DNA of 64,000 nt. Source: Crossiella sp. CA-258035 (GTDB lineage: Bacteria > Actinomycetota > Actinomycetes > Mycobacteriales > Pseudonocardiaceae). The position numbers and the translations under genes are program-made. The stretch is from assembly GCF_030064675.1 (NCBI RefSeq), contig NZ_CP116413.1, positions 1 through 64,000 on the forward strand, in the 5' to 3' direction. Under the pieces are notes generated by a model, which was not told where the DNA came from, did not search any database, and saw only the letters and a list, made by a program, of their open reading frames with translations. Below, one piece after another: positions 1 through 64,000 of the stretch (position 1 is the first letter of the stretch; each line of letters starts with the position of its first letter).

Positions 1-1617
1 GTGTCCGACACCCACGCCGAGCTGGGACTCGTTTGGGAACGCGTAGTGCAGGAGCTGTCCTCCGGCACCCTTTCCCCGCAACAGCGAGCCTGGATGCGGG
101 TGACCCGCCCGATCGGCCTGCTCGACGGCACGGCCCTGCTGGCCGCGCCGAGTGACTTCGCCAAGGACGCCATCGAACGCGCGCTGCGCGAACCGATCAC
201 CGCCGCGCTCTCCCGCCACCTCGGCCGGGACGTCTCGCTCGCGGTGAAGGTGGACAACGCACCGCTGAGCCCCGCCCCGCCCAAACCGGTCGCGCCGCCC
301 CCGGTGAGCGCGCCCTCGCATGCGGGCCCGTCGCTGGAACAGCCGACGATGCCCGCGATCCCGCTGCCGCTGGCCCCGCTGCCGAACGGGATGGCCACCA
401 CGCCGATCCCGGCCACCGGGTTGCCGCAGGTCAGCCCGCTGCCCACGGTCGCCATGGCCGAGGGCGGGGACACCGAGGACGAGGTGGACGAGGAGCGCGA
501 GGCGCTCGCCGCGGTGCACGAGATATGGCCCAAGTACTCCGGCAACTCCGCCGGTCAGCCGGCCCGCTCGCCGAGCAACCCGCAGACCAGGCTGAACGAG
601 AAGTACACCTTCGACACCTTCGTCATCGGCGCGTCCAACCGGTTCGCGCACGCCGCGGCGGTGGCCGTGGCCGAGGCGCCGGCCAGGGCGTACAACCCGC
701 TGTTCATCTGGGGTGAGTCCGGTCTCGGCAAGACCCACCTGCTGCACGCGGTCGGGCACTACGCACAGCGGCTCTTCCAGGGCATGCGGGTGCGGTACGT
801 CTCGACCGAGGAGTTCACCAACGACTTCATCAACTCACTGCGTGACGACCGCAAGGTCGCCTTCCAGCGCCGCTACCGGGACGTCGACGTGCTCCTGGTC
901 GACGACATCCAGTTCCTGGAGGGCAAGGAAGGCACGCAGGAGGAGTTCTTCCACACCTTCAACACCCTGCACAACGCGAACAAGCAGATCGTGGTGTCCT
1001 CGGACCGGCCGCCCAAGCGGCTGGAGACCCTGGAGGACCGGCTGCGCACGCGGTTCGAGTGGGGCCTGATCACCGACATCCAGCCGCCCGAGCTGGAGAC
1101 CCGGATCGCGATCCTGCGCAAGAAGGCGGCGCAGGACCGGCTGGCCGCGCCGGCCGAGGTGCTGGAGTTCATCGCCGCCCGGATCGAGCGCAACATCCGC
1201 GAGCTGGAAGGCGCGCTGATCAGGGTCACCGCGTTCGCCTCGCTGAACCGGCAGCCGGTGGACGTGCCGCTGGCCGAGATCGTGCTGCGCGACCTGATCC
1301 CGGACTCGCAGGCTCCGGAGATCACCGCGCCCACGATCATGGCGGTCACCGCGGAGTTCTTCGCGGTGAGCATCGACGACCTGTGCGGGCCCGGCAAGAC
1401 CAAGGCGCTGGCCCAGGCCAGGCAGATCGCCATGTACCTGTGCCGCGAGCTGACCGACCTGTCCCTGCCGAAGATCGGGCAGACCTTCGGCGGCCGCGAC
1501 CACACCACCGTCATGTACGCAGACAAGAAGATCCGCAAGGAGATGGCCGAGCGCCGCCGCATCTACGACCAGGTCCAGGAGCTGACCTCCCGGATCAAGC
1601 AGCGGGCCCGCGCCTGA
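1..1617 (+). CDS. dnaA: Chromosomal replication initiator protein DnaA
   Basis: DnaA binds DnaA boxes at oriC, melts the origin as an ATP filament and recruits the helicase. The 538-residue protein starts at a GTG on the first base of the window. It has a short helical domain I, a Pro/Ala-rich linker (about residues 80-190), an AAA+ core with Walker A GESGLGKT at 238-245 and Walker B LLVDDIQ around 298-304, and the DNA-binding domain IV signature [14 protein letters not shown] near 498-511. The length is typical for actinobacterial DnaA with an extended domain II. It is followed by a strong terminator and then by oriC. The promoter lies outside the window. Confidence 0.99.
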
Positions 1618-1633
1618 CCCCCAGCACGCCGTA

Positions 1634-1672
1634 GACGCCCGTCGGAGAGTCCCTCCGGCGGGCGTCTTCTCT
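1634..1672 (+). terminator. Rho-independent terminator after dnaA
   Basis: A 13-bp stem (1634-1646 with 1654-1666, one G-U pair) closes a 7-nt loop and is followed by TTCTCTT. It lies 17 bases after the dnaA stop and separates dnaA transcription from oriC. Confidence 0.85.
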
Positions 1673-1889
1673 TGGGTGCCCCGCTCCGGCCGCCGATGAC
1701 TACGGGGATGCCAGGGCATGGCCGCCGCACGCCGAACTTTCTGGTTCGGCGGTGCCCCGCCGCGCACCCCACAAGCTGAGAAAAGTCGGGCCGCCCGTGG
1801 CAGGTCCCCACCGAACCTGGCCACGCCCGCTGGAACTTTTCTGACGGTGTGGAGCGCCCGATCGGACCAACTCTGGAGAAAGTTTCGGC

Positions 1890-2185
1890 GAGTTGTCCCC
1901 CATCCAGGGAGACCCGGACCACCCTCAGCCTGTGGAGGGCCTGGGCATGAACGCACCAACAGCTGGGGACAACCTTGTGGACAGCTCGCAGATCATGTGG
2001 ATGCTCTTTGCCAACTGCCGAGTTGTCCACCGGTCCTCCCGGTTTCTCACCAGTTGCACACACCCACAGTCCACAGCCCTAGAAACCACCTGAGCTGCGC
2101 AGACTCACGCTGTCCACACAACTCACAACCCTTACTACTGCTGCTGTCTTGATCTTTCGAAGAAGTAAAAATCAAAAGATGAACA
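1890..2185. other. oriC: oriC, chromosomal replication origin
   Basis: The 779-bp dnaA-dnaN spacer has no credible gene. It holds a cluster of near-consensus DnaA boxes (actinobacterial consensus TTGTCCACA): TGGGGACAA at 1964-1972, TGTGGACAG at 1976-1984, TGTGGATGC at 1996-2004, TTGTCCACC at 2023-2031, CAGTCCACA at 2067-2075 and CTGTCCACA at 2110-2118, with a weaker one at 1893. None is a perfect match, which is usual for cooperative actinobacterial origins. The stretch at 2150-2182 is the most AT-rich of the spacer and is the likely unwinding element. Bases 1673-1889 and 2186-2380 show no further recognisable element apart from the dnaN leader. Confidence 0.9.
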
Positions 2186-2396
2186 GGCGGCGCGAAGTTG
2201 GGGATGGACGGCTCGCGGTCGAGGACGGGTCGAGGTGACGAGCAGGCCCGGAAGCCTCTACGGTGGAGCCCGCCTCGCTCGGACCTCGATGCGTCGCTGC
2301 GCCAACCCTGGGCCGTCGTGGCCCACGACCCGACGGCGAACGACCTGCCCAGCCCGAGCCCGTGACGGTCGCGTCGATTCTCCGAAAGGACCTGCC

Positions 2397-3536
2397 ATGA
2401 AGATCCGCGTCGAGCGGGACGGCCTTGCCGACGCCGTCGCCTGGGTCGCCCGCAGCCTGCCCTCCCGGCCTCCGGTGCCGGTGCTCGGTGGAGTGCTGCT
2501 GGACGCGGGCGGAGCCGACGGCGACAACGGGGAGACGTTGACCGTCTCCGGTTTCGACTACGAGGTCTCCGCCCAGATCGGCGTGCCGGCCACCATCTCC
2601 GCGGCCGGTCGCACCCTGGTCTCCGGCAAGCTGCTGGCCGACATCACCAGGTCGCTGCCCAACCACCCGGTGGAGATCGCGGTCGACGGCGCCAGGGTGA
2701 CCATCACCTGCGGCAGCGCGAAGTTCAGCCTGCCCACCATGCCGGTGGAGGACTACCCGCAGCTGCCCGCCATGCCGCAGCTGGCCGGTCACCTGCCCTC
2801 GGACAGCTTCGGCCCCGCCGTCGCCCAGGTCGCCATCGCGGCCGGCAAGGACGACACGCTGCCGATGCTGACCGGCGTGCGGATGGAGATCGAGGACGAG
2901 AAGGTCACCCTGGTGGCCACCGACCGCTTCCGGCTCGCCCTGCGCGAGTTCACCTGGGAGCCCAGCGGCGAGGTCGGCTCGACCGCGCTGCTGGTCCCGG
3001 CTAAGACCCTGGCCGACGCGGCGAAGACCCTCGGCGGCTCCGGCTCCAAGATCGAGCTCTCCCTCGGCGACTCCGACGGCCTGCTCGGCCTCTCCGGCTC
3101 CGGCCGCCGCACCACCACCCGGCTGCTGGACGCCGAGTTCCCGAAGTACCGCCAGCTGCTGCCCAGCGAGCACGCCGCAGCCGCGGTGATCGAGGTGGCC
3201 CCGCTGGTCGAGGCGATCAAGCGCGTCTCCCTGGTCGCCGAGCGCGGCACCCAGGTCCGGCTGGAGTTCACCGAGGCATCGCTGCGCCTGTCCGCGGGCG
3301 GCGACGATGAGGGCAGCGCGGAGGAGGAGCTCCCGGTCGAGCTCACCGGCGACCCGCTGACCATCGCGTTCAACCCCGGCTACCTGCTCGACGGCCTCGG
3401 CGCGATGCACACCGGCAAGGCGCAGCTGACCTTCACCACGCCCAGCCGTCCCGCGCTGGTCAAGCCGGTGGACGCCGAGGGCGAGGTCGAACCCGGCTAC
3501 ATCTACCTGCTGATGCCGGTTCGCCTGCCCGGCTGA
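2397..3536 (+). CDS. dnaN: DNA polymerase III beta sliding clamp
   Basis: DnaN is the ring-shaped processivity clamp that tethers DNA polymerase III and other repair enzymes to DNA. The ATG at 2397 is preceded by AAAGGA at 2385-2390, giving [16 protein letters not shown] and 379 residues, normal for the family. The reading frame is open further upstream to 2235, but that extension lacks a ribosome site and any clamp homology. The three beta-clamp repeats fill the protein, and the C-terminal [10 protein letters not shown] is the usual clamp end that forms the peptide-binding pocket. It lies directly downstream of oriC and 45 bp ahead of gnd. Confidence 0.98.
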
Positions 3537-3581
3537 GCCATCCCCAACCCGAACACTTCGTAGTCAGGAAAGGTCGTAACT

Positions 3582-4496
3582 GTGGTGCAGCTCGGACTCG
3601 TCGGCCTGGGCAAGATGGGCTTCAACATGCGCGAGCGGCTGCGCCGCGCGGGCCACGAGGTGATCGGGTACGACCGCAACCAGGAGGTCAGCGACAGCGA
3701 GTCGCTGGCCGACCTGGTCTCGCGGCTGGCCGCTCCCCGGATCGTCTGGATCATGGTGCCGGCCGGTGCCCCGACTCAGGCGACCGTGGAGGAGCTCAAC
3801 GACCTGCTGTCCGAGGGTGACCTGATCATCGAGGGCGGCAACTCCCGGTTCACCGACGACCAGAAGCACGCCGCGCTGCTGGAGAAGAACGGCATCGGCT
3901 ACCTGGACTGCGGTGTCTCCGGCGGGGTCTGGGGCCTGGAGAACGGCTACGGCCTGATGGTCGGCGGCGAGCCGGAGTTCGTCGAGCGGGCGCTGCCGAT
4001 CTTCGACGCGCTGCGGCCGGAGGGCCCGCGCGAGGAGAGCTTCGCGCACGCGGGCAAGGTCGGCGCGGGTCACTTCGCCAAGATGGTGCACAACGGCATC
4101 GAGTACGGCCTGATGCAGGCCTACGCCGAGGGCTTCGAACTGCTGGACGCCTCCGAGGTGGTCGCGGACACCCCCGCGGTGATCAAGGCCTGGCAGCGCG
4201 GCACCGTCGTCCGGTCCTGGCTGCTCGACCTGCTGGTCAGGGCGCTGGACTCGGACCCGGAGCTGGACGACCTGCGCGGCTACGTCGAGGACTCCGGCGA
4301 GGGCCGGTGGACGGTGGAGGAGGCGATCAACCACGCGGTGCCCGCGCCGGTGATCTCCGCCGCGCTGTTCGCCCGGTTCGCCTCGCGGCAGGAGGACTCG
4401 CCCGCGATGCGCGCGGTGGCCGCGCTGCGCAACCAGTTCGGCGGGCACGCGGTGCACCAGGCCGGTCCCAGCTCCGGCGCCGGATCGACCAAGTAA
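3582..4496 (+). CDS. gnd: 6-phosphogluconate dehydrogenase, short NAD-type
   Basis: Oxidative decarboxylation of 6-phosphogluconate to ribulose 5-phosphate in the pentose phosphate pathway. The GTG at 3582 follows CAGGAAAGG. The protein shows the Rossmann motif GLVGLGKMG at residues 5-13, the substrate motif GGNSRF near 85 and the catalytic HNGIEYG segment near 170. At 304 residues it belongs to the short class (about 300 residues) rather than the 470-residue class found in enterobacteria. Its position between dnaN and recF is a known feature of many actinobacterial origin regions. It ends only 3 bp before recF. Confidence 0.95.
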   Translation: MVQLGLVGLGKMGFNMRERLRRAGHEVIGYDRNQEVSDSESLADLVSRLAAPRIVWIMVPAGAPTQATVEELNDLLSEGDLIIEGGNSRFTDDQKHAALLEKNGIGYLDCGVSGGVWGLENGYGLMVGGEPEFVERALPIFDALRPEGPREESFAHAGKVGAGHFAKMVHNGIEYGLMQAYAEGFELLDASEVVADTPAVIKAWQRGTVVRSWLLDLLVRALDSDPELDDLRGYVEDSGEGRWTVEEAINHAVPAPVISAALFARFASRQEDSPAMRAVAALRNQFGGHAVHQAGPSSGAGSTK

Positions 4497-4499
4497 CCG

Positions 4500-5654
4500 T
4501 TGTACGTCCGAGCGTTGCAGGTCGCCGACTTCCGGTCCTGGGAGTCCGCCGACCTGGTCTTCGAGCCTGGGCCGAGTGTGCTGGTCGGCCAGAACGGCCA
4601 GGGCAAGACCAACCTGGTCGAGGCCATCGGCTACGTGGCCACCCTGTCCTCGCACCGGGTGGCCACCGACGCACCGCTGGTCCGGCAGGGTGCGCCGCGG
4701 TCGGTGGTGCGCACCGCAGTGGTGCACCACGGCCGGGAGCTGCTGGTCGAACTGGAGATCACCCCCGGCAAGGCGAACCGGGCTCGGATCAACCGGGCCC
4801 CGGTGCCCAAGCCGAGGGAGGTGCTCGGCATCCTGCGCACCGTGCTGTTCGCGCCGGAGGACCTGGCGCTGGTCAGGGGCGATCCCGGCGAGCGGCGGCG
4901 GTTCCTGGACGACCTGCTGGTGCTGCGCGCACCACGCTTCGCCGGTGTGCGCGCGGATTATGAACGAGTGCTCAAGCAGCGCGGCGCCCTGCTGAAAACC
5001 GCAGGTTCGGCGCGTCGGGCGGGCAGCAGCGGGGATATTCGCACCCTGGACGTGTGGGACGGGCACCTGGCCAGGCACGGCGCGGTGCTGCTGGCCGCGC
5101 GGCTGGACCTGGTGGCCGCGCTGCAGCCGCTGGTGTCCGCCGCCTACGCGGGGGTGGCGCCGGAATCGCGACCCGCCGAGGTGAAGTACCGCAGTTGCCT
5201 GGGTGCGGCCCTGCCGGAGGGTTACGGTGTGGCAGGCGGTCCGCCGGCGGACATCGCGACCTTGGAAGCGGTGCTGCTGGCCGAGGTCGCCAAGGTGCGG
5301 ACCCAGGAGATCGACCGAGGGGTCAGTCTCATCGGTCCGCACCGGGACGAGCTGGAGCTGATCCTCGGCAGCACACCGGCCAAGGGATATGCCAGCCACG
5401 GCGAGTCCTGGTCCTTCGCGCTCGCGCTGCGACTGGCGGCCTTCGAGCTGCTGCGCGCGGAGGACGTCGAGCCGGTGCTGATCCTCGACGACGTGTTCGC
5501 CGAGCTGGACCGGCGGCGACGGCAGCGGCTGGCCGAGGTGGCCGCCGCCGCGGAGCAGGTCCTGGTCACCGCCGCGGTGGCCGAGGACGTCCCGGCCGAG
5601 CTGGCAGGCGCCCGCTACGAGGTGGGTGAAGGGAAGGTCGAGCGTGTCCGGTGA
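4500..5654 (+). CDS. recF: DNA replication/repair protein RecF
   Basis: RecF is an SMC-like ATPase that loads RecA at gaps through RecFOR. The protein has 384 residues, with Walker A GQNGQGKT at 30-37, an ABC-type signature in the [12 protein letters not shown] region and Walker [13 protein letters not shown] near the C-terminus. The start is a TTG at 4500 giving [14 protein letters not shown], which fits the usual RecF N-terminus; no better start exists in frame. It follows gnd by 3 bp and its stop overlaps the dciA start (GTGA), indicating translational coupling. Confidence 0.97.
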
Positions 5655-6322
5655 CCAGCCGTCAACCGGGTGTGACGCGTCGCACTCCTGGGGACAACCC
5701 TGTGGATAATGTGGATAACTCCGTCACGCGTGGGGATGTGCCACCACCTGACCCGGGTACTGATCGACCCTCCGTCACCTCTCCAGGTGGATTCACTGCG
5801 GAGGGTGAACACGGACTGCGAGGGGTCGACCTGGCCAAGATGGCCCTGGCCGAGGCCCGCGCCGCCAACAAGCTGAAGCGGGACGCGGCCAAGGCCGCCC
5901 AGGCGCCGCGCGCGGGCGGGGCCAACGCGCAGCGCCGCCGCCGGTGGTCCGGGCCGGGAGTGGACCACCGGGACCCGCAGCCGCTGGGCGCGCTGGCCGC
6001 GCGGATCGCCAGCGAGCGCGGCTGGACCGACAAGCTCTCCGGTGGCACCGTGTTCGGCAGCTGGGCCAAGCTGGTCGGGGCCGAGGTGGCCGAGCACGCC
6101 ACCCCGCTCGCGCTCAAGGATGGTGAGCTGACCGTGCAGGCCAGCTCCACCGCATGGGCGACCCAGCTCAAGCTGCTCCAGCGCCAGCTGCTCAGCCAGA
6201 TCCGCGCCGGAGTGGGCAAAGACGTGGTCAAACGTCTGCGGGTGCAGGGACCGGCCGCGCCGAGCTGGCGGTACGGACCACGCCACGTGCCCGGCCGCGG
6301 CCCGCGAGACACCTATGGGTGA
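5651..6322 (+). CDS. dciA: DUF721 protein, DciA-type replicative helicase loader/operator
   Basis: DciA-family proteins interact with the replicative helicase DnaB and are needed for initiation in bacteria lacking DnaC/DnaI. This 223-residue protein occupies the position of mycobacterial Rv0004. The conserved part begins near residue 57 ([24 protein letters not shown]) and continues into the DUF721 core (about 110-205: [37 protein letters not shown]). The first 55 residues look unstructured, and several in-frame GTG codons (5672, 5702, 5711) could serve as alternative starts; 5651 is chosen for its GTGA overlap with recF. DnaA boxes lie inside this 5' segment. Confidence 0.9.
5689..5718. promoter_or_regulatory. 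Cluster of three DnaA boxes inside the dciA 5' end
   Basis: TGGGGACAA (5689-5697), TGTGGATAA (5701-5709) and TGTGGATAA (5710-5718) stand in the same orientation. The last two are exact complements of the classical box TTATCCACA, a better match than any box in oriC. They encode [10 protein letters not shown] in the non-conserved N-terminus of DciA. Function is inferred. Confidence 0.6.
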
Positions 6323-6429
6323 CGTGGCGCGGCTGGTTTTCTCCCAGGCCTCTTGACACCGATTCTCCGCACTCCGGACCCGGACAACTTGTTCTTCGGT
6401 CTTCTATGACCGTCTCAGGGGTGTCCTAG

Positions 6430-8493
<2,064 letters not shown>

Positions 8494-8544
8494 CCTCGGC
8501 GTGCACCACCACACCTGCTCGCCGTTTAGAAGGGACTTCTCGTC

Positions 8545-11112
<2,568 letters not shown>

Positions 11113-11162
11113 TCGCCTGAACGCGTCTCTTCGACGGACACCACCGTCGGTTAGGACTGCTG

Positions 11163-11990
11163 ATGACTTCACCGAACCAACCGGACAACCCCGCTCAGCA
11201 GGCTGACAAGCCCGCTGACGAGGCCACCGTGATCACCGAGAAGCCGGACGGTGCCGTGGCGGCGGGGCAATCCGGCGAGCCCGCGCCCGCGGCGCCGCCG
11301 GCCGAGGAGTTCGCGCAGGCATCGGCCGCCCCGCCGCCGTGGCAACGGGTGACCGTCGCGAACCAGCAGAGCGCACCGCCTGCTCCCGAACCGCAGCGGG
11401 AGAGCTCGATCGACCAGCCGACGGCCGCGTTCCGGCCGGCGGCTCCGGTCGAGCACTCCCCGCCGCAGCCCGATCTCGACGCACCCACGGTGTTCGGGAC
11501 CGCGGCGGCCGCGCCCCAGCCGGACAACGGGCTGGGCGCGCTGGGCCGGGAGACGGTCAACTTCTCCGCAGCGGCGACCACGCCGCGACCCGCGGTGGCC
11601 GCACCCAGCGCCCGCCGCACCGGCAGGGGCCCGCGCCGGGCCGCCCTGCAGGTCAAGCGGGTCGATCCGTGGTCGGTGCTGAAGCTCGCGCTGGTGCTGT
11701 CGGTCGCGCTGTTCTTCGTGTGGCTGGTCGCGGTCGGTGTGCTGTACGGCGTGCTCCAGGGCATGGGTGTCTGGGACTCGCTGAACAACACCTACAAGGA
11801 CCTGGTGACCAACGCCGACGGCGGCGCTGAGCCGTTGATCAGCGCGGGCAGGGTGTTCGGCGTCGCCGCGGTCGTGGGCGTCGTCAACATCGTGCTGTTC
11901 ACCGCGCTGGCCACGGTCAGCGCGTTCGTCTACAACGTCTCGGCCGACCTGGCCGGTGGCGTTGAGGTCACCCTCTCCGAGCGCGAGTAG
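11163..11990 (+). CDS. DUF3566 membrane protein
   Basis: A 275-residue protein with a long disordered Pro/Ala/Gln-rich cytoplasmic N-terminus (about 1-165), a basic linker (RRTGRGPRRAALQVKRVDPWSV) and the DUF3566 domain with two membrane segments (about 175-200 and 235-260). It starts at ATG 11163. It holds the same place after gyrA as Rv0007 of Mycobacterium tuberculosis. The molecular function is not known. The linker before the first helix has a high positive charge, consistent with a cytoplasmic N-terminus. Confidence 0.9.
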   Translation: MTSPNQPDNPAQQADKPADEATVITEKPDGAVAAGQSGEPAPAAPPAEEFAQASAAPPPWQRVTVANQQSAPPAPEPQRESSIDQPTAAFRPAAPVEHSPPQPDLDAPTVFGTAAAAPQPDNGLGALGRETVNFSAAATTPRPAVAAPSARRTGRGPRRAALQVKRVDPWSVLKLALVLSVALFFVWLVAVGVLYGVLQGMGVWDSLNNTYKDLVTNADGGAEPLISAGRVFGVAAVVGVVNIVLFTALATVSAFVYNVSADLAGGVEVTLSERE

Positions 11991-11995
11991 AACTG

Positions 11996-12040
11996 CCGGA
12001 TGGGGTGCCCCCCGATTTGGGCGGAGGGCACCCCGTCCGG
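11996..12040 (+). terminator. Terminator between DUF3566 gene and tRNA-Ile
   Basis: A 15-bp stem (11996-12010 with 12026-12040, one G-U pair) around a 15-nt loop sits 5 bp after the DUF3566 stop. No long T tract follows, as is common in actinobacteria. Confidence 0.7.
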
Positions 12041-12060
12041 TAATGTTCACCTCGGTTCAC

Positions 12061-12134
12061 GGGCCTGTAGCTCAGGTGGTTAGAGCGCTTCACTGATAAT
12101 GAAGAGGTCGGAGGTTCAAGTCCTCCCAGGCCCA
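12061..12134 (+). tRNA. tRNA-Ile (GAT)
   Basis: A 74-nt cloverleaf. The acceptor stem is GGGCCTG/CAGGCCC, the anticodon stem is CTTCA/TGAAG with loop CTGATAA (anticodon GAT), the T loop is TTCAAGT and the discriminator is A. The CCA end is not encoded. Its place after gyrA matches ileT of mycobacteria. Confidence 0.97.
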
Positions 12135-12205
12135 CTGCCCGCTGCTCCTTGGGGGGGCACCCGTATCGGGCACCAACCGCGTGCCGCTTTGGGAGGCGAA
12201 CGTAC

Positions 12206-12328
12206 GTGAAGAAGCTTCTGGCACTTGCCGCTGTTGCCGGCGTCGTGCTCTTCTTTGTCAAGCGCAACCGTTCGGCGAAGGCCGAGGCGGACCTGTGGCG
12301 TGAGGCCACCGCTCCGACCGAGGGCTGA
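12206..12328 (+). CDS. DLW-39 family small protein
   Basis: A 40-residue peptide that starts with VKKLLALAAVAGVVLFF and contains the family motif ADLWREAT. It starts at a GTG at 12206 with GGGAGGCGAA about 8 bp upstream and ends at TGA 12326-12328. One hydrophobic segment (residues 3-18) is followed by a basic then acidic tail, typical of a tiny single-pass membrane protein. DLW-39 proteins are characteristically encoded between the tRNA-Ile and tRNA-Ala genes of actinobacteria, as here. The function is unknown. Confidence 0.9.
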   Translation: MKKLLALAAVAGVVLFFVKRNRSAKAEADLWREATAPTEG

Positions 12329-12388
12329 GTCGAACCGAAGGGCAAGGCGTGGCCGTCCAGGTACCGGCGGCCTCGCCAGTTGCTCTGC

Positions 12389-12461
12389 GGGGACGTAGCT
12401 CAATTGGCAGAGCACTGCCTTTGCAAGGCAGGGGTTAGGGGTTCGATTCCCCTCGTCTCCA
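12389..12461 (+). tRNA. tRNA-Ala (TGC)
   Basis: A 73-nt cloverleaf with acceptor stem GGGGACG/CGTCTCC, anticodon stem CTGCC/GGCAG, loop TTTGCAA (anticodon TGC), T loop TTCGATT and discriminator A. It matches the position of alaT in mycobacteria. Confidence 0.97.
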
Positions 12462-12510
12462 CTCGACGATGGGGGCTCCCTGCTCGCGGAGAGCGCTCGC
12501 TGGATCGTCT

Positions 12511-12568
12511 CGTAATTTGCACTGGGGGCACAGCCCCCAGACCCCGTCCGGAGGCTCTGCCCCCGGAC
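12511..12568. repeat. Post-tRNA hairpin repeat, copy 1 (terminator-like)
   Basis: The 35-base unit at 12511-12545 has the form CGTAATT-N2-CACTGGGGGC, short loop, GCCCCCAGACCCC, with an 8-bp perfect stem (12522-12529 with 12533-12540). A second hairpin (GTCCGG 12546-12551 with CCGGAC 12563-12568) follows. A closely similar unit lies after tRNA-Leu at 30259. The rest of the 308-bp spacer to 12769 is unusually G/T-rich on the top strand and shows no gene. Confidence 0.6.
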
Positions 12569-12769
12569 CCCCGCTCGCGTGGTAGGCGGCACCGAACTCT
12601 TGGTGTCGCCTTCTTTGCGTCTTTGGGTTTCCTCTGGGGAGTTGTATTGGGGCGGCGGGGTCTGTCGCTCTGTTGTTTGTGTTCCACCGTTTGCTTGGCA
12701 ACCTGGTGGGTTGGTTTTGCGTCTGGGAGTCGTCAGGGATCGACGATCTTCGCAGGGGTGTGTTTAGCG

Positions 12770-13249
12770 ATGTCTGTTCTCCGCCGGTTGGCGGTCGTTG
12801 TCGTCTCGTTGTTCGCGGTGGTGGGGGTGATGGCTCCGGCGGCTTCGGCCGCGGTGGCGGGGCCGCCGCAGGTGAAGTTCCGGGCTGGTAGCCACGACGG
12901 GTACGACCGGGTGGTGTTCGAGTTCGTGGGGGCCAAGGCTCCGGGGTCTGTGCTGTTCCAGCAGTTGGACGGGGAGCGGCCCTACTGGGGGCAGAGCGAT
13001 CTTCGAGTGACCCAGCTGTGGGGGAAGCGGTTCCTCAAGCTGGCTTTGCCTTCGCCTGTTGGGGCTGAGCCCTATGTCGAGGTGATCGGGGAGAGAGTGG
13101 TCAATCACTCACTGCCGTTGGTGCGTGGGGTTGTGGTGAACGATCCTGGGCATGGCGGCAGCATGGAGGTTTCGGTGGGGCTGGTTCGGGACGCGGCCTA
13201 CACGGTCCGGCACCAGGGGCACCTGGTGATCATCGACTTCAAGCGCTGA
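12770..13249 (+). CDS. Secreted AMIN-like domain protein
   Basis: A 159-residue protein with a Sec signal peptide (MSVLRRLAVVVVSLFAVVGVMAPAASA, cleavage probable after ASA near residue 27). The mature part resembles the AMIN-like beta domain found in many actinobacterial exported proteins: FRAGSHDGYDRVVFEF near the start, alternating strands, and a C-terminal TVRHQGHLVIIDFKR. The ATG at 12770 follows GCAGGGG; a longer open frame upstream runs through the tRNA and is not coding. AMIN-type domains are linked to peptidoglycan or envelope targeting, so a cell-wall role is likely but inferred. Confidence 0.75.
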   Translation: MSVLRRLAVVVVSLFAVVGVMAPAASAAVAGPPQVKFRAGSHDGYDRVVFEFVGAKAPGSVLFQQLDGERPYWGQSDLRVTQLWGKRFLKLALPSPVGAEPYVEVIGERVVNHSLPLVRGVVVNDPGHGGSMEVSVGLVRDAAYTVRHQGHLVIIDFKR

Positions 13250-13285
13250 CGCGGTGGCGCGGAGGGCTCTAGGGTGGGCCGCGTT

Positions 13286-13831
13286 ATGAGACGACCACTG
13301 CTGCTCGTGCTGCCCGCGCTCTTGGCGCTCTCCGCTTGTGGGGGCGCTCCGCAGGATTCGGCTCCGCCCCAGACCTCGGCGCCGCCTGCTCAGGAGACCA
13401 CCTCGGCCGGGCCCGCCCAGCCGCCCGCGGTGCCGGTGCCCGCCACCGACGGTCCCTGTCCCTACCTGGACAAGGAGGAGGTGCGGGCGGCCAACGGGCA
13501 AGGGGTGGGCAAGGTCCGGATCTCCGAGGGGAAACCGAACCCGGCCTGCTTCTTCTACCGGGCCGACAACAAGTCGGTGCAGGCCATGGTGTGGATCTAC
13601 AGCGGATCCGCCGAGACGGCCAAGGCGGTGGTGGACGCCCAGGTGCCGGTCGCCGGGTCCTCGCCAGCCGACCTGCCCGGTGGCTGGAAGGGCGGGTCGA
13701 AGAAGACCGACAGCGGTGCGGTGTTCGCGGTGGCCAAGGGCGAGTACGCGATCGTGGTCACCACGAACCAGGACCGCACCATCGCGGCCAAGCGGATCGC
13801 CACCGTGGCGGCGGGCAACCTGAAGCTGTGA
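13286..13831 (+). CDS. Putative lipoprotein, DUF2020-like
   Basis: A protein of 181 residues from ATG 13286, with a lipoprotein signal MRRPLLLVLPALLALSAC whose lipobox LSAC ends at Cys18. A Pro/Ala/Ser-rich linker (about 20-55) leads into a domain with DGPCPYLDKEEVRAANGQ and a second Cys in NPACFFYR, suggesting one disulfide. This layout resembles DUF2020 lipoproteins of Pseudonocardiales. A GTG at 13274, with GGAGGG seven bases ahead, is an equally possible start and adds four residues. It is monocistronic and shares a bidirectional terminator with the next, convergent gene. Confidence 0.7.
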   Translation: MRRPLLLVLPALLALSACGGAPQDSAPPQTSAPPAQETTSAGPAQPPAVPVPATDGPCPYLDKEEVRAANGQGVGKVRISEGKPNPACFFYRADNKSVQAMVWIYSGSAETAKAVVDAQVPVAGSSPADLPGGWKGGSKKTDSGAVFAVAKGEYAIVVTTNQDRTIAAKRIATVAAGNLKL

Positions 13832-13837
13832 ACGGCG

Positions 13838-13865
13838 AGAGGGGCCGGGCGAACCCGGCCCCTCT
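13838..13865. terminator. Bidirectional terminator
   Basis: A perfect 12-bp stem (13838-13849 with 13854-13865) with a CGAA tetraloop lies between two convergent genes, 7 bp after the lipoprotein stop and 11 bp from the end of the minus-strand gene. Confidence 0.9.
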
Positions 13866-13876
13866 TCGCGTCCGGC

Positions 13877-14416
13877 TCACTTCTGGCGCGCGGTCTCCGG
13901 GCGGTGCCCGTTGTCCGAGGGGCTGCCCACCGGGCGCTCCTCGCGGTCGCGCTCCTCTTCCTCGACCACCGGCTTGACCTCCTGTGGTCGCCGGGCGAGC
14001 ACCACCGCGGCGACCGCACCCGCGGCGCCGAGCAGCAGCACCGCGAACGGCCACTTGCGGCGCTTCGGCTTCGGGTCCAGCCGGGCGGCCAGGCGCTTCT
14101 TGGCCTTGCGGCCACGACGGCCGAGGTCCTTCTGCGCCTGCTTGGTCGCCTTGGCCAGCTCCTTGCGTGCCTTGCGGCCGCGCTTGCCGATCTCCTGGCT
14201 GAACTCCTCGGCCGTGCCGGCGACGCTGTGCGCCAGCTGCTGCGGCGTGAGCCCGCGCTTGGCCAGCTTCTTCTCCGCGCGCCGGCTCGCCCGCTTGGTG
14301 GCCTTGAGCCCTTCCGCGCCTGCGTGCTCGGCTCGCTTGCGCACCACGTGAATACCGGTGCCCAACGCGCGCCCGACTTGCTCTCCGGCTCTGGCCAGGG
14401 TCCTTACCTCGTCCAT
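13877..14416 (-). CDS. CwsA-position membrane protein
   Basis: A 179-residue protein with a highly basic, probably coiled N-terminal region (about 20-120, many Lys/Arg/Ala), one membrane segment (about 122-142, [22 protein letters not shown]) and an acidic tail. It lies on the minus strand between tRNA-Ala and ppiA, the place of Rv0008c (CwsA) in mycobacteria, which interacts with CrgA and Wag31 and affects cell-wall synthesis. Sequence resemblance to CwsA is limited to architecture, so the assignment rests mainly on synteny. It starts at ATG 14416. Confidence 0.6.
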
Positions 14417-14509
14417 GCCTGCCTCCCGAGCGTGACGACGGCCTCGTCAACGCGTTACCCCATCCTGCCCCTTCTCACACGATCCCGCCGTGGATGGCAC
14501 CATGGGTCG

Positions 14510-15061
14510 GTGGCTGACAGCACTGAATCGCTCGTTGGGGCGACCGTGACCGCGACCCTGCACACCTCAGAAGGCGAGGTCAGGATCAAGCTGTTCCCGG
14601 ACTACGCGCCCAAGACGGTGAAGAACTTCGTCGGGCTTGCCGAGGGCAGCAAGCCTTACACCACCGAGAACGCCGCCGGGGAGCGCTCCGGCCCGTTCTA
14701 CGACGGTTCGGTGTTCCACCGGGTCATCGCCGGGTTCATGATCCAGGGCGGCGACCCGACCGGCACCGGCCGCGGCGGCCCCGGCTACACCTTCGCCGAC
14801 GAGTTCAACTCCGAGCTGCGCTTCGACCGGCCGTACCTGCTGGCCATGGCCAACGCGGGTCCCGGCACCAACGGCTCCCAGTTCTTCATCACCATGGGCC
14901 CGACCCCGCACCTGAACATGAAGCACACCATCTTCGGCGAGGTCGCCGACCAGGCGTCCCGTGCCGTGGTGGACACCATCGGGCAGGCCGAGACCGACCG
15001 GATGGACCGGCCGATCAAGGAGGTCGTCATCGAGCGCGTGACGGTCTCGGTCGAGCGCTGA
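14510..15061 (+). CDS. ppiA: Peptidyl-prolyl cis-trans isomerase, cyclophilin type
   Basis: Cytoplasmic cyclophilin that catalyses proline isomerisation during folding. It has 183 residues from a GTG at 14510 ([19 protein letters not shown]); the frame extends far upstream but only over sequence antisense to the neighbouring gene. Core motifs are [19 protein letters not shown] (with the catalytic Arg), [10 protein letters not shown] and HTIFGEV. There is no signal peptide. It holds the same place as mycobacterial ppiA (Rv0009). The rhomboid gene follows after 10 bp in the same direction and may be cotranscribed. Confidence 0.95.
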
Positions 15062-15071
15062 GCCGGCGGCG

Positions 15072-15965
15072 ATGACCCCTCCGCACACGTTGCCCAGGTG
15101 CACACGGCACCAGGACCAGGAGACCGGGCTCAGCTGCACCCGCTGCGGCAAGCCCTACTGCTACCAGTGCCTCAGTGACGCGCCGGTCGGCAAGCAGTGC
15201 GTGGACTGTGTGGCCGAGGGCAAGCGGACCCAGCGCCGGGGCACCAACCTGGTCGGCAACGAGGACGAGCAGATTCGCCCGATCGTGACCCCGGTGCTGA
15301 TCGTGCTGAACGTAGCGCTCTTCGTGCTCACCGCGGTGCAGGCCGGCGGGGTGAACGACCTGCGGGAGTCCTGGGTCTACGACAACGGCTCGATGTGGCA
15401 GGTCGCGGTCGCCGGGGACCAGTGGTGGCGGCTGCTCACCAGTGAGTTCCTGCACGTGGCGCCGTGGCACCTCGCGGTCAACATGTTCTCGCTGTGGATG
15501 CTCGGCCAAGAGCTGGAGCCGATGTTCGGGCGGATCCGGTTCGCGGTGCTCTACCTGCTGTCCGGGATCGGCGCCTCGGTGGCGATCTTCCTGTTCTCCG
15601 ACAGCGCGGTCGGCGCCTCCGGTGCGATCTTCGGCCTGCTCGGCGCGGTGGTGATCGTGTTCATCCGGCGGCGGCAGAGCCTGCAGCCGCTGGCCATGGT
15701 GTTCGGGTTGAACGTGGTGTTCGGCCTGTTCATCGGCAACGTGTCCTGGGTCGGCCACGGCGGCGGCCTGGTCACCGGCGCGCTGATCGCGGCCGGGCTG
15801 ATCTACGTGCCGGTGGCGACCAGGAAGCTGTGGCAGACCATCAACGTGGTGGCGATCACGCTGGCCCTGGCCGGGCTGGCGATCTTCCAGTACTACGAGC
15901 TGCCCAGGTTCGAGTGCAGCCCGCCCGGCGAGCGCACCACCTGCGTGCTGGCCGAGCGGAACTAG
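15072..15965 (+). CDS. Rhomboid family intramembrane serine protease with N-terminal zinc finger
   Basis: Cleaves membrane-spanning substrates within the bilayer. It has 297 residues. The N-terminal 50 residues carry paired Cys/His (CTRHQDQETGLSCTRCGKPYC..CLS..CVDC), a B-box-like zinc-binding module. Six to seven membrane helices follow, with the catalytic Ser183 in GASGAIFG and the catalytic His229 in WVGHGGG. The WR motif region and the HVAPWHLAVNMFSLWMLG segment, with Asn in helix 2, are also typical. It is convergent with the PH-domain gene; their stops are adjacent (15965/15966). Substrates cannot be told from the sequence. Confidence 0.95.
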   Translation: MTPPHTLPRCTRHQDQETGLSCTRCGKPYCYQCLSDAPVGKQCVDCVAEGKRTQRRGTNLVGNEDEQIRPIVTPVLIVLNVALFVLTAVQAGGVNDLRESWVYDNGSMWQVAVAGDQWWRLLTSEFLHVAPWHLAVNMFSLWMLGQELEPMFGRIRFAVLYLLSGIGASVAIFLFSDSAVGASGAIFGLLGAVVIVFIRRRQSLQPLAMVFGLNVVFGLFIGNVSWVGHGGGLVTGALIAAGLIYVPVATRKLWQTINVVAITLALAGLAIFQYYELPRFECSPPGERTTCVLAERN

Positions 15966-16415
15966 TCAGGCGGGGCCGCGCAGTTCGGTGAGCTGCGCGG
16001 CCACCTCCTCGGGGTCCGCGCCCAGGTCGAGTCTGCCGAGCACGAACAGGCGCTCCGCCTCGCCCTGGGTGGTCTCGATCTCCAGCACCGCGACCCGGCG
16101 GCCCAGCCGCTGGGTGTGCACGAGCCTGGTGCCGACCTCGGCCCACGGCCACTGCTGGGTCCGGAACAGGCCACGCAGGGTCAACCCCATCGGGCTGGCG
16201 ACCAGCCTCGGCCGGGCGATGGTGCCGAACAGCGCGGCGAAGCCCAGGACCAGGGCGGCGACCGCGGCGATCACCCGGCCCGCGGGATCGGTGGTGATGG
16301 TCAGCCAGACCGCGGCGAGCGCGGCGAAGGTCCAGCCGACGGCCACCAGGGCGGGGTTCGCTGACCAGGCAATTTGCCGACTCTGGCCCGTTGACCAGGG
16401 CATCTGCTCGTTCAC
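15966..16415 (-). CDS. PH-domain (DUF2581-like) membrane protein
   Basis: A 149-residue protein with two membrane segments (about 22-42 and 46-66) followed by a bacterial PH-type beta domain (RPRLVASPMGLTLRGLFRTQQWPWAEVG..RRVAVLEIET). Its location between ppiA and crgA on the minus strand matches Rv0010c of mycobacteria. Proteins of this type are common in actinobacteria and have no firm function. It ends next to the rhomboid gene, with no intergenic base. Confidence 0.8.
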   Translation of the reverse strand: MNEQMPWSTGQSRQIAWSANPALVAVGWTFAALAAVWLTITTDPAGRVIAAVAALVLGFAALFGTIARPRLVASPMGLTLRGLFRTQQWPWAEVGTRLVHTQRLGRRVAVLEIETTQGEAERLFVLGRLDLGADPEEVAAQLTELRGPA

Positions 16416-16522
16416 CCGTCCAGCTTGCCCGGTTGAGGGCGTTCCGTCTGCCCCGTTGCGCCCAGCGGTACAACCACATCATGTTGTGTGCCCCCGGCTC
16501 CGGGGACCGGCTATGGGGTGCC

Positions 16523-16555
16523 TGTGGAAAAAGTTATCCACAGGAGTTGTCCCCA
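16523..16555. promoter_or_regulatory. DnaA-box cluster between PH-domain gene and crgA
   Basis: TGTGGAAAA (16523-16531) faces the perfect box TTATCCACA (16534-16542), and TTGTCCCCA follows at 16547-16555. The first two form an inverted repeat, CCTGTGGA (16521-16528) with TCCACAGG (16537-16544). It lies upstream of the minus-strand PH-domain gene (start 16415). A DnaA-binding function is inferred. Confidence 0.5.
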
Positions 16556-16618
16556 CTGGGGATGACTTACATCCGTGTGGTTCAGTGACCCTCCGCCAAA
16601 CGGGGGGTGAACGTGGCA

Positions 16619-16647
16619 CGGCCCGGACGTGTGGTTCGTCCGGGCCG
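16619..16647 (-). terminator. Terminator of crgA
   Basis: A perfect 11-bp stem (16619-16629 with 16637-16647) with a 7-nt loop lies 24 bp past the end of crgA in its direction of transcription. Confidence 0.75.
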
Positions 16648-16671
16648 CGATACGTACCGTGTTTGTGCTGG

Positions 16672-16938
16672 TCAGCGCCAGCGCATGGTCATCAGCAGAC
16701 CAGTGATCATCAGCGCGAAGCCGACCGCGAAGTTCCACGAGCCGAGGTCGGCCATGAACTGGATGTCCTGGCCCGCGAGGTAGTACACGACCAGCCAGGC
16801 CAGCCCGAGCAGCATCACCAGCAGCATCACCGTGATGTAGATCGGGTGTGAGGGCCCCTTGGCCTTCAGCTTGACCGGCGTGCGCCGGTCCGGCGGCGGC
16901 GTGTAGACGTCCTTCTTGCGGACCTTGGACTTCGGCAT
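16672..16938 (-). CDS. crgA: Cell division protein CrgA
   Basis: Small membrane protein of the actinobacterial divisome and elongation interface; it binds FtsZ, FtsI and PBPs in mycobacteria and delays septation in Streptomyces. It has 88 residues from ATG 16938 ([23 protein letters not shown]), preceded by GCGAGGACAG on the minus strand. Two membrane helices (about 33-53 and 64-84) are joined by a short periplasmic loop, the standard CrgA layout. The frame is open 49 codons further upstream without homology. The place beside a DUF881 gene is conserved. Confidence 0.96.
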
Positions 16939-17109
16939 TCTGTCCTCGCCTGACGTTGGATCCGATGGCTGTGTCTGTTCGCGGAGCGCGTTCGGCACAG
17001 CGAAAACGAAACTCCGGCCCGACGAACACGTTAACGTAGCCGAAGAGAGCAGAGGAGAGGCAACTTGCCCCTGCTTACCCCACATTTGGCGTAGGAGAGG
17101 ATCTCAGGC

Positions 17110-17844
17110 GTGCGGAGGCTCAACGGCTGGCGGGTGGCCGCGCCGGTGATGTGCCTGGTCGCGGGCCTGATCTTCGCGGTCAGCCACAACGTGGCCGACG
17201 GCCACGACCTGCGCGGCGGCCGCAACACCGAGCTGCACGGCCTGGTCCGCGACGCCGAGGGCCGGGTGCACGAGGCCGAAGCCGCCCTCGGTCGCCTGCG
17301 CACCGACCTGGAGGCGCTGGAACGCGGCGCGGCAGGCTCCGACCAGCGGGTGGAGAAGGCCCGCGGCACCGCGGCGGGCCTGGCGAACCCGGCGGGCCTG
17401 AACCCACTGCGTGGTCCCGGCCTGGTGGTGACCATCAGCGACGCGCCGAGAGGTCCGGACGGCCGGTACCCGGCGGATGTCCCGGTGGACGCGCTCGTGG
17501 TGCACCAGAAGGACCTGCAGAGCCTGCTCAACGCGCTGTGGGCCGGTGGCGCGGAGGCGGTGGCGGTGGCGGACCAGCGACTGGTCAGCACCTCGGCGGT
17601 CCGCTGCATCGGCAACACCCTGTTGCTGCACGGCCGCACCTACTCCCCGCCGTATGTGATCAGCGCCATCGGCGACCCAGACAAGCTGAACTCCGCTTTG
17701 GACGCCGCGGACGGCGTGCGAATCTTCCGGCAGTACGCCCAGAGCTACGGACTCGGCTACCGGGTCCAGCGGCCCGACGTGGTGCGCGTGCCGGGCTACG
17801 GCGGCGCGTTACGACTGGACAAGGCACAGGAGGTGCCCCGATGA
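17110..17844 (+). CDS. DUF881 family exported/membrane-anchored protein
   Basis: A 244-residue protein with an N-terminal membrane anchor (about 8-24, VAAPVMCLVAGLIFAVS), a coiled-coil stretch (about 45-80) and the DUF881 domain (LNPLRGPGLVVTISDAP..VVHQKDLQSLLNALWAGGAEAVAVADQRL). It corresponds to Rv0012. DUF881 proteins are widespread in Gram-positive bacteria near division and cell-wall genes, and their function is unclear. It starts at GTG 17110 with GGAGAGGA upstream. Its stop overlaps the sortase ATG by four bases. Confidence 0.88.
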   Translation: MRRLNGWRVAAPVMCLVAGLIFAVSHNVADGHDLRGGRNTELHGLVRDAEGRVHEAEAALGRLRTDLEALERGAAGSDQRVEKARGTAAGLANPAGLNPLRGPGLVVTISDAPRGPDGRYPADVPVDALVVHQKDLQSLLNALWAGGAEAVAVADQRLVSTSAVRCIGNTLLLHGRTYSPPYVISAIGDPDKLNSALDAADGVRIFRQYAQSYGLGYRVQRPDVVRVPGYGGALRLDKAQEVPR

Positions 17845-19589
17845 CCGACCCCCGCACTCCGCAGCCGGAGGACGGCACCGAGGCCACCCAGGAGATCCAC
17901 CAGCGGCAGGCCAGGGCGCAGCAGCCCCCGCCGCCGCAGGAGCAGTGGTGGTCCGAGCCCGGCGCCGAGCAGCGCCCCGTGCCGCCGAGGCCGGCGCCCC
18001 GGCGCGGGGAACCGCCCCAGGTGTGGACCCCGCCGGACGAGGCCCCGCCCCGGCCCGAGCCGCCGCGCGCGGAAGCACAGCGCCCGGAAGCACAGCGTGC
18101 CGAGCCGCCGCGCTTTGAACCGCCGCGCCCGGACTTCCCGCAGGACGCCCGCCCCCAGGGGCAGCCGCACCACGACATCCGCCCGCCGCACGTGCCGGGC
18201 GAACCGCCGTTCGACCCCCGGCCGCCGTTCGAGCCGCGCTTCGAGCCAGAGCCGCTCCGGGACCCCCGTGCCCAGGGCGAGCCGCCGTTCGCTCCGCCGC
18301 CCGGCGATCCGCGTGCGCTGGCCGAGCCGCCCTTCGAGCCGCAGCCGCCGTTCGAGGCCAGGCCGCCGCGCGATCCTCGCGCGCAGGGCGAGGTGCCCCC
18401 GCGTCCGCCGGTGGATCCGCGTGGCCAGGGTGAGCCGCCGCGCCGTCCTGAGCCGCCGATGCCGCCGCGTGGTCAGCGTCCGCCCGTGCCGCCGGGGCCG
18501 CCGCCCTCGGCCACCGAGCAGACGCAGCTGATCCCGCCGATCCGGTCCGACGCGCCGCCCACTCCGCCGAGGGCCGCGCCGCCGCTCGCGCCGGAGGAGC
18601 TCACCGTGCCGATTCCGCGCATTCCCGCGCGGCCGCGGCTGGATGAGCAGGAGACCGAGCTCATTCCGCGGATCGACGACTACGACCAGTACCAGGACCT
18701 CGCCGAGCTGGAGCCCGAGCCCGAACCGGAGACGCCTGCCGGGGCGGTCGAGGTGCCGGAGCCGCGGCGGGAGACCGGGCGGGTGGTGGTGCGGACCTTC
18801 GGTGAGTTGCTGATCACCGCGGGGCTGGTGGTGCTGCTGTTCGTGGTCTACGAGGTCTACGTGACCGACTGGCTCTCCGCCGGCAAGCAGGCCAACGCGA
18901 CCTCCGCGATGGACGACCGGTGGAAGAACCCCAGCGTGGTCAACAACAACGAGCCGCAGCGGACCAACCAGTTCGAGGTCGGTGACGGCGAGGGCTTCGC
19001 CAAGGTCTACATCCCGGCGTTCGGGCCGGACTACGTCTACACCGTGCTGGAAGGCACCACCGACCAGATCCTCGAGGTCGGGCCCGGTCACTACAAGGGC
19101 ACCGCCTACCCGGGGCAGCCGGGCAACTTCGCGGTCGCCGGGCACCGGGTGGGCAAGGGCGCGCCGTTCAACGACATCGATCTGCTGGAGTCCTGCGACG
19201 CGATCCTGGTGGAGACCCAGACCGACTGGTTCGTCTACCGGATGCTGCCCAAGACCGACGAGGTCAAGGACTGGGCCAAGGGCAAGGGCGCGGACGGCAA
19301 GTGCAAGGGGGTCGCGCCGCAGGGCAAGGGCGGCAAGGACGACCCGTACGCCAAGACCGTCGGCCAGGAGATCGTGCGGCCGGAGCAGGGCGAGGTCATC
19401 GCGCCGGTGCCGTGGCGGGCGAACAACGCCGTGCCCAAGGACAAGCAGGCCAAGCTGATCACGCTCACCACCTGCCACCCCCGGTTCTCCGCGCGGCAGC
19501 GACTCATCGTGCACGGCGTCCTGGTCCGCACCCAGCCGAAGGACCCGAAGGATCCCAAGGCCGTGCCAGCCGAGTTCCAGACCGGCTGA
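17841..19589 (+). CDS. Class E sortase with long proline-rich cytoplasmic region
   Basis: Cysteine transpeptidase predicted to anchor LAxTG-type proteins to the cell wall. It has 582 residues. The first roughly 310 are disordered, Pro/Arg/Glu-rich and built in part from degenerate units of the form DPRxQGEPPF. One membrane helix (about 317-338) leads to the sortase domain, with the catalytic His near 435 (FAVAGHRVG), the catalytic Cys near 544 (TLTTCHPRFS) and Arg in ARQRL. Class E enzymes usually have 200-300 residues, so the N-terminal tail is long. ATG 17841 overlaps the DUF881 stop, showing coupling. Confidence 0.9.
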   Translation: MTDPRTPQPEDGTEATQEIHQRQARAQQPPPPQEQWWSEPGAEQRPVPPRPAPRRGEPPQVWTPPDEAPPRPEPPRAEAQRPEAQRAEPPRFEPPRPDFPQDARPQGQPHHDIRPPHVPGEPPFDPRPPFEPRFEPEPLRDPRAQGEPPFAPPPGDPRALAEPPFEPQPPFEARPPRDPRAQGEVPPRPPVDPRGQGEPPRRPEPPMPPRGQRPPVPPGPPPSATEQTQLIPPIRSDAPPTPPRAAPPLAPEELTVPIPRIPARPRLDEQETELIPRIDDYDQYQDLAELEPEPEPETPAGAVEVPEPRRETGRVVVRTFGELLITAGLVVLLFVVYEVYVTDWLSAGKQANATSAMDDRWKNPSVVNNNEPQRTNQFEVGDGEGFAKVYIPAFGPDYVYTVLEGTTDQILEVGPGHYKGTAYPGQPGNFAVAGHRVGKGAPFNDIDLLESCDAILVETQTDWFVYRMLPKTDEVKDWAKGKGADGKCKGVAPQGKGGKDDPYAKTVGQEIVRPEQGEVIAPVPWRANNAVPKDKQAKLITLTTCHPRFSARQRLIVHGVLVRTQPKDPKDPKAVPAEFQTG

Positions 19590-19605
19590 AAGGTACGGTT
19601 GGCTC

Positions 19606-19764
19606 GTGTACAGCTGGATCTGGCGGCACCTGCCAGGGCCGTTGCCGCTGCGGATGCTGCTGGCGGCGGTCCTGATCCTGGGCGTGGTCGCACTGCTGCT
19701 GTTCGTGGTGTTCCCGTGGATCGAGCCGATGCTGCCGTTCAACCAGGTCACCACCGGCCAGTGA
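19606..19764 (+). CDS. Small conserved membrane protein
   Basis: A 52-residue peptide from GTG 19606 (VYSWIWRHLPGPLPLRML) to TGA 19764. It has one membrane helix (about 16-37, MLLAAVLILGVVALLLFVVFPW) followed by IEPMLPFNQVTTGQ. Very similar small proteins with the W-RHLPGP and FPWxEPxxPF motifs precede pabA in many actinobacteria (recalled from family knowledge). It follows the sortase by 16 bp and lies 32 bp before pabA, so it is probably in the same operon. The function is unknown. Confidence 0.85.
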   Translation: MYSWIWRHLPGPLPLRMLLAAVLILGVVALLLFVVFPWIEPMLPFNQVTTGQ

Positions 19765-19796
19765 TTCGTCCTCGACACGCGCCGTAAGCTGGCCGG

Positions 19797-20435
19797 GTGC
19801 GGGTACTCGTCGTCGACAACTACGACAGCTTCGTCTACAACCTGGTCCAGTACCTGGCCCAGCTGGGGGCCGAGTGCGTCGTGCGACGCAACGACTCGGT
19901 CGAGCTGGCCGAGGTGGACTCGGTGGACGGCGTGCTGCTCAGTCCAGGACCGGGCACCCCGGAGCGGGCCGGTCGCACCATCGAGGTCATCCGGCGCTGC
20001 GCCGAGCTGGCCAAGCCCGCGCTCGGCGTGTGCCTCGGCCACCAGGCAATGGGCGTGGCCTGGGGCGCGACCGTGGACCGGGCGCCGGAGCTGCTGCACG
20101 GCAAGACCAGCCAGGTGCACCACAACGGCACCGGCGTGCTGGCCGGGCTGCCCGACCCGTTCACCGCGACCCGCTACCACTCGCTGACCGTGCTGGCCGA
20201 GACCGTGCCCGCCGAGTTCGAGGTCACCGGGCGCACCGAGTCCGGCGTGGTGATGGCCATGCGGCACCGCGAGCTGCCCATCCACGGCGTGCAGTTCCAC
20301 CCCGAGTCGGTGCTCACCGACGGCGGCCACCGGATGCTGGCCAACTGGCTGGCCATCGCTGGGCACCCGGTGCCGGAGCCCACCGTCGCCGCCCTGGAGA
20401 AGGGCATGCGCGAGCTGGCCGCCGCGGCCCGCTGA
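19797..20435 (+). CDS. pabA: Aminodeoxychorismate/anthranilate synthase glutamine amidotransferase subunit
   Basis: Class I glutamine amidotransferase supplying ammonia for p-aminobenzoate (folate) and possibly anthranilate (tryptophan) synthesis. It has 212 residues from GTG 19797 (RVLVVDNYDSFVYNLVQYLAQLG). The catalytic Cys79 lies in GVCLGHQAMG, and the His and Glu in GVQFHPESVLT. The gene stands alone without its synthase partner, at the trpG/pabA location of the mycobacterial origin region. It ends at a strong terminator shared with convergent pknB. Confidence 0.95.
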   Translation: MRVLVVDNYDSFVYNLVQYLAQLGAECVVRRNDSVELAEVDSVDGVLLSPGPGTPERAGRTIEVIRRCAELAKPALGVCLGHQAMGVAWGATVDRAPELLHGKTSQVHHNGTGVLAGLPDPFTATRYHSLTVLAETVPAEFEVTGRTESGVVMAMRHRELPIHGVQFHPESVLTDGGHRMLANWLAIAGHPVPEPTVAALEKGMRELAAAAR

Positions 20436-20452
20436 ACCCCAGCTGACGCACG

Positions 20453-20486
20453 AAGGCCCGGCTCCCGCGAAGGGGAGCCGGGCCTT
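20453..20486. terminator. Bidirectional terminator between pabA and pknB
   Basis: A perfect 14-bp stem (20453-20466 with 20473-20486) with a 6-nt loop lies 17 bp after pabA and 14 bp from the end of the minus-strand pknB operon. Confidence 0.93.
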
Positions 20487-20500
20487 GTCGCTGGTACCGC

Positions 20501-22465
20501 TCAGCCGCCGGTCTTGGGTGTGGTGCTGGTCGGCGGGGTGCCACCGCCGCCGATCCGGGTGACCACCTGGATCTGGATCGTCTGGGTCTTGGTCACCCCG
20601 TCGCCTGCCACCGGCTTGGAGTCGGTGATCTTGCCGAACTCGCTGAGGCTGCCGCTCACCTCGGCCTTGCTGAAGCTGCCGGTCCAGCCGAACTCCTGCA
20701 GCTTCGAGCGGGCCTCGGTCTCGGTCATGCCCTCGATGTTGGGCATGGTGAACTGGTCGTTCTTGGAGATGGTCAGCGTCACCGTGGTGCCGGGCCGCAC
20801 CGAGCTGCCGCCACTCGGGGTCTGCGCGACCACCTCGTCCTTCGGCTTGGACGAGCTGGTCTCCTTGGTCTCCACCTTCAGGCCGAGGCTCTCCAGGTTG
20901 TTGCGCGCGGCGTTCACCGACTGGCCGATCACGTTGAGCACGCTGACCTTGTCCTGCGCCCTGCCGACCGTGATGGTGACCAGCGAGTCCTTGGCCGCCT
21001 TGGTGTTGGCCGAGGGGTTCTGCGACTGGACCTTGCCGACCTGTTTGTTGTCGTCGACCGGTTCCTCGTTCTTGTTCGCGCTGAGCTTGAGCCCGGCCTG
21101 GGTGAGCAGCCGCTCGGCCTCGTCGGCGGTCTTGCCCTTGAGGTCGGGGACGGTGACCTCCTCCGGGCCAGCGCCGATGGTCAGCGTGATCTCCGCGTCC
21201 TTCGCGGCCTGCTGGCCCTCGCCGGGAGACACCGAGATCACCTTGTCCAGCTGGTCCGGCGTGGAGGCGATCCGCTTGGCGCTGGGCACCTTGCTGAACC
21301 CGGCGTTGGCGATGTCCTGCCTGGCCACCTCGGCGGTCTTGCCGACCACCTTCGGGATGCTCAGCGTGTCGCTGGTCCCGTTGGAGTTGGTGCCGAAGAG
21401 GTTGCCCAGCAGGAAGGCGAGCAGGATCAGCAGCGCGACGCCGAGCGCGACCGCGACCGCGATGAACGCGGTGCGCCGCCGCTTGGCCTTGCGCTCCTCC
21501 TCCTCGTCATCGTCGTCGTCCAGCGCCTCGGGCCGGTGCTTGCCCTGCATCACCTGGGTGGCGCCGCCGGAACCGACGATCTGGGTGCGCTCGTCCTCCG
21601 ACATCACCATCGGCGCCAGCGGCCGCTGCCCGGAGAGCACCCGCACCAGGTCGCCGCGCATCTCGCCGGCGGACTGGTAGCGGTTGGCCGGGTTCTTGCT
21701 CATCGCCTTGAGCACGATGGCGTCCAGCACCGCGGGCACCTGCGGGTTGACCTGCGACGGCGGCTTCGGGTCCTCGCGCACGTGCTGGTAGGCCACGGCG
21801 ACCGGGGAGTCACCGGTGAACGGCGGCTCGCCGGTCATCAGCTCGAAGAGCACGCAGCCGGTGGCGTAGACGTCGCTGCGCGCGTCCACCGCCTCGCCGC
21901 GGGCCTGCTCCGGCGAGAGGTACTGGGCGGTTCCTATCACCGCCGCGGTCTGGGTGACCGCGGCCTGGCCGTCGTGCACGGCGCGGGCGATGCCGAAGTC
22001 CATCACCTTCACGGCGCCGGACTTGGTGATCATCACGTTGGCCGGCTTGACGTCCCGGTGCACGATGCCGTGCCGGTGGCTGAAGTCCAGCGCCGCGCAG
22101 ACGTCGGCCATGACCTCCATGGCGCGCCGGGCGGGCAGCGGGCCCTCGGTCTTGACGATGTCGCGCAGGGTCTTGCCGTCGACGAACTCCATCACGATGT
22201 ACGGCAGCGGGCCGTACTCGGTCTGCGTCTCGCCGGTGTCGTACACGGCGACGATCGCGGGATGGTTCAGGGAGGCGGCGTTCTGCGCTTCCCGGCGGAA
22301 GCGCAGCTGGAACTGCGGGTCGCGGGCGAGATCGGCGCGCAGCACCTTGACCGCCACGTCGCGACCCAGACGAACGTCCCGGCCCTTGTGGACCTCGGAC
22401 ATACCGCCATAGCCGAGCGTCTCGCCCAGCTCGTAGCGGTTGGAGAGCAGTCGCGGAGTGCTCAT
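20501..22465 (-). CDS. pknB: Serine/threonine kinase PknB with four PASTA domains
   Basis: Membrane Ser/Thr kinase that senses peptidoglycan fragments or lipid II and controls growth. It has 654 residues. The kinase domain (about 10-275) has Lys40 in VAVKVL, HRDVKPAN with catalytic Asp138, DFG Asp156, and an activation loop with Thr171 and Thr173 exactly as in Mycobacterium tuberculosis PknB. An acidic then basic juxtamembrane segment leads to the membrane helix (about 332-357). Four PASTA repeats occupy about 372-640, and a Pro/Thr tail ends the protein. It is the last gene of the seven-gene operon and its terminator is at 20453. Confidence 0.97.
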   Translation of the reverse strand: MSTPRLLSNRYELGETLGYGGMSEVHKGRDVRLGRDVAVKVLRADLARDPQFQLRFRREAQNAASLNHPAIVAVYDTGETQTEYGPLPYIVMEFVDGKTLRDIVKTEGPLPARRAMEVMADVCAALDFSHRHGIVHRDVKPANVMITKSGAVKVMDFGIARAVHDGQAAVTQTAAVIGTAQYLSPEQARGEAVDARSDVYATGCVLFELMTGEPPFTGDSPVAVAYQHVREDPKPPSQVNPQVPAVLDAIVLKAMSKNPANRYQSAGEMRGDLVRVLSGQRPLAPMVMSEDERTQIVGSGGATQVMQGKHRPEALDDDDDEEEERKAKRRRTAFIAVAVALGVALLILLAFLLGNLFGTNSNGTSDTLSIPKVVGKTAEVARQDIANAGFSKVPSAKRIASTPDQLDKVISVSPGEGQQAAKDAEITLTIGAGPEEVTVPDLKGKTADEAERLLTQAGLKLSANKNEEPVDDNKQVGKVQSQNPSANTKAAKDSLVTITVGRAQDKVSVLNVIGQSVNAARNNLESLGLKVETKETSSSKPKDEVVAQTPSGGSSVRPGTTVTLTISKNDQFTMPNIEGMTETEARSKLQEFGWTGSFSKAEVSGSLSEFGKITDSKPVAGDGVTKTQTIQIQVVTRIGGGGTPPTSTTPKTGG

Positions 22466-22531
22466 CGGTGCCTTGTCCCGCTCCTCGTCGACGGTGGTCT
22501 GTTCATGTCTCTCAGCTGCCGTGTCCGCACG

Positions 22532-23896
22532 TCAACCGTCCTCGTGCGGCGCGCAGCGCAGGGTCACGCTCGACCCCGCGGACAGCTCCCCGGCCGGGGT
22601 CACCTCGGTGACCGCGCACCGCGCCAGGTCGGCTGGCCGGTGACCGTCCTGCGTCTGCACATCGGTGTGCAGGCCGGATTTCATGAGCCGGTCGGCCGCC
22701 TCCGAAGCCGCCCGCCCCACGTACTCCATCGGATCCACGCGCACCGTCGACGCCGGGGTGGTCTTCTGCGTGCCACCGGTCCGGTCACCGTCGTCGGCGC
22801 GCATGAGCACGCTGAGTCCCCATGCTCCCAAAACAAGTGCCGCCACGACGAATATGACGACCACCAGCCACAGTGCGGTTCGACGCGGGCGCACATTCAC
22901 CGGATGACGCCCCAGCACGGGCGGGGCGAACTGCCCGGTCCCGTGACCCAGCGCGGGAATTCCCGGCGAGGACATCGGCGTGATGGGCCCGCCAGGACCC
23001 ATCGGCGGCGGGCCCACCGGTGGCGGCGCCATGGCCAGGCCGGAGGGCATCGGCAGCGGTCGCCCCGACCGCACCGCGGCCACCGCGACCGCGAACTCGC
23101 CGCCGCTGCGGTACCGCTGCCTGGGGTCCTTGATCAGGGTCGCCTCGATCAGCGCGCGCGGGCCGGGCGGCACGTCCGGCGGCAGCGGCGGGGCCAGGTC
23201 CCTGATGTGCATCATGGCCACGGTGACCGAGTTGTCCGACAGGAACGGCCGGTGCCCGGCCAGGCACTCGTAGCCGACCACGGCCAGCGAGTACACGTCG
23301 CTGGCCGGTTCCGCCTCCGCGCCCAGCGCCTGTTCCGGCGCGATGTAGTGCGCGGTGCCCATCACCATGCCGGAGCGGGTGACCGGCGCGGCGTGCGCGG
23401 CCTTGGCGATGCCGAAGTCGGTGAGCTTCACCTTGCCGTGCGGGGTGACCAGGATGTTGCCGGGCTTGACGTCCCGGTGCACCAGCCCGCGCTCGTGCGC
23501 GGCCTGCAGCGCGTGTCCCGCCTGCTCCAGCACGTCCATGGTGCGCTCGGCGTTGATCCGGCCCTGCCCGGCGATGATCGCGGCCAGCGGTTCGCCCTCG
23601 ACCAGCTCCATCACCAGGTAAGCGGTGTCCTGCGGGCCATCGGGCACCGCGGCCGTCTCGCCGTAGTCGTGCACGGCGGCGATGTTCGGGTGGTTCAGCG
23701 AGGCGGTCATCCTGGCCTCGGTGCGGAACCGGTGCAGGAACTCCGCGTCCCCGGTCAGCTCTGGCTTGAGCACCTTGATCGCCACCCGCCGGTCCAGCCG
23801 GGTGTCGGCGGCCTCCCACACCTCGCCCATGCCGCCCACCGCGATCCGCCTGGCCAGGCGGTAGCGGTCGGCGAGCAGCTGGCCGGAGGTGAGCAT
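22532..23896 (-). CDS. pknA: Serine/threonine kinase PknA
   Basis: Ser/Thr kinase controlling cell shape and division with PknB. It has 454 residues from ATG 23896. The kinase domain has Lys41 (VAIKVL), HRDVKPGN with Asp142, DFG Asp160 and activation-loop Thr173. A Pro/Gly/Met-rich juxtamembrane region (about 280-335) is followed by a membrane helix (about 340-363). The extracellular 90 residues ([35 protein letters not shown]) look like one PASTA-type repeat with a pair of Cys. It starts 2 bp after pbpA, and pknB follows 66 bp later. Confidence 0.95.
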
Positions 23897-23898
23897 GC

Positions 23899-25365
23899 TC
23901 AGCCACCCCCCAGGAAGGCGCCGATGACGCCCCGCCCGATCGGCGCGGCCACGGTGCCACCGGTGGCGTCCAGGCCCCGGTCGCCGCCGCTCTCCACGAT
24001 CACCGCGACCGCGATCTTCGGGTCCTCGGCCGGCGCGAACGCGGTGTACCAGGCGTGCGGGTTGTTCTCCTTGGGGTTCTTGCCGTGCTCGGCGGTGCCG
24101 GTCTTGGAGGCGATGGTGACGCCGGAGATCTTCCCGCCACCGGCGGTGTTCTGCTCCGACTTGATCATCATTTCCTTGAGCGTGGCCGCGGTCGCCGCGG
24201 ACATCGCGGTGCCGGCGCGCACCGGGTCGTTGTCCTGCAGCACGGTGACATCGCGCAGGATCTGGCTCACCAGCTGCGGTTCCATCCGCACCCCGCCGTT
24301 GGCCACGGTGGCGGTGACCACCGCGTCCTGCAACGGGGTCAGCCGGACGTCGCGCTGGCCGATGCCGCTCTGGCCGAGCGCCGCCTTGTCCGGGATGTCG
24401 CCGAGGGAGGAGGCGGCCACGTTGATCGGCACCTTCTGCCCCTGCTCGCCGATGCCGAACTTCTCCGCCTGCTGGCGCAGCTTGGTCTCGCCGAGCTGGA
24501 TCGCCAGGTCCACGAACGCGGTGTTGCAGGAGCGGGCCAGCGCCTCGATCAGCGGCGCGGTCTCCCCGCCGCCGCAGCGGTTGCCGTTGAAGTTCTCCAG
24601 CTGGTTCGTGGTGCCGGGCAGGGTGATGGTGGGCGCCGCGGTCAGCGGGCTGTCCTTGGTGAACCCGTTCTCCAGCGCGGCCGCGGTGGTGACCAGCTTG
24701 AAGGTCGAGCCGGGCGGGTAGGTCTCGGCAACGGCCCGGTTCAGCGCGGGCTTCTTCGGGTCCTTGTTCAGCTCGCCCCAGGCCTTCTGCTGCGCCTCGG
24801 TGTCGTGCGCGGAGAGCTGGTTCGGGTCGAAGGACGGGGTGGAGACCATGGCCAGGATCCGGCCGGTCTTCGGGTCCAGCGCCACCACGGCCCCGGTGAA
24901 CTTCTTGTCCGTCATCGCCTTGTAGGCGTACTGCTGGACCTTGGGCACGATTGAGGTCTGCACGCTGCCGCCGCGCGGGTCCCGGCCGGTGATCAGGTCG
25001 GAGAGCCTGCGGCCGAACAGCAGCGGGTCCTCGCCGTTGAGCACCGTGTCCTGCGCCTTCTCCAGCCCGGTCGCGCCGTAGCTGGAGGAGTAGTAGCCGG
25101 TGACCGGCGCGTACAGCGGTCCCTCGGTGTACTTGCGCAGGTACTTCAGCCGCCCGTTGGTGGTCTCCACGGTGGCCATCAGCTGACCGCCGGCCGCGCT
25201 GATCTGGCCGCGCTGCCGGGAGTACTCCTCCAGCAGCACCCTGCTGTTGCGCGGGTCCCTGCGGTAGGTGTCGGCCTTGATCACCTGGATGTAGGTGCCG
25301 TTGGCCAGCAGCAACAGGACCATCACCATGACGGCGAGCGCCACCCGGCGCAGTGGTGCGTTCAT
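23899..25365 (-). CDS. pbpA: Class B penicillin-binding protein PbpA
   Basis: D,D-transpeptidase that cross-links peptidoglycan, working with RodA. It has 488 residues. A single N-terminal membrane anchor (about 5-22) precedes the dimerisation region and the transpeptidase domain, with active-site motifs S220-TFK, S279-CN and K421-TG in the expected order and spacing. The start overlaps the rodA stop by four bases and pknA begins 2 bp downstream, so all three are probably translationally coupled. Confidence 0.97.
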
Positions 25366-26822
25366 GAGGGCCGCTCCACGAGCACGGTGTGCGCCTCCGC
25401 GATCGGCGCCTGCGGCACCACCGGTTTGCTCTGCACAGCGGGTCTGCGCGCGCCGTCGGAAATCCGCAGCAGCAGCGCGACCAGCGCGTAGTTGGCCACC
25501 AGTGACGATCCGCCAAGGGACAGGAAGGGTGCGGTCAGACCGGTCAGCGGGATCAGCTTGGTGACGCCGCCGACCACGATGAACACCTGCAGCCCGACCG
25601 CGAAGGACAGGCCGCCGGCCAGCAGCTTGCCGAAGGTGTCGCGCACCGCCAGCGCGCTGCGCATGCCGCGCATCACCAGCAGCGTGTAGAGCATCAGCAG
25701 GGCGGCCAGGCCGACGAAGCCGAGTTCCTCACCGATCGCGGCGATGATGAAGTCGCTCTTGGCCAGCGGCACCAGCTCCGGCCGTCCGGCGCCGAGACCG
25801 GTGCCACCGATACCGCCGGTGCCCAGCCCGAACAGCGCCTGGCCGAGCTGGCGGCCCTTGTTGAAGAAGTCCGCGAACGGGTCCAGCCAGGTGGTCACCC
25901 GGACCTGGACGTGGTCGAAGATCTGGTAGGCGATCAGGCAGCCGCCGATGAAGAAGGTCATGCCCAGCACCAGCCAGGCGACCCGCTCGGTGGCCACGTA
26001 GAGCATAACCAGCACGATGCCGAAGAACAGCAGCGAGGTGCCGAGGTCCTTCTCCAGCACCAGCACGCCGAGCGAGGCGAACCAGGCGAACAGCATCGGC
26101 ATCAGGTCGCGGGCGCGGGGCAGCTCCATGCCGAGCACCTTGCGACCGGCCGCCATGAACAGGTCCCGCTTGGAGACCAGGAACGCGGCGAAGAACACCA
26201 TCAGCAGGATCTTGGCGAACTCGCCGGGCTGGATGGAGAACACCCCGGGTATGCGCAGCCAGATCTTCGCGCCGTTGATCTCCGGCGCGATGATGTTCGG
26301 CAGGATGCCCGGCAGCGCCAGCGCGACCAGGCCGACCAGGCCCGCGGTGTAGCCGTACTTGGACAGCGTGCGGTGGTCCTTGATCAGCACCAGCACCGCG
26401 ACGAAGAGCGCCAGCGCGATCGTGGTCCACATGATCTGCTTGGGCACGTCCGCGGTGAACACCTTGCCGGCCAGTTCGGCCCGCTCGGCCTCGGCCAGGT
26501 CGATCCGGTGGATCATGACGAGGCCGAGCCCGTTGAGCAGCGCCACGCACGGCAGGATCAGCGGATCGGCATAGGGCGCCCAGATCCGCACCGCCACGTG
26601 CGCCACCCCGAACAGGCCGAGGTAGGCCGCGCCGTAGTAGAACAGGGCATTGGTCAGCTCCTGCTCCTGGTTGATCTCCACCAGCACCAGCGCGCCGGTG
26701 ACCAGCAGCGCGGCGAAGGCGAGCAGCATCAACTCGGTGCCGCGCCTGGTCGGTGTCGGTGGCGGCTGAGCTGGCGGCCCCCCGGGCAGCGGTCCGGTGG
26801 TCGTCGCGGCCGACTCAGCCAT
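25362..26822 (-). CDS. rodA: RodA/FtsW-type SEDS peptidoglycan glycosyltransferase
   Basis: Polymerises lipid II into glycan strands. It has 486 residues from ATG 26822, overlapping the pstP stop (TGATG); a TTG one codon upstream is possible. A Pro-rich cytoplasmic N-terminus (about 1-28) precedes about ten membrane helices. SEDS motifs are visible: [32 protein letters not shown] with the essential Asp, and [14 protein letters not shown]. Its cognate transpeptidase PbpA is encoded immediately downstream. Confidence 0.96.
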
Positions 26823-28219
26823 CAACGCACCGTCCGGCAGTCCACCCCGGGCTTGGGCGTCGGCGAGTTCAGCGACGTCGCATCCGTGGTCGGGGGCACG
26901 TTCGGGTCGGTGGTCGGCGGCGCGCTGCTGGTGGTGGTCGGCTGACCGCCCGCGCCGGGCGTGCCCGGTGGCGCCGACGGGCAGGGCGGCAGCACCTGGG
27001 CGGTGCGCAGCCTGCGGATCGCGTTGCGCGCGCCCTCAAGCCCGTCCAGTCCGGTGATCCCGTTGGTGACAAGGTCCTTGCCCGACTGGCTCAGGTCCGA
27101 GACCAGGATCGGGTCCAGGTCGCAGCTGACGTCCGGGGGACAGGAGCCCTCGACCTTCCGCTGGAGCTTGATGCCGAGCACGCTGCCCTGCACCCCTTGG
27201 AAGATCACCACCTGGCGGTCGTCGTCCAGGCCGACGTAGTACTGCTGGAGCACCCAGTACCTGGTGAAGAACCCGGCCGCGCCGAGCACCACCAGCACCA
27301 GCAGCACCAGCAACATGCTGCGCAGCCAGCGCCTGCCCCGTGGCGGGTCCGGCGGTGGCGTGGTCGGGTCCGGTCGCTGCGGCTGCTGTTGCTGCCAGCC
27401 GGGGTTCAGCGCGCCGGCGCGGGAGGCAGGGGAGTCCGGCGGTGGCGGATCGGCGCTGCCATCGCCGGCGGCGCCGCCCACGATCGGGGCGTTCTCCCCG
27501 AAGTCGACGTCCACCACATCGGCGACGATCACCGTCACGTTGTCCGGGCCGCCGCCCTTGAGCGCCAGCTCGATCAGCCGGTCGGCACAGGTGCGCGGAT
27601 CGGGGATGGCCAGGGCCTCGGCCAGCGTCTCCGCCGACACCACCCCGGAGAGCCCGTCCGAGCACAGCATGTACCGGTCGCCGTTGCGGGCTTCCCTGAT
27701 CGCCAGGCTCGGCTCCACCTCGTGCCCGGTCAGCGCCTTGAGCAGCAGCGACCGTTGCGGGTGGGTGAGCGCCTCGTCCGGAGTGATCCGGCCCTCGTCG
27801 ATCAGGGACTGCACGAACGTGTCGTCGTGGGTGATCTGGGACAGGTTGCCGTCCCGCACCAGGTAGGCGCGCGAGTCGCCGATGTGCACCAGGCCCAGCC
27901 GGTGGCCGGCGAAGAGCACCGCGGTCAGCGTGGTGCCCATGCCTTCCAGGTCGGGGTCGCTGGCGACCAGTTCGGCGATCGCCGAGTTGCCCGAGAGCAT
28001 GGACTCGCGCAGGTCGCTGAGCAGGTCCTCCCCGGGTTCGTCGTCGTCGAGGGGGGCTAGTGCGGCGATGACGACCTTGCTGGCGACCTCACCGGCGGCA
28101 TGGCCGCCCATGCCGTCGGCGAGTGCGAGCAGTCGTGGGCCGGCGTACACGGAGTCCTGGTTGTTGGAACGCACCAGGCCCCGGTCGCTGCGGGCCGCAT
28201 AACGAAGGACGAGGGTCAT
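26822..28219 (-). CDS. pstP: PP2C-family Ser/Thr phosphatase PstP
   Basis: Dephosphorylates PknA, PknB and their substrates. It has 465 residues. The PP2C domain (about 1-235) shows RSNNQDS, LALADGMGGHAAGE, GTTLTAVLF, HIGDSRAYL, SDGLSGVV and GGPDNVTVIV, carrying the metal-binding aspartates. A Pro-rich linker, a membrane helix (about 302-322) and an extracellular domain of about 140 residues follow, ending in a Pro/Thr-rich tail. The start overlaps the fhaB stop by four bases. Confidence 0.97.
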   Translation of the reverse strand: MTLVLRYAARSDRGLVRSNNQDSVYAGPRLLALADGMGGHAAGEVASKVVIAALAPLDDDEPGEDLLSDLRESMLSGNSAIAELVASDPDLEGMGTTLTAVLFAGHRLGLVHIGDSRAYLVRDGNLSQITHDDTFVQSLIDEGRITPDEALTHPQRSLLLKALTGHEVEPSLAIREARNGDRYMLCSDGLSGVVSAETLAEALAIPDPRTCADRLIELALKGGGPDNVTVIVADVVDVDFGENAPIVGGAAGDGSADPPPPDSPASRAGALNPGWQQQQPQRPDPTTPPPDPPRGRRWLRSMLLVLLVLVVLGAAGFFTRYWVLQQYYVGLDDDRQVVIFQGVQGSVLGIKLQRKVEGSCPPDVSCDLDPILVSDLSQSGKDLVTNGITGLDGLEGARNAIRRLRTAQVLPPCPSAPPGTPGAGGQPTTTSSAPPTTDPNVPPTTDATSLNSPTPKPGVDCRTVR

Positions 28220-28677
28220 GAGCGCAGCTCGATCACCGTCTTACCGATACGGATCGGAACGCCGAGCGGGACCCGGGTGGGTGCCGTGACCTTCGCCCGG
28301 TCTAGATAACTGCCGTTGGTGGAGCCTAGGTCCTCCACGTACCAGTCCGTTCCTCGAAGCGAGAGTCTGGCGTGCCTCGTCGACGCGTAGTCGTCGTCGA
28401 GCACGAGGGTGGAGTCGTCGGCACGGCCGATGAGAATAGGGCGGCCGTCCAGCGCGATGCGGGTACCCGCCAGCGCGCCGTGGGTCACCACGAGTTGCCG
28501 GGCGGCCTTGTTGCCCCGCAACTGCCGCCCGCTGGTCCGTCGGGAACCTGGTAGGGCGACCCGCAGCCCGGAGGCCGCGTAGAGATCAGAGCGAACGACA
28601 CGGAGCGCAGCCAGCACGAACAACCAGAGCAGGGCGAGAAACCCTGCTCTGGTCAGCTGCATCACAAGTTCTGGCAC
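28216..28677 (-). CDS. fhaB: FHA-domain protein FhaB (FipA-like)
   Basis: Phosphothreonine-reading protein of the kinase operon. It has 153 residues with an N-terminal membrane anchor (MQLTRAGFLALLWLFVLAALRVV), a basic linker and a C-terminal FHA domain (about 65-150: PILIGRADDSTLVLDDDYASTRHARLS..DLGSTNGSYLDRAKV). GTG 28677 is chosen because it yields VPELVMQLTRAGF, matching the N-terminus of mycobacterial FhaB; ATG 28662 is the alternative. It overlaps pstP by four bases and follows fhaA after 37 bp. Confidence 0.93.
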   Translation of the reverse strand: MPELVMQLTRAGFLALLWLFVLAALRVVRSDLYAASGLRVALPGSRRTSGRQLRGNKAARQLVVTHGALAGTRIALDGRPILIGRADDSTLVLDDDYASTRHARLSLRGTDWYVEDLGSTNGSYLDRAKVTAPTRVPLGVPIRIGKTVIELRS

Positions 28678-28714
28678 CTGCTGTGATCGCTCCCGCCTTG
28701 CGATGTCGTCCTGG

Positions 28715-29932
28715 TCAGCCCTGGGACCGGAACACCAACGTCGAGTGCCCGATCCTGATCGCGTCGCCGTCGGCGAGCTGCCAGGCCTGGGCCGGGTTGG
28801 AGTTGACCGTAGTGCCGTTGGTCGAGCCCAGGTCGGCCAGCATCGCGTTCTGGCCGTCCCAGGTGATCTCCAGGTGCCGGCGGGAAACCCCGGTGTCCGG
28901 CAGACGGAAATCGGCGTCCTGGCCACGTCCTATGACGTTGCTGCCCTGCTTGAGGCTATAGGTCCGGTTGGAGCCGTCGTCCAGCTGTAGCGTCGCGGTC
29001 AGCGTGCGCGGGCCGGTCTGCACAGCGGGCGGAGCGTATCCCTGCTGATTGGGGTCGGCGTAGCCGCCCTGCTGCGGGTAGCCCTGCTGGCCGTAACCCT
29101 GGTCGTAGCCCTGCTGGCCATAACCCGGCTGCTGCTGGGCGTAACCCTGGTCGTAACCGGGCTGCTGGGCATAGCCCTGGTCGTAACCCGGCTGCTGGCC
29201 GTAGCCCGGTTGCTGCTGCTGGCCGTAGCCCTGCTCGTAACCGGGCTGCTGGGCGTAACCCTGGTCATAGCCCTGCTGACCGTAACCCGGCTGCTGGCCG
29301 TAACCCTGCTGCTCGTAACCGGGCTGCTGCTGGGCATAGCCCTGGTCGTAGCCCTGCTGCTGCCCGTACCCGCCCTGCTGCTGACCGTAGTTCGGGTCGT
29401 AGCCCTGCTGGCCGTAGCCGCCTTGCTGCTGCTGGTCGTAGCCGTACTGCCCCTGCTGCTGCTGGGCGTAGCGGTCTCCCTCGGGGTACTGGCCGGGTGG
29501 CTGGCTCATGGGTCGGTCTCCTGCGGTGCGAGGTGGTGCCGGCCGTCGGCGCGGCGATGCGTCTGGGTCGACTGACGAGCTCGTGTGGAACTGTCCGGTG
29601 TGCAGCGTCTCAGAGCGCTCCAAGGAGACTACGACGTCACCGTATGTGTCCCACCCGTGCTCGGTCAGATGCTCTCCGACACAGTCGGCGAGCAGATCGG
29701 TGATCCGCTGCTCGTCGCCGGCTAGCCGGTCGTGGTCGGCTGGGCCGAGTGTCACGGTGTAGTGGTTGGGTGCCAGAAGGCGGCCGCCGGCAAGCTCCTT
29801 GACCTTGCGTTCGGCCTCCCTTTGCAGGGCCTGAGCCACCTCCTGGGGTACTACGTTGCCACCGAAAACACGCGCGAAAGTGTTGCCGACAAGGCCTTCG
29901 AGCTTGCGCTCGAAGCGCTGCACGAGGCTCAT
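28715..29932 (-). CDS. fhaA: FHA-domain protein FhaA with DUF3662 domain and Gly/Tyr/Gln repeat region
   Basis: First gene of the operon. It has 405 residues. The N-terminal DUF3662 domain (about 1-110, [25 protein letters not shown]) is followed by a Pro/Arg linker, a low-complexity region of about 160 residues (about 147-310) built from variants of [17 protein letters not shown], and a C-terminal FHA domain (about 325-403: [31 protein letters not shown]). In mycobacteria FhaA is phosphorylated by PknB and binds MviN at sites of wall synthesis. The promoter of the whole operon should lie in 29933-30130. Confidence 0.95.
29040..29490 (-). repeat. Degenerate tandem repeat coding the FhaA low-complexity region
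   Basis: On the top strand the segment is made of imperfect units around GTAACCCGGCTGCTG and GTAGCCCTGCTGG, 15-27 bases each, all multiples of three and thus frame-preserving. It is a likely site of length variation among strains. Confidence 0.85.
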
Positions 29933-30132
29933 GTCCCACCTTCCCGCATCCGGTTCCAGTCCAGCGAGCGCCGGGCACCGAACGTGGTCGTGCGGTGCTG
30001 CAGTGTCGGCTCCGTGTCCGGTCGCTCACCCCGATCGTATCCGGGTCTGGGGGTGAGGGAGGGGCCGAGTTGTAATGCGGTCCCCTGACCGTGCTAGGCT
30101 CTCGCCGCACCCCAAAAGGGAGCCCCCGAAAG

Positions 30133-30215
30133 GGGCGAGTGGCGGAATGGCAGACGCGCACGGTTCAGGTCCGTGTGTCCGAAAGGACGTGAGGGTTCAA
30201 CTCCCTCCTCGCCCA
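30133..30215 (+). tRNA. tRNA-Leu (CAG)
   Basis: An 83-nt class II tRNA. The acceptor stem is GGGCGAG/CTCGCCC, the anticodon loop TTCAGGT lies within the ACGG/CCGT stem (anticodon CAG), a long variable arm (GTCC GAAA GGAC) and T loop TTCAACT follow, and the discriminator is A. Its position after fhaA matches leuT in mycobacteria. Confidence 0.97.
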
Positions 30216-30220
30216 CTTCC

Positions 30221-30255
30221 GAAGAGGCCCAGGCATGCTACGCCTGGGCCTCTTC
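30221..30255 (+). terminator. Terminator of tRNA-Leu
   Basis: A perfect 14-bp stem (30221-30234 with 30242-30255), 7-nt loop, followed by GTTCGTAATT, begins 5 bp after the tRNA. Confidence 0.9.
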
Positions 30256-30258
30256 GTT

Positions 30259-30294
30259 CGTAATTACACCGGGGGATCGAATCCCCCGGACCCC
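30259..30294. repeat. Post-tRNA hairpin repeat, copy 2
   Basis: A 36-base unit CGTAATTACACCGGGGGAT, short loop, ATCCCCCGGACCCC, with a 9-bp stem (30269-30277 with 30281-30289). It matches the unit at 12511 except in the loop and two compensated stem positions. Confidence 0.6.
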
Positions 30295-30339
30295 CTACGG
30301 TGCGGGCGGTTCTGAACCAGCGGGGTTGGGAAGGCTTTT

Positions 30340-30475
30340 TCGTGCCTCTTCCCCTCCGCCCCCGCAGATCCCTCTCGGCCTGCGCCTCTCCCCTCCCTCG
30401 TTGCTTCCCCTGCCTTCCGCCTGCCTTCCTTGTCCTTCCTTCTTGCTTCTCTTGTGCTCGTCCCTCTTTGGGGGC
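30340..30475. other. Polypyrimidine tract in a gene-free stretch
   Basis: The top strand is almost purely C/T for about 130 bases (runs such as CCTTCCTTGTCCTTCCTTC) and then turns G/T-rich to about 30510. The surrounding 523-bp interval 30216-30738 holds the tRNA terminator, the hairpin repeat and this tract, but no credible gene. The last 80 bases before 30739 probably contain a promoter that I cannot assign. Confidence 0.6.
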
Positions 30476-30738
30476 GGTTGGCGGGGTTTGGGGTGCGGTG
30501 AGCGGTGAGCGTGCGGGTCTCACACGAACGGCCGCACTGCCGGGGTGAAGTGCTTGACGGTGCATCGACCGGTTACCGACTGAGTTCGGCCGCCGGTCGC
30601 AATCGGTGGTTTGCCTTCCCTGCGGTAGGGCGCTGACCTGGTAAATCAGTTAAGGCGTCAGCGAACGAACCAGCTTCGGAACGCCTAGAACGCCGGTGTG
30701 GGTGACCGCACTGGTGAAGCCGCAGGGAGGCGAAGATC

Positions 30739-31362
30739 GTGAGCCGCACCACGGGCCAGCCGACAGTTCAGGGTGGACTGCCTGTCATTCCGGCCCGATC
30801 AGTCGCCCCGGTTGAGTTACCAGCGCCGCCGGAGCACCTGGCCGCCAAGGCGGCCGAGCTGCTGGGCTGGAGTGGCGTGATGTTGCCGCCGATGACGTTG
30901 CTCGGGCGGCGGGTGGTGATGGTCGCCGAGCTGATCACCGACGCGCACGCCGAGCGGTTGGCGCTGGGGTGTCCGCCGGTCACCGACCGGACCACGGTGT
31001 CCACCTGGGTGTGGCCTGAGCTGGCCGGCATGGTGCCCGCTCCCGCGGTGCGGCTGGTCGGCGCGATCGCGCTGTCCCGGCACTGGCGGACCGCGCTGAC
31101 CTCGGTGGTCCCGTTCTCCCGGTTCACCAACACGGCCGTTGTGGTGCCGTCGGCGGTGGCCGAGGGCGATGACTTCCTGGCCAACTGCCTGATGCGGGCC
31201 GGGCACTACGGTGTGTCGGTCGCCACAGCGCAGGACGCCGGTCCGGTGGAGCTGACCCTGCGCGGGCGGCCGCCGCAGGACTTCCCGGTTGAGCAGGAAG
31301 TCACCGTGCGGTGGCTGCGTGAGGTGGTTTACGACCGGATTCTGGCCACCACGGTCAGCTAG
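30739..31362 (+). CDS. Conserved hypothetical protein
   Basis: A 207-residue soluble protein from GTG 30739, with GGGAGGCG seven bases upstream. It has no signal peptide, membrane helix or recognised motif. The middle holds a mixed segment with VVMVAELITDAHAERLALGCPPVTDRTTV, and the C-terminus has alternating hydrophobic residues (VELTLRGRPPQDF). Codon use is that of the neighbours. The stop overlaps that of the convergent FAD gene (31359-31362). I do not recognise the family; regular codon bias and a good ribosome site support it as real. Confidence 0.7.
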   Translation: MSRTTGQPTVQGGLPVIPARSVAPVELPAPPEHLAAKAAELLGWSGVMLPPMTLLGRRVVMVAELITDAHAERLALGCPPVTDRTTVSTWVWPELAGMVPAPAVRLVGAIALSRHWRTALTSVVPFSRFTNTAVVVPSAVAEGDDFLANCLMRAGHYGVSVATAQDAGPVELTLRGRPPQDFPVEQEVTVRWLREVVYDRILATTVS

Positions 31363-32681
31363 TTCCCCAGTACCCGGTCCAGATAGCTGTTGCGGAAGCG
31401 GCCGTGCGGGTCAAGGGCAGCGCGCACGGCCTTGAAGTCGGCGAAATGCGGATAGCGGTCGCGGAGGGTCTCCGCTGACTGGTTGTGCATCTTTCCCCAG
31501 TGCGGGCGGCCACCCGCCGCACAGGCGATTTGCTCGAAAGTGGCGAACCAGTGCCGGTAGGGCATGCCGATGAACTGGTGGATGGCTAGGTAAGCGGTCG
31601 GCCGGCCGGTCGCGGTGGACAGCCAGATGTCGTCAGGGGCGGCCACCCGCACCTCGACCGGGATGTTCACCGGGTGCTCGAGCCGCTCGGAGGCGGCTCG
31701 CAGTTCGGCCAGCACCTCGCGCAGGTGCTCGCGCGGGATGGCGTACTCGGTCTCGGTGAAGCGGACCCGGCGCGGGGTGGTGAACACCCGGTGCGAGGCG
31801 TCGCTGTAGGAGCGCTCGCCGAGGACCTTCGCGCACAGCCGGTTCAGCGGGCGGACCAGGCCCGGGATGGCGCGGCCGGTGTGGCAGACCGCGGCCAGTG
31901 CGGCGTTCTCCAGCACCTCGTACTCGAAGAAGCGGCGCAGCGGGTGCTGCGGCTGCCGGGGCGCGTCCTGGGGCAGGCGGTTGTTCCGCTTCACCATGAC
32001 CCGGTCGGTGTGCACGAACCAGTGGAACTCGGCGTGGTCGTTGGTCTCGGTGAGCTCGTCGAAGCACTCCATGGTCTCGTCCAGACCCGCTGGGTACTCG
32101 GCGGCCTGGAGGGCGTAGGCGGGCTCGCACTGGAGGGTGATGGTGCTGAGCACGCCCAGTGCGCCGAGGCCGACCCGCGCGGCGTTGAACTCGGCCGGGT
32201 TCTCGGTCGCGGAGCAGCGCAGGAGGGATCCGTCGGCGAGCACCAGCTCCAGTGCCTTGACCTGGGTGGCCAGGCCGCCGTAGGTGGCGCCGGTGCCGTG
32301 GGTGCCGGTGGAGATGGCGCCGGCCAGGGTCTGGCGGTCGATGTCGCCGAGGTTGGTCATGGCTAGGCCGAGCTGGTCCAGCTCGTGGTTGAGCTGGTGC
32401 AGCGGGGTGCCGGAGCGGACCGTGACCAGGCCGGTCTGGTGGTCGGCGGCGATGACGCCGCGCCAGTCGGACAGGTCGAGGGCCAGGCCACCTTCAGGTG
32501 AACCGACCGCGCTGAACGAGTGGCCGCTGCCCAGGGCACGCACCGTGAGCTCGTCCCTGGCCGCGGCCTTCACCGCGGTGGCGATCTCCTCGACGTCCCG
32601 GGGGCGGGCGGTGCGGGCCGGCCGCGCGGTGGCGGTGCGGGCCCAGTTGGTCCAGGCGCCGGTGGCACTCTGTCGCGGCAA
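31359..32681 (-). CDS. FAD-linked sugar-lactone oxidase (D-arabinono-1,4-lactone oxidase family)
   Basis: Aldonolactone oxidoreductase of the vanillyl-alcohol-oxidase fold, related to ALO/GulLDH enzymes. It has 440 residues. The FAD-binding PCMH domain (about 15-190) shows VRALGSGHSFS, GLAMTNLGDIDRQTLAGAISTGTHGTG and [14 protein letters not shown]. The C-terminal domain carries the family signature HWGKMHNQSAETLRDRYPHFADFKAVRAALDPHGRFRNSYLDRVLG. There is no signal peptide. TTG 32681 is preferred because GGAGGG lies five bases upstream; TTG 32696 is the longer alternative. It is divergent from the deaminase/aldolase gene. The natural substrate is unknown. Confidence 0.88.
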   Translation of the reverse strand: MPRQSATGAWTNWARTATARPARTARPRDVEEIATAVKAAARDELTVRALGSGHSFSAVGSPEGGLALDLSDWRGVIAADHQTGLVTVRSGTPLHQLNHELDQLGLAMTNLGDIDRQTLAGAISTGTHGTGATYGGLATQVKALELVLADGSLLRCSATENPAEFNAARVGLGALGVLSTITLQCEPAYALQAAEYPAGLDETMECFDELTETNDHAEFHWFVHTDRVMVKRNNRLPQDAPRQPQHPLRRFFEYEVLENAALAAVCHTGRAIPGLVRPLNRLCAKVLGERSYSDASHRVFTTPRRVRFTETEYAIPREHLREVLAELRAASERLEHPVNIPVEVRVAAPDDIWLSTATGRPTAYLAIHQFIGMPYRHWFATFEQIACAAGGRPHWGKMHNQSAETLRDRYPHFADFKAVRAALDPHGRFRNSYLDRVLGN

Positions 32682-32713
32682 GGCAACCCTCCGCAATCCT
32701 CGGGGCGGATGTT

Positions 32714-32740
32714 GGTGAACGTACGTGAAGAGGTTTCACC
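32714..32740. promoter_or_regulatory. Inverted repeats in a divergent promoter region
   Basis: GGTGAA (32714-32719) pairs with TTCACC (32735-32740), and an internal ACGTACGT palindrome overlaps it. The 88-bp region serves both the lactone oxidase and the deaminase/aldolase gene, so it is a candidate operator for the nearby TetR protein. This is inference from symmetry and position only. Confidence 0.35.
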
Positions 32741-32769
32741 TTTCAAGGTTTTCGGCTTACCGTTGCAGT

Positions 32770-33969
32770 GTGCTAGCCACGCAGACCAGGTCCCGCTTCG
32801 ACGCCGCGACCGCGCACCTCGACCCGCCACTGGCCGCGGTCGACCTCGCGGCGTTCCACAGCAACGCCCTTGAGCTGGTCCGCCGAGCGCACGGCAGGCC
32901 GATCCGGCTGGCCAGCAAGTCGGTCCGGGTACGTGAGCTGCTCAAGCTCGCGCTGGACCATCCGGGTTTCGCCGGTCTCATGTGCTACTCCCTCAACGAG
33001 GCGCTGTGGCTGCACGGTGCGGGCGTCAGCGACGACCTGCTGATCGGCTACCCGACCGTGGACCGGGCCGCGCTGCAGAAGCTGGCCGCCGACGACGGCG
33101 CGCGGGCCGCGATCACGCTGATGATCGACGATGCCGCGCACCTGGACCTGATCACCGAGGTGCTCGGGCCGGGCCACCCGGAGATCCGGATCTGCCTTGA
33201 GCTGGACGCCTCCTGGCGGCCGCTGTCCGGGCTGGTGCACGTCGGGGTCCGGCGCTCGCCGGTGCACACCCCGGCGCAGGCCCGCTCGCTGGCCGTGGAG
33301 GTGGTCCGCCGGCCGGGTTTCGCGCTGGTCGGGGTGATGTCCTACGAGGCGCAGGTGGCCGGGCTCGGCGACAAGCCGGCCGGCAAGCCGGTGCGCGGGG
33401 CCGCGGTGCGCTGGATGCAGAAGCGTTCGCTGGTGGAGCTGGCCGAGCGGCGGGCGGTCGCGGTGGCCGCGGTGCGCTCGGTGGCCGAGCTGGAGTTCGT
33501 CAACGGCGGCGGCACCGGCAGCCTGGAGCGGACCGCGGCCGAGGACGCGGTCACCGAGCTGACCGCGGGTTCCGGCCTGCTCGCGCCGACCCTGTTCGAC
33601 AACTACCAGCACCTGCACCTGCGGCCGGCCGCGCTGTTCGCGCTGCCCGTGGTGCGCAGGCCGGCCAGGGGCACCGCCACCGTCTTCGCCGGGGGCTACC
33701 TCGCCTCCGGACCGGTCGGACCGGACCGGGTGCCGGCGCCGTATCTGCCGAGGGGGCTCAAGCTGGTGCCGACCGAGGGCGCGGGCGAGGTGCAGACGCC
33801 GCTGACCGGCAAGGCCGCGGACGGTCTGGCCATCGGCGACCGGGTCTGGTTCCGGCACGCCAAGGCCGGTGAGCTGGCCGAGCGCTTCACCGAGTTCCAC
33901 TTCATCGACGGCGACCAGGTCGGCCTGAGCGCGCCGACCTACCGCGGCGAGGGCCGGGTCTTCGGCTAG
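32770..33969 (+). CDS. PLP-dependent amino acid deaminase/aldolase (alanine racemase N-terminal fold)
   Basis: Fold-type III PLP enzyme related to D-threonine aldolase and D-serine dehydratase. It has 399 residues from GTG 32770 (VLATQTRSRFDAATAHLDPPLAAVDLAAFHSNA). The PLP lysine is in IRLASKSVRVRELL. A TIM-barrel domain (about 20-260) and a C-terminal beta domain (about 270-399) end with FHFIDGDQVG. Proteins with this layout are usually annotated amino acid deaminase/aldolase; the exact substrate is uncertain. The frame upstream to 32725 crosses the probable promoter and is not used. The stop overlaps that of the convergent TetR gene. Confidence 0.8.
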   Translation: MLATQTRSRFDAATAHLDPPLAAVDLAAFHSNALELVRRAHGRPIRLASKSVRVRELLKLALDHPGFAGLMCYSLNEALWLHGAGVSDDLLIGYPTVDRAALQKLAADDGARAAITLMIDDAAHLDLITEVLGPGHPEIRICLELDASWRPLSGLVHVGVRRSPVHTPAQARSLAVEVVRRPGFALVGVMSYEAQVAGLGDKPAGKPVRGAAVRWMQKRSLVELAERRAVAVAAVRSVAELEFVNGGGTGSLERTAAEDAVTELTAGSGLLAPTLFDNYQHLHLRPAALFALPVVRRPARGTATVFAGGYLASGPVGPDRVPAPYLPRGLKLVPTEGAGEVQTPLTGKAADGLAIGDRVWFRHAKAGELAERFTEFHFIDGDQVGLSAPTYRGEGRVFG

Positions 33970-34580
33970 CGGATCCGGCTGCCCAGGTAGTCCCTGACCA
34001 TGGCCTTGGCCTCGGCGACCACCTTCGGGTCGCCCTCGGGGTCGTGCCGGAAGGCCAGGTGCAGCACGGCGTCGGCGGCCTCGATGGCCACCGCCATGGG
34101 CAGCTGGACCTCGATCAGCGGCAGGCCGAACCGCTCGGCGATCAGCTGCGCCAGGCGGTCGGCGATCACCGTGTTGTTGTCCTTGCCGTCGTCGAGCAGC
34201 CGCACGTCCACCGCGTCGCCGAAGTGCACCTTGCGGAAGCCGGGCACCTCGCGGTGCATGGCGATGTAGACGTCGAAGGCCCGGTCCACCACGTCCCACC
34301 AGTGCGCCAGCTCCACCTCGGCCAGCCGCTCCAGCACCTGGCTGAGGAAGCGGTCCAGGTTGCGCATGGTCAGCGCCTGCACCACGGCCCGCTTGTCCGG
34401 GAAGAACTGGTAGAGCGAGCCGACCGCGACACCGGCCCGTTCCGCGATGAGCGTGGTGGTGACGCCGTCGTAGCCCAGCTCGGCGACCAGTTCGGCACAC
34501 GCGTCCAGCATCCGTTCGACCCGCTGCGCGCTGCGCTGCTGGACCGGTCGGCGCCGGAGGGGGGTGAGATCAGCTGACAC
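33966..34580 (-). CDS. TetR family transcriptional regulator
   Basis: A 204-residue repressor-type protein. The N-terminal HTH (about 20-66: RVERMLDACAELVAELGYDGVTTTLIAERAGVAVGSLYQFFPDKRAVV) precedes a helical ligand domain. GTG 34580 is chosen because GGGAG lies six bases upstream; the frame extends to 34661 without homology. It is divergent from the beta-glucosidase gene with 130 bp between them, so it probably controls that gene, the three transporters and itself. The ligand is unknown, plausibly a sugar or glycoside. Confidence 0.88.
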   Translation of the reverse strand: MSADLTPLRRRPVQQRSAQRVERMLDACAELVAELGYDGVTTTLIAERAGVAVGSLYQFFPDKRAVVQALTMRNLDRFLSQVLERLAEVELAHWWDVVDRAFDVYIAMHREVPGFRKVHFGDAVDVRLLDDGKDNNTVIADRLAQLIAERFGLPLIEVQLPMAVAIEAADAVLHLAFRHDPEGDPKVVAEAKAMVRDYLGSRIR

Positions 34581-34649
34581 GGGCGGCTCCCTGGAGCTAA
34601 CGGCGGCGGACAGGCGTTCATTCTGGCGTGATCGACTAAGAAGCTCTTT

Positions 34650-34667
34650 CGTGTGAACCACGACACG
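34650..34667. promoter_or_regulatory. Possible TetR operator upstream of the beta-glucosidase
   Basis: Inverted repeat CGTGT (34650-34654) and ACACG (34663-34667) with an 8-base spacer, in the middle of the tetR/beta-glucosidase divergent region. Size and position suit a TetR operator; nothing else supports it. Confidence 0.3.
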
Positions 34668-34710
34668 CCTAAGATGCGAATCGGTTTCACATTACTGGGC
34701 GGAGGCAACG

Positions 34711-36009
34711 GTGACCGACTTCGTGTGGGGGGTGGCCACCTCCGCGTACCAGATCGAGGGTGCCGTAACCGCGGGCGGCCGGGGGAGGTCCACGTGGGAC
34801 ACCTTCAGCGCCACTCCGGGAAAGACCCGTTCAGGTGAGACCGGCGCGCAGGCCTGCGACCACTACCACCGCTATCCCGAGGACGTCGCGCTCATGCGCG
34901 AGCTCGGCGTGGACAGCTACCGGTTCTCCGTGGCCTGGCCGCGGATCCAGCCGGACGGCCGCACGCTCAACCGGGCCGGCCTCGGCTTCTACGACCGGCT
35001 GATCGACACCCTGTGCGCGGCCGGCATCGCGCCGATGGCCACGCTCTACCACTGGGACACCCCGCAGGCGGTGGAGGACGAGGGCGGCTGGCTCAACCGG
35101 GACACCGCGGCCCGCTTCGCCGACTACGCCGCGGTGCTGGCCGAGGCATTCGCCGACCGGGTGGCGATGTGGGTGCCGCTCAACGAGCCCGCGATGATCA
35201 CCCTGCTCGGCTACGGCCTCGGCCAGCACGCGCCGGGCCAGGCCCTGCTCTTCGACGCGCTGCCTACCGCGCACCACCAGCTGCTCGCGCACGGCCTCGC
35301 GGTCCGGGCGCTGCGGGCCGGCGGCGCGGGGCTGATCGGCACCGCCAACAACCACACCCCGGTCTGGGCCGCCGACGACCGGCCGGAGACGCTGGCCGCG
35401 GCCGCCGCCTACGACGCGCTGCACAACCGGCTCTTCGCCGACCCGATCCTGCTGGGCACCTCGCCGGCACACCTGCCCGGCTTCGAGATCCCGGCCGAGG
35501 ACCTGCGGATCATCAGCGAGCCGATCGACTTCTACGGGGTCAACTACTACAACCCGACCCGGATCGGCGCGCCCGCCGAGGGCAACCCGCTGCCGTTCGA
35601 GCTGGGCGAGATCGCCGAGCACCCGGCCACGCTGATGGGCTCGCCGATCGTGCCGGACGGGCTGCGCGAGCTGCTCGTCCAACTGCGGGAGAGCTACGGC
35701 GAGGCGCTGCCGCCGGTGTACATCACCGAGAACGGGGCCAGCTTCGCCGAGGACCTCATCGACGGTCAGGTGCACGACCAGCCGCGGATCGACTTCCTGT
35801 CCGCGCACCTGGACTCGCTGCGGGCCGCGATCGGGGCCGGGGTGGACGTGCGTGGCTACTACGTGTGGAGCCTGCTGGACAACTTCGAGTGGGCCGAGGG
35901 CTACGGCCAGCCGTTCGGGCTGGTGCACGTGGACTTCGCCACCCAGCGGCGCACGCCGAAGGACTCCTTCCACTGGCTGCGGGAGCACATCGCGAAGCAG
36001 CGCGGATGA
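34711..36009 (+). CDS. GH1 family beta-glucosidase
   Basis: Retaining beta-glycosidase hydrolysing beta-glucosides or related disaccharides in the cytoplasm. It has 432 residues from GTG 34711 with GGAGG six bases upstream. The acid/base is Glu159 in PLNEPAM and the nucleophile is Glu340 in YITENGASF. The N-terminal signature FVWGVATSAYQIEGA and C-terminal GYYVWSLLDNFEWAEGYGQPFGLVHVDF are complete. There is no signal peptide, so its substrates must be imported, which fits the three transporter genes that follow (first start 3 bp after this stop). Confidence 0.96.
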   Translation: MTDFVWGVATSAYQIEGAVTAGGRGRSTWDTFSATPGKTRSGETGAQACDHYHRYPEDVALMRELGVDSYRFSVAWPRIQPDGRTLNRAGLGFYDRLIDTLCAAGIAPMATLYHWDTPQAVEDEGGWLNRDTAARFADYAAVLAEAFADRVAMWVPLNEPAMITLLGYGLGQHAPGQALLFDALPTAHHQLLAHGLAVRALRAGGAGLIGTANNHTPVWAADDRPETLAAAAAYDALHNRLFADPILLGTSPAHLPGFEIPAEDLRIISEPIDFYGVNYYNPTRIGAPAEGNPLPFELGEIAEHPATLMGSPIVPDGLRELLVQLRESYGEALPPVYITENGASFAEDLIDGQVHDQPRIDFLSAHLDSLRAAIGAGVDVRGYYVWSLLDNFEWAEGYGQPFGLVHVDFATQRRTPKDSFHWLREHIAKQRG

Positions 36010-36012
36010 CCG

Positions 36013-37221
36013 GTGACGCCCCGGCAGCGGGTCGGCGGCGGCTGGATCGGCCTGCTCACGCTGGCCAACCTCGGGGTGTGGGCGGCCTTCTTCGGACCGC
36101 TCAACCTGCTGCTCGGCCAGCAGGCGGCCGCCTTCGCGCCCGGTCAGAAGGAAGCCGTGCTCGCGCTGGTCACCGGCCTCGGCGCGGCGGTGTCGGTGGT
36201 GGCCAACCCACTGGCCGGGGCGCTGTCCGACCGCACCAGGGGGCGGTTCGGGCGGCGGCACCCGTGGACCGTGGGTGGCGCGCTGCTCGGCGCCGCCGCG
36301 CTGCTCCTGCTCGCCGCCGCGCCGAACGTGCTGGTCATGGCGATCGGCTGGTGCCTGGTGCAGGCCGCGGTGAACGCCGCGCTGGCCGCGCTGACCGCCG
36401 AGGTGCCCGACCACGTGCCGGTGCGCCAGCGCGGGGTGGTCGGCGGCTGGGTCGGGCTGGCCCAGATGGTCGGCGTGCTCGGTGGCACCGCGCTGGCCAC
36501 CGCGCTGGGCGGCATCCAATGGGGTTACCTCGGATGTGCGACGTTGCTCGTCGCCGGTGTGCTGCCGTTCGTCGTGCGCAGCCGGGACGAGGTGCTGCTC
36601 GCCAAGCCGCCAGTTCAGCCGGGCCGAACTCTGGCCAGGTTCTGGATCTCGCCCCGGCGGCACCCGGACTTCGGCTGGGCCTGGCTGACCCGGTTCCTGC
36701 TCAACCTCGGCAACGCCTTCGGCACCCTCTACCTGCTGTTCTTCCTCACCGACGGGGTGCGGCACGCCGATCCCGGCACCGGCGTGCTGGTCCTGACCTC
36801 GGTCTACGCGGTGAGCATGCTGGCCACCACGGTGCTGGCCGGCCGGTGGTCGGACCGGGCAGGACGACGAAAGGTCTTCGTCACCTGGGCCTCGGTGGTG
36901 ATGGCGGCCGCGCTGGCGGTGCTGGCGATCTGGCCGGTGTGGCCCGCGGTGCTGGCGGCTACCGTGGTGCTCGGGCTCGGCTTCGGCGTCTACACCTCGG
37001 TGGACTTCGCGCTGCTCACCGAGGTGCTGCCGGCCGAACAGGACCGGGCGAAGGACCTGGGCGTGATCAACATCGCCTCGGCGCTGCCCCAGGTGCTGGC
37101 GCCCGCGGTGGCCGCGCCGGTGCTGGCCAACTTCGGCGGCTACCCCGCGCTCTACGCGTTGGCCGCCGGGGTCACCCTGCTCGGCGGCGTGCTGGTCAGC
37201 CGGATCCGCGGGGTCGCGTGA
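36013..37221 (+). CDS. MFS/GPH-like sugar transporter, paralogue 1
   Basis: A 402-residue protein with 12 predicted membrane helices. The loop motif SDRTRGRFGRRHPW between helices 2 and 3 is of the kind seen in GPH/SLC45-type sugar:cation symporters, as is EVLPAEQDRAKDLGVINIASALPQ in the C-terminal half. GTG 36013 lies 3 bp after the beta-glucosidase stop, so the two are probably cotranscribed and this carrier likely imports the glycoside. It is clearly homologous to the next two genes, indicating local tandem duplication. The substrate is inferred. Confidence 0.88.
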   Translation: MTPRQRVGGGWIGLLTLANLGVWAAFFGPLNLLLGQQAAAFAPGQKEAVLALVTGLGAAVSVVANPLAGALSDRTRGRFGRRHPWTVGGALLGAAALLLLAAAPNVLVMAIGWCLVQAAVNAALAALTAEVPDHVPVRQRGVVGGWVGLAQMVGVLGGTALATALGGIQWGYLGCATLLVAGVLPFVVRSRDEVLLAKPPVQPGRTLARFWISPRRHPDFGWAWLTRFLLNLGNAFGTLYLLFFLTDGVRHADPGTGVLVLTSVYAVSMLATTVLAGRWSDRAGRRKVFVTWASVVMAAALAVLAIWPVWPAVLAATVVLGLGFGVYTSVDFALLTEVLPAEQDRAKDLGVINIASALPQVLAPAVAAPVLANFGGYPALYALAAGVTLLGGVLVSRIRGVA

Positions 37222-37335
37222 CAACCAGGTAACCGTTCGGGCAATCGCACTACAGATTCCTTGTTCTGCCTGTTCACAGGCCCCTCGTCTTCCTAGTGTG
37301 CAGCGGTCGGCGCAGTTGCAACTGGGGGGCCACCC

Positions 37336-38565
37336 ATGACAACGATCGCACCGGAGTCCCTGGTCGAACCCGAGCGCAAGGTCGGACCGGCCTGGATCGG
37401 CGCGCTCACCGCGGCCACGCTCGGGGTCTGGATCGTCTACTTCGGACCGACCGTGCTGCTGCTGCCGATGCAGGCCGCGCACGCCGCGCCGGAGGACAAG
37501 GAGAACAGCCTCGGGCTGATCACCGGCGTGGGCTCGCTGGTGCTGATGGCCGCGCACATCTTCTTCGGACTGCTCTCCGACCGGACCACCTCGAAGTTCG
37601 GCCCGCGCAAGCCGTGGATCGTGACCGGGGTGGCCATCTCGGCGGCCAGCATGCTGCTGCTCAGCCAGCAGGACACGGTCACCGGCCTGCTGCTGGGCTG
37701 GTGCCTGGTGCAGCTGGGCTCGGCCGCGGCCTTCGCCGGACTGCTCGCCGCGCTGCCCGACCACGTGCCCACCACCCAGCGCGGCATGATGAGCGGGCTG
37801 ATCGGCCTGGCCCAGGCAGGCGGCTCGCTGGTGGGCAACCTGGTGATCGTCTCCACCCCGGACCCGCTCAGCGGCTACGGCCTGTGCGCGCTGCTGCTGA
37901 TCCTGCTGGTGCTGCCGTTCCTGCTGATCAACCGGGATCCGGTGCTGCCGCCGGGACGCCGCCCGGTGCTGCGTTCGCTGTGGATCTCCCCGCGCAGGCA
38001 CGGCGACTTCCTGTGGGCGATCGCCAGCCAGTCGCTGATCACCATCAGCTACGTGCTGGGCAGCCTGTACACCCTGTTCTTCCTGGCCGACGTGCTCAGG
38101 CACGAGGACCCGGAGGGCGGCACCGCGCTGGCCTCGACCATCACCACGGTGGGCGTGGTGGTCGCCGCGGCGGTCTTCGGCCACCTCTCCGACCGGCTGG
38201 GCAGGCGCAAGCTGTTCGCGGTGCTGGCAGGCGTGCTGATGGCGGCGTCCTCGGCGATCCTGGTGGTCAACCCGACCTGGGAGCTGTTCGTGCTCAGCTC
38301 GGTGCTGCTGGGCGCCGGTCTCGGCGTGGCCAACTCGGTGGACCTGGCCATCACCAGCGAGGTGCTGCCCAGCCCGAACGACCGGGCCAAGGACCTGGGC
38401 GTGAACAACATCAGCAAGTCGCTGCCGCAGTTCATCGCGCCGGTGCTGGCCGCCCCGCTGCTCTCCGGCGCGGACGGCTCCGGCTACTCGATGATCTTCC
38501 TGCTGTCCGCGGTCACCGCGCTGGCCGGTGGTCTGCTCGCGCTCAAGATCCGCGGGGTCCGGTGA
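37336..38565 (+). CDS. MFS/GPH-like sugar transporter, paralogue 2
   Basis: A 409-residue, 12-helix carrier from ATG 37336 (MTTIAPESLVEPERKVGPAWIGAL). It has SDRTTSKFGPRKPW after helix 2 and EVLPSPNDRAKDLGVNNISKSLPQ late in the protein, the same positions as in its neighbours. A 114-bp gap separates it from paralogue 1, so it may have its own promoter. Its stop overlaps the start of paralogue 3 (GTGA). The role as a sugar transporter is inferred from family and context. Confidence 0.87.
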   Translation: MTTIAPESLVEPERKVGPAWIGALTAATLGVWIVYFGPTVLLLPMQAAHAAPEDKENSLGLITGVGSLVLMAAHIFFGLLSDRTTSKFGPRKPWIVTGVAISAASMLLLSQQDTVTGLLLGWCLVQLGSAAAFAGLLAALPDHVPTTQRGMMSGLIGLAQAGGSLVGNLVIVSTPDPLSGYGLCALLLILLVLPFLLINRDPVLPPGRRPVLRSLWISPRRHGDFLWAIASQSLITISYVLGSLYTLFFLADVLRHEDPEGGTALASTITTVGVVVAAAVFGHLSDRLGRRKLFAVLAGVLMAASSAILVVNPTWELFVLSSVLLGAGLGVANSVDLAITSEVLPSPNDRAKDLGVNNISKSLPQFIAPVLAAPLLSGADGSGYSMIFLLSAVTALAGGLLALKIRGVR

Positions 38566-39801
38566 CCTCGACGATCCCGGACGCGCTCGCTGAGCCGGTC
38601 CAGCGGGTCCGCGCGGGCTGGATCGCCGCGCTGGCCGTGGGCATGGTCGGGGTGTGGGCGGTGCACTCCGGGCCGGTGCAGGTGCTGCTGCTGGTCCAGG
38701 CCGAGCAGTTCGCGCCCGCGCACAAGGAGGGCCTGTTCGGGCTGACCACCGCGGTCGGCGGCCTGTTCGGCATGGTCGCCACCATCCTGGTCGGCTTCGC
38801 CTCCGACCGGACCACCTCCCGGTTCGGCAGGCGGCGGCCGTGGGTGCTGGCCTCGGCGGTGCTCGGCGCGATCAGCCTGCTGGCGCTGGCTGGCGCGGGC
38901 AGCGCGGCGGTGATGATCGTGGCCTGGTGCGGGGTGCAGACCGCCTTCGGCGGCATGCTGGCCGCGCTGCTGGCCGCGATCCCGGACCGGGTGCCGGTGG
39001 CCCAGCGCGGGCTGGTCGGCGGCTGGGTCGGGCTCGGCCAGACCGTCGGCGCGCTGGCCGGCGCGCTGGTGGCCACCACGGTCAAGCCCGCGTTCAGCGG
39101 CTACCTCGCGCTCGCCGTGCTGCTGCTGGCCTGCGCGCTGCCGTTCACCCTGCGCACCGCCGAGTCGGTGCTGCGGCCGGACCAGCGGCCGCCCGGCGGG
39201 CTGGCCGAGGTGCTGCGCGGGTTCGCCATCTCGCCGCGGCGGCACCCGGACTTCGCCTGGGCGCTGCTCAACCGGCTGCTGGTCACCCGGCTTCGTGCTG
39301 GGCACCCTCTACACGCTCTACCTGCTGCAGGACGTGCTGCACCGGGCGGACCCGCACGCGGACCTGCTGCTGCTCAACCTGCTGAACGCGGCGATCATGG
39401 TGCCGGCCGCGGTGCTCGCGGGCGGCCTGTCCGACCGGGCGGGCAAGCGGCGGGTCTTCATCTTCGTGGCCGCGCTGGCGGTCACGCTGTCCTCGGCCAT
39501 GCTGGTGGTGACCATCAGCTGGCCGGTGCTGGTGATCAGCGCGGCGGTGCTGGCCGCTTCCTACGGCGCGTTCATCGCGGTGGACACCGCCCTGCTCACC
39601 GAGGTGCTGCCGGCTGCCGAGCACCGGGCCAAGGACCTGGGCATCGTCAACCTGGCGCACGGCCTGCCGCAGGTCCTCGCCCCACTTCTGGCCACGCCGA
39701 TCCTGGCCGGTTTCGGCGGTTACCCAGGTTTGTTCGCGGTGTCCGCGGCGCTGTCGCTCATCGGCGCATTCGTGATCTTCAAAATCCGCCGGGTGCCCTG
39801 A
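38562..39801 (+). pseudogene. MFS/GPH-like sugar transporter, paralogue 3, frameshifted
   Basis: Begins at GTG 38562 overlapping the previous stop and reads normally for about 241 residues (SDRTTSRFGRRRPW after helix 2), up to NRLLVT near 39285. The remaining half (GFVLGTLYTLYLLQDVL to IFKIRRVP, ending at 39801) is in another frame. Alignment with paralogue 2 (SQSLITISYVLGSLYTLFFL) suggests one codon is incomplete, so two bases are missing in the ACCCGGCTTC stretch at 39285-39294. Both halves keep codon bias and family motifs (EVLPAAEHRAKDLGIVNLAHGLPQ). This may be a recent mutation or a sequencing error. Confidence 0.88.
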
Positions 39802-39841
39802 GGAATTTCACTCCAACGAGTGGCGGGCCGGAAATTCGAAA

Positions 39842-39949
39842 CCCCTCGAGTGGTCTGCGCGGGAGGGGCAGACCACCCGAGGGGTGGCTTGGGAATCCGC
39901 GGACCGGTGCCGGTCGGGGGGAGGGGAGTGCATCAGCACCGGCCCGCGG
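39842..39949. terminator. Two consecutive strong hairpins after the transporter array
   Basis: The first stem pairs 39842-39858 with 39868-39884 (one A-C mismatch) and the second pairs 39897-39910 with 39936-39949 (again one A-C mismatch). A third imperfect stem pairs 39991-40002 with 40020-40031. Together they fill most of the 307-bp gene-free interval 39802-40108, which ends two convergent transcription units. Confidence 0.65.
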
Positions 39950-40108
39950 AAGTCGCTGTTTTGTTGTGCATCAACCAGAACTGGCACGGCGGTCCGGCCC
40001 GGAGCGGTCGGGGGTTCGCCCGGCCCGGACCACCGGCCACATGACGGCTGCCGCGGCTGACCCGGTTCGGGGAAGAGCCCGAGGGCCGCGAGAGACGTCA
40101 GTCCCTGG

Positions 40109-40426
40109 TCAGGACACCTTCGCTGAGCGGAGGTGCCGGGCAGGACGTGGGGCGAGGCCGCCGGCCACGAGGTGCTCGTACGCCGCGCGCCACACCGAAC
40201 ACGGTGCCTTCTGCTGGCGCCAGCGGGTCGAGCACTCGGGGCAGTTGCCGCGGTCATCGGGTTCGTGAGCAGCGAGCATCGCGCGCCAGCCCTCAGTGAG
40301 CCTGGGCAGCTCGGAACGCGCGACGGACAGCAGGGACGGGGCGTCGGCGCGGTTGGCCAGCTCGGTAAGCATGTCGAGCCGTTCCCAGACCGCGTTGCGC
40401 AGCACCTGACCCAGAATCTCGTCCAC
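40109..40426 (-). CDS. Small conserved protein with CPEC zinc-binding-like motif
   Basis: A 105-residue protein from GTG 40426 (MDEILGQVLRNAVWERLDMLTELANRADAP). The first 55 residues are helical. A segment DDRGNCPECSTRWRQQKAPCSVW has three cysteines and a His nearby, suggesting a small zinc site. It is 12 bp downstream of another small gene on the same strand. I do not recognise a named family, but its style matches small Pseudonocardiales proteins found beside XRE-type regulators (recalled, not searched). Confidence 0.7.
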   Translation of the reverse strand: MDEILGQVLRNAVWERLDMLTELANRADAPSLLSVARSELPRLTEGWRAMLAAHEPDDRGNCPECSTRWRQQKAPCSVWRAAYEHLVAGGLAPRPARHLRSAKVS

Positions 40427-40438
40427 CTGACGTCACCG

Positions 40439-40663
40439 TCACCTTCCCGCCTGGTCGGCGGCCTCGCGCAGAGCTGTCTTGAGCTGGCCAACCTGTCCAG
40501 CCGACAGCACTGCGGTCTCGCCGGGAGGCCCGACGAGGAGAACCCTGTCTCGGTCAACGAGCACGGTGAGGAATCGACGCCGGTTGACCGAGTCGCGGCA
40601 ACTCACCCGCCACCAGCGCCGCCGGCCGCCCGCGCTCTGCCACGGCGCCGGGAGCTGACCCAT
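40439..40663 (-). CDS. Small hypothetical protein
   Basis: A 74-residue protein from ATG 40663 (MGQLPAPWQSAGGRRRWWRVSC). The rest looks like a small beta domain, VSCRDSVNRRRFLTVLVDRDRVLLVGPPGETAVLSAGQVGQLKTALREAA, ending in a helix. The frame is open upstream to 40831, and a GTG near 40711 would be an alternative start. It is probably cotranscribed with the CPEC gene and divergent from the NsdA-like regulator. The function is unknown. Confidence 0.6.
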   Translation of the reverse strand: MGQLPAPWQSAGGRRRWWRVSCRDSVNRRRFLTVLVDRDRVLLVGPPGETAVLSAGQVGQLKTALREAADQAGR

Positions 40664-40930
40664 GGGGCCTGCTCCGTCGCCTGAGGCAACGCTTGGTGAC
40701 TCGGTCAACGCCACGGTTCCGACTTCCCTCCGTGCTCGATCCCTTACCGAAACTAAGATTGGGCCGAGTCGAACCAGAACGGGGAGTTCCAGCGCCGATC
40801 GGTGTGAGTGACACGGTGAGCGGTAGGCCAAGTTCAGTCGGGCCGATCAGCCTCACCGATGGGGACTTCACCACTGCCGCGAACTGCCCTTACTCTGCGC
40901 TTGACGCCCAGCGGACCGTAAGGGGGCGCA

Positions 40931-42331
40931 ATGGACACCATCGGATCCCAGCCACCGCTCGTTACCCCAGACACCTGGGAGCAACGGGAGATGCGGGACG
41001 CCTTGGCCGCCCGGGACATCAGCACGGTGTACCGGCTACTTCGGCGCGTGGGGGTGTCACAGCGCCAGATCGCGGCCAGCACCGGGCAGTCACAGTCCGA
41101 GGTGTCGGAGATCCTCAAGGGTCGCCAGGTCATGGCGTATGACGTGCTGGCCCGGATCGCCGACGGGCTCCAGGTACCGCGCGGCTACATGGGTCTCGCC
41201 TACGACGGAGCCACCGCAGTCCGGGTGGTCGGCGTCGCCGATGACCCCCTGTCCGAGGAGGATGAGTCGGTGAAGCGGAGGAGGTTCCTTCAGCACGCCG
41301 CTTCCGTGACCATGGGTGTGGTGACCATGCCGGGCGACCCCGGCCAGTGGATCACTTCCGTGGCACAGACCCCGGCCAGGGAGAAGATCGGCAAGACCGA
41401 CGTCATGCAGGTCGAGGCCGCGACCAAGGCCCTGCGCGCGCTGGACTACCAGTACGGCGGCGGAACCTGCCGGGACGCGGTGATCGCCCAGCTGTCCTGG
41501 GCCGAGCAGCTGCTGCGGGCCGACGCGATCGACCCGGTGCGCAGGCGACTGCGGCTGGCCCTGGCCGACCTGCACAGCCTGGCCGGCTGGACCTCGTTCG
41601 ACACCGGCATGCTCGACCCGGCGCGCAACCACTTCGGCAAGGCGCTGGAGTACGCCAAGCAGTGCGAGAAGAACGACCTGGTGGCCAACATCCTGTACCG
41701 GATGGGCCGGGTCTACCTGCACTACGACGAGCCCAACGACGCGCTCAAGCTGTTCCAGCTGGGCCAGTTGGCCGCGCAGGACTCCGGTTCCGCGCTGACG
41801 GTGGCCGTGCTGTGCGCGAACGAGGCGTGGGCCTACGCGATGATGGGCATGCGCGAGCAGGCGATGAAGATGGTCGGCCGGACCAAGGACGAGTTCGCCC
41901 GCGCCGACTTCGAGCACGCGCCGGAGTGGGTGCGCTTCTTCACCGTCAACGACCTGCACGGGATGATCGGCTCGGTGCACCACTCGCTGGCCGCCAACGA
42001 CGACTTCCGCGCCAAGCACGCTCCGCTGGCCGTCGCCGAGCTGGTCAAGTGCACCCAGGGCTACGAGTCGGACATGAAGCGCACGCACGTGTTCGGGCTG
42101 AGCATGCTGGCGGCCAACCACATCCGCTCCGGCGACGTGAGCGAGGGGCTGCGGGTCGGCCGGGTCGCCTACTCCATGGGCGAGGGCGTCAACTCGGTCC
42201 GGGTGGCCGACCGCATGATCGACATCCAGGAGGAGTCGGAGCGGTACAAGCACATCGCCGAGGCCAAGGACCTCGCCGAGGAGGTCCGCCAGTTTCGGAT
42301 TCGCACCGGATCCCCGCAGAAACGACCATGA
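40931..42331 (+). CDS. XRE-type HTH regulator with TPR domain, NsdA-like
   Basis: A 466-residue protein. The HTH is at about residues 42-80 (VSQRQIAASTGQSQSEVSEILKGRQVMAYDVLARIADGL). A linker contains a Tat-like sequence (KRRRFLQHAASVTMGVVTM, 115-133), followed by a helical TPR region to the C-terminus. Architecture and size resemble NsdA, a negative regulator of differentiation and antibiotic production in Streptomyces (family knowledge). ATG 40931 follows AAGGGGGCG. The phosphotransferase gene begins 1 bp after the stop. The small genes at 40109-40663 diverge from it. Confidence 0.82.
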   Translation: MDTIGSQPPLVTPDTWEQREMRDALAARDISTVYRLLRRVGVSQRQIAASTGQSQSEVSEILKGRQVMAYDVLARIADGLQVPRGYMGLAYDGATAVRVVGVADDPLSEEDESVKRRRFLQHAASVTMGVVTMPGDPGQWITSVAQTPAREKIGKTDVMQVEAATKALRALDYQYGGGTCRDAVIAQLSWAEQLLRADAIDPVRRRLRLALADLHSLAGWTSFDTGMLDPARNHFGKALEYAKQCEKNDLVANILYRMGRVYLHYDEPNDALKLFQLGQLAAQDSGSALTVAVLCANEAWAYAMMGMREQAMKMVGRTKDEFARADFEHAPEWVRFFTVNDLHGMIGSVHHSLAANDDFRAKHAPLAVAELVKCTQGYESDMKRTHVFGLSMLAANHIRSGDVSEGLRVGRVAYSMGEGVNSVRVADRMIDIQEESERYKHIAEAKDLAEEVRQFRIRTGSPQKRP

Positions 42332-42332
42332 C

Positions 42333-43244
42333 GTGAACGTTCGGGTTCGCCCCGACGCGGACGGGCGGTACAGCCGTGCCAAGCTCCGGACCGTCCTCGG
42401 GGAGATCTGTGACGCCGCCGGGCTGGACCCGGGCGGCGCGCGGCTGATCCGTTTTGTCAACAACGCGGTGTTCCAGCTGCTGGCGCACCCGGTGGTGGTG
42501 CGCATCGTGCTCTCGCCCTCGCTGCGTTACCGGGCGGACAACGTGGTGCGGGCGGCGAACTGGCTGGCCGAGCACGAGGTGCCCGCGGTCCGGTTGCTGC
42601 CGGGCCTGCCGCAGCCGCTGCACGTCAACGGGCACGTGGCCACGCTCTGGCAGGCGGTGCCCGAGGTGGGGCAGGCCACCGGCTTGGAGCTTGCTCAGCT
42701 GCTCAAACGATTGCATGCGCTGCCCGCGCCGCCGGGGGAGCTGCCGCGCTGGGACCCGCTGGCCGATGTGCGGCGCAGGCTGACCGACGCCGAGGAGTTG
42801 GACGCGGGGGATCGGGAGTTCCTGGAGACCCGGTGCGCGGAGCTCGAGGCCGAGCTGGCCGCGATGGAGTACCACCTGCCGCAGGGCGTGATCCACGGTG
42901 ACGCGCACGTGGGCAACGTGATCAGCACGCCGATCGGCCCGCTGCTGTGCGACCTGGACTCGGTCTGCCTCGGCCCGCGCGAGTGGGACCTGACCCCGCT
43001 GGCGGTCGGCAAACTGCGCTTCCGGCACACCGGTGACCGGTATCGGCAACTCTCCAGGGCCTACGGCTTCGATGTCACGAAGTGGCCAGGTTTCCCGGTG
43101 CTGCGCCAGGTGCGCGAGCTGAAGCTGACCACCGGGGTGCTGTCGATCTTGCGCAGTAACCCGGATGTACGAACCGAGTTGGCCAAACGGATGCAGTCCT
43201 TCCGTTCGGGTGACACCCGGGCCCGCTGGACTCCGCACCGTTAA
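42333..43244 (+). CDS. Aminoglycoside phosphotransferase-fold kinase
   Basis: A 303-residue protein of the APH/choline kinase fold. The catalytic motif GVIHGDAHVGNVI lies near 190-202 and the metal-binding motif LLCDLDSVCLGPREWDL near 206-222. The N-terminal lobe has RLIRFVNNAVFQLL and VVRIVLSPS, providing the ATP-binding Lys/Arg region in modified form. GTG 42333 is 1 bp after the regulator stop, so they form an operon. Such kinases often modify small molecules; without a resistance context, resistance should not be assumed. Confidence 0.82.
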   Translation: MNVRVRPDADGRYSRAKLRTVLGEICDAAGLDPGGARLIRFVNNAVFQLLAHPVVVRIVLSPSLRYRADNVVRAANWLAEHEVPAVRLLPGLPQPLHVNGHVATLWQAVPEVGQATGLELAQLLKRLHALPAPPGELPRWDPLADVRRRLTDAEELDAGDREFLETRCAELEAELAAMEYHLPQGVIHGDAHVGNVISTPIGPLLCDLDSVCLGPREWDLTPLAVGKLRFRHTGDRYRQLSRAYGFDVTKWPGFPVLRQVRELKLTTGVLSILRSNPDVRTELAKRMQSFRSGDTRARWTPHR

Positions 43245-43453
43245 CCCGTCCGGCGGCCGAACCTGGCCCCCGCTGGCGTATACAGCAGACCCGTATCCTC
43301 CTTCAGAATGAGTTGATCGGTAACGCAATCCTTCTCTAGGACGACAAACGGACGTCAACGGAACGTCAAGACTCTCAGTGTGGTCACTCTGGGTGGCAGC
43401 GATGTTCGTGTAGCGAACTTCTTGCTGGGTGCGAGCGCGAAGGGCGGAGAAAC

Positions 43454-43756
43454 GTGTTGAGCTTCTCCACAAAGGGCAAGGCACGGCTGCGCGGGCGTAA
43501 GGCCCTGCGTGCCGCGGAGATGTTGGACGAGGTCGTCGACAACCAGCTTCCGTTGGTGACCGAGCTTTCCGAGACCAGCCGTCGGCGCTCGGCCGACTAC
43601 CTGTCCGAGCTGGTGATGCTCGCGCAGGACTACCGCCACTACGCGGCGGGCTGGATCGACCACGAGGAGCTCCAGCGCCGGGGCAACGCCGCGGTGGCCA
43701 GGCTGGAGCAGCTCAGCCAGGAGCGCAGGGCCGCCGCGCTCACCGAGCTGGAATGA
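43454..43756 (+). CDS. Hypothetical helical protein
   Basis: A 100-residue protein from GTG 43454 (VLSFSTKGKARLRGRKALRAAEMLDEVVDNQLP). It has a basic N-terminus followed by a predicted all-helical body rich in Leu, Arg and Glu. No Cys, membrane segment or known motif is seen. It has a 209-bp leader and stands alone, convergent with copD (stops 5 bp apart). Not recognised; codon bias supports it being real. Confidence 0.65.
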   Translation: MLSFSTKGKARLRGRKALRAAEMLDEVVDNQLPLVTELSETSRRRSADYLSELVMLAQDYRHYAAGWIDHEELQRRGNAAVARLEQLSQERRAAALTELE

Positions 43757-43760
43757 AGTC

Positions 43761-44771
43761 TTAGCTGAGCGAAGCCCTGGCCAGCGCCGCGGCCAGGCCG
43801 ATCGCCAGCGCCATCACCAGCAGTTCCAGCGAGATCCACAGGGTCACCGGAGCCGTTCGGTGGCGAACGACCGCGGGCATCAGCCGGAACCGCAGCCAGC
43901 CGCCGAGGCCGGCGAGCACCAGCAGCGCGGCCGTCTTGGTCAGCACCACCCAGCCGTAGCCGGTGCCGAACAAGGCGGCCGCCCAGCCCAGCCCGGGGCG
44001 GCCGGTCAGCTGCACCACGGCGTTGACCACGCCGCTGACCGCCACCGCGGCCAGGCACACCGTGCCCACCGCGGCGAACCGGGGCAGTGCCTCGGCCAGC
44101 AGGCCACGGTGCGGGGTGACCAGGAACAGCATCGCGCCGAGGCCGCCGACCCAGCCCGCGGCGGCCATCACGTGCACGCTCATCGACAGCAGCGCCAGCT
44201 CGTGGTTGGCCGCGGCCGCGGAGTGCCCGGTGAGCGCGAGCGGGATCTGGCCGAGCATGGCCACCAGCACCGGCAACTCGGCCGGTGGGCGGGCGCCCGT
44301 GCGCAGGCCGAGGCCGTGCAGCACCGCGTAGCCCAGCGCGCAGGCCGCCGCGACCAGCAGCGCCCGGCCCGCGCCGACGGTGGCCGCGTAGTCCGCCAGC
44401 GACCCCACGTCCAGGCCGAGTCCGGCCGGGGCCAGCTCAGCGGCCTGCCACCACAGCAGCAGCACCGCGGCCATCGCCCAGCCCGCGCCGAGCACCAGGC
44501 CGATCCGGTGCGCGGTGACCAGCAGCGGCCTGGTCCTGGCCGGGCGGCCGGTGCGCAGCAGCAGCGGCAGCATGGCCAGGCCGACCGCGGCCACCGCGCC
44601 GATGTCCACGGCCAGCCGCAACGCGGGCACGCCCAGCCGGACCACCACTCCCGGTTCCGGCAGCCCCGGCGCGGGGGCGGCCGCGGTGAGCACGGAACCG
44701 AGGGTGGTCCCGGCCGCCGCGGTCGCCACCAGCCCGAGCAACAGAGGGAGGGTGGTCCGGCGAGTGGTCAT
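43761..44771 (-). CDS. copD: Copper resistance D (CopD) family membrane protein
   Basis: Predicted inner-membrane copper transport protein. It has 336 residues from ATG 44771 and nine or so membrane helices. The CopD domain in the C-terminal half carries conserved His residues (ALTGHSAAAANHE, SMSVHVMAAAGWVGGLGAML). Its start overlaps the copC stop by four bases. The frame continues upstream of the ATG but only through copC in another frame. It works with the exported copper binder CopC; the direction of transport is debated for the family. Confidence 0.88.
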   Translation of the reverse strand: MTTRRTTLPLLLGLVATAAAGTTLGSVLTAAAPAPGLPEPGVVVRLGVPALRLAVDIGAVAAVGLAMLPLLLRTGRPARTRPLLVTAHRIGLVLGAGWAMAAVLLLWWQAAELAPAGLGLDVGSLADYAATVGAGRALLVAAACALGYAVLHGLGLRTGARPPAELPVLVAMLGQIPLALTGHSAAAANHELALLSMSVHVMAAAGWVGGLGAMLFLVTPHRGLLAEALPRFAAVGTVCLAAVAVSGVVNAVVQLTGRPGLGWAAALFGTGYGWVVLTKTAALLVLAGLGGWLRFRLMPAVVRHRTAPVTLWISLELLVMALAIGLAAALARASLS

Positions 44772-45307
44772 GCCTTCTTCGAGGGTTTGGCCAGCACTAG
44801 GGCCACCGCCACCCCGGCGATGAGCAGCACGGCCGCGCCGATGATCCACAGCCACACCGGCGTGCCCGACGAATCCTCGGCCTGCGCGTTGGTGCTGCCC
44901 TCGGCGGAGGGGCTGAGGGTGTTCGTGGTCGGGGTGCCGTTGCCCGCCTTGGTCAGCGTGAACGGGACCGCGCCGGTCACCGGGTGCCCGTCCGCGGACA
45001 GGATCCGGTAGCCGATCGTGTACTCCCCGGCCGGGCCCAGCGGCAGCAGCGGCGCGGTGACCACGGCTCCGTTGACCTTGGGCGTGCCGCCCTCCCAGCG
45101 GGTGCCGTTCGGCCCGGTCACGGTGACGGTGTTGAAGCCGTCCTGGACCTCCTGGTCGAACTTCAGCATCACCTCCGCCGGACCGGCCTCCACCTCGGAC
45201 TTGGCCTTGGGGTTGCTGTCGGAGAGCACGTTGTGCGCGAACGCGGGCGCCGCGGAGCCGAGCAGGGCGGCTCCGGCGATCACCAGGGTGGCGAGCAGTC
45301 GCCTCAT
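44768..45307 (-). CDS. copC: Copper-binding protein CopC, membrane-tethered
   Basis: A 179-residue exported protein. The signal peptide MRRLLATLVIAGAALLGSAAPAFA is followed directly by His (AHNVLSDSNPKA), the usual N-terminal copper ligand of CopC; DGHPVTG supplies another. The beta domain covers about 25-120. A Ser/Thr linker and a C-terminal helix (about 150-172) anchor it to the membrane, as is common in actinobacterial CopC. It overlaps both its neighbours by four bases, indicating coupled translation. Confidence 0.92.
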   Translation of the reverse strand: MRRLLATLVIAGAALLGSAAPAFAHNVLSDSNPKAKSEVEAGPAEVMLKFDQEVQDGFNTVTVTGPNGTRWEGGTPKVNGAVVTAPLLPLGPAGEYTIGYRILSADGHPVTGAVPFTLTKAGNGTPTTNTLSPSAEGSTNAQAEDSSGTPVWLWIIGAAVLLIAGVAVALVLAKPSKKA

Positions 45308-46020
45308 GCCGCCGACCGCCTGCCCCGCAGGATCGCGCCGACCCCGAAGCCGAGGCCGAGCGCGCCCACGGCCAGGCCGGCGCCGCCGAGCCAGCGGGCC
45401 GAGGTGTCGGTGCCGGAGGCGGCCGCGTCCTTGTGCCCGTCGGTCTTGGCGCCTGCGGCCGTGGTGGCGCCGCCGTGCCCGTGGCCGTCACCGGCCGCCG
45501 CGGTCAGCTTCAGCACCGGGGCCGGGTGCTCCGGCTCCTGGCCGTCGGCCGCGGGCGGGGCGTCCCACTTGACCACCTTGCCGTCGTCGTAGGTCTGGGT
45601 CGCCGGCAGCACCAGCTTGTCGGTGTTGGCAGGCAGCTTGCCGAGGGAGACCTCGAACTCGGCGAACTCGTCCGGGTTGATCCGCACGCCGGAGTCGGCC
45701 TGCCAGGTGATCGTGCTGACCACCTCCTTCTCGGCGCTCTTGACCTTGGTCACCGAGGCCTTCCAGCCGGGCACGGCCTTGGTCCGCACCGAGGTCAGCG
45801 GGTAGTCCTTGGGCAGGGTGACCTCGACCTTCACCGTGCCCGCGGTCGAGGACTCGTTGGGCACCCGGAAGGCGACCTTGGTGTAGCTGCCCTTGGCCGC
45901 CTCGCCGGGCTGGACGGTGACGTGCGCGGAAGCCAGGCCCGCGGTGAACAGGGCCGCGGCGGAGGTCATGGCCACGATTGCGCCTGCGCGCAGCAGTGCG
46001 CGGTGTCGAGAAGTCGACAT
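45304..46020 (-). CDS. ycnI: YcnI family copper-associated membrane protein (DUF1775)
   Basis: A 238-residue exported protein from ATG 46020, preceded by AGGAGAT on the minus strand. A signal peptide (about 1-33) leads to the mature N-terminal His (AHVTVQPGEAAKGSYTKVAFRVPNE), the copper-binding residue of YcnI proteins. A DUF1775 domain follows (about 34-180). The C-terminal segment is His-rich (GDGHGHGG, TDGHKD) and ends in a membrane helix. The frame upstream to 46371 is spurious. It heads the ycnI-copC-copD coupled unit. Confidence 0.93.
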   Translation of the reverse strand: MSTSRHRALLRAGAIVAMTSAAALFTAGLASAHVTVQPGEAAKGSYTKVAFRVPNESSTAGTVKVEVTLPKDYPLTSVRTKAVPGWKASVTKVKSAEKEVVSTITWQADSGVRINPDEFAEFEVSLGKLPANTDKLVLPATQTYDDGKVVKWDAPPAADGQEPEHPAPVLKLTAAAGDGHGHGGATTAAGAKTDGHKDAAASGTDTSARWLGGAGLAVGALGLGFGVGAILRGRRSAA

Positions 46021-46061
46021 ATCTCCTGATTTCTTTCCTGCTGTGGGGAGGGTGGGCTGCC

Positions 46062-46601
46062 TTATCTGGAGAACGCGGGCGGTCCACGCCGGGTTCGGAG
46101 GCGGCTCAGCAGCAGGTCGAGCAGGAGGGGGGCCGGTCCGCCCAGGACGGCGAGCCGGGGCGTGACCGGGACCGGCCGCGAGACCGGGCGGCGGCGCGGG
46201 CGCAGGCCGAGCGCGGCGAACAGCGCGAACAGCGCGGACTCGGCGTTGACCAGCAGGAACGCCGTGCCGATGGCGGCAAGGGTGTGCGCGAGGACCATCA
46301 GCGCCGGGTCGATCAAGCCGCCCGCGAGGTGTCCGTGGTCGGCCAGGTCGAAGAGCAGGTGCTGCACGCACTGGGCCAGGCCGAGCACGAGCAGGATGCC
46401 GGTCAGCCCACGGCGGCGACCGGCCAGCGCGGTGCCCGCGGCGGCGATCAGCAGGGTGAGCAGCGCGGTCAGCACGCCGTCGTCCACCCGGCCACCGGCC
46501 AGGGCGTGCGCGGCTCCGCTGAGCGCGGAACTGCAGAGTGCGAGCACACTACCTCGGAGAACGCGGAGAGTTCCGCGTGCCGGGTCCAGGGTTGTGCGCA
46601 C
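46062..46601 (-). CDS. Hypothetical multi-pass membrane protein of the copper cluster
   Basis: A 179-residue protein from GTG 46601 with four or five predicted membrane helices. A His-containing loop (VQHLLFDLADHGHLAGG) lies between helices. The C-terminus is rich in Arg and Pro (RPRRRPVSRPVPVTPR). It lies 41 bp upstream of ycnI on the same strand, so it is probably the first gene of the copper unit. I do not recognise the family; a role in metal handling is guessed from position only. Confidence 0.7.
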   Translation of the reverse strand: MRTTLDPARGTLRVLRGSVLALCSSALSGAAHALAGGRVDDGVLTALLTLLIAAAGTALAGRRRGLTGILLVLGLAQCVQHLLFDLADHGHLAGGLIDPALMVLAHTLAAIGTAFLLVNAESALFALFAALGLRPRRRPVSRPVPVTPRLAVLGGPAPLLLDLLLSRLRTRRGPPAFSR

Positions 46602-46665
46602 GGGGAGAGCGTACGGCGCAGCGCAATGTCACTAGTTCGCTACAGAACGCAGGCCAGGTTTACCG

Positions 46666-46686
46666 CGTTACTCCGAACGGGTAACG
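46666..46686. promoter_or_regulatory. Inverted repeat in the copper/BCCT divergent promoter region
   Basis: CGTTAC (46666-46671) and GTAACG (46681-46686) with a 9-base spacer, 68 bp ahead of the BCCT start. Symmetry and position suit an operator; which regulator would bind is unknown. Confidence 0.35.
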
Positions 46687-46753
46687 GTGAAAAGCAAGAA
46701 TCGGTAGCCGTGCCCGTTCGTGAAGGAGGAGGCGCCCCCGGGCGCCGAACACC

Positions 46754-48496
46754 GTGACGACTGACGACCACCTCACCTCGGGTCCCGCTACTGGTGGTAC
46801 CCCAGCTCACCCGGATCAACCCACCCAACTTCCCGGCGAACCACTCGCCGAACGCCCGGCCCGGCTGGACCCGGTGGTCTTCGGCGTCGCCGCGGTCATC
46901 GCGCTGGCCTTCATCGGCTGGGGCGTGGTCGACAGCGCCGGGCTCGGTGCTGCCGCCAAGGCGGCGCTGACCTGGTTGATCGCCAACGCGGGCTGGGCAT
47001 TCGTGCTGGCCGCCTCCGGTTTCGTGGTGTTCGCGCTGTGGCTGGCGGCCAGCCGCTACGGCAAGATCCCGCTCGGCCAGGACGGCGAGGAACCGGAGTT
47101 CCGGACCTCCTCCTGGGTGGCCATGATGTTCTCCGCGGGCATGGGCATCGGCCTGATGTTCTACGGGGTCAGCGAGCCGCTGGCGCACTTCGTCAAACCG
47201 CCGCCGGGCACGGTCGCCGCGGGCAGCGAGGAGGCGCTGGAGACGGCGATGGCCACCACGCTGTTCCACTGGACCGTGCACCCGTGGGCGATCTACGCGG
47301 TGGTCGGCCTGGCCATCGCCTACGGCAGCTTCCGCCGCGGCCGCCGCCAGCTGATCAGCGCGGTGTTCGCGCCGCTGTTCGGCCGCCGCCGGGCCGAGGG
47401 GCCGCTGGGCAAGACCATCGACATCCTGGCCATCTTCGCCACCCTGTTCGGCTCGGCCACCTCGCTCGGCCTCGGCGCGCTGCAGATCGGCCGCGGGCTG
47501 CACGAGGTCGGCTGGCTGGACAAGGCCACCACCACCCTGCTGGTGGTGATCATCGTGGTGCTCACCATCGCGTTCATCGGCTCGGCCGTCTCCGGCGTGG
47601 CCAAGGGCATCCAGTGGCTGTCCAACATCAACATGGTGCTGGCTGGCGTGCTCGCGCTGTTCCTGTTCGTGGTCGGCCCGACCGTGCTGATCCTGAACCT
47701 GGTGCCCACCTCGATCGGCCACTACTTCTCCGACCTGGCCGAGATGTCCGCGCGCACCGCGGCGACCGGCGGCGACGCGATGAACACCTGGCTGACCGGG
47801 TGGACCATCTTCTACTGGGCCTGGTGGATCTCCTGGACGCCGTTCGTCGGCATGTTCGTGGCCAGGATCAGCCGGGGCCGCACCATCCGGCAGTTCATCT
47901 CCGGGGTGATCCTGGTGCCCAGCCTGGTGAGCCTGCTCTGGTTCGCCGTGCTCGGCGGCACCGCGCTCAGCCTGCAACGCAGCGGGGTCGACCTGGCCGG
48001 CGCGGCCGGTCAGGAAGCCCAGCTGTTCGGCATGCTCAAACAGTTCCCGCTGGCCGAGGTGGCCAGTGTGGTCGTGATGCTGCTGGTGGCGATCTTCTTC
48101 GTCTCCGGCGCGGACGCGGCCTCCATCGTGATGGGCACGCTGTCCCAGCGCGGCTCGATCGCGCCGAAGAAGGGCGTGGTCATCTTCTGGGGCGCGCTGA
48201 CCGGCGCGGTGGCCGCGGTGATGCTCACCGTGGGCGGGGAGAACGCGCTCAGCGGCCTGCAACGGTTGACCATCATCGCGGCGGTGCCGTTCACCGCGGT
48301 GATGGTGCTGATGTGCGTCTCGCTGGCCAAGGACCTGCGGCAGGACCCGCTGATCCGGCGGGAGAACAAGGGCGCCGAGGTGGTCGAGGCCGCGGTGATC
48401 AGCGGCACCGAGCAGTACGGGCACGACTTCCAGCTGGAGGTCAGCCCGGGCAATGGCAACGGCCACGATGAAACCCAGGCGAGCGCCAAGCCGTGA
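46754..48496 (+). CDS. BCCT family glycine betaine/choline/carnitine transporter
   Basis: Sodium- or proton-coupled carrier for quaternary ammonium osmolytes. It has 580 residues and 12 helices. Family motifs include MMFSAGMGIGLMFYGVSEPLAHF (the Gly-rich helix 3 region), ATTLFHWTVHPWAIYAVVG and the signature FYWAWWISWTPFVGMFVARISRGRTIRQF. A hydrophilic N-terminus of about 40 residues and a charged C-terminal tail may sense osmolarity. GTG 46754 is used. The stop overlaps the permease start by four bases, so this carrier is in one operon with the ABC system. Confidence 0.96.
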   Translation: MTTDDHLTSGPATGGTPAHPDQPTQLPGEPLAERPARLDPVVFGVAAVIALAFIGWGVVDSAGLGAAAKAALTWLIANAGWAFVLAASGFVVFALWLAASRYGKIPLGQDGEEPEFRTSSWVAMMFSAGMGIGLMFYGVSEPLAHFVKPPPGTVAAGSEEALETAMATTLFHWTVHPWAIYAVVGLAIAYGSFRRGRRQLISAVFAPLFGRRRAEGPLGKTIDILAIFATLFGSATSLGLGALQIGRGLHEVGWLDKATTTLLVVIIVVLTIAFIGSAVSGVAKGIQWLSNINMVLAGVLALFLFVVGPTVLILNLVPTSIGHYFSDLAEMSARTAATGGDAMNTWLTGWTIFYWAWWISWTPFVGMFVARISRGRTIRQFISGVILVPSLVSLLWFAVLGGTALSLQRSGVDLAGAAGQEAQLFGMLKQFPLAEVASVVVMLLVAIFFVSGADAASIVMGTLSQRGSIAPKKGVVIFWGALTGAVAAVMLTVGGENALSGLQRLTIIAAVPFTAVMVLMCVSLAKDLRQDPLIRRENKGAEVVEAAVISGTEQYGHDFQLEVSPGNGNGHDETQASAKP

Positions 48497-49140
48497 ACCT
48501 GTGGGAGTTCATCGGATCGCGCTGGCAGCAGCTGCTGCTGGACTCCTCGCTGCACGCGAGCGCGGTGGTGCAGTGCACGCTGATCGCCACCGCGCTCGGC
48601 GTGCTGCTCGGGGTGGCGGTGTACCGCAGCTCGCTGGGCTCGGCCATCGCCACCGCGCTGACCAGCGCGATCCTCACCATCCCGTCCTTCGCGCTGCTGG
48701 GCCTGCTGATCCCGGTGCTCGGTCTCGGGGTGGCGCCGACGGTGACCGCGCTGGTGCTGTACGCGCTGCTGCCGATCGTGCGCAACACCATCGTCGGCCT
48801 CTCCGGCGTGGACCCGGCGGTGGTGGACGCGGCGCGCGGCATCGGGATGGCCAGGTGGCGGGTGCTCACTTCGGTGGAGCTGCGGCTGGCCTGGCCAACC
48901 ATCCTGACCGGCATGCGGGTCAGCGCCCAGCTGCTGATGGGCATCGCCGCGATCGCCGCCTATGCCAAGGGTCCCGGCCTGGGCAACCTCATCTTCAGCG
49001 GGCTGTCCAGGGTGGGCAGCGCGAACGCGGTCAACTCGGCGCTGGCCGGCACGCTCGGCGTAATCGTGCTGGCGCTGCTGCTGGACGGCGTGTTCCTGAT
49101 CATCGGCAGGATGACCACTTCCAGGGGGATCCGTGTCTGA
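48493..49140 (+). CDS. OpuC-type ABC osmolyte transporter permease 1
   Basis: A 215-residue BPD-type permease with five or six helices. The EAA-like loop is [33 protein letters not shown]. It resembles OpuCB/OpuCD and ProW-type permeases for glycine betaine, choline or related solutes. Four-base overlap with the BCCT gene and eight-base overlap with the ATPase gene show tight coupling. Together with permease 2 it should form a heterodimeric channel. Confidence 0.92.
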
Positions 49141-50284
49141 GCACAGCCAGGTCAGCGGTGTGCAGATCGAGCTGACCGAGGTGACCAAGCGCTACCCCGG
49201 GCAGCAGGCGGCCGCGGTGGAGTCGGTCTCGATGACCATCCCGGCCGGGGAGACGGTGGTCTTCGTCGGGCCCTCCGGCTGCGGCAAGACCACCACCATG
49301 AAGATGATCAACCGGCTGATCGAGCCGACCAGCGGGCGGATCACCATCGGCGGCCAGGACGCGCTCGGGCTGGACCCGGACGAGCTGCGGCGGGGGATCG
49401 GCTACGCCATCCAGCAGGCGGGGCTGTTCCCGCACCTGACCGTGGCGCAGAACGTGGGCATGGTGCCCGGCCTGCTGAAGTGGGACAGGAAGCGGGTCGC
49501 GGACCGGGTTGAGGAGATGCTGGACCTGGTCGGGCTGGACCCCGGTGAGTTCGCCGGGCGCTACCCGCGCCAGCTCTCCGGCGGGCAGCAGCAGCGGGTC
49601 GGGGTGGCCAGGGCGCTGGCCGCGGACCCGCCGGTGCTGCTGATGGACGAGCCCTTCGGCGCGGTGGACCCGATCACCAGGGGCAACCTGCAGGACGAGC
49701 TGCTGCGACTACAGGCCGAGCTGGGCAAGACGATCGTGTTCGTCACGCACGACTTCGACGAGGCGGTCAAGCTCGGCGACCGGATCGCGGTGCTCGGCGA
49801 CCGGTCCCGGATCCTGCAGTACGACACCCCGGAGGCGATCCTGGCCAACCCGGCCGACGACACGGTGGCCGGTTTTGTCGGCGCGGGGGCCTCGCTCAAG
49901 CAGCTGACCCTGCGCCGGGTGCGCGAGGTCGAACTGTCCGAGGTGCCCACGGCCGGCGTCGGCGACTCCGTGGCCGACCTGGCCGAACGGCTCGGGCGGC
50001 GGCGCGGGGCGGTCGGCCTGGTGCTGGACACCCGGCGGCGGCCGCTGCGCTGGGTGACCCCGCCGGACCTGTCCACCGGGGTCAGCCTGGACCGGGCCGG
50101 GCGGGCGGTGGAGGACACGGTGGCGATGGCCTCCACCCTGCACGACGCGCTGGAGGCGGTGCTCACCGACGACGACGGGCTGGCCGTGGTCACCGGCGGG
50201 CGCGGCGAGTACGTCGGCGTGGTCACCATGGACACGCTGATGGCCGCGGTGCGGGCCATGCGCGAAGAGCTGGAGACGGCGTGA
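49133..50284 (+). CDS. OpuCA-type ABC transporter ATP-binding protein with CBS domains
   Basis: A 383-residue ATPase. Walker [10 protein letters not shown] lies near 46-54, the signature [15 protein letters not shown] near 145-159, and Walker [14 protein letters not shown] near 168-180. The C-terminal 130 residues carry a CBS-type regulatory module ([66 protein letters not shown]), which in OpuCA and OpuA responds to ionic strength or nucleotides. It couples ATP hydrolysis to both permeases. Confidence 0.95.
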
Positions 50285-51021
50285 GCGCCTCGCGGGCGGA
50301 CCGCCTGCGGCTGTTCGCCGAGCCGGTCGTGGTGCTGCTGATCGTGGGCGCGGTGCTGGTCTGGGCGTTCACCGGCGAGCTCGACTCGATCGAGCAGCGC
50401 AACATCACCTTCGCCAACATCCTCAGCTTGACCTGGGAGCACCTCCAGCTGACCGTGGCCATCTCGGCCATCGTGCTGGCCGCGGGGGTGCCGCTGGGCG
50501 TGCTGGTCAGCCGCCGCTGGGCGCGGCCGATCGCGCCGGTGGTGCTCGGTCTGGCCACCATCGGCCAGGCTGCCCCCGCGGTCGGCGTGCTGGTGCTGTT
50601 CTTCCTGCTCACCGGCCAGACCGGGTTCTGGATCGCGGTGCTGCCGATGGCGATCTACGCCCTGCTGCCGGTGCTGCGCAACACCCTGGTCGGCCTCCAG
50701 CAGGTGGACCGGACCCTGGTCGAGGCCGGCCGGGGCATCGGCATGTCCTCCTTCACGGTGCTGCGCCGGATCGAGTTCCCGCTGGCCATCCCGCACGTGC
50801 TGGCCGGTATGCGGACCGCGCTGGTGCTCGCGGTGGGCGTGGCCACGCTGGCCACCTTCGTCAACGGCGGCGGCCTCGGCTCGATGATCGACACCGGCTA
50901 CAAGCTGCGCCGCACCTCGATCCTGGTGGTCGGCGCGGTGCTCTCCGCCGCGCTGGCGCTGCTGGTGGACTGGCTGGGCGGCATCGCCGAACGCAAGCTC
51001 GGCCCGAAGGGACTCCGGTGA
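50281..51021 (+). CDS. OpuC-type ABC osmolyte transporter permease 2
   Basis: A 246-residue permease with six helices and the EAA-like loop QVDRTLVEAGRGIGMSSFTVLRRIEFPLAIPHV. GTG 50281 overlaps the ATPase stop and its own stop overlaps the binding-protein start (both by four bases). It is the second, non-identical permease of the complex. Confidence 0.92.
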   Translation: MSASRADRLRLFAEPVVVLLIVGAVLVWAFTGELDSIEQRNITFANILSLTWEHLQLTVAISAIVLAAGVPLGVLVSRRWARPIAPVVLGLATIGQAAPAVGVLVLFFLLTGQTGFWIAVLPMAIYALLPVLRNTLVGLQQVDRTLVEAGRGIGMSSFTVLRRIEFPLAIPHVLAGMRTALVLAVGVATLATFVNGGGLGSMIDTGYKLRRTSILVVGAVLSAALALLVDWLGGIAERKLGPKGLR

Positions 51022-51995
51022 ACAAGCGTCCACTGTGGACAGTCGCGTTGTTACTGACTGGTAGCTTGCTGGCGGGGTGTGGGCTTTCCGCCGGTGGTTC
51101 GACGCCGCTTCACGTGAAACCAGGATCGATTCAGCCAGTGCCGGAGCTGGTCGATGTCGAGCTGACCGTGGGCTCGAAGGACTTCAGCGAGCAGCTGGTG
51201 CTGGCCTACCTGGCCGAGTTCGCGCTGAGCGCGGCCGGGGCCAAGGTGCGGGACCTGTCCAACATCGCCGGGTCCAACAGCGGCCGGGACGCGCTGCTCA
51301 CCGGACAGATCGACCTGATGTGGGAGTACACCGGCACCGGGTGGATCAGCTACCTCGGGCACGAGGACCCGATCCCGGACGACGCCGGGCAGTTCGAGGC
51401 GGTGCGCAAGGAGGACCTGGCGCGCAACCGGGTGGTGTGGAGCCTGATGGCGCCGCTGAACAACACCTACGCGTTCGCGATGAACCGGAAGAACGCCGAG
51501 CGCCTCGGCGTGCGCACCATGTCCGACATGGCCAGGGTGACCAGGGAGCGGCCGGAGGAGGGCACGTTCTGCGTCGAGAACGAGTTCGCCAGCCGCAACG
51601 ACGGCATGCCGGGGGTGCAGAGGACCTACGGGTTCGAGCCGGCGCCGGGCAAGGCCAAGCTGCTCGCCAACGGGCCGATCTACCAGGCCACGGCCAACGG
51701 CGACACCTGCAACTTCGGCGAGATCTTCACCACCGACGGCCGGGTGCTGGCGCTGGACCTGGTGCTGCTCACCGACGACCGCAACTTCTTCCCGCGCTAC
51801 AACGCCTCGATGACCATGCGCGAGGAGACCGCCTCGACGCATCCGCAGATCACCGAGGTGCTCCGGCCGGTGGCGGCGAAGCTGACCAACGAGGTCATGC
51901 TCAAGCTCAACGCCGAGGTCGACGTGGAAGGCAAGGACCCGGCCGAGGTGGCGCGGAACTGGCTGGTCCGCGAGGGATTTGTGCGGATGCCCTGA
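51018..51995 (+). CDS. OpuCC-type glycine betaine-binding lipoprotein
   Basis: A 325-residue extracellular solute-binding protein. The lipoprotein signal ends in LLAGC (Cys21). The mature protein has the OpuAC/OsmoX fold: VELTVGSKDFSEQLVLAYLAEFAL, GSNSGRDALLTGQIDLMWEYTGTGWI (with aromatic residues that could form the quaternary-amine cage) and NFGEIFTTDGRVLALDLVLLTDD. It delivers substrate to the two permeases. The last gene of the operon; no clear terminator is seen before 52104. Confidence 0.94.
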   Translation: MNKRPLWTVALLLTGSLLAGCGLSAGGSTPLHVKPGSIQPVPELVDVELTVGSKDFSEQLVLAYLAEFALSAAGAKVRDLSNIAGSNSGRDALLTGQIDLMWEYTGTGWISYLGHEDPIPDDAGQFEAVRKEDLARNRVVWSLMAPLNNTYAFAMNRKNAERLGVRTMSDMARVTRERPEEGTFCVENEFASRNDGMPGVQRTYGFEPAPGKAKLLANGPIYQATANGDTCNFGEIFTTDGRVLALDLVLLTDDRNFFPRYNASMTMREETASTHPQITEVLRPVAAKLTNEVMLKLNAEVDVEGKDPAEVARNWLVREGFVRMP

Positions 51996-52103
51996 GCAGG
52001 GCGGGGGAGCTGACTTCAGGGTCGACTCGGGGGTTTGCCCCATGGCCGCTGTCGGTGCCGCCAGCCAGGATGGGTCGTGACGATCTTTCCGGGAGGGGAT
52101 GTC

Positions 52104-52469
52104 ATGCGCGGCTTGGACTCGGTTCGGTACGTGTTGCTCGGTCACACCGTGGTGGCCTGGCTGACCGCTGGTGTGCTGTGGGCGCGCAGCGCCTTCGAGT
52201 TCCCGTTCGCCATGGCCACCATCATGACCGGCGCGATCGGGCTGGTGCTGGCCCTGCTGCTGCCCGCCTACTCCCAGCAGTTGCGCACCAGCGCGCTCTG
52301 GTTCACCGGGATCCTGATCCCGCTGAACCTGGCGCTGGCCGCGCTGTCCGCGTCCTCGATCGCCGGGGCGGTGCTGGCCGCGGTCGCCTTCGCGCTGCTG
52401 CTGCGCCCGCTCCCGCTGCCCTTTCGCGGCTACCCGCGATCAGACGCCCAGATGATGCAGCAGGTGTGA
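52104..52469 (+). CDS. Hypothetical four-helix membrane protein
   Basis: A 121-residue protein from ATG 52104 with GGGAGGGG five to six bases upstream. Four membrane segments cover almost the whole length, and the C-terminus is short and polar (RGYPRSDAQMMQQV). A GTG at 52077 is a weaker alternative. Its 3' end overlaps the convergent DUF6474 gene by 30 bp. The function is unknown. Confidence 0.72.
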   Translation: MRGLDSVRYVLLGHTVVAWLTAGVLWARSAFEFPFAMATIMTGAIGLVLALLLPAYSQQLRTSALWFTGILIPLNLALAALSASSIAGAVLAAVAFALLLRPLPLPFRGYPRSDAQMMQQV

Positions 52470-52877
52470 CTCGATCCGGTCCAGCTCGGTGGCGACCGAG
52501 CGGTGCGCCGTCTTGCGCCGTGGCGCAGGCATCCGCTCCGCGGCCCGCACCACCGCGGCCAGCTCGACCAGCCTGGCCTCACTGTCCTTGGCGAAGGCCG
52601 TGACCTCCTCGCTGGCGTTGACCCGCAGCTCGGCCACCGCGTTGGCGATGCCGGCGATCCGCGCGTGCAGCGCGCCGCCGCGACCGCTGTAGGTGGCCAG
52701 GTGCTCGACCGGCACGCCCAGCTTGCGGGCGCGCATCCGGTCGTAGCCGTCCCTGGCCGCCGAGGCGGCCTTGATCGCGAACGGGGCGAGCAGGGGAACC
52801 ACCACCTTGCCGATGCCGACCAGGTGCTTGGCACGGGCGGGGGTGAGTTTGGGCAGTCCTCGCCGGATGCGGGCCAT
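52440..52877 (-). CDS. DUF6474 family protein
   Basis: A 145-residue basic, helical protein from ATG 52877 (MARIRRGLPKLTPARAKHLVGIGKVVVPLLAPFAIKAASAARDGYDRMRARKLGVPVEHL). The GRGGALHARIAGIANAV segment is typical of this actinobacterial family (recalled). The function is unknown. The start lies 11 bp from a long inverted-repeat element, so its promoter is either inside the element or was displaced by it. The open frame upstream to 53045 runs through the element and is not coding. Confidence 0.78.
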   Translation of the reverse strand: MARIRRGLPKLTPARAKHLVGIGKVVVPLLAPFAIKAASAARDGYDRMRARKLGVPVEHLATYSGRGGALHARIAGIANAVAELRVNASEEVTAFAKDSEARLVELAAVVRAAERMPAPRRKTAHRSVATELDRIESHLLHHLGV

Positions 52878-52887
52878 GCCCTCAGAG

Positions 52888-53051
52888 TAGGCCGTGTCCC
52901 GTGGATCTCGCACGCCATCGTCGGGCCCAGGTCGTCCCTGGCGGTGCTGCCGGAACAGCCGAGTACGCCCGGTACGAGGCTGCCCCGGCAGCACCGCCAG
53001 GAACAACCTGGACTCCGACGCTCGCGCACGAGATCCACGGGACACGGCCTA
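52888..53051. mobile_element. 164-bp MITE-like long inverted repeat
   Basis: The left arm (52888-52953) and right arm (52985-53051) are inverted copies of 66-67 bases. The outer 23 bases (TAGGCCGTGTCCCGTGGATC..) are identical, the middle part diverges and carries a one-base indel, and the inner 15-17 bases are again identical. A 31-base centre contains further small palindromes. The outermost TA on each side could be a target duplication around ends starting GGCCGTGTCC. No transposase is encoded. It fills most of the 271-bp divergent region between the DUF6474 gene and the RecB-like nuclease. Confidence 0.75.
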
Positions 53052-53148
53052 GGCCGCTCGGGGGTTTTCTGGCGCTTCTGGCGCGCAAGAAGCCGAGATC
53101 AACCGGGTTGCCGACACGGAGCGCGGTCCGGCCACCTACCCTGCATGA

Positions 53149-54789
53149 GTGACGTCTGCGGTGCTACTTGATGCCGGGGTGGTGACCCGGTGCCGGCGCC
53201 GCGTGCACCTCGAACACGATCCGACCATGGTCGACGCGGCCAAGGCGCCGCCGGACCCGGCTGCCGAGCAGCGGATGAGCGACGCGGCGGCGCACCGGCG
53301 CGTGGTGGCGGACCGGCTGTCCCGGCAGCTGGGCGCGGAGTGGACCGAGGTGCCCGCTGGCGAGGCGGCTGCCGACCGGGAACGGATCACCACCGCGGTG
53401 CTCGGCGCGGGTGCGCGGTTCGTCTGGGGCGGGTTGCTGCCCTCGGACCGCACCGGCGGGCGCCGCGGCGGCATCGACCTGCTGGTGCGCGACTCCAGCG
53501 GCGGGTACCTGCCGGTGCTGGTGGTCCGGCACAAGATCACCGACCCTGGCACCGGCGCGCGCACCACCCCGTTCGGCCAGCTCTACCCGGGCAGCGCCAG
53601 GGTGGACCCGATCCGCAAGGTGCGGCCGCAGCCGCGGGACCAGCTGCGCCTGGCGCACGCCTACCGGCTGTTGCAGGCCGCGGGCCTGACCGTGCCCGGC
53701 CGGGCGATGGGCGGGGTGATCGGGCTGGACGCCGACGTGGTGCTCTGGCACGACCTGGAGGCGCCGACCTGGCCGAACGGCCGGACCGCGCTCAAGGAGT
53801 ACGACGCCCGCTTCGCCGACCGGCTCGCGGTGGCCGCGGCCGCGCTCAACCAGCGCGACCCGCTGGCCAGGCCGTCCCGGATCCTGGAGTGCCGCAGCTG
53901 CCCGTGGTGGCCGACCTGCGAGGCCACCCTGATCGAGCGGCGGGACGTCAGCCTGGTGGTGCGCGGCGAGGACGCGGTGTCCCTGCGCGCCATCGGAGTG
54001 TCCACTGTGGACCAGCTGGCCGCCCAGCCGGTCACCGTCGACCCGCCGGCGCCGATGGTGGGCATGCCCTTCGGCGACGCGGTGCTGCTGGCCAAGGCCT
54101 GGCTGCGCGGGGCCTCGCTGGTGCGCCGCGAGGAACGGGTGCACGTGCCGCGCGCGGACGTGGAGCTGGACGTGGACATGGAGAGCTTCGGCGACGCCGG
54201 GGCCTACATGTGGGGCGTGCACCTCTCCGGCGCGGACATCGGCGTGCCCCAGGGCTACCGGGCCTTCGTCACCTGGGACCCGCTGCCCTGCCAGGACGAG
54301 GCCCGCTCCTTCGGCGAGTTCTGGTCCTACCTCACGCACGTGCGGCTGCGGGCCAGCGCGCGCGGGCTGAGCTTCCGCGCCTACTGCTACAACGAGCTGG
54401 CGGAGAACCGGTGGATGCTCGGCTCGGCCGAGCGCTTCGCCGGCAAGCCGGACATCCCGACCATCCAGACCGTGCAGGACTTCATCGGCTCGCCGCAGTG
54501 GGTGGACCTGTTCGGCATCGTGCGCGACCAGTTCCTCTGCGCCAAGGGCAAGGGGCTGAAGATGATCGCCCCCGCGGCCGGGTTCGCCTGGCGGGACCCG
54601 GAGGCCGGTGGCGAGAACTCGATGCGCTGGTACCGGGACGCGGTCGGCATGGACGGCGGCGAACCTCAGCCGGACCAGCGGGAACGGCTGCTGGAGTACA
54701 ACGAGGACGACGTGCGGGCGACCTGGACGCTGCGCCGCTGGATGGACTCCGAGGCGGTCTACGAGCTGCCCTACGCCGGGGAGCTGTGA
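53149..54789 (+). CDS. TM0106 family RecB-like putative nuclease
   Basis: A 546-residue protein with two nuclease-like parts. The N-terminal half resembles the RecB/PD-(D/E)XK domain (LPSDRTGGRRGGIDLLV..LPVLVVRHKI..QLRLAHAYRLLQAAGL) with a cysteine motif CRSCPWWPTC typical of RecB-family Fe-S or zinc sites. The C-terminal half is an RNase H-like DEDD domain (LDVDMESFGDAGAYMWGVHL; LEYNEDDVRATWTLRRWM). This pairing defines the TM0106 family. GTG 53149 is used. The DNA substrate and role are unknown; no CRISPR or phage genes are nearby. Confidence 0.88.
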   Translation: MTSAVLLDAGVVTRCRRRVHLEHDPTMVDAAKAPPDPAAEQRMSDAAAHRRVVADRLSRQLGAEWTEVPAGEAAADRERITTAVLGAGARFVWGGLLPSDRTGGRRGGIDLLVRDSSGGYLPVLVVRHKITDPGTGARTTPFGQLYPGSARVDPIRKVRPQPRDQLRLAHAYRLLQAAGLTVPGRAMGGVIGLDADVVLWHDLEAPTWPNGRTALKEYDARFADRLAVAAAALNQRDPLARPSRILECRSCPWWPTCEATLIERRDVSLVVRGEDAVSLRAIGVSTVDQLAAQPVTVDPPAPMVGMPFGDAVLLAKAWLRGASLVRREERVHVPRADVELDVDMESFGDAGAYMWGVHLSGADIGVPQGYRAFVTWDPLPCQDEARSFGEFWSYLTHVRLRASARGLSFRAYCYNELAENRWMLGSAERFAGKPDIPTIQTVQDFIGSPQWVDLFGIVRDQFLCAKGKGLKMIAPAAGFAWRDPEAGGENSMRWYRDAVGMDGGEPQPDQRERLLEYNEDDVRATWTLRRWMDSEAVYELPYAGEL

Positions 54790-54814
54790 CGGTGCGGCCG
54801 CGCGGCCGCACCGT
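54789..54814. terminator. Bidirectional terminator, perfect palindrome
   Basis: A perfect 26-bp palindrome (arms 54789-54801 and 54802-54814) starts on the last base of the nuclease stop and lies 9 bp from the end of the convergent SDR gene. Confidence 0.85.
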
Positions 54815-54823
54815 TCGCCAGAC

Positions 54824-55579
54824 CTAGCGGGGCGCCATCCGCAGCGCGCCGTCCATCCGGATGACCTCGCCGTTGAGGTAGTCGTGCTCGACGATCATGA
54901 CCGCGAGCTGCGCGTACTCGGCGGGCGTGCCGAGGCGCTTGGGGAAGGGCACCCCGGCGGAGAGGGTCGCGCGGAACTCCTCGGTGACCCCGGCCAGCAT
55001 CGGGGTGTCGATGATGCCGGGCGCGATGGTCATCACCCGGATGCCGAAGGTGGCCAGGTCCCTGGCCGAGGACAGGGTCAGGCCGACCACGCCGCCCTTG
55101 GACGCGGCGTAGGCGACCTGGCCGATCTGGCCGTCGAAGGCGGCCACCGAAGCGGTGTTGATCACCACACCGCGCTGGCCGTCCACCGCCTCGGTCTTGG
55201 CCATCGCGGCCGCGGCCAGGCGCAGCACGTTGAAGCTGCCGATCAGGTTGATCTCCACGACCTTGCGGAACAGGTCGTAGTCGTGCGGCTCGCCCTGCTT
55301 GTTCACGATCCGGCCGGCCCAGCCGACCCCGGCGCAGTTGACCACGGTGCGCAGCGGCGCGGCCGCGGCTGCCTGCTCGACGGCGGCCTTGACCTGCTCG
55401 GCGTCGGTGACGTCGGCGGCCACGTAGGTGATGCCGTCGACCTGCTCGGCCTTCTCGATGGCCTGCGGCAGGTCCAGGGCGAAGACGCGGGCGCCCTTGG
55501 CGACCAGGGCACGGCTGGTGGCCCCACCCAGGCCGGACGCGCCACCGGTGACGATGGCAGCGGTGTCGGTGATCTGCAT
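54824..55579 (-). CDS. SDR-family 3-hydroxyacyl-CoA dehydrogenase-like oxidoreductase
   Basis: A 251-residue NAD(P)-dependent short-chain dehydrogenase. The cofactor motif is TGGASGLG near 11-18, NCAGVG follows in the middle, and the catalytic Ser/Tyr/Lys lie in [23 protein letters not shown]. The sequence resembles HSD10-type (type II) 3-hydroxyacyl-CoA dehydrogenases ([17 protein letters not shown]). It starts 20 bp after the aldo/keto reductase stop on the same strand, so both are probably cotranscribed. The substrate is not certain. Confidence 0.9.
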
Positions 55580-55599
55580 GCCGGAGAGGTTAGCCGCCG

Positions 55600-56562
55600 T
55601 TAACGTCGGCCCGGTGGACAGATGGCGTCGATCTCAGTGAGGTCCGCCGCAGTGGGTGCCCACTCCGCGGCCGAGGCGTTCTGGGTGACCTGCTCCGCGC
55701 TGGTCGCGCCCGCGATCACCGAGGCCACCGCGGGCTGCGCGGCCAGCCAGCCGATGGCCAGCTCCACCATGCTCAGGTCCCGTTCCTCGGCGAAGCGGCG
55801 CAGCCGGTCGATCCGGTCCCACGGCGCGTCCGCGAGCAGCCGTTCCCTTCCGGCCAGGCGACTGCCCTCCGGCGGCTTGGTGTCCCGGTCGTACTTGCCC
55901 GTGAGCAGGCCGTTGGCCAGCGGGAAGTAGGGCAGCAGGCCGAGGCCGAAGCGCAGGCAGGCCGGGATGATCTCGCGCTCGGACTCGCGTTCCAGCAGCG
56001 AGTAGTGGTTCTCCGCGGACACCGGCGCGGTCAGGTTCGCGGTGCTCGCGCGCCAGCTCGCGTCCGCGATCTGCCAGCCGGCCAGGTTGCAGTGCCCGAC
56101 GTAGCGGATCTTGCCCTCGTGCACCAGGTCGTCCAGCACGGACAGCGTCTCCTCCAGCGGAGTCAGCGGGTCCGGCCGGTGCAGCTGGTAGACGTCGATC
56201 CAGTCGGTGCCCAGCCGCCGCAGCGAGGACTCCACCGCGCGCCGGACGTAGCGGCGGGAACCGCGGGCGCCGAAGTCGGGGCCGTTGGTGCCCTGCATGT
56301 CCATGCCGAACTTGGTCGCGATCACCGCGTGCTCGCGCCGCCCGGACAGGGCCTGGCCGAGCAGCTCCTCGCTGCGCCCGCGCGGGGCGCCGTAGACGTC
56401 GGCGACGTCGAAGAAGGTGATGCCGGCCTCCAGCGCGGCATCGACAACCGACCTGGCGCCGGCCAGCGTCTCGGTCGCGGTCCCCGGCCGCCCGAGGTTG
56501 TTGCAGCCGAGCCCGACCGCGCTGACCACCAGCCCAGAATCACCCAACCGTCGTTGGTCCAC
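55600..56562 (-). CDS. Aldo/keto reductase
   Basis: A 320-residue NADPH-dependent (beta/alpha)8 oxidoreductase. It has GLGCNNLGRP at the start, the catalytic Asp/Tyr in FFDVADVYG, Lys in VIATKFG and His in YQLHRPD; the NADP-binding end is PAVASVIAGATSAEQVTQN. The group is YdjG/YghZ-like general AKRs. GTG 56562 is used. It precedes the SDR gene in a probable two-gene operon and is divergent from ugd, leaving 166 bp for promoters. Confidence 0.92.
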   Translation of the reverse strand: MDQRRLGDSGLVVSAVGLGCNNLGRPGTATETLAGARSVVDAALEAGITFFDVADVYGAPRGRSEELLGQALSGRREHAVIATKFGMDMQGTNGPDFGARGSRRYVRRAVESSLRRLGTDWIDVYQLHRPDPLTPLEETLSVLDDLVHEGKIRYVGHCNLAGWQIADASWRASTANLTAPVSAENHYSLLERESEREIIPACLRFGLGLLPYFPLANGLLTGKYDRDTKPPEGSRLAGRERLLADAPWDRIDRLRRFAEERDLSMVELAIGWLAAQPAVASVIAGATSAEQVTQNASAAEWAPTAADLTEIDAICPPGRR

Positions 56563-56728
56563 GAGCGTGCACCCTACGTGTCGAGTGACATTCCAGTCAC
56601 TCCCCGTTCACAGTCGTGACCGGAGCCACCGAACGGTTGGCTGGCCATCCCCGTCCTGCGGTGTCAGGATGCGCCCGAACGGGGCAGTTCGCCCGAGGAC
56701 CAGAACCAACCCAACGCGGGGGTGGAGT

Positions 56729-58027
56729 GTGTTCGCACGGCGAATCGTCGTCGTCGGATCCGGATACGTGGGCCTGACCACCGGCGCCTGTCTCGCCTCA
56801 CTGGGGCACAAGGTCATCTGCGCCGATGTGGACGCGGCCAAGGTGGCCCGGCTCAAGGCCGGTGAGGTGACCATCCTGGAGCCGGGGCTGGCCGAGCTGG
56901 TGCAGTCCGGGCTGGCCGCGGGGCGGCTGGAGTTCGTGCTCGGCGCGCGGCACGCGGTGGAGGGCGCCGAGGTGGTGTTCCTGTGCGTGCCGACGCCGAT
57001 GGGCGAGGGCGGCGCGGCGGACCTGGCCGCGGTGGAGTCGGTGATCGCCGAGGTGCGCGAGCTGCTGCCCAGCGGGTGTGTGGTGGTCAACAAGTCGACC
57101 GTGCCGGTGGGCACCGCGGCCAGGGTGCACGAGCTGCTGGACCGGCCCGACGTGGCTGTGGTCAGCAACCCGGAGTTCCTGCGCGAGGGCACCGCGGTGC
57201 ACGACTTCCTCAACCCGGACCGGATCGTGGTCGGCTCCAGCGCCCAGGACGCGGCCGAGCGGGTGGCCGCGCTCTACGCCAAGCTCGGCGCGCCCACCGT
57301 GTTCACCGACGCGCCCAGCGCGGAGATGGTCAAGTACGCGGCCAACTGCTTCCTGGCCATGAAGCTGTCCTACGTCAACGCGATGGCCGAGCTGTGCGAG
57401 CGGCTGGGCGCGGACGTCGGCGACGTCACCGAGGGCATGGGCTACGACCGCCGGATCGGTCAGTCCTTCCTGCAGCCCGGCCCCGGCTGGGGCGGCTCCT
57501 GCCTGCCCAAGGACACGCACGCGCTGGTGCAGGTGGCCGAGGCGGTGGACTTCGACTTCATGCTGCTGCGCGCCTCCATCGACACCAACACCCGGCAGCG
57601 GGACCGGATGGTGGACAAGATCCGGGCCGCGGTCGGCGGCGAGCTGGCCGGGGTGCGGCTGGCCGTGCTGGGCCTGGCGTTCAAGGCAGGCACGAACGAC
57701 CTGCGGGACTCGCCCGCGCTGGCGGTGGCGGAGAAGCTGCGTGCCGAGGGCGCCGAGCTGGTCGCCTTCGACCCGGGCATCCCGGGCGCGGTGCCCGGCG
57801 TGACCGACGCGGTGCGCGTGGTCAGCGACCCGTACCAGGCGGCGGACGGCGCGGTGGGCCTGGTGCTGCTCACCGAGTGGCCGGAGTTCCGCACCCTGGA
57901 CTGGCCGAGGCTGGCCGGTCTGCTGGCCGGGAAAGCCGTGGTGGACACCAGGAACCTGCTCGACGCCGACGTGCTGCGGCGGGCTGGGCTGGCCTGGCAC
58001 GGGGTGGGGCGTAGCCCGGTGGCGTGA
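56729..58027 (+). CDS. ugd: UDP-glucose 6-dehydrogenase
   Basis: Oxidises UDP-glucose to UDP-glucuronate for cell-envelope or glycoside sugars. It has 432 residues from GTG 56729 (VFARRIVVVGSGYVGLTTGACLASLGHKV). The N-terminal NAD domain, the central EMVKYAANCFLAMKLSYVNAMAELC with the catalytic Lys, the catalytic Cys258 in GGSCLPKDT, and the C-terminal UDP-binding domain are all intact. The upstream open frame to 56417 has no homology. Its stop lies 50 bp before the ATG of the siderophore-interacting gene. Confidence 0.95.
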   Translation: MFARRIVVVGSGYVGLTTGACLASLGHKVICADVDAAKVARLKAGEVTILEPGLAELVQSGLAAGRLEFVLGARHAVEGAEVVFLCVPTPMGEGGAADLAAVESVIAEVRELLPSGCVVVNKSTVPVGTAARVHELLDRPDVAVVSNPEFLREGTAVHDFLNPDRIVVGSSAQDAAERVAALYAKLGAPTVFTDAPSAEMVKYAANCFLAMKLSYVNAMAELCERLGADVGDVTEGMGYDRRIGQSFLQPGPGWGGSCLPKDTHALVQVAEAVDFDFMLLRASIDTNTRQRDRMVDKIRAAVGGELAGVRLAVLGLAFKAGTNDLRDSPALAVAEKLRAEGAELVAFDPGIPGAVPGVTDAVRVVSDPYQAADGAVGLVLLTEWPEFRTLDWPRLAGLLAGKAVVDTRNLLDADVLRRAGLAWHGVGRSPVA

Positions 58028-58060
58028 CACGGGTCACGCCCGTGTGCAGCCTCCCGGCGC

Positions 58061-58079
58061 GCAGGTTAGCCTTACCTAT
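58061..58079. promoter_or_regulatory. IdeR/DmdR-type iron box
   Basis: The 19-mer GCAGGTTAGCCTTACCTAT matches the iron-box consensus TTAGGTTAGGCTAACCTAA at 14 of 19 positions and keeps the core dyad. It ends within the ATG of the siderophore-interacting gene, so an iron-loaded repressor there would block transcription or initiation. Confidence 0.75.
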
Positions 58080-58863
58080 GCTCGCAGAGGAGAAGGAGCG
58101 ACCCGCCCTGTTGGCGGAGGTCTCCCAGGTGCGTCGCCCCAGCCCAGGGCTGGCTCGGGTGACGCTCGCCGCGCCGGAACTGGACCGCTTCGGCTACGAG
58201 GGTCCCGATCACCTGGTGCGCACCTTCTTCCCCGCCTCCGGCCAGGACGCCCCGGTGCTGCCCAGCAGCCCGGACTGGTGGACCGAGGTGCAGAGCATGC
58301 CCGAGGAGGTCCGGCCGGTGGTGCGCAACTACACCGTGCGCCGCTACGACCCGGAACGCCGCGAGCTGGACATCGACTTCGTGCTGCACGGCGAGACCGG
58401 ACCGGCCGCGCGCTGGGCGAACCGGGCCGAGCCCGGCCAGCGGATCGGCCTGCGCAGCGAGCGCGCCGGGTACCGGCCGACGCCGGGCGCGGACTGGCAG
58501 CTGATCATCGGCGACGAGACCGCGCTGCCCGCGATCGGCTCCATCGTGGAGTCCATGCCGGCCGGCACCAAGGCCAAGGTCTTCGTGGAGATCGCCAACG
58601 ACGCCGAGGAGCAGCGCTTCGACACCGCGGCCGACCTGGAGCTGACCTGGCTGCACCGGGCCGGTCAGCACGCCGGGACCAGCGACATCGTGGCCCGCAC
58701 GCTGCGCGCGGCCGAGCTGCCCGGCGGCGAGGTCTACGCCTGGGTGGCCGGTGAGTCCGGCATGGTCACCGCGGTCCGGCGGCACCTGGTGCGCGATCGC
58801 GGCGTGCCCAAGGAGTCGATCTACTTCTGCGGCTACTGGAAGCACTCGGCCCCGACTTACTAG
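58078..58863 (+). CDS. Siderophore-interacting protein (FAD-dependent ferric-siderophore reductase)
   Basis: Reduces imported ferric siderophores to release iron. It has 261 residues from ATG 58078. The FAD-binding domain carries RNYTVRRYDPERRELDIDFVLHG, and the SIP C-terminal domain carries GDETALPAIGSIVESMP and YAWVAGESGMVTAVRRHLVRDRGVPKESIYFCGYWKHS. A longer frame to GTG 58024 would place the iron box inside the gene, so the shorter start is preferred; the mRNA may have little or no leader. Regulation by iron is inferred from the box. Confidence 0.93.
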   Translation: MLAEEKERPALLAEVSQVRRPSPGLARVTLAAPELDRFGYEGPDHLVRTFFPASGQDAPVLPSSPDWWTEVQSMPEEVRPVVRNYTVRRYDPERRELDIDFVLHGETGPAARWANRAEPGQRIGLRSERAGYRPTPGADWQLIIGDETALPAIGSIVESMPAGTKAKVFVEIANDAEEQRFDTAADLELTWLHRAGQHAGTSDIVARTLRAAELPGGEVYAWVAGESGMVTAVRRHLVRDRGVPKESIYFCGYWKHSAPTY

Positions 58864-58873
58864 GTTCAACAGC

Positions 58874-60652
58874 GTGTTCACCACGCGGCCGGAGCTCCTC
58901 GGCACCCACGGCATGGTCGCTTCCACGCACTGGCTGGCCTCGGCCGCCGGGATGGCGGTGCTGGAGGACGGCGGCAACGCCTTCGACGCGGCGGTGGCCG
59001 CCGGGTTCACCCTCCAGGTGGTGGAACCGCACCTGAACGGGCCCGGCGGCGAGGTCCCGGCGATCTTCGCCGCGGCCGGGCAGGCGCCGGAGGTGTTGTG
59101 CGGGCAGGGGGTCGCGCCCGCTGGGGCGACGCTGGCGCACTACCGTGACCTCGGGCTGGAGCTGGTGCCCGGCACCGGGTTGCTGGCCGCGACCATCCCC
59201 GGCGCGTGGGACGGCTGGCTGCTGTTGCTGCGGGACCACGGCACCCGGACGTTGCGGCAGGTGCTGGACTACGCGATCGGCTACGCGCGCAACGGATTCC
59301 CGGTGGTGGAGCGGATCACCGCGACCATCGAGGTGGTCGAGCAGCTCTTCCGCGAGCACTGGCCCACCTCGGCCACGCAGTGGCTGCCCGCCGCTCAGCC
59401 CGGCACCCGGCTGCGGAACCCGGCGCTGGCGGACACCCTGGAGCGGCTGCTCGCCGAGGCGGAGGCGGCCGGATCGGACCGCGAGGCGCAGATCGAGGCG
59501 GCGCGCCGGGCCTGGTACCAGGGCTTCGTCGCTGAGGAGATCGATCGCTTCGCCCGGCAGGAGTTCCGCGACGACTCGGGCCGCAGCCACGCCGGTGTGC
59601 TCACCGCGGCGGACATGGCAGGGTGGTCGGCGAGCTACGACACCCCGGTCAGCGTGGACCTGGCCGACGGCTGGACGCTGCACAAACTCGGGCGGTGGAG
59701 CCAGGGACCGGTGCTGGCGCAACAGCTCCGGTTGCTCGACGGGCTTGATCTGTCCTATGTGGACGGTGTGGCGAGCGCGGACACCGTGCACCTGGCCACC
59801 GAGGCGGCCAAGCTGGCCTTCGCCGACCGGGAGGCTTGGTACGGCGACAGCCCGGAGGTGCCGCTGGATCGCTTGCTCGCTGTGGCGTACGCGCGGCAGC
59901 GGCGGGCACTCATCACCGAGACAGCTTCGCTGGAGCTGCGGCCGGGGCTGGACGGCAGGCTGCCCGCCTTCGTCGCGGAAGGACGCGGGGTCGGGAACAC
60001 CGCAGGGGAGATGGACACCGCGATGGGGGTGGGGGAGCCCACGGTCTCCCGCACCGGGGTGACCAGGGGCGACACCGTGCACGTGGACGTGGTGGACCGG
60101 TGGGGCAACCTGGTCTCGGCCACGCCCTCCGGCGGCTGGCTCCAGTCCTCGCCGCACATCCCGGCGCTGGGCTTCAACCTGGGCACCAGGGCGCAGATGT
60201 TCTGGCTGGAGGAGGGGCACCCCAACGTGCTGGCCCCCGGCAAGCGGCCGCGCATCACGCTCTCGCCCTCGCTGGCCAGCCGTGGTGGCGAGGCGGTGCT
60301 GGCCTTCGGCACGCCCGGCGGGGACCAGCAGGACCAGTGGCAGCTGTGCTTCTGGCTGGCGCACACCCGCGCCGGGCTGAACCTGCAGGCGGCCATCGAC
60401 GCCCCGGCCTGGCACTCCACCGCGTTCCCGTCCTCGTTCTACCCGCGCAGCTGGCAGCCGGGCGAGCTGGTCGCGGAGTCCCGGCTGGGCGCGGAGACCT
60501 TCGCCGAGCTGGCCCGGCGCGGGCACTCGGTGCTCGACGCCGGGCCGTGGGCGCTGGGCCGGTTGTCCGCGGTGTCACGGGATCCAGACACCGGCCTGCT
60601 GCGCGGGGCCGCCAACGCCCGCGGTGCCCAGGGTTACGCGGTCGGTCGCTAG
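58874..60652 (+). CDS. Gamma-glutamyltransferase family protein
   Basis: Ntn-hydrolase that cleaves or transfers gamma-glutamyl groups. It has 592 residues from GTG 58874 (VFTTRPELLGTHGMVASTHWLASAAGMAVLEDGGNAFDAAVA). The probable autocatalytic nucleophile is Thr401 in GDTVHVDVVDRWGNLVSATPSGGW; the second Thr of the usual TTH motif is Val. No signal peptide is present, unlike periplasmic GGTs, so it probably acts in the cytoplasm. It follows the siderophore gene by 10 bp. Its last 78 bases overlap the glycerate kinase gene on the other strand. Confidence 0.9.
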   Translation: MFTTRPELLGTHGMVASTHWLASAAGMAVLEDGGNAFDAAVAAGFTLQVVEPHLNGPGGEVPAIFAAAGQAPEVLCGQGVAPAGATLAHYRDLGLELVPGTGLLAATIPGAWDGWLLLLRDHGTRTLRQVLDYAIGYARNGFPVVERITATIEVVEQLFREHWPTSATQWLPAAQPGTRLRNPALADTLERLLAEAEAAGSDREAQIEAARRAWYQGFVAEEIDRFARQEFRDDSGRSHAGVLTAADMAGWSASYDTPVSVDLADGWTLHKLGRWSQGPVLAQQLRLLDGLDLSYVDGVASADTVHLATEAAKLAFADREAWYGDSPEVPLDRLLAVAYARQRRALITETASLELRPGLDGRLPAFVAEGRGVGNTAGEMDTAMGVGEPTVSRTGVTRGDTVHVDVVDRWGNLVSATPSGGWLQSSPHIPALGFNLGTRAQMFWLEEGHPNVLAPGKRPRITLSPSLASRGGEAVLAFGTPGGDQQDQWQLCFWLAHTRAGLNLQAAIDAPAWHSTAFPSSFYPRSWQPGELVAESRLGAETFAELARRGHSVLDAGPWALGRLSAVSRDPDTGLLRGAANARGAQGYAVGR

Positions 60653-61780
60653 CGCGGCCCCGACCAGGACCAGGCGCAGCGTGCGCTCGGTGGCGTCGGT
60701 GAGCAGTTCGGCGGCGTGGTCGATGGCCTCGGCCAGCGGCACCGGGGCGGCCAGGATGCCCGCGTAGGCGTCGATGCCCACGTCGTAGTTGCGCCGGGCG
60801 CCCTTGCCGATGGTGCCGGCCAGCGCGATCACCGGCTTGCCGAACCGCTTGGCCCGCCTGGCCACCTCGGACGGGATCTTGCCGCGCGGGGTCTGGAAGT
60901 CGATCGCGCCCTCGGCGGTGATCACCAGGTCGGCCGCGGCCAGTCGCCGGTCCAGGTCCAGGTGGTCCAGCAGCACCTCGAAGCGCGGCCGCAGTTCCGC
61001 GCCGAGCACCGCGGCCAGTCCGGCGCCGAGCCCGCCGGAGGCGCCGCTGCCGGGCGCGGTGGCCAGGTCGAGGCCGAACTTCTCGTGCAGCACCACCGCC
61101 CAGCGGTCCATCGCGGCGGCCAGGCGCTCGACGTCCAGCGGCCGCGCGCCCTTCTGCGGGCCGAACACGCGGGCCACGCCCTGCTCGCCGCAGAGCACGT
61201 TGTGCTGGTTGCAGGCCAGGGTGATGGCGGCATCGGCCAGTCGCGGGTCGAGGCCGGTGACGTCGATGTCCTTGAGCGCGAGCAGGGCGTCGCCGCCGCG
61301 GCCGAGCTCCGCGCCGTCGCCGTCGAGCAGCCGCGCGCCCAGGGCTTGCAGCGCGCCGGCGCCACCGTCGCAGGTGCCGGAGTCGCCGCAGCCGATCAGG
61401 ATGCGCGTGCACCCGGCGTCCAGCGCGGCCTTGATCAGCTCGCCCACGCCGTAGGTGGTGGTGGCACCGGGCTGGCGCAGGTCCGGCGGCACCAGGCGGA
61501 GGCCGGCCGCGGCGGCCATCTCCACCACCGCGGTCTCGCCGATCACCGCCAGGTGTGCGCGCACCGGCTTGCCGACCGGGCCGGTCACGGTCAGCGGGAC
61601 CAGCTCACCGCCACCGGCGGCGGCCAGCGTGCGGGCCGAGCCCTCGCCGCCGTCGACCAGCGGCACCGGGTCGACGACCGCGCCCGGCACCACGCGGCGG
61701 ATCCCGGCGGTGATGGCCTCGGCGACGGCTTCGGCGTCCAGACTCTCCTTGAACCCACTCGGAGCGACGACAAAACGCAT
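60575..61780 (-). CDS. Glycerate kinase
   Basis: Phosphorylates D-glycerate (2- or 3-phosphoglycerate) for entry into glycolysis. It has 401 residues from ATG 61780, preceded by GGAGGT on the minus strand. Family motifs are MRFVVAPSGFKESLDAEAVAEAI, DGGEGSARTL, GCGDSGTCDGGAGALQALGARLLD and EGAIDFQTPRGKIPSEVARRAK (GlxK/GarK-type fold). It follows the SLC13 transporter by 2 bp. The C-terminal 20 or so residues (VTLGTAGVGGPAQQAGVWIP) run antisense into the gamma-glutamyltransferase gene and may be a recent extension. Confidence 0.94.
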   Translation of the reverse strand: MRFVVAPSGFKESLDAEAVAEAITAGIRRVVPGAVVDPVPLVDGGEGSARTLAAAGGGELVPLTVTGPVGKPVRAHLAVIGETAVVEMAAAAGLRLVPPDLRQPGATTTYGVGELIKAALDAGCTRILIGCGDSGTCDGGAGALQALGARLLDGDGAELGRGGDALLALKDIDVTGLDPRLADAAITLACNQHNVLCGEQGVARVFGPQKGARPLDVERLAAAMDRWAVVLHEKFGLDLATAPGSGASGGLGAGLAAVLGAELRPRFEVLLDHLDLDRRLAAADLVITAEGAIDFQTPRGKIPSEVARRAKRFGKPVIALAGTIGKGARRNYDVGIDAYAGILAAPVPLAEAIDHAAELLTDATERTLRLVLVGAALATDRVTLGTAGVGGPAQQAGVWIP

Positions 61781-61782
61781 GA

Positions 61783-63243
61783 CTACCTCCAGTTCAGGCC
61801 GAGCAACGGCCACACCGAGAGCGCGAAGAACAGGACCAGAACCGCGGTCAGCGGGCCGAGCACCACGGAGAGCCGCAGCAGGTCCGCGCGGTCGTAGGTG
61901 GGGGCGCCGTCCAGGTGCGCGAACATCGCCACCGGCTTGGCCGAGGAGGACAGGGTGTGGCAGAAGCCGGCCGCCGCGGTGGAGGCGAAGGCCACCGCGA
62001 CCGGGTTGAGGCCGAGTGCGATCGCGGCCGGGATGACCAGCGGCACCAGCACCGAGGACCGGGCCGAGCGGGACTGGATCACCAGGTGCGCGGCAGTGCT
62101 GACCAGCACGACCACTACCAGGAATATGACTGGGTTGTGCACCGGTCCGAGCAGCGCGGTGGCCAGCCAGGCGGCCGCGCCGGAGGAGATCAGCGCCGCG
62201 CCCAGTGCGGCGGTGGCGGCCATGAACACCAGCAGCGACCAGGGCACCCCGGAGAGGGCCTTGTTCAGCTGGACCGTGCCGAAGCGCGGCGAGCTGATCA
62301 GCAGCGCGCCGATCAGCGCGACCACCGCGGGCGAGATGCCGTGCAGCGGTTCGGTGGCCCAGGCCAGCGAGACCCCGGCCAGCAGGACCGCGGCCTTGCG
62401 CTCCGGCCCGGTCAGGCCCTTGGGCGGCCGGATCTCGGCCAGGTCGAGGCGGAGGCCGCCCCGCCGGTCGGCGCGCCGGGTGAACAGGAACAGCACCACC
62501 TCGGCGGCCAGGTGCGAGCTGACCACGGCCAGCGGCAGCCCGAGCAGCAGCCACTGCCCGAAGCCGATGCCGCTGCCGGTGGCCGCGGTCAGCAGCTGGG
62601 TGGTGACCAGGTGCGCGCCCGCGCCCATCAGGGTGGCCACCGCGGACAGCAGGATCACGGTGGGGAACAGGATGGCCAGCGCCCGCACCAGCCTCGGCCG
62701 CTCGCGCAGCGTGCCGGCCAGCGCGAGGAACACCGGCACCGCCAGCGCGGCCCGGCCGGAGGTGGCCGGGATGGCGAAGGCGCTCAGCAGCAGCGCCGCG
62801 GTGACCAGGTGCGCCAGTCCGCGCACCGACCGGGCCCTGCCGATCAGCGCCACCGCCACCCTGGTCGGCAGCCCGCTCGCGCCGATCCCGGCGGCCAGCA
62901 CGAACGCGGCGATGAGCAGCCAGATCGTCTCGCCGCCCAGGGTGGCGAACAACTGCTCGCCGCTGAGCACGCCGAGCAGCACCAGCACCAGCGCGGCGGC
63001 CAGCGCGACGTAGGTGTCATCGATCCTGGTCAGCGTCCAGGCGGCGACCGCGGCGGTGAACACCAGCAGGGTGCTCTGGCCCGGCAGCGACAGCCCGGTC
63101 CCGCCGAAGTGCAGCGCCGCGGCCAGCCCGGCCAGCGCGAGCGCCACCAGCAGCACCGGCCACCAGCGGCGACGCCGCCGCCGGGGCAGCGGCTCGGTGG
63201 GCGCTTCCGCCAGCGGCGGGGCGAGTTCGAGGGTCGCGGACAT
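61783..63243 (-). CDS. SLC13/DASS family transporter
   Basis: A 486-residue protein of 12-14 helices related to Na+/dicarboxylate or anion symporters. It has a basic cytoplasmic N-terminus (PLPRRRRRRWWP) and two pseudo-symmetric halves, with SNP-like regions in the forms AIPATSGRAAL and HTLSSSAKPVAMF. ATG 63243 is preferred over GTG 63249 for its spacing from an AGG. Coupling with glycerate kinase (2 bp) suggests uptake of glycerate or another small hydroxy-acid. The substrate is inferred from context. Confidence 0.87.
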   Translation of the reverse strand: MSATLELAPPLAEAPTEPLPRRRRRRWWPVLLVALALAGLAAALHFGGTGLSLPGQSTLLVFTAAVAAWTLTRIDDTYVALAAALVLVLLGVLSGEQLFATLGGETIWLLIAAFVLAAGIGASGLPTRVAVALIGRARSVRGLAHLVTAALLLSAFAIPATSGRAALAVPVFLALAGTLRERPRLVRALAILFPTVILLSAVATLMGAGAHLVTTQLLTAATGSGIGFGQWLLLGLPLAVVSSHLAAEVVLFLFTRRADRRGGLRLDLAEIRPPKGLTGPERKAAVLLAGVSLAWATEPLHGISPAVVALIGALLISSPRFGTVQLNKALSGVPWSLLVFMAATAALGAALISSGAAAWLATALLGPVHNPVIFLVVVVLVSTAAHLVIQSRSARSSVLVPLVIPAAIALGLNPVAVAFASTAAAGFCHTLSSSAKPVAMFAHLDGAPTYDRADLLRLSVVLGPLTAVLVLFFALSVWPLLGLNWR

Positions 63244-63280
63244 GTGCACCAGCCTGTGCCGCGGAACTGAGCCGTTCGTG

Positions 63281-63299
63281 AGTCGTTCATGAAACGACT
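63281..63299. promoter_or_regulatory. Inverted repeat between transporter and sensor kinase genes
   Basis: AGTCGTT (63281-63287) with AACGACT (63293-63299) and a 5-base spacer, overlapping a direct repeat of the type GAGCCGTTCGT/GAGTCGTTCAT. It lies in the 83-bp divergent region between the SLC13 gene and the kinase gene, so a response regulator or repressor may bind here. Confidence 0.4.
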
Positions 63300-63326
63300 T
63301 TCATCTGGCTGCCGTACCGTCTGTGC

Positions 63327-64000
63327 GTGCCTCGCCTGTGGGACCTGCTGATCGCCGCGCTGGTGCTGGTGGTCATCGCGGTGTACTCGCTGCTCGACGA
63401 GTCCGGCAACCGGGGCCTTGACCTGGGCGGCATCGCGCTGCTGCTGGCCGGGACGCTCGCGCTGGTGTTCCGCCGCCGCTTCCCGCTGACCGTGCTCGCG
63501 GCGACCCTGGCCACCATCTTCCCGTACTACTGGTTCGGCTACCCGGACGGCCCGGCGATCCTGCTGCCCACGGTGGCGCTGTTCACCGTGGCCGCCGAGG
63601 CCGGGCTGCCGCGCGCGCTGCTCGGCGGGGTGGCCGCGCTGGCGGTGTTCGCGGTGGGCGAGGTGGACCGGCCCCTGGCCACCTGGGGCTGGGTCGGGCT
63701 GGCCGCGGGATCCTGGCTGGTCGCGGTGATCTCGCTGGGCCTGCTGCTGCGGGCCAACCGGGAGCGCCGCGCCGAACGCGGCCTGCGCGTGGCCGAGGAG
63801 CAGCGGCTGGCCATCGCCCGCGAGGTGCACGACGTGGTCGCGCACAGCCTGGCGGTGATCAACGTGCAGGCCGGCGTGGGCGCGCACGTGGCGCAGCGGC
63901 GGCCGGAGGAGGCGCACAAGGCGTTGCTGGCGATCAAGGAGGCCAGCCGGTCCGCGCTGACCGACCTGCGGGCCACCCTGGCGGTGGTGCGCGGCGAACC
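63327..64000 (+). CDS. Sensor histidine kinase, NarL-type (partial, cut by window end)
   Basis: The first 224 residues of a membrane histidine kinase from GTG 63327 (VPRLWDLLIAALVLVVIAVYSLLDE). Four or five membrane helices cover about 5-140. A short linker follows with the HisKA_3 dimerisation domain, phospho-acceptor His168 in IAREVHDVVAHSLAVINVQAG and ASRSALTDLRATLAVVRGE. The ATPase domain and the expected LuxR-type response regulator lie beyond the window. It is divergent from the SLC13 gene. Confidence 0.88.
   Translation, partial: MPRLWDLLIAALVLVVIAVYSLLDESGNRGLDLGGIALLLAGTLALVFRRRFPLTVLAATLATIFPYYWFGYPDGPAILLPTVALFTVAAEAGLPRALLGGVAALAVFAVGEVDRPLATWGWVGLAAGSWLVAVISLGLLLRANRERRAERGLRVAEEQRLAIAREVHDVVAHSLAVINVQAGVGAHVAQRRPEEAHKALLAIKEASRSALTDLRATLAVVRGE

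Follow-up and report, generated by a model that had tools for sequence, protein, structure and literature searches.

A conserved triad of putative DnaA boxes within the dciA gene of Pseudonocardiaceae

The 5' part of the dciA gene of Crossiella sp. CA-258035 was found to carry a 31-bp element composed of three head-to-tail putative DnaA boxes, and this element recurs in nearly all of the genomes of the family Pseudonocardiaceae that were searched. Our preferred interpretation, held with moderate confidence on the strength of sequence comparison, is that the element is a DnaA-binding site overprinted on the dciA frame and kept by selection on the DNA, and that it most likely provides DnaA-responsive control of the dciA-gyr region.

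Results

Three tandem putative DnaA boxes at the 5' end of dciA

The window, that is, the whole 64-kb stretch of DNA that was analyzed, presumably contains, in this order, dnaA, the oriC gap, dnaN, a 6-phosphogluconate-dehydrogenase-like gene, recF, dciA, gyrB, and gyrA. The same gene order was recovered by tblastn in stretches L285 and L286. The recF ORF (4500-5654, plus strand) is followed by the dciA ORF (5651-6322, plus strand), which encodes a helicase loader by homology, has Crossiella proteins as its nearest titled relatives in a protein search, and has a GTG start that overlaps the recF stop. Translation of dciA may begin at this GTG (5651) or at a later in-frame GTG such as the one at 5672, and both precede the boxes.

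The element (5689-5719, minus strand), recognized by its pattern and its conservation in the family, consists of three boxes at offsets 0, 12, and 21. The first box, TTGTCCCCA (5689-5697, minus strand), is presumed to be weak; it differs by one mismatch from TTGTCCACA and by two from TTATCCACA, and it mostly reads TTRTCCCCA in the family. The second (5701-5709) and third (5710-5718) boxes, which abut one another on the minus strand, are both TTATCCACA, so that two of the three 9-mers match the consensus TTRTCCACA exactly; in the family, CTATCCACA or CCATCCACA is frequent at the second place. Head-to-head with the first box lies the place of a weak inverted half-box (5681-5686, plus strand), for which the family consensus is CCCACA and which is degenerate in the window (CGCACT). 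A preliminary description of this DNA had reported two adjacent exact boxes and one near-match in a single orientation, in coding DNA outside the conserved domain. The boxes were confirmed; they correspond to dciA codons ~13-23 and lie ahead of the segment common to most distant relatives, whose protein matches to DciA mostly begin near residue 30-60 or later.

Matches to TTATCCACA with at most one mismatch numbered six in the window against 1.97 expected, a count reached in 1 of 100 shuffles. The exact tandem TTATCCACA pair occurs once in the genome of 9,170,171 bases, as does the pattern TGGGGAYAANNNTGTGGAYRRTGTGGAYAA at up to two mismatches; at three mismatches a second genomic place appears, at 8,909,695. 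The locus thus holds at least three clustered boxes outside the dnaA-dnaN gap, beyond chance expectation, which places it among DnaA-box clusters outside oriC. A chance origin of the triad was ruled out by the shuffles together with the family genome search, in which the reversed-pattern control gave 0 matches.

Conservation in the family and its exceptions

A slightly looser pattern matched 241 of 249 family genomes and all 46 genera, again with a reversed-pattern control of 0, and the match was single in all but 8 of the 241. Absence of the boxes from relatives, the outcome that the preliminary description had named as telling against it, was thus not what was found. The position at dciA was confirmed for the fetched loci: when duplicates were removed on an 80-bp key, 133 distinct loci were left out of 173, and in each of them the element lies 12-150 bp past the recF stop. 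Of the 173, the pattern search had supplied 30 and dciA protein searches the other 143. The element was present in 143 of 144 dciA-fetched loci when L041 (Actinopolyspora biskrensis) is counted, a family member that has no element and was left out of the 173-locus set as an out-group. The recF-dciA junction of one record (L028), titled Rhodococcus rhodnii NRRL B-16535, resembles that of Kibdelosporangium aridum (L031); the record is possibly mislabelled and was counted within the family.

Among the eight non-matching genomes, four (G072, G117, G164, and G198) are true losses, all in the genus g38. The misses in G157 and G195 coincide with N gaps at the junction or stretch above dciA, and dciA was not found in G671. 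Another g38 member, G038, carries a degenerate copy that agrees at 23 of 27 positions. The other five g38 members searched have a version of the element with a damaged first box, TGGGGATCGAACTGTGGACRSTGTGGACAA. Stages of decay can be followed in this genus (L307-L314), from a damaged first box through a remnant to complete loss.

The reading frame through the element is kept open

Between the element and the AWATQL motif of DciA, the dciA frame was free of stops in 133 of 133 loci over 129-273 codons, with 45 different whole-codon lengths, and the other two frames contained stops in 260 of 266 cases. Within 120 bases upstream of the element, 124 of 131 loci had an ATG or GTG in frame. Because the frame through it is kept open, the element is most likely translated, i.e. 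overprinted on coding sequence. The suggestion in the preliminary description that the N-terminal segment exists mainly because of the DNA sites gained no support: the segment stays in frame across that whole range of lengths.

The bases are conserved beyond the encoded residues

Mean pairwise identity in the 133 loci was 0.90 for the element, 0.30-0.42 for non-overlapping 30-base windows of the flanks, and 0.66-0.80 for the conserved DciA domain. Beyond ~10 bases on either side of the element, information was mostly below 0.6 bit, with single columns up to 0.82. The core TGTGGA of the second and third boxes was present in 133 of 133 loci, the core of the first box was TGGGGA in 131 and TGTGGA in 2, and the third box was TTATCCACA or TTGTCCACA in 132. 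Slow divergence as the cause was ruled out by flanks that are only 30-42% identical, and, because the flanks are saturated, shared descent alone does not explain the conservation.

The codons of the element point the same way. The residue is P, S, A, T, or V at codon 4 and S, G, N, A, T, D, or C at codon 7, and the third base was T at both codons in all 133 loci, against 8.9 and 17.0 expected; GAT was the codon at position 6 in 111 loci and at position 9 in 113 of the 133, against ~21 expected, where the expectations derive from recF and dciA codon usage in the same loci and the loci are related rather than independent. Because third bases are fixed where the amino acids vary, the bases, and not only the residues, are evidently kept by selection on the DNA. 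The comparison of boxes with encoded residues that the preliminary description had proposed thus turns out in its favor.

Box geometry at oriC and upstream of dnaA

The dnaA-dnaN gap (1618-2397), taken as oriC, contains a doublet, TTGTCCCCA/CTGTCCACA, at 1964 and 1976, spaced 12 bp apart. The preliminary description had held all oriC boxes to be imperfect, which stands for the gap itself, where there is no perfect TTRTCCACA, and has to be narrowed by a perfect TTGTCCACA that falls just beyond the edge of the window, ~70 bp upstream of dnaA (L287 10101). In two genomes of the genus Crossiella, tandem boxes 12 bp apart were seen ~60-75 bp upstream of dnaA (L287 10101-10121 and L286 1540-1560).

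Spacings were counted for boxes within one mismatch of TTRTCCMCA in 54 of 66 family loci, 12 having been skipped for an odd dnaA-dnaN distance. Upstream of dnaA the commonest same-strand spacing was 12 bp (24 pairs), and in oriC the leading same-strand spacings were 22, 12, and 11 bp (45, 40, and 40 pairs). The dciA element resembles a compact excerpt from this putative box grammar.

Perfect TTRTCCACA boxes were lacking in 18 of 87 distinct family oriC regions (L054, which is not of the family, excluded), and at least one was present at the recF-dciA junction in 82 of the 87. The distance from the element to the dnaN start had a median of 3,312 bp and a maximum of 3,867 bp in 107 loci, the minimum of -810 being taken as a stray dnaN match. 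Compensation, in which loss of the element would be offset by stronger oriC boxes, was not supported: the four g38 genomes without the element have 1, 3, 3, and 3 perfect oriC boxes, and four other g38 genomes have 3 each.

A second putative array follows crgA

A box scan located a second putative DnaA-box array at 16523-16565, off the 3' end of crgA (16675-16938, minus strand), with the layout TGTGGAAAA AG TTATCCACA GGAG TTGTCCCCA C TGGGGATGA. Of 200 family genomes searched for its last three boxes at up to two mismatches, 131 gave a match; these cover 35 of 46 genera, and the control was 0. When 12 stretches were fetched blind, crgA and the array were both present in 5 and both absent in 7; when 10 were picked by the array, crgA adjoined it in 9 and was not found in 1. 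With the window, which holds both, crgA adjoins the array in 15 of 16 array-holding stretches. Where both are present, the array lies ~50-142 bp past the crgA 3' end, and it does so at ~16 kb as well as at ~54 kb into dnaA-first contigs. This putative array is linked to the gene, and its place beside crgA across the family suggests gene-linked roles.

A five-box cluster was also observed at 8,909,531-8,909,724 of the same genome (L281 9532-9725), with similar matches in relatives G016 and G086; if the chromosome is circular, it lies ~260 kb from dnaA on the other side. Its neighbors are genes that we take to be clpB-like and phosphohistidine-phosphatase-like.

Arrays outside the family are sporadic

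At up to one mismatch, no junction boxes were found in any of the 26 set-apart loci from the first dciA search (L041 included). In a further search, 28 analyzable loci gave at least one junction box in 6, two or more in 3, and none in 22; in a further set of 30 loci, at least one was present in 7 and two or more in 6. With 26 of 26 and 22 of 28 loci boxless at this threshold, junction arrays as a general actinobacterial feature were not supported.

The loci that do carry boxes differ from one another. In G202 (family f4), boxes at offsets 0, 12, and 21 follow the recF stop in another frame, ahead of the ATG taken as the dciA start; two or more boxes occur in 2 of 15 f4 genomes, and 13 of 15 have no such array. 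In G437 (family f8, genus g102), the geometry is the exact reverse complement, 0, 9, and 21, within a different peptide, and the inverted triad was found in 3 of 18 g102 genomes, at the junction in all three. In the genus g65, an inverted pair 12 bp apart occupies a junction of 381-452 bp in 5 of 6 fetched genomes; the perfect inverted pair was found in 6 of 59 genomes, beside recF in all 6 and with dciA in the stretch in 5. G222 (family f11) has a perfect 30-mer triad in inverted orientation in the gyrB-gyrA gap (L232 4783-4812) and not at dciA; the one other f11 genome searched was without a perfect triad. Finally, 11 of 15 genomes of family f32, which lies outside the order, gave related triads when up to three mismatches were allowed, and six fetched stretches (L272-L277, 12-19 kb) have triads in or near other genes, partly in coding DNA, with no dnaA, dciA, or gyr match. 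The f32 neighbors are presumably a PadR-like C-terminus beside an inositol-phosphate-synthase-like gene, and pcnA- and murJ-like genes. The putative out-of-family arrays are thus sporadic: some lie upstream of dciA, and others are inverted, either within a different peptide or in the gyrB-gyrA gap. Where they occur they decouple the DNA from the protein.

Discussion

A proposed DnaA-responsive element of the dciA-gyr region

The best reading of these comparisons is that DnaA would control dciA, with an origin-side site of initiation control as a close rival. DnaA may bind the element cooperatively, head to tail, as on the 12-bp doublets upstream of dnaA and in oriC, and the sequences predict an order of affinity in which the third box is the strongest. 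Bound DnaA would rise before initiation, and the copy number of the element would double early because it lies ~3.3 kb from oriC. The bound protein could then limit or time transcription that runs into dciA or begins there, perhaps with gyrB downstream included, with the outcome that the supply of helicase loader would follow the state of DnaA.

The recurrence of arrays 5' of dciA in several lineages favors control of dciA, as do the tandem 12-bp boxes upstream of dnaA. Support also comes from other lineages, whose arrays between recF and the dciA domain differ in sequence, frame, or orientation. The putative crgA array is gene-linked, and gene control for the dciA array is therefore mildly favored. 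Precedent exists in the DnaA autoregulation described at the dnaA promoters of Streptomyces lividans and slow-growing mycobacteria (excerpts of PMC8203912). A promoter scan of 5400-6560 returned no promoter-like sites, although it covered the sigma-70-type consensus only and 0.0 were expected by chance, and no promoter-like motif stood out at a fixed distance from the element in the 133 aligned loci; a roadblock to read-through transcription is therefore as likely as repression of a promoter.

Several observations weigh against gene control. The boxes sit past the probable dciA start codon, the triad of G222 lies at gyrB-gyrA, four g38 genomes have no element, 13 of 15 f4 loci and nearly all other sampled families are without such an array, and the f32 arrays are in other genes. 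In B. subtilis, DnaA peaks inside genes are known in vitro, and a DnaA site in the rplB frame was bound in vitro and not detectably in vivo, perhaps through transcription (excerpts of PMC4447404); this precedent counts against any role inside a transcribed gene.

Alternative readings

The closest alternative is a station of initiation control on the origin side, in the form of a DnaA-box cluster, a datA- or DARS-like site, or the strong half of an origin in two parts. On this view, DnaA that assembles on the element would be sequestered, changed in its nucleotide state, or looped to oriC, and the surrounding gene would be incidental. We regard this as a real possibility, held tentatively. The short distance to the origin (the median of 3,312 bp to dnaN) is consistent with it, as are the 18 family oriC regions and the oriC of the window that have no perfect box while most junctions have one, and the oriC of Kutzneria albida has been reported to be without classic boxes (in the part of PMC4210621 that describes it). 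The flips in orientation, the inverted copy of G222 between gyrB and gyrA, and the f32 arrays in other genes also favor this reading. According to passages of two reviews (PMC5742627, PMC5295017), box clusters outside oriC restrain initiation in B. subtilis and S. coelicolor; however, the same passages of PMC5295017 state that no cluster with a significant role had been identified in B. subtilis and that a strong effect appeared only when all six were removed. The recurrence of arrays on the 5' side of dciA in several lineages also argues against a station, as does the crgA array, which follows crgA at ~16-54 kb and keeps no single distance. Three boxes would moreover titrate little DnaA, and plain titration beside a box-richer oriC would, by inference, be the weakest of the suggestions made in the preliminary description. 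It seems unlikely, though worth stating, that the dciA and crgA arrays work together to switch DnaA in the manner of DARS or datA, or that they supply the high-affinity arm of an origin that is bipartite in function, in either case offsetting an oriC with few or no perfect boxes.

Recognition of the 31-mer by a DNA-binding protein other than DnaA appears improbable. DnaA binding is predicted, and the first and second boxes deviate from the consensus in a constant manner; however, the third box is a perfect TTATCCACA or TTGTCCACA in all but one of the 133 loci, the 12-bp spacing is also seen ahead of dnaA and within oriC, and the genus g102 shares the boxes in inverted order and not the 31-mer. 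More improbable still is that the conserved entity is the peptide GDNPVDxVDN, as a DciA protein motif with the boxes as a by-product. The element does occupy the same open dciA frame in 133 of 133 loci and the V and D residues are nearly invariant, but rare bases are fixed at third positions, codons 4 and 7 differ between loci in amino acid and not in that base, and outside the family the geometry recurs in another frame, inverted, or in another gene gap; the codon-level evidence rules out a pure protein motif as the sole cause and already largely refutes this reading. Least probable is an RNA-level element of structure or translation control in the dciA mRNA, for which the site near the start of the reading frame would be suitable and against which stand the lack of an Rfam match, a fold of the window sequence that was no better than shuffles (z -0.34, single sequence), and the inverted occurrences elsewhere.

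Meaning for initiation in actinobacteria

How actinobacteria couple the level of DnaA to helicase loading is an open question; according to the abstract of PMC5720831, no homolog of any known helicase loader or DnaA regulator has been identified in mycobacteria. A DnaA-type element that sits within the loader gene in nearly every genome of the family, with codon-level signs of selection on the DNA, would offer a direct place to probe the link between DnaA and helicase loading by synonymous recoding. The conservation of the element suggests that two steps in the initiation of chromosome replication are linked by control, and the crgA array hints that initiation, helicase loading, and division may be connected in a small DnaA regulon. 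More generally, a replication gene can carry a second message at the level of the DNA. In the titles and abstract openings of the open-access literature, no earlier account of DnaA boxes in dciA or of the crgA array was found; subscription papers may hold one.

Comparison with known systems

Like the DnaA-box clusters of B. subtilis and the cluster of S. coelicolor, the dciA element is a group of putative DnaA boxes outside oriC. It differs from them in being one short triad of fixed geometry at one position of the dciA frame family-wide, with apparent selection on the DNA at the codon level. With the autoregulatory sites of actinobacterial dnaA promoters it shares tandem same-strand boxes 12 bp apart; unlike them, it lies inside a reading frame, has a third, abutting box, and has no recognized promoter.

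The datA locus of E. coli lies far from oriC. Its essential boxes share one orientation (excerpts of PMC5742627), as do those of the dciA element. An IHF site between the boxes is required at datA (excerpts of PMC5835720), whereas the boxes of the dciA element are 3 and 0 bp apart and leave no room for one. A region of high box density near oriC and titration of DnaA have also been described in E. coli (PMC12371093).

The core of E. coli DARS1 and DARS2 consists of three boxes at fixed spacing, with box I opposite to II and III (excerpts of PMC5742627). The putative crgA array has this topology and fits DARS better than the dciA element does. In the family consensus, the dciA element approaches it through the weak inverted half-box before the tandem boxes, which is degenerate in the window, and we put this forward as a likeness and not as a claim of homology.
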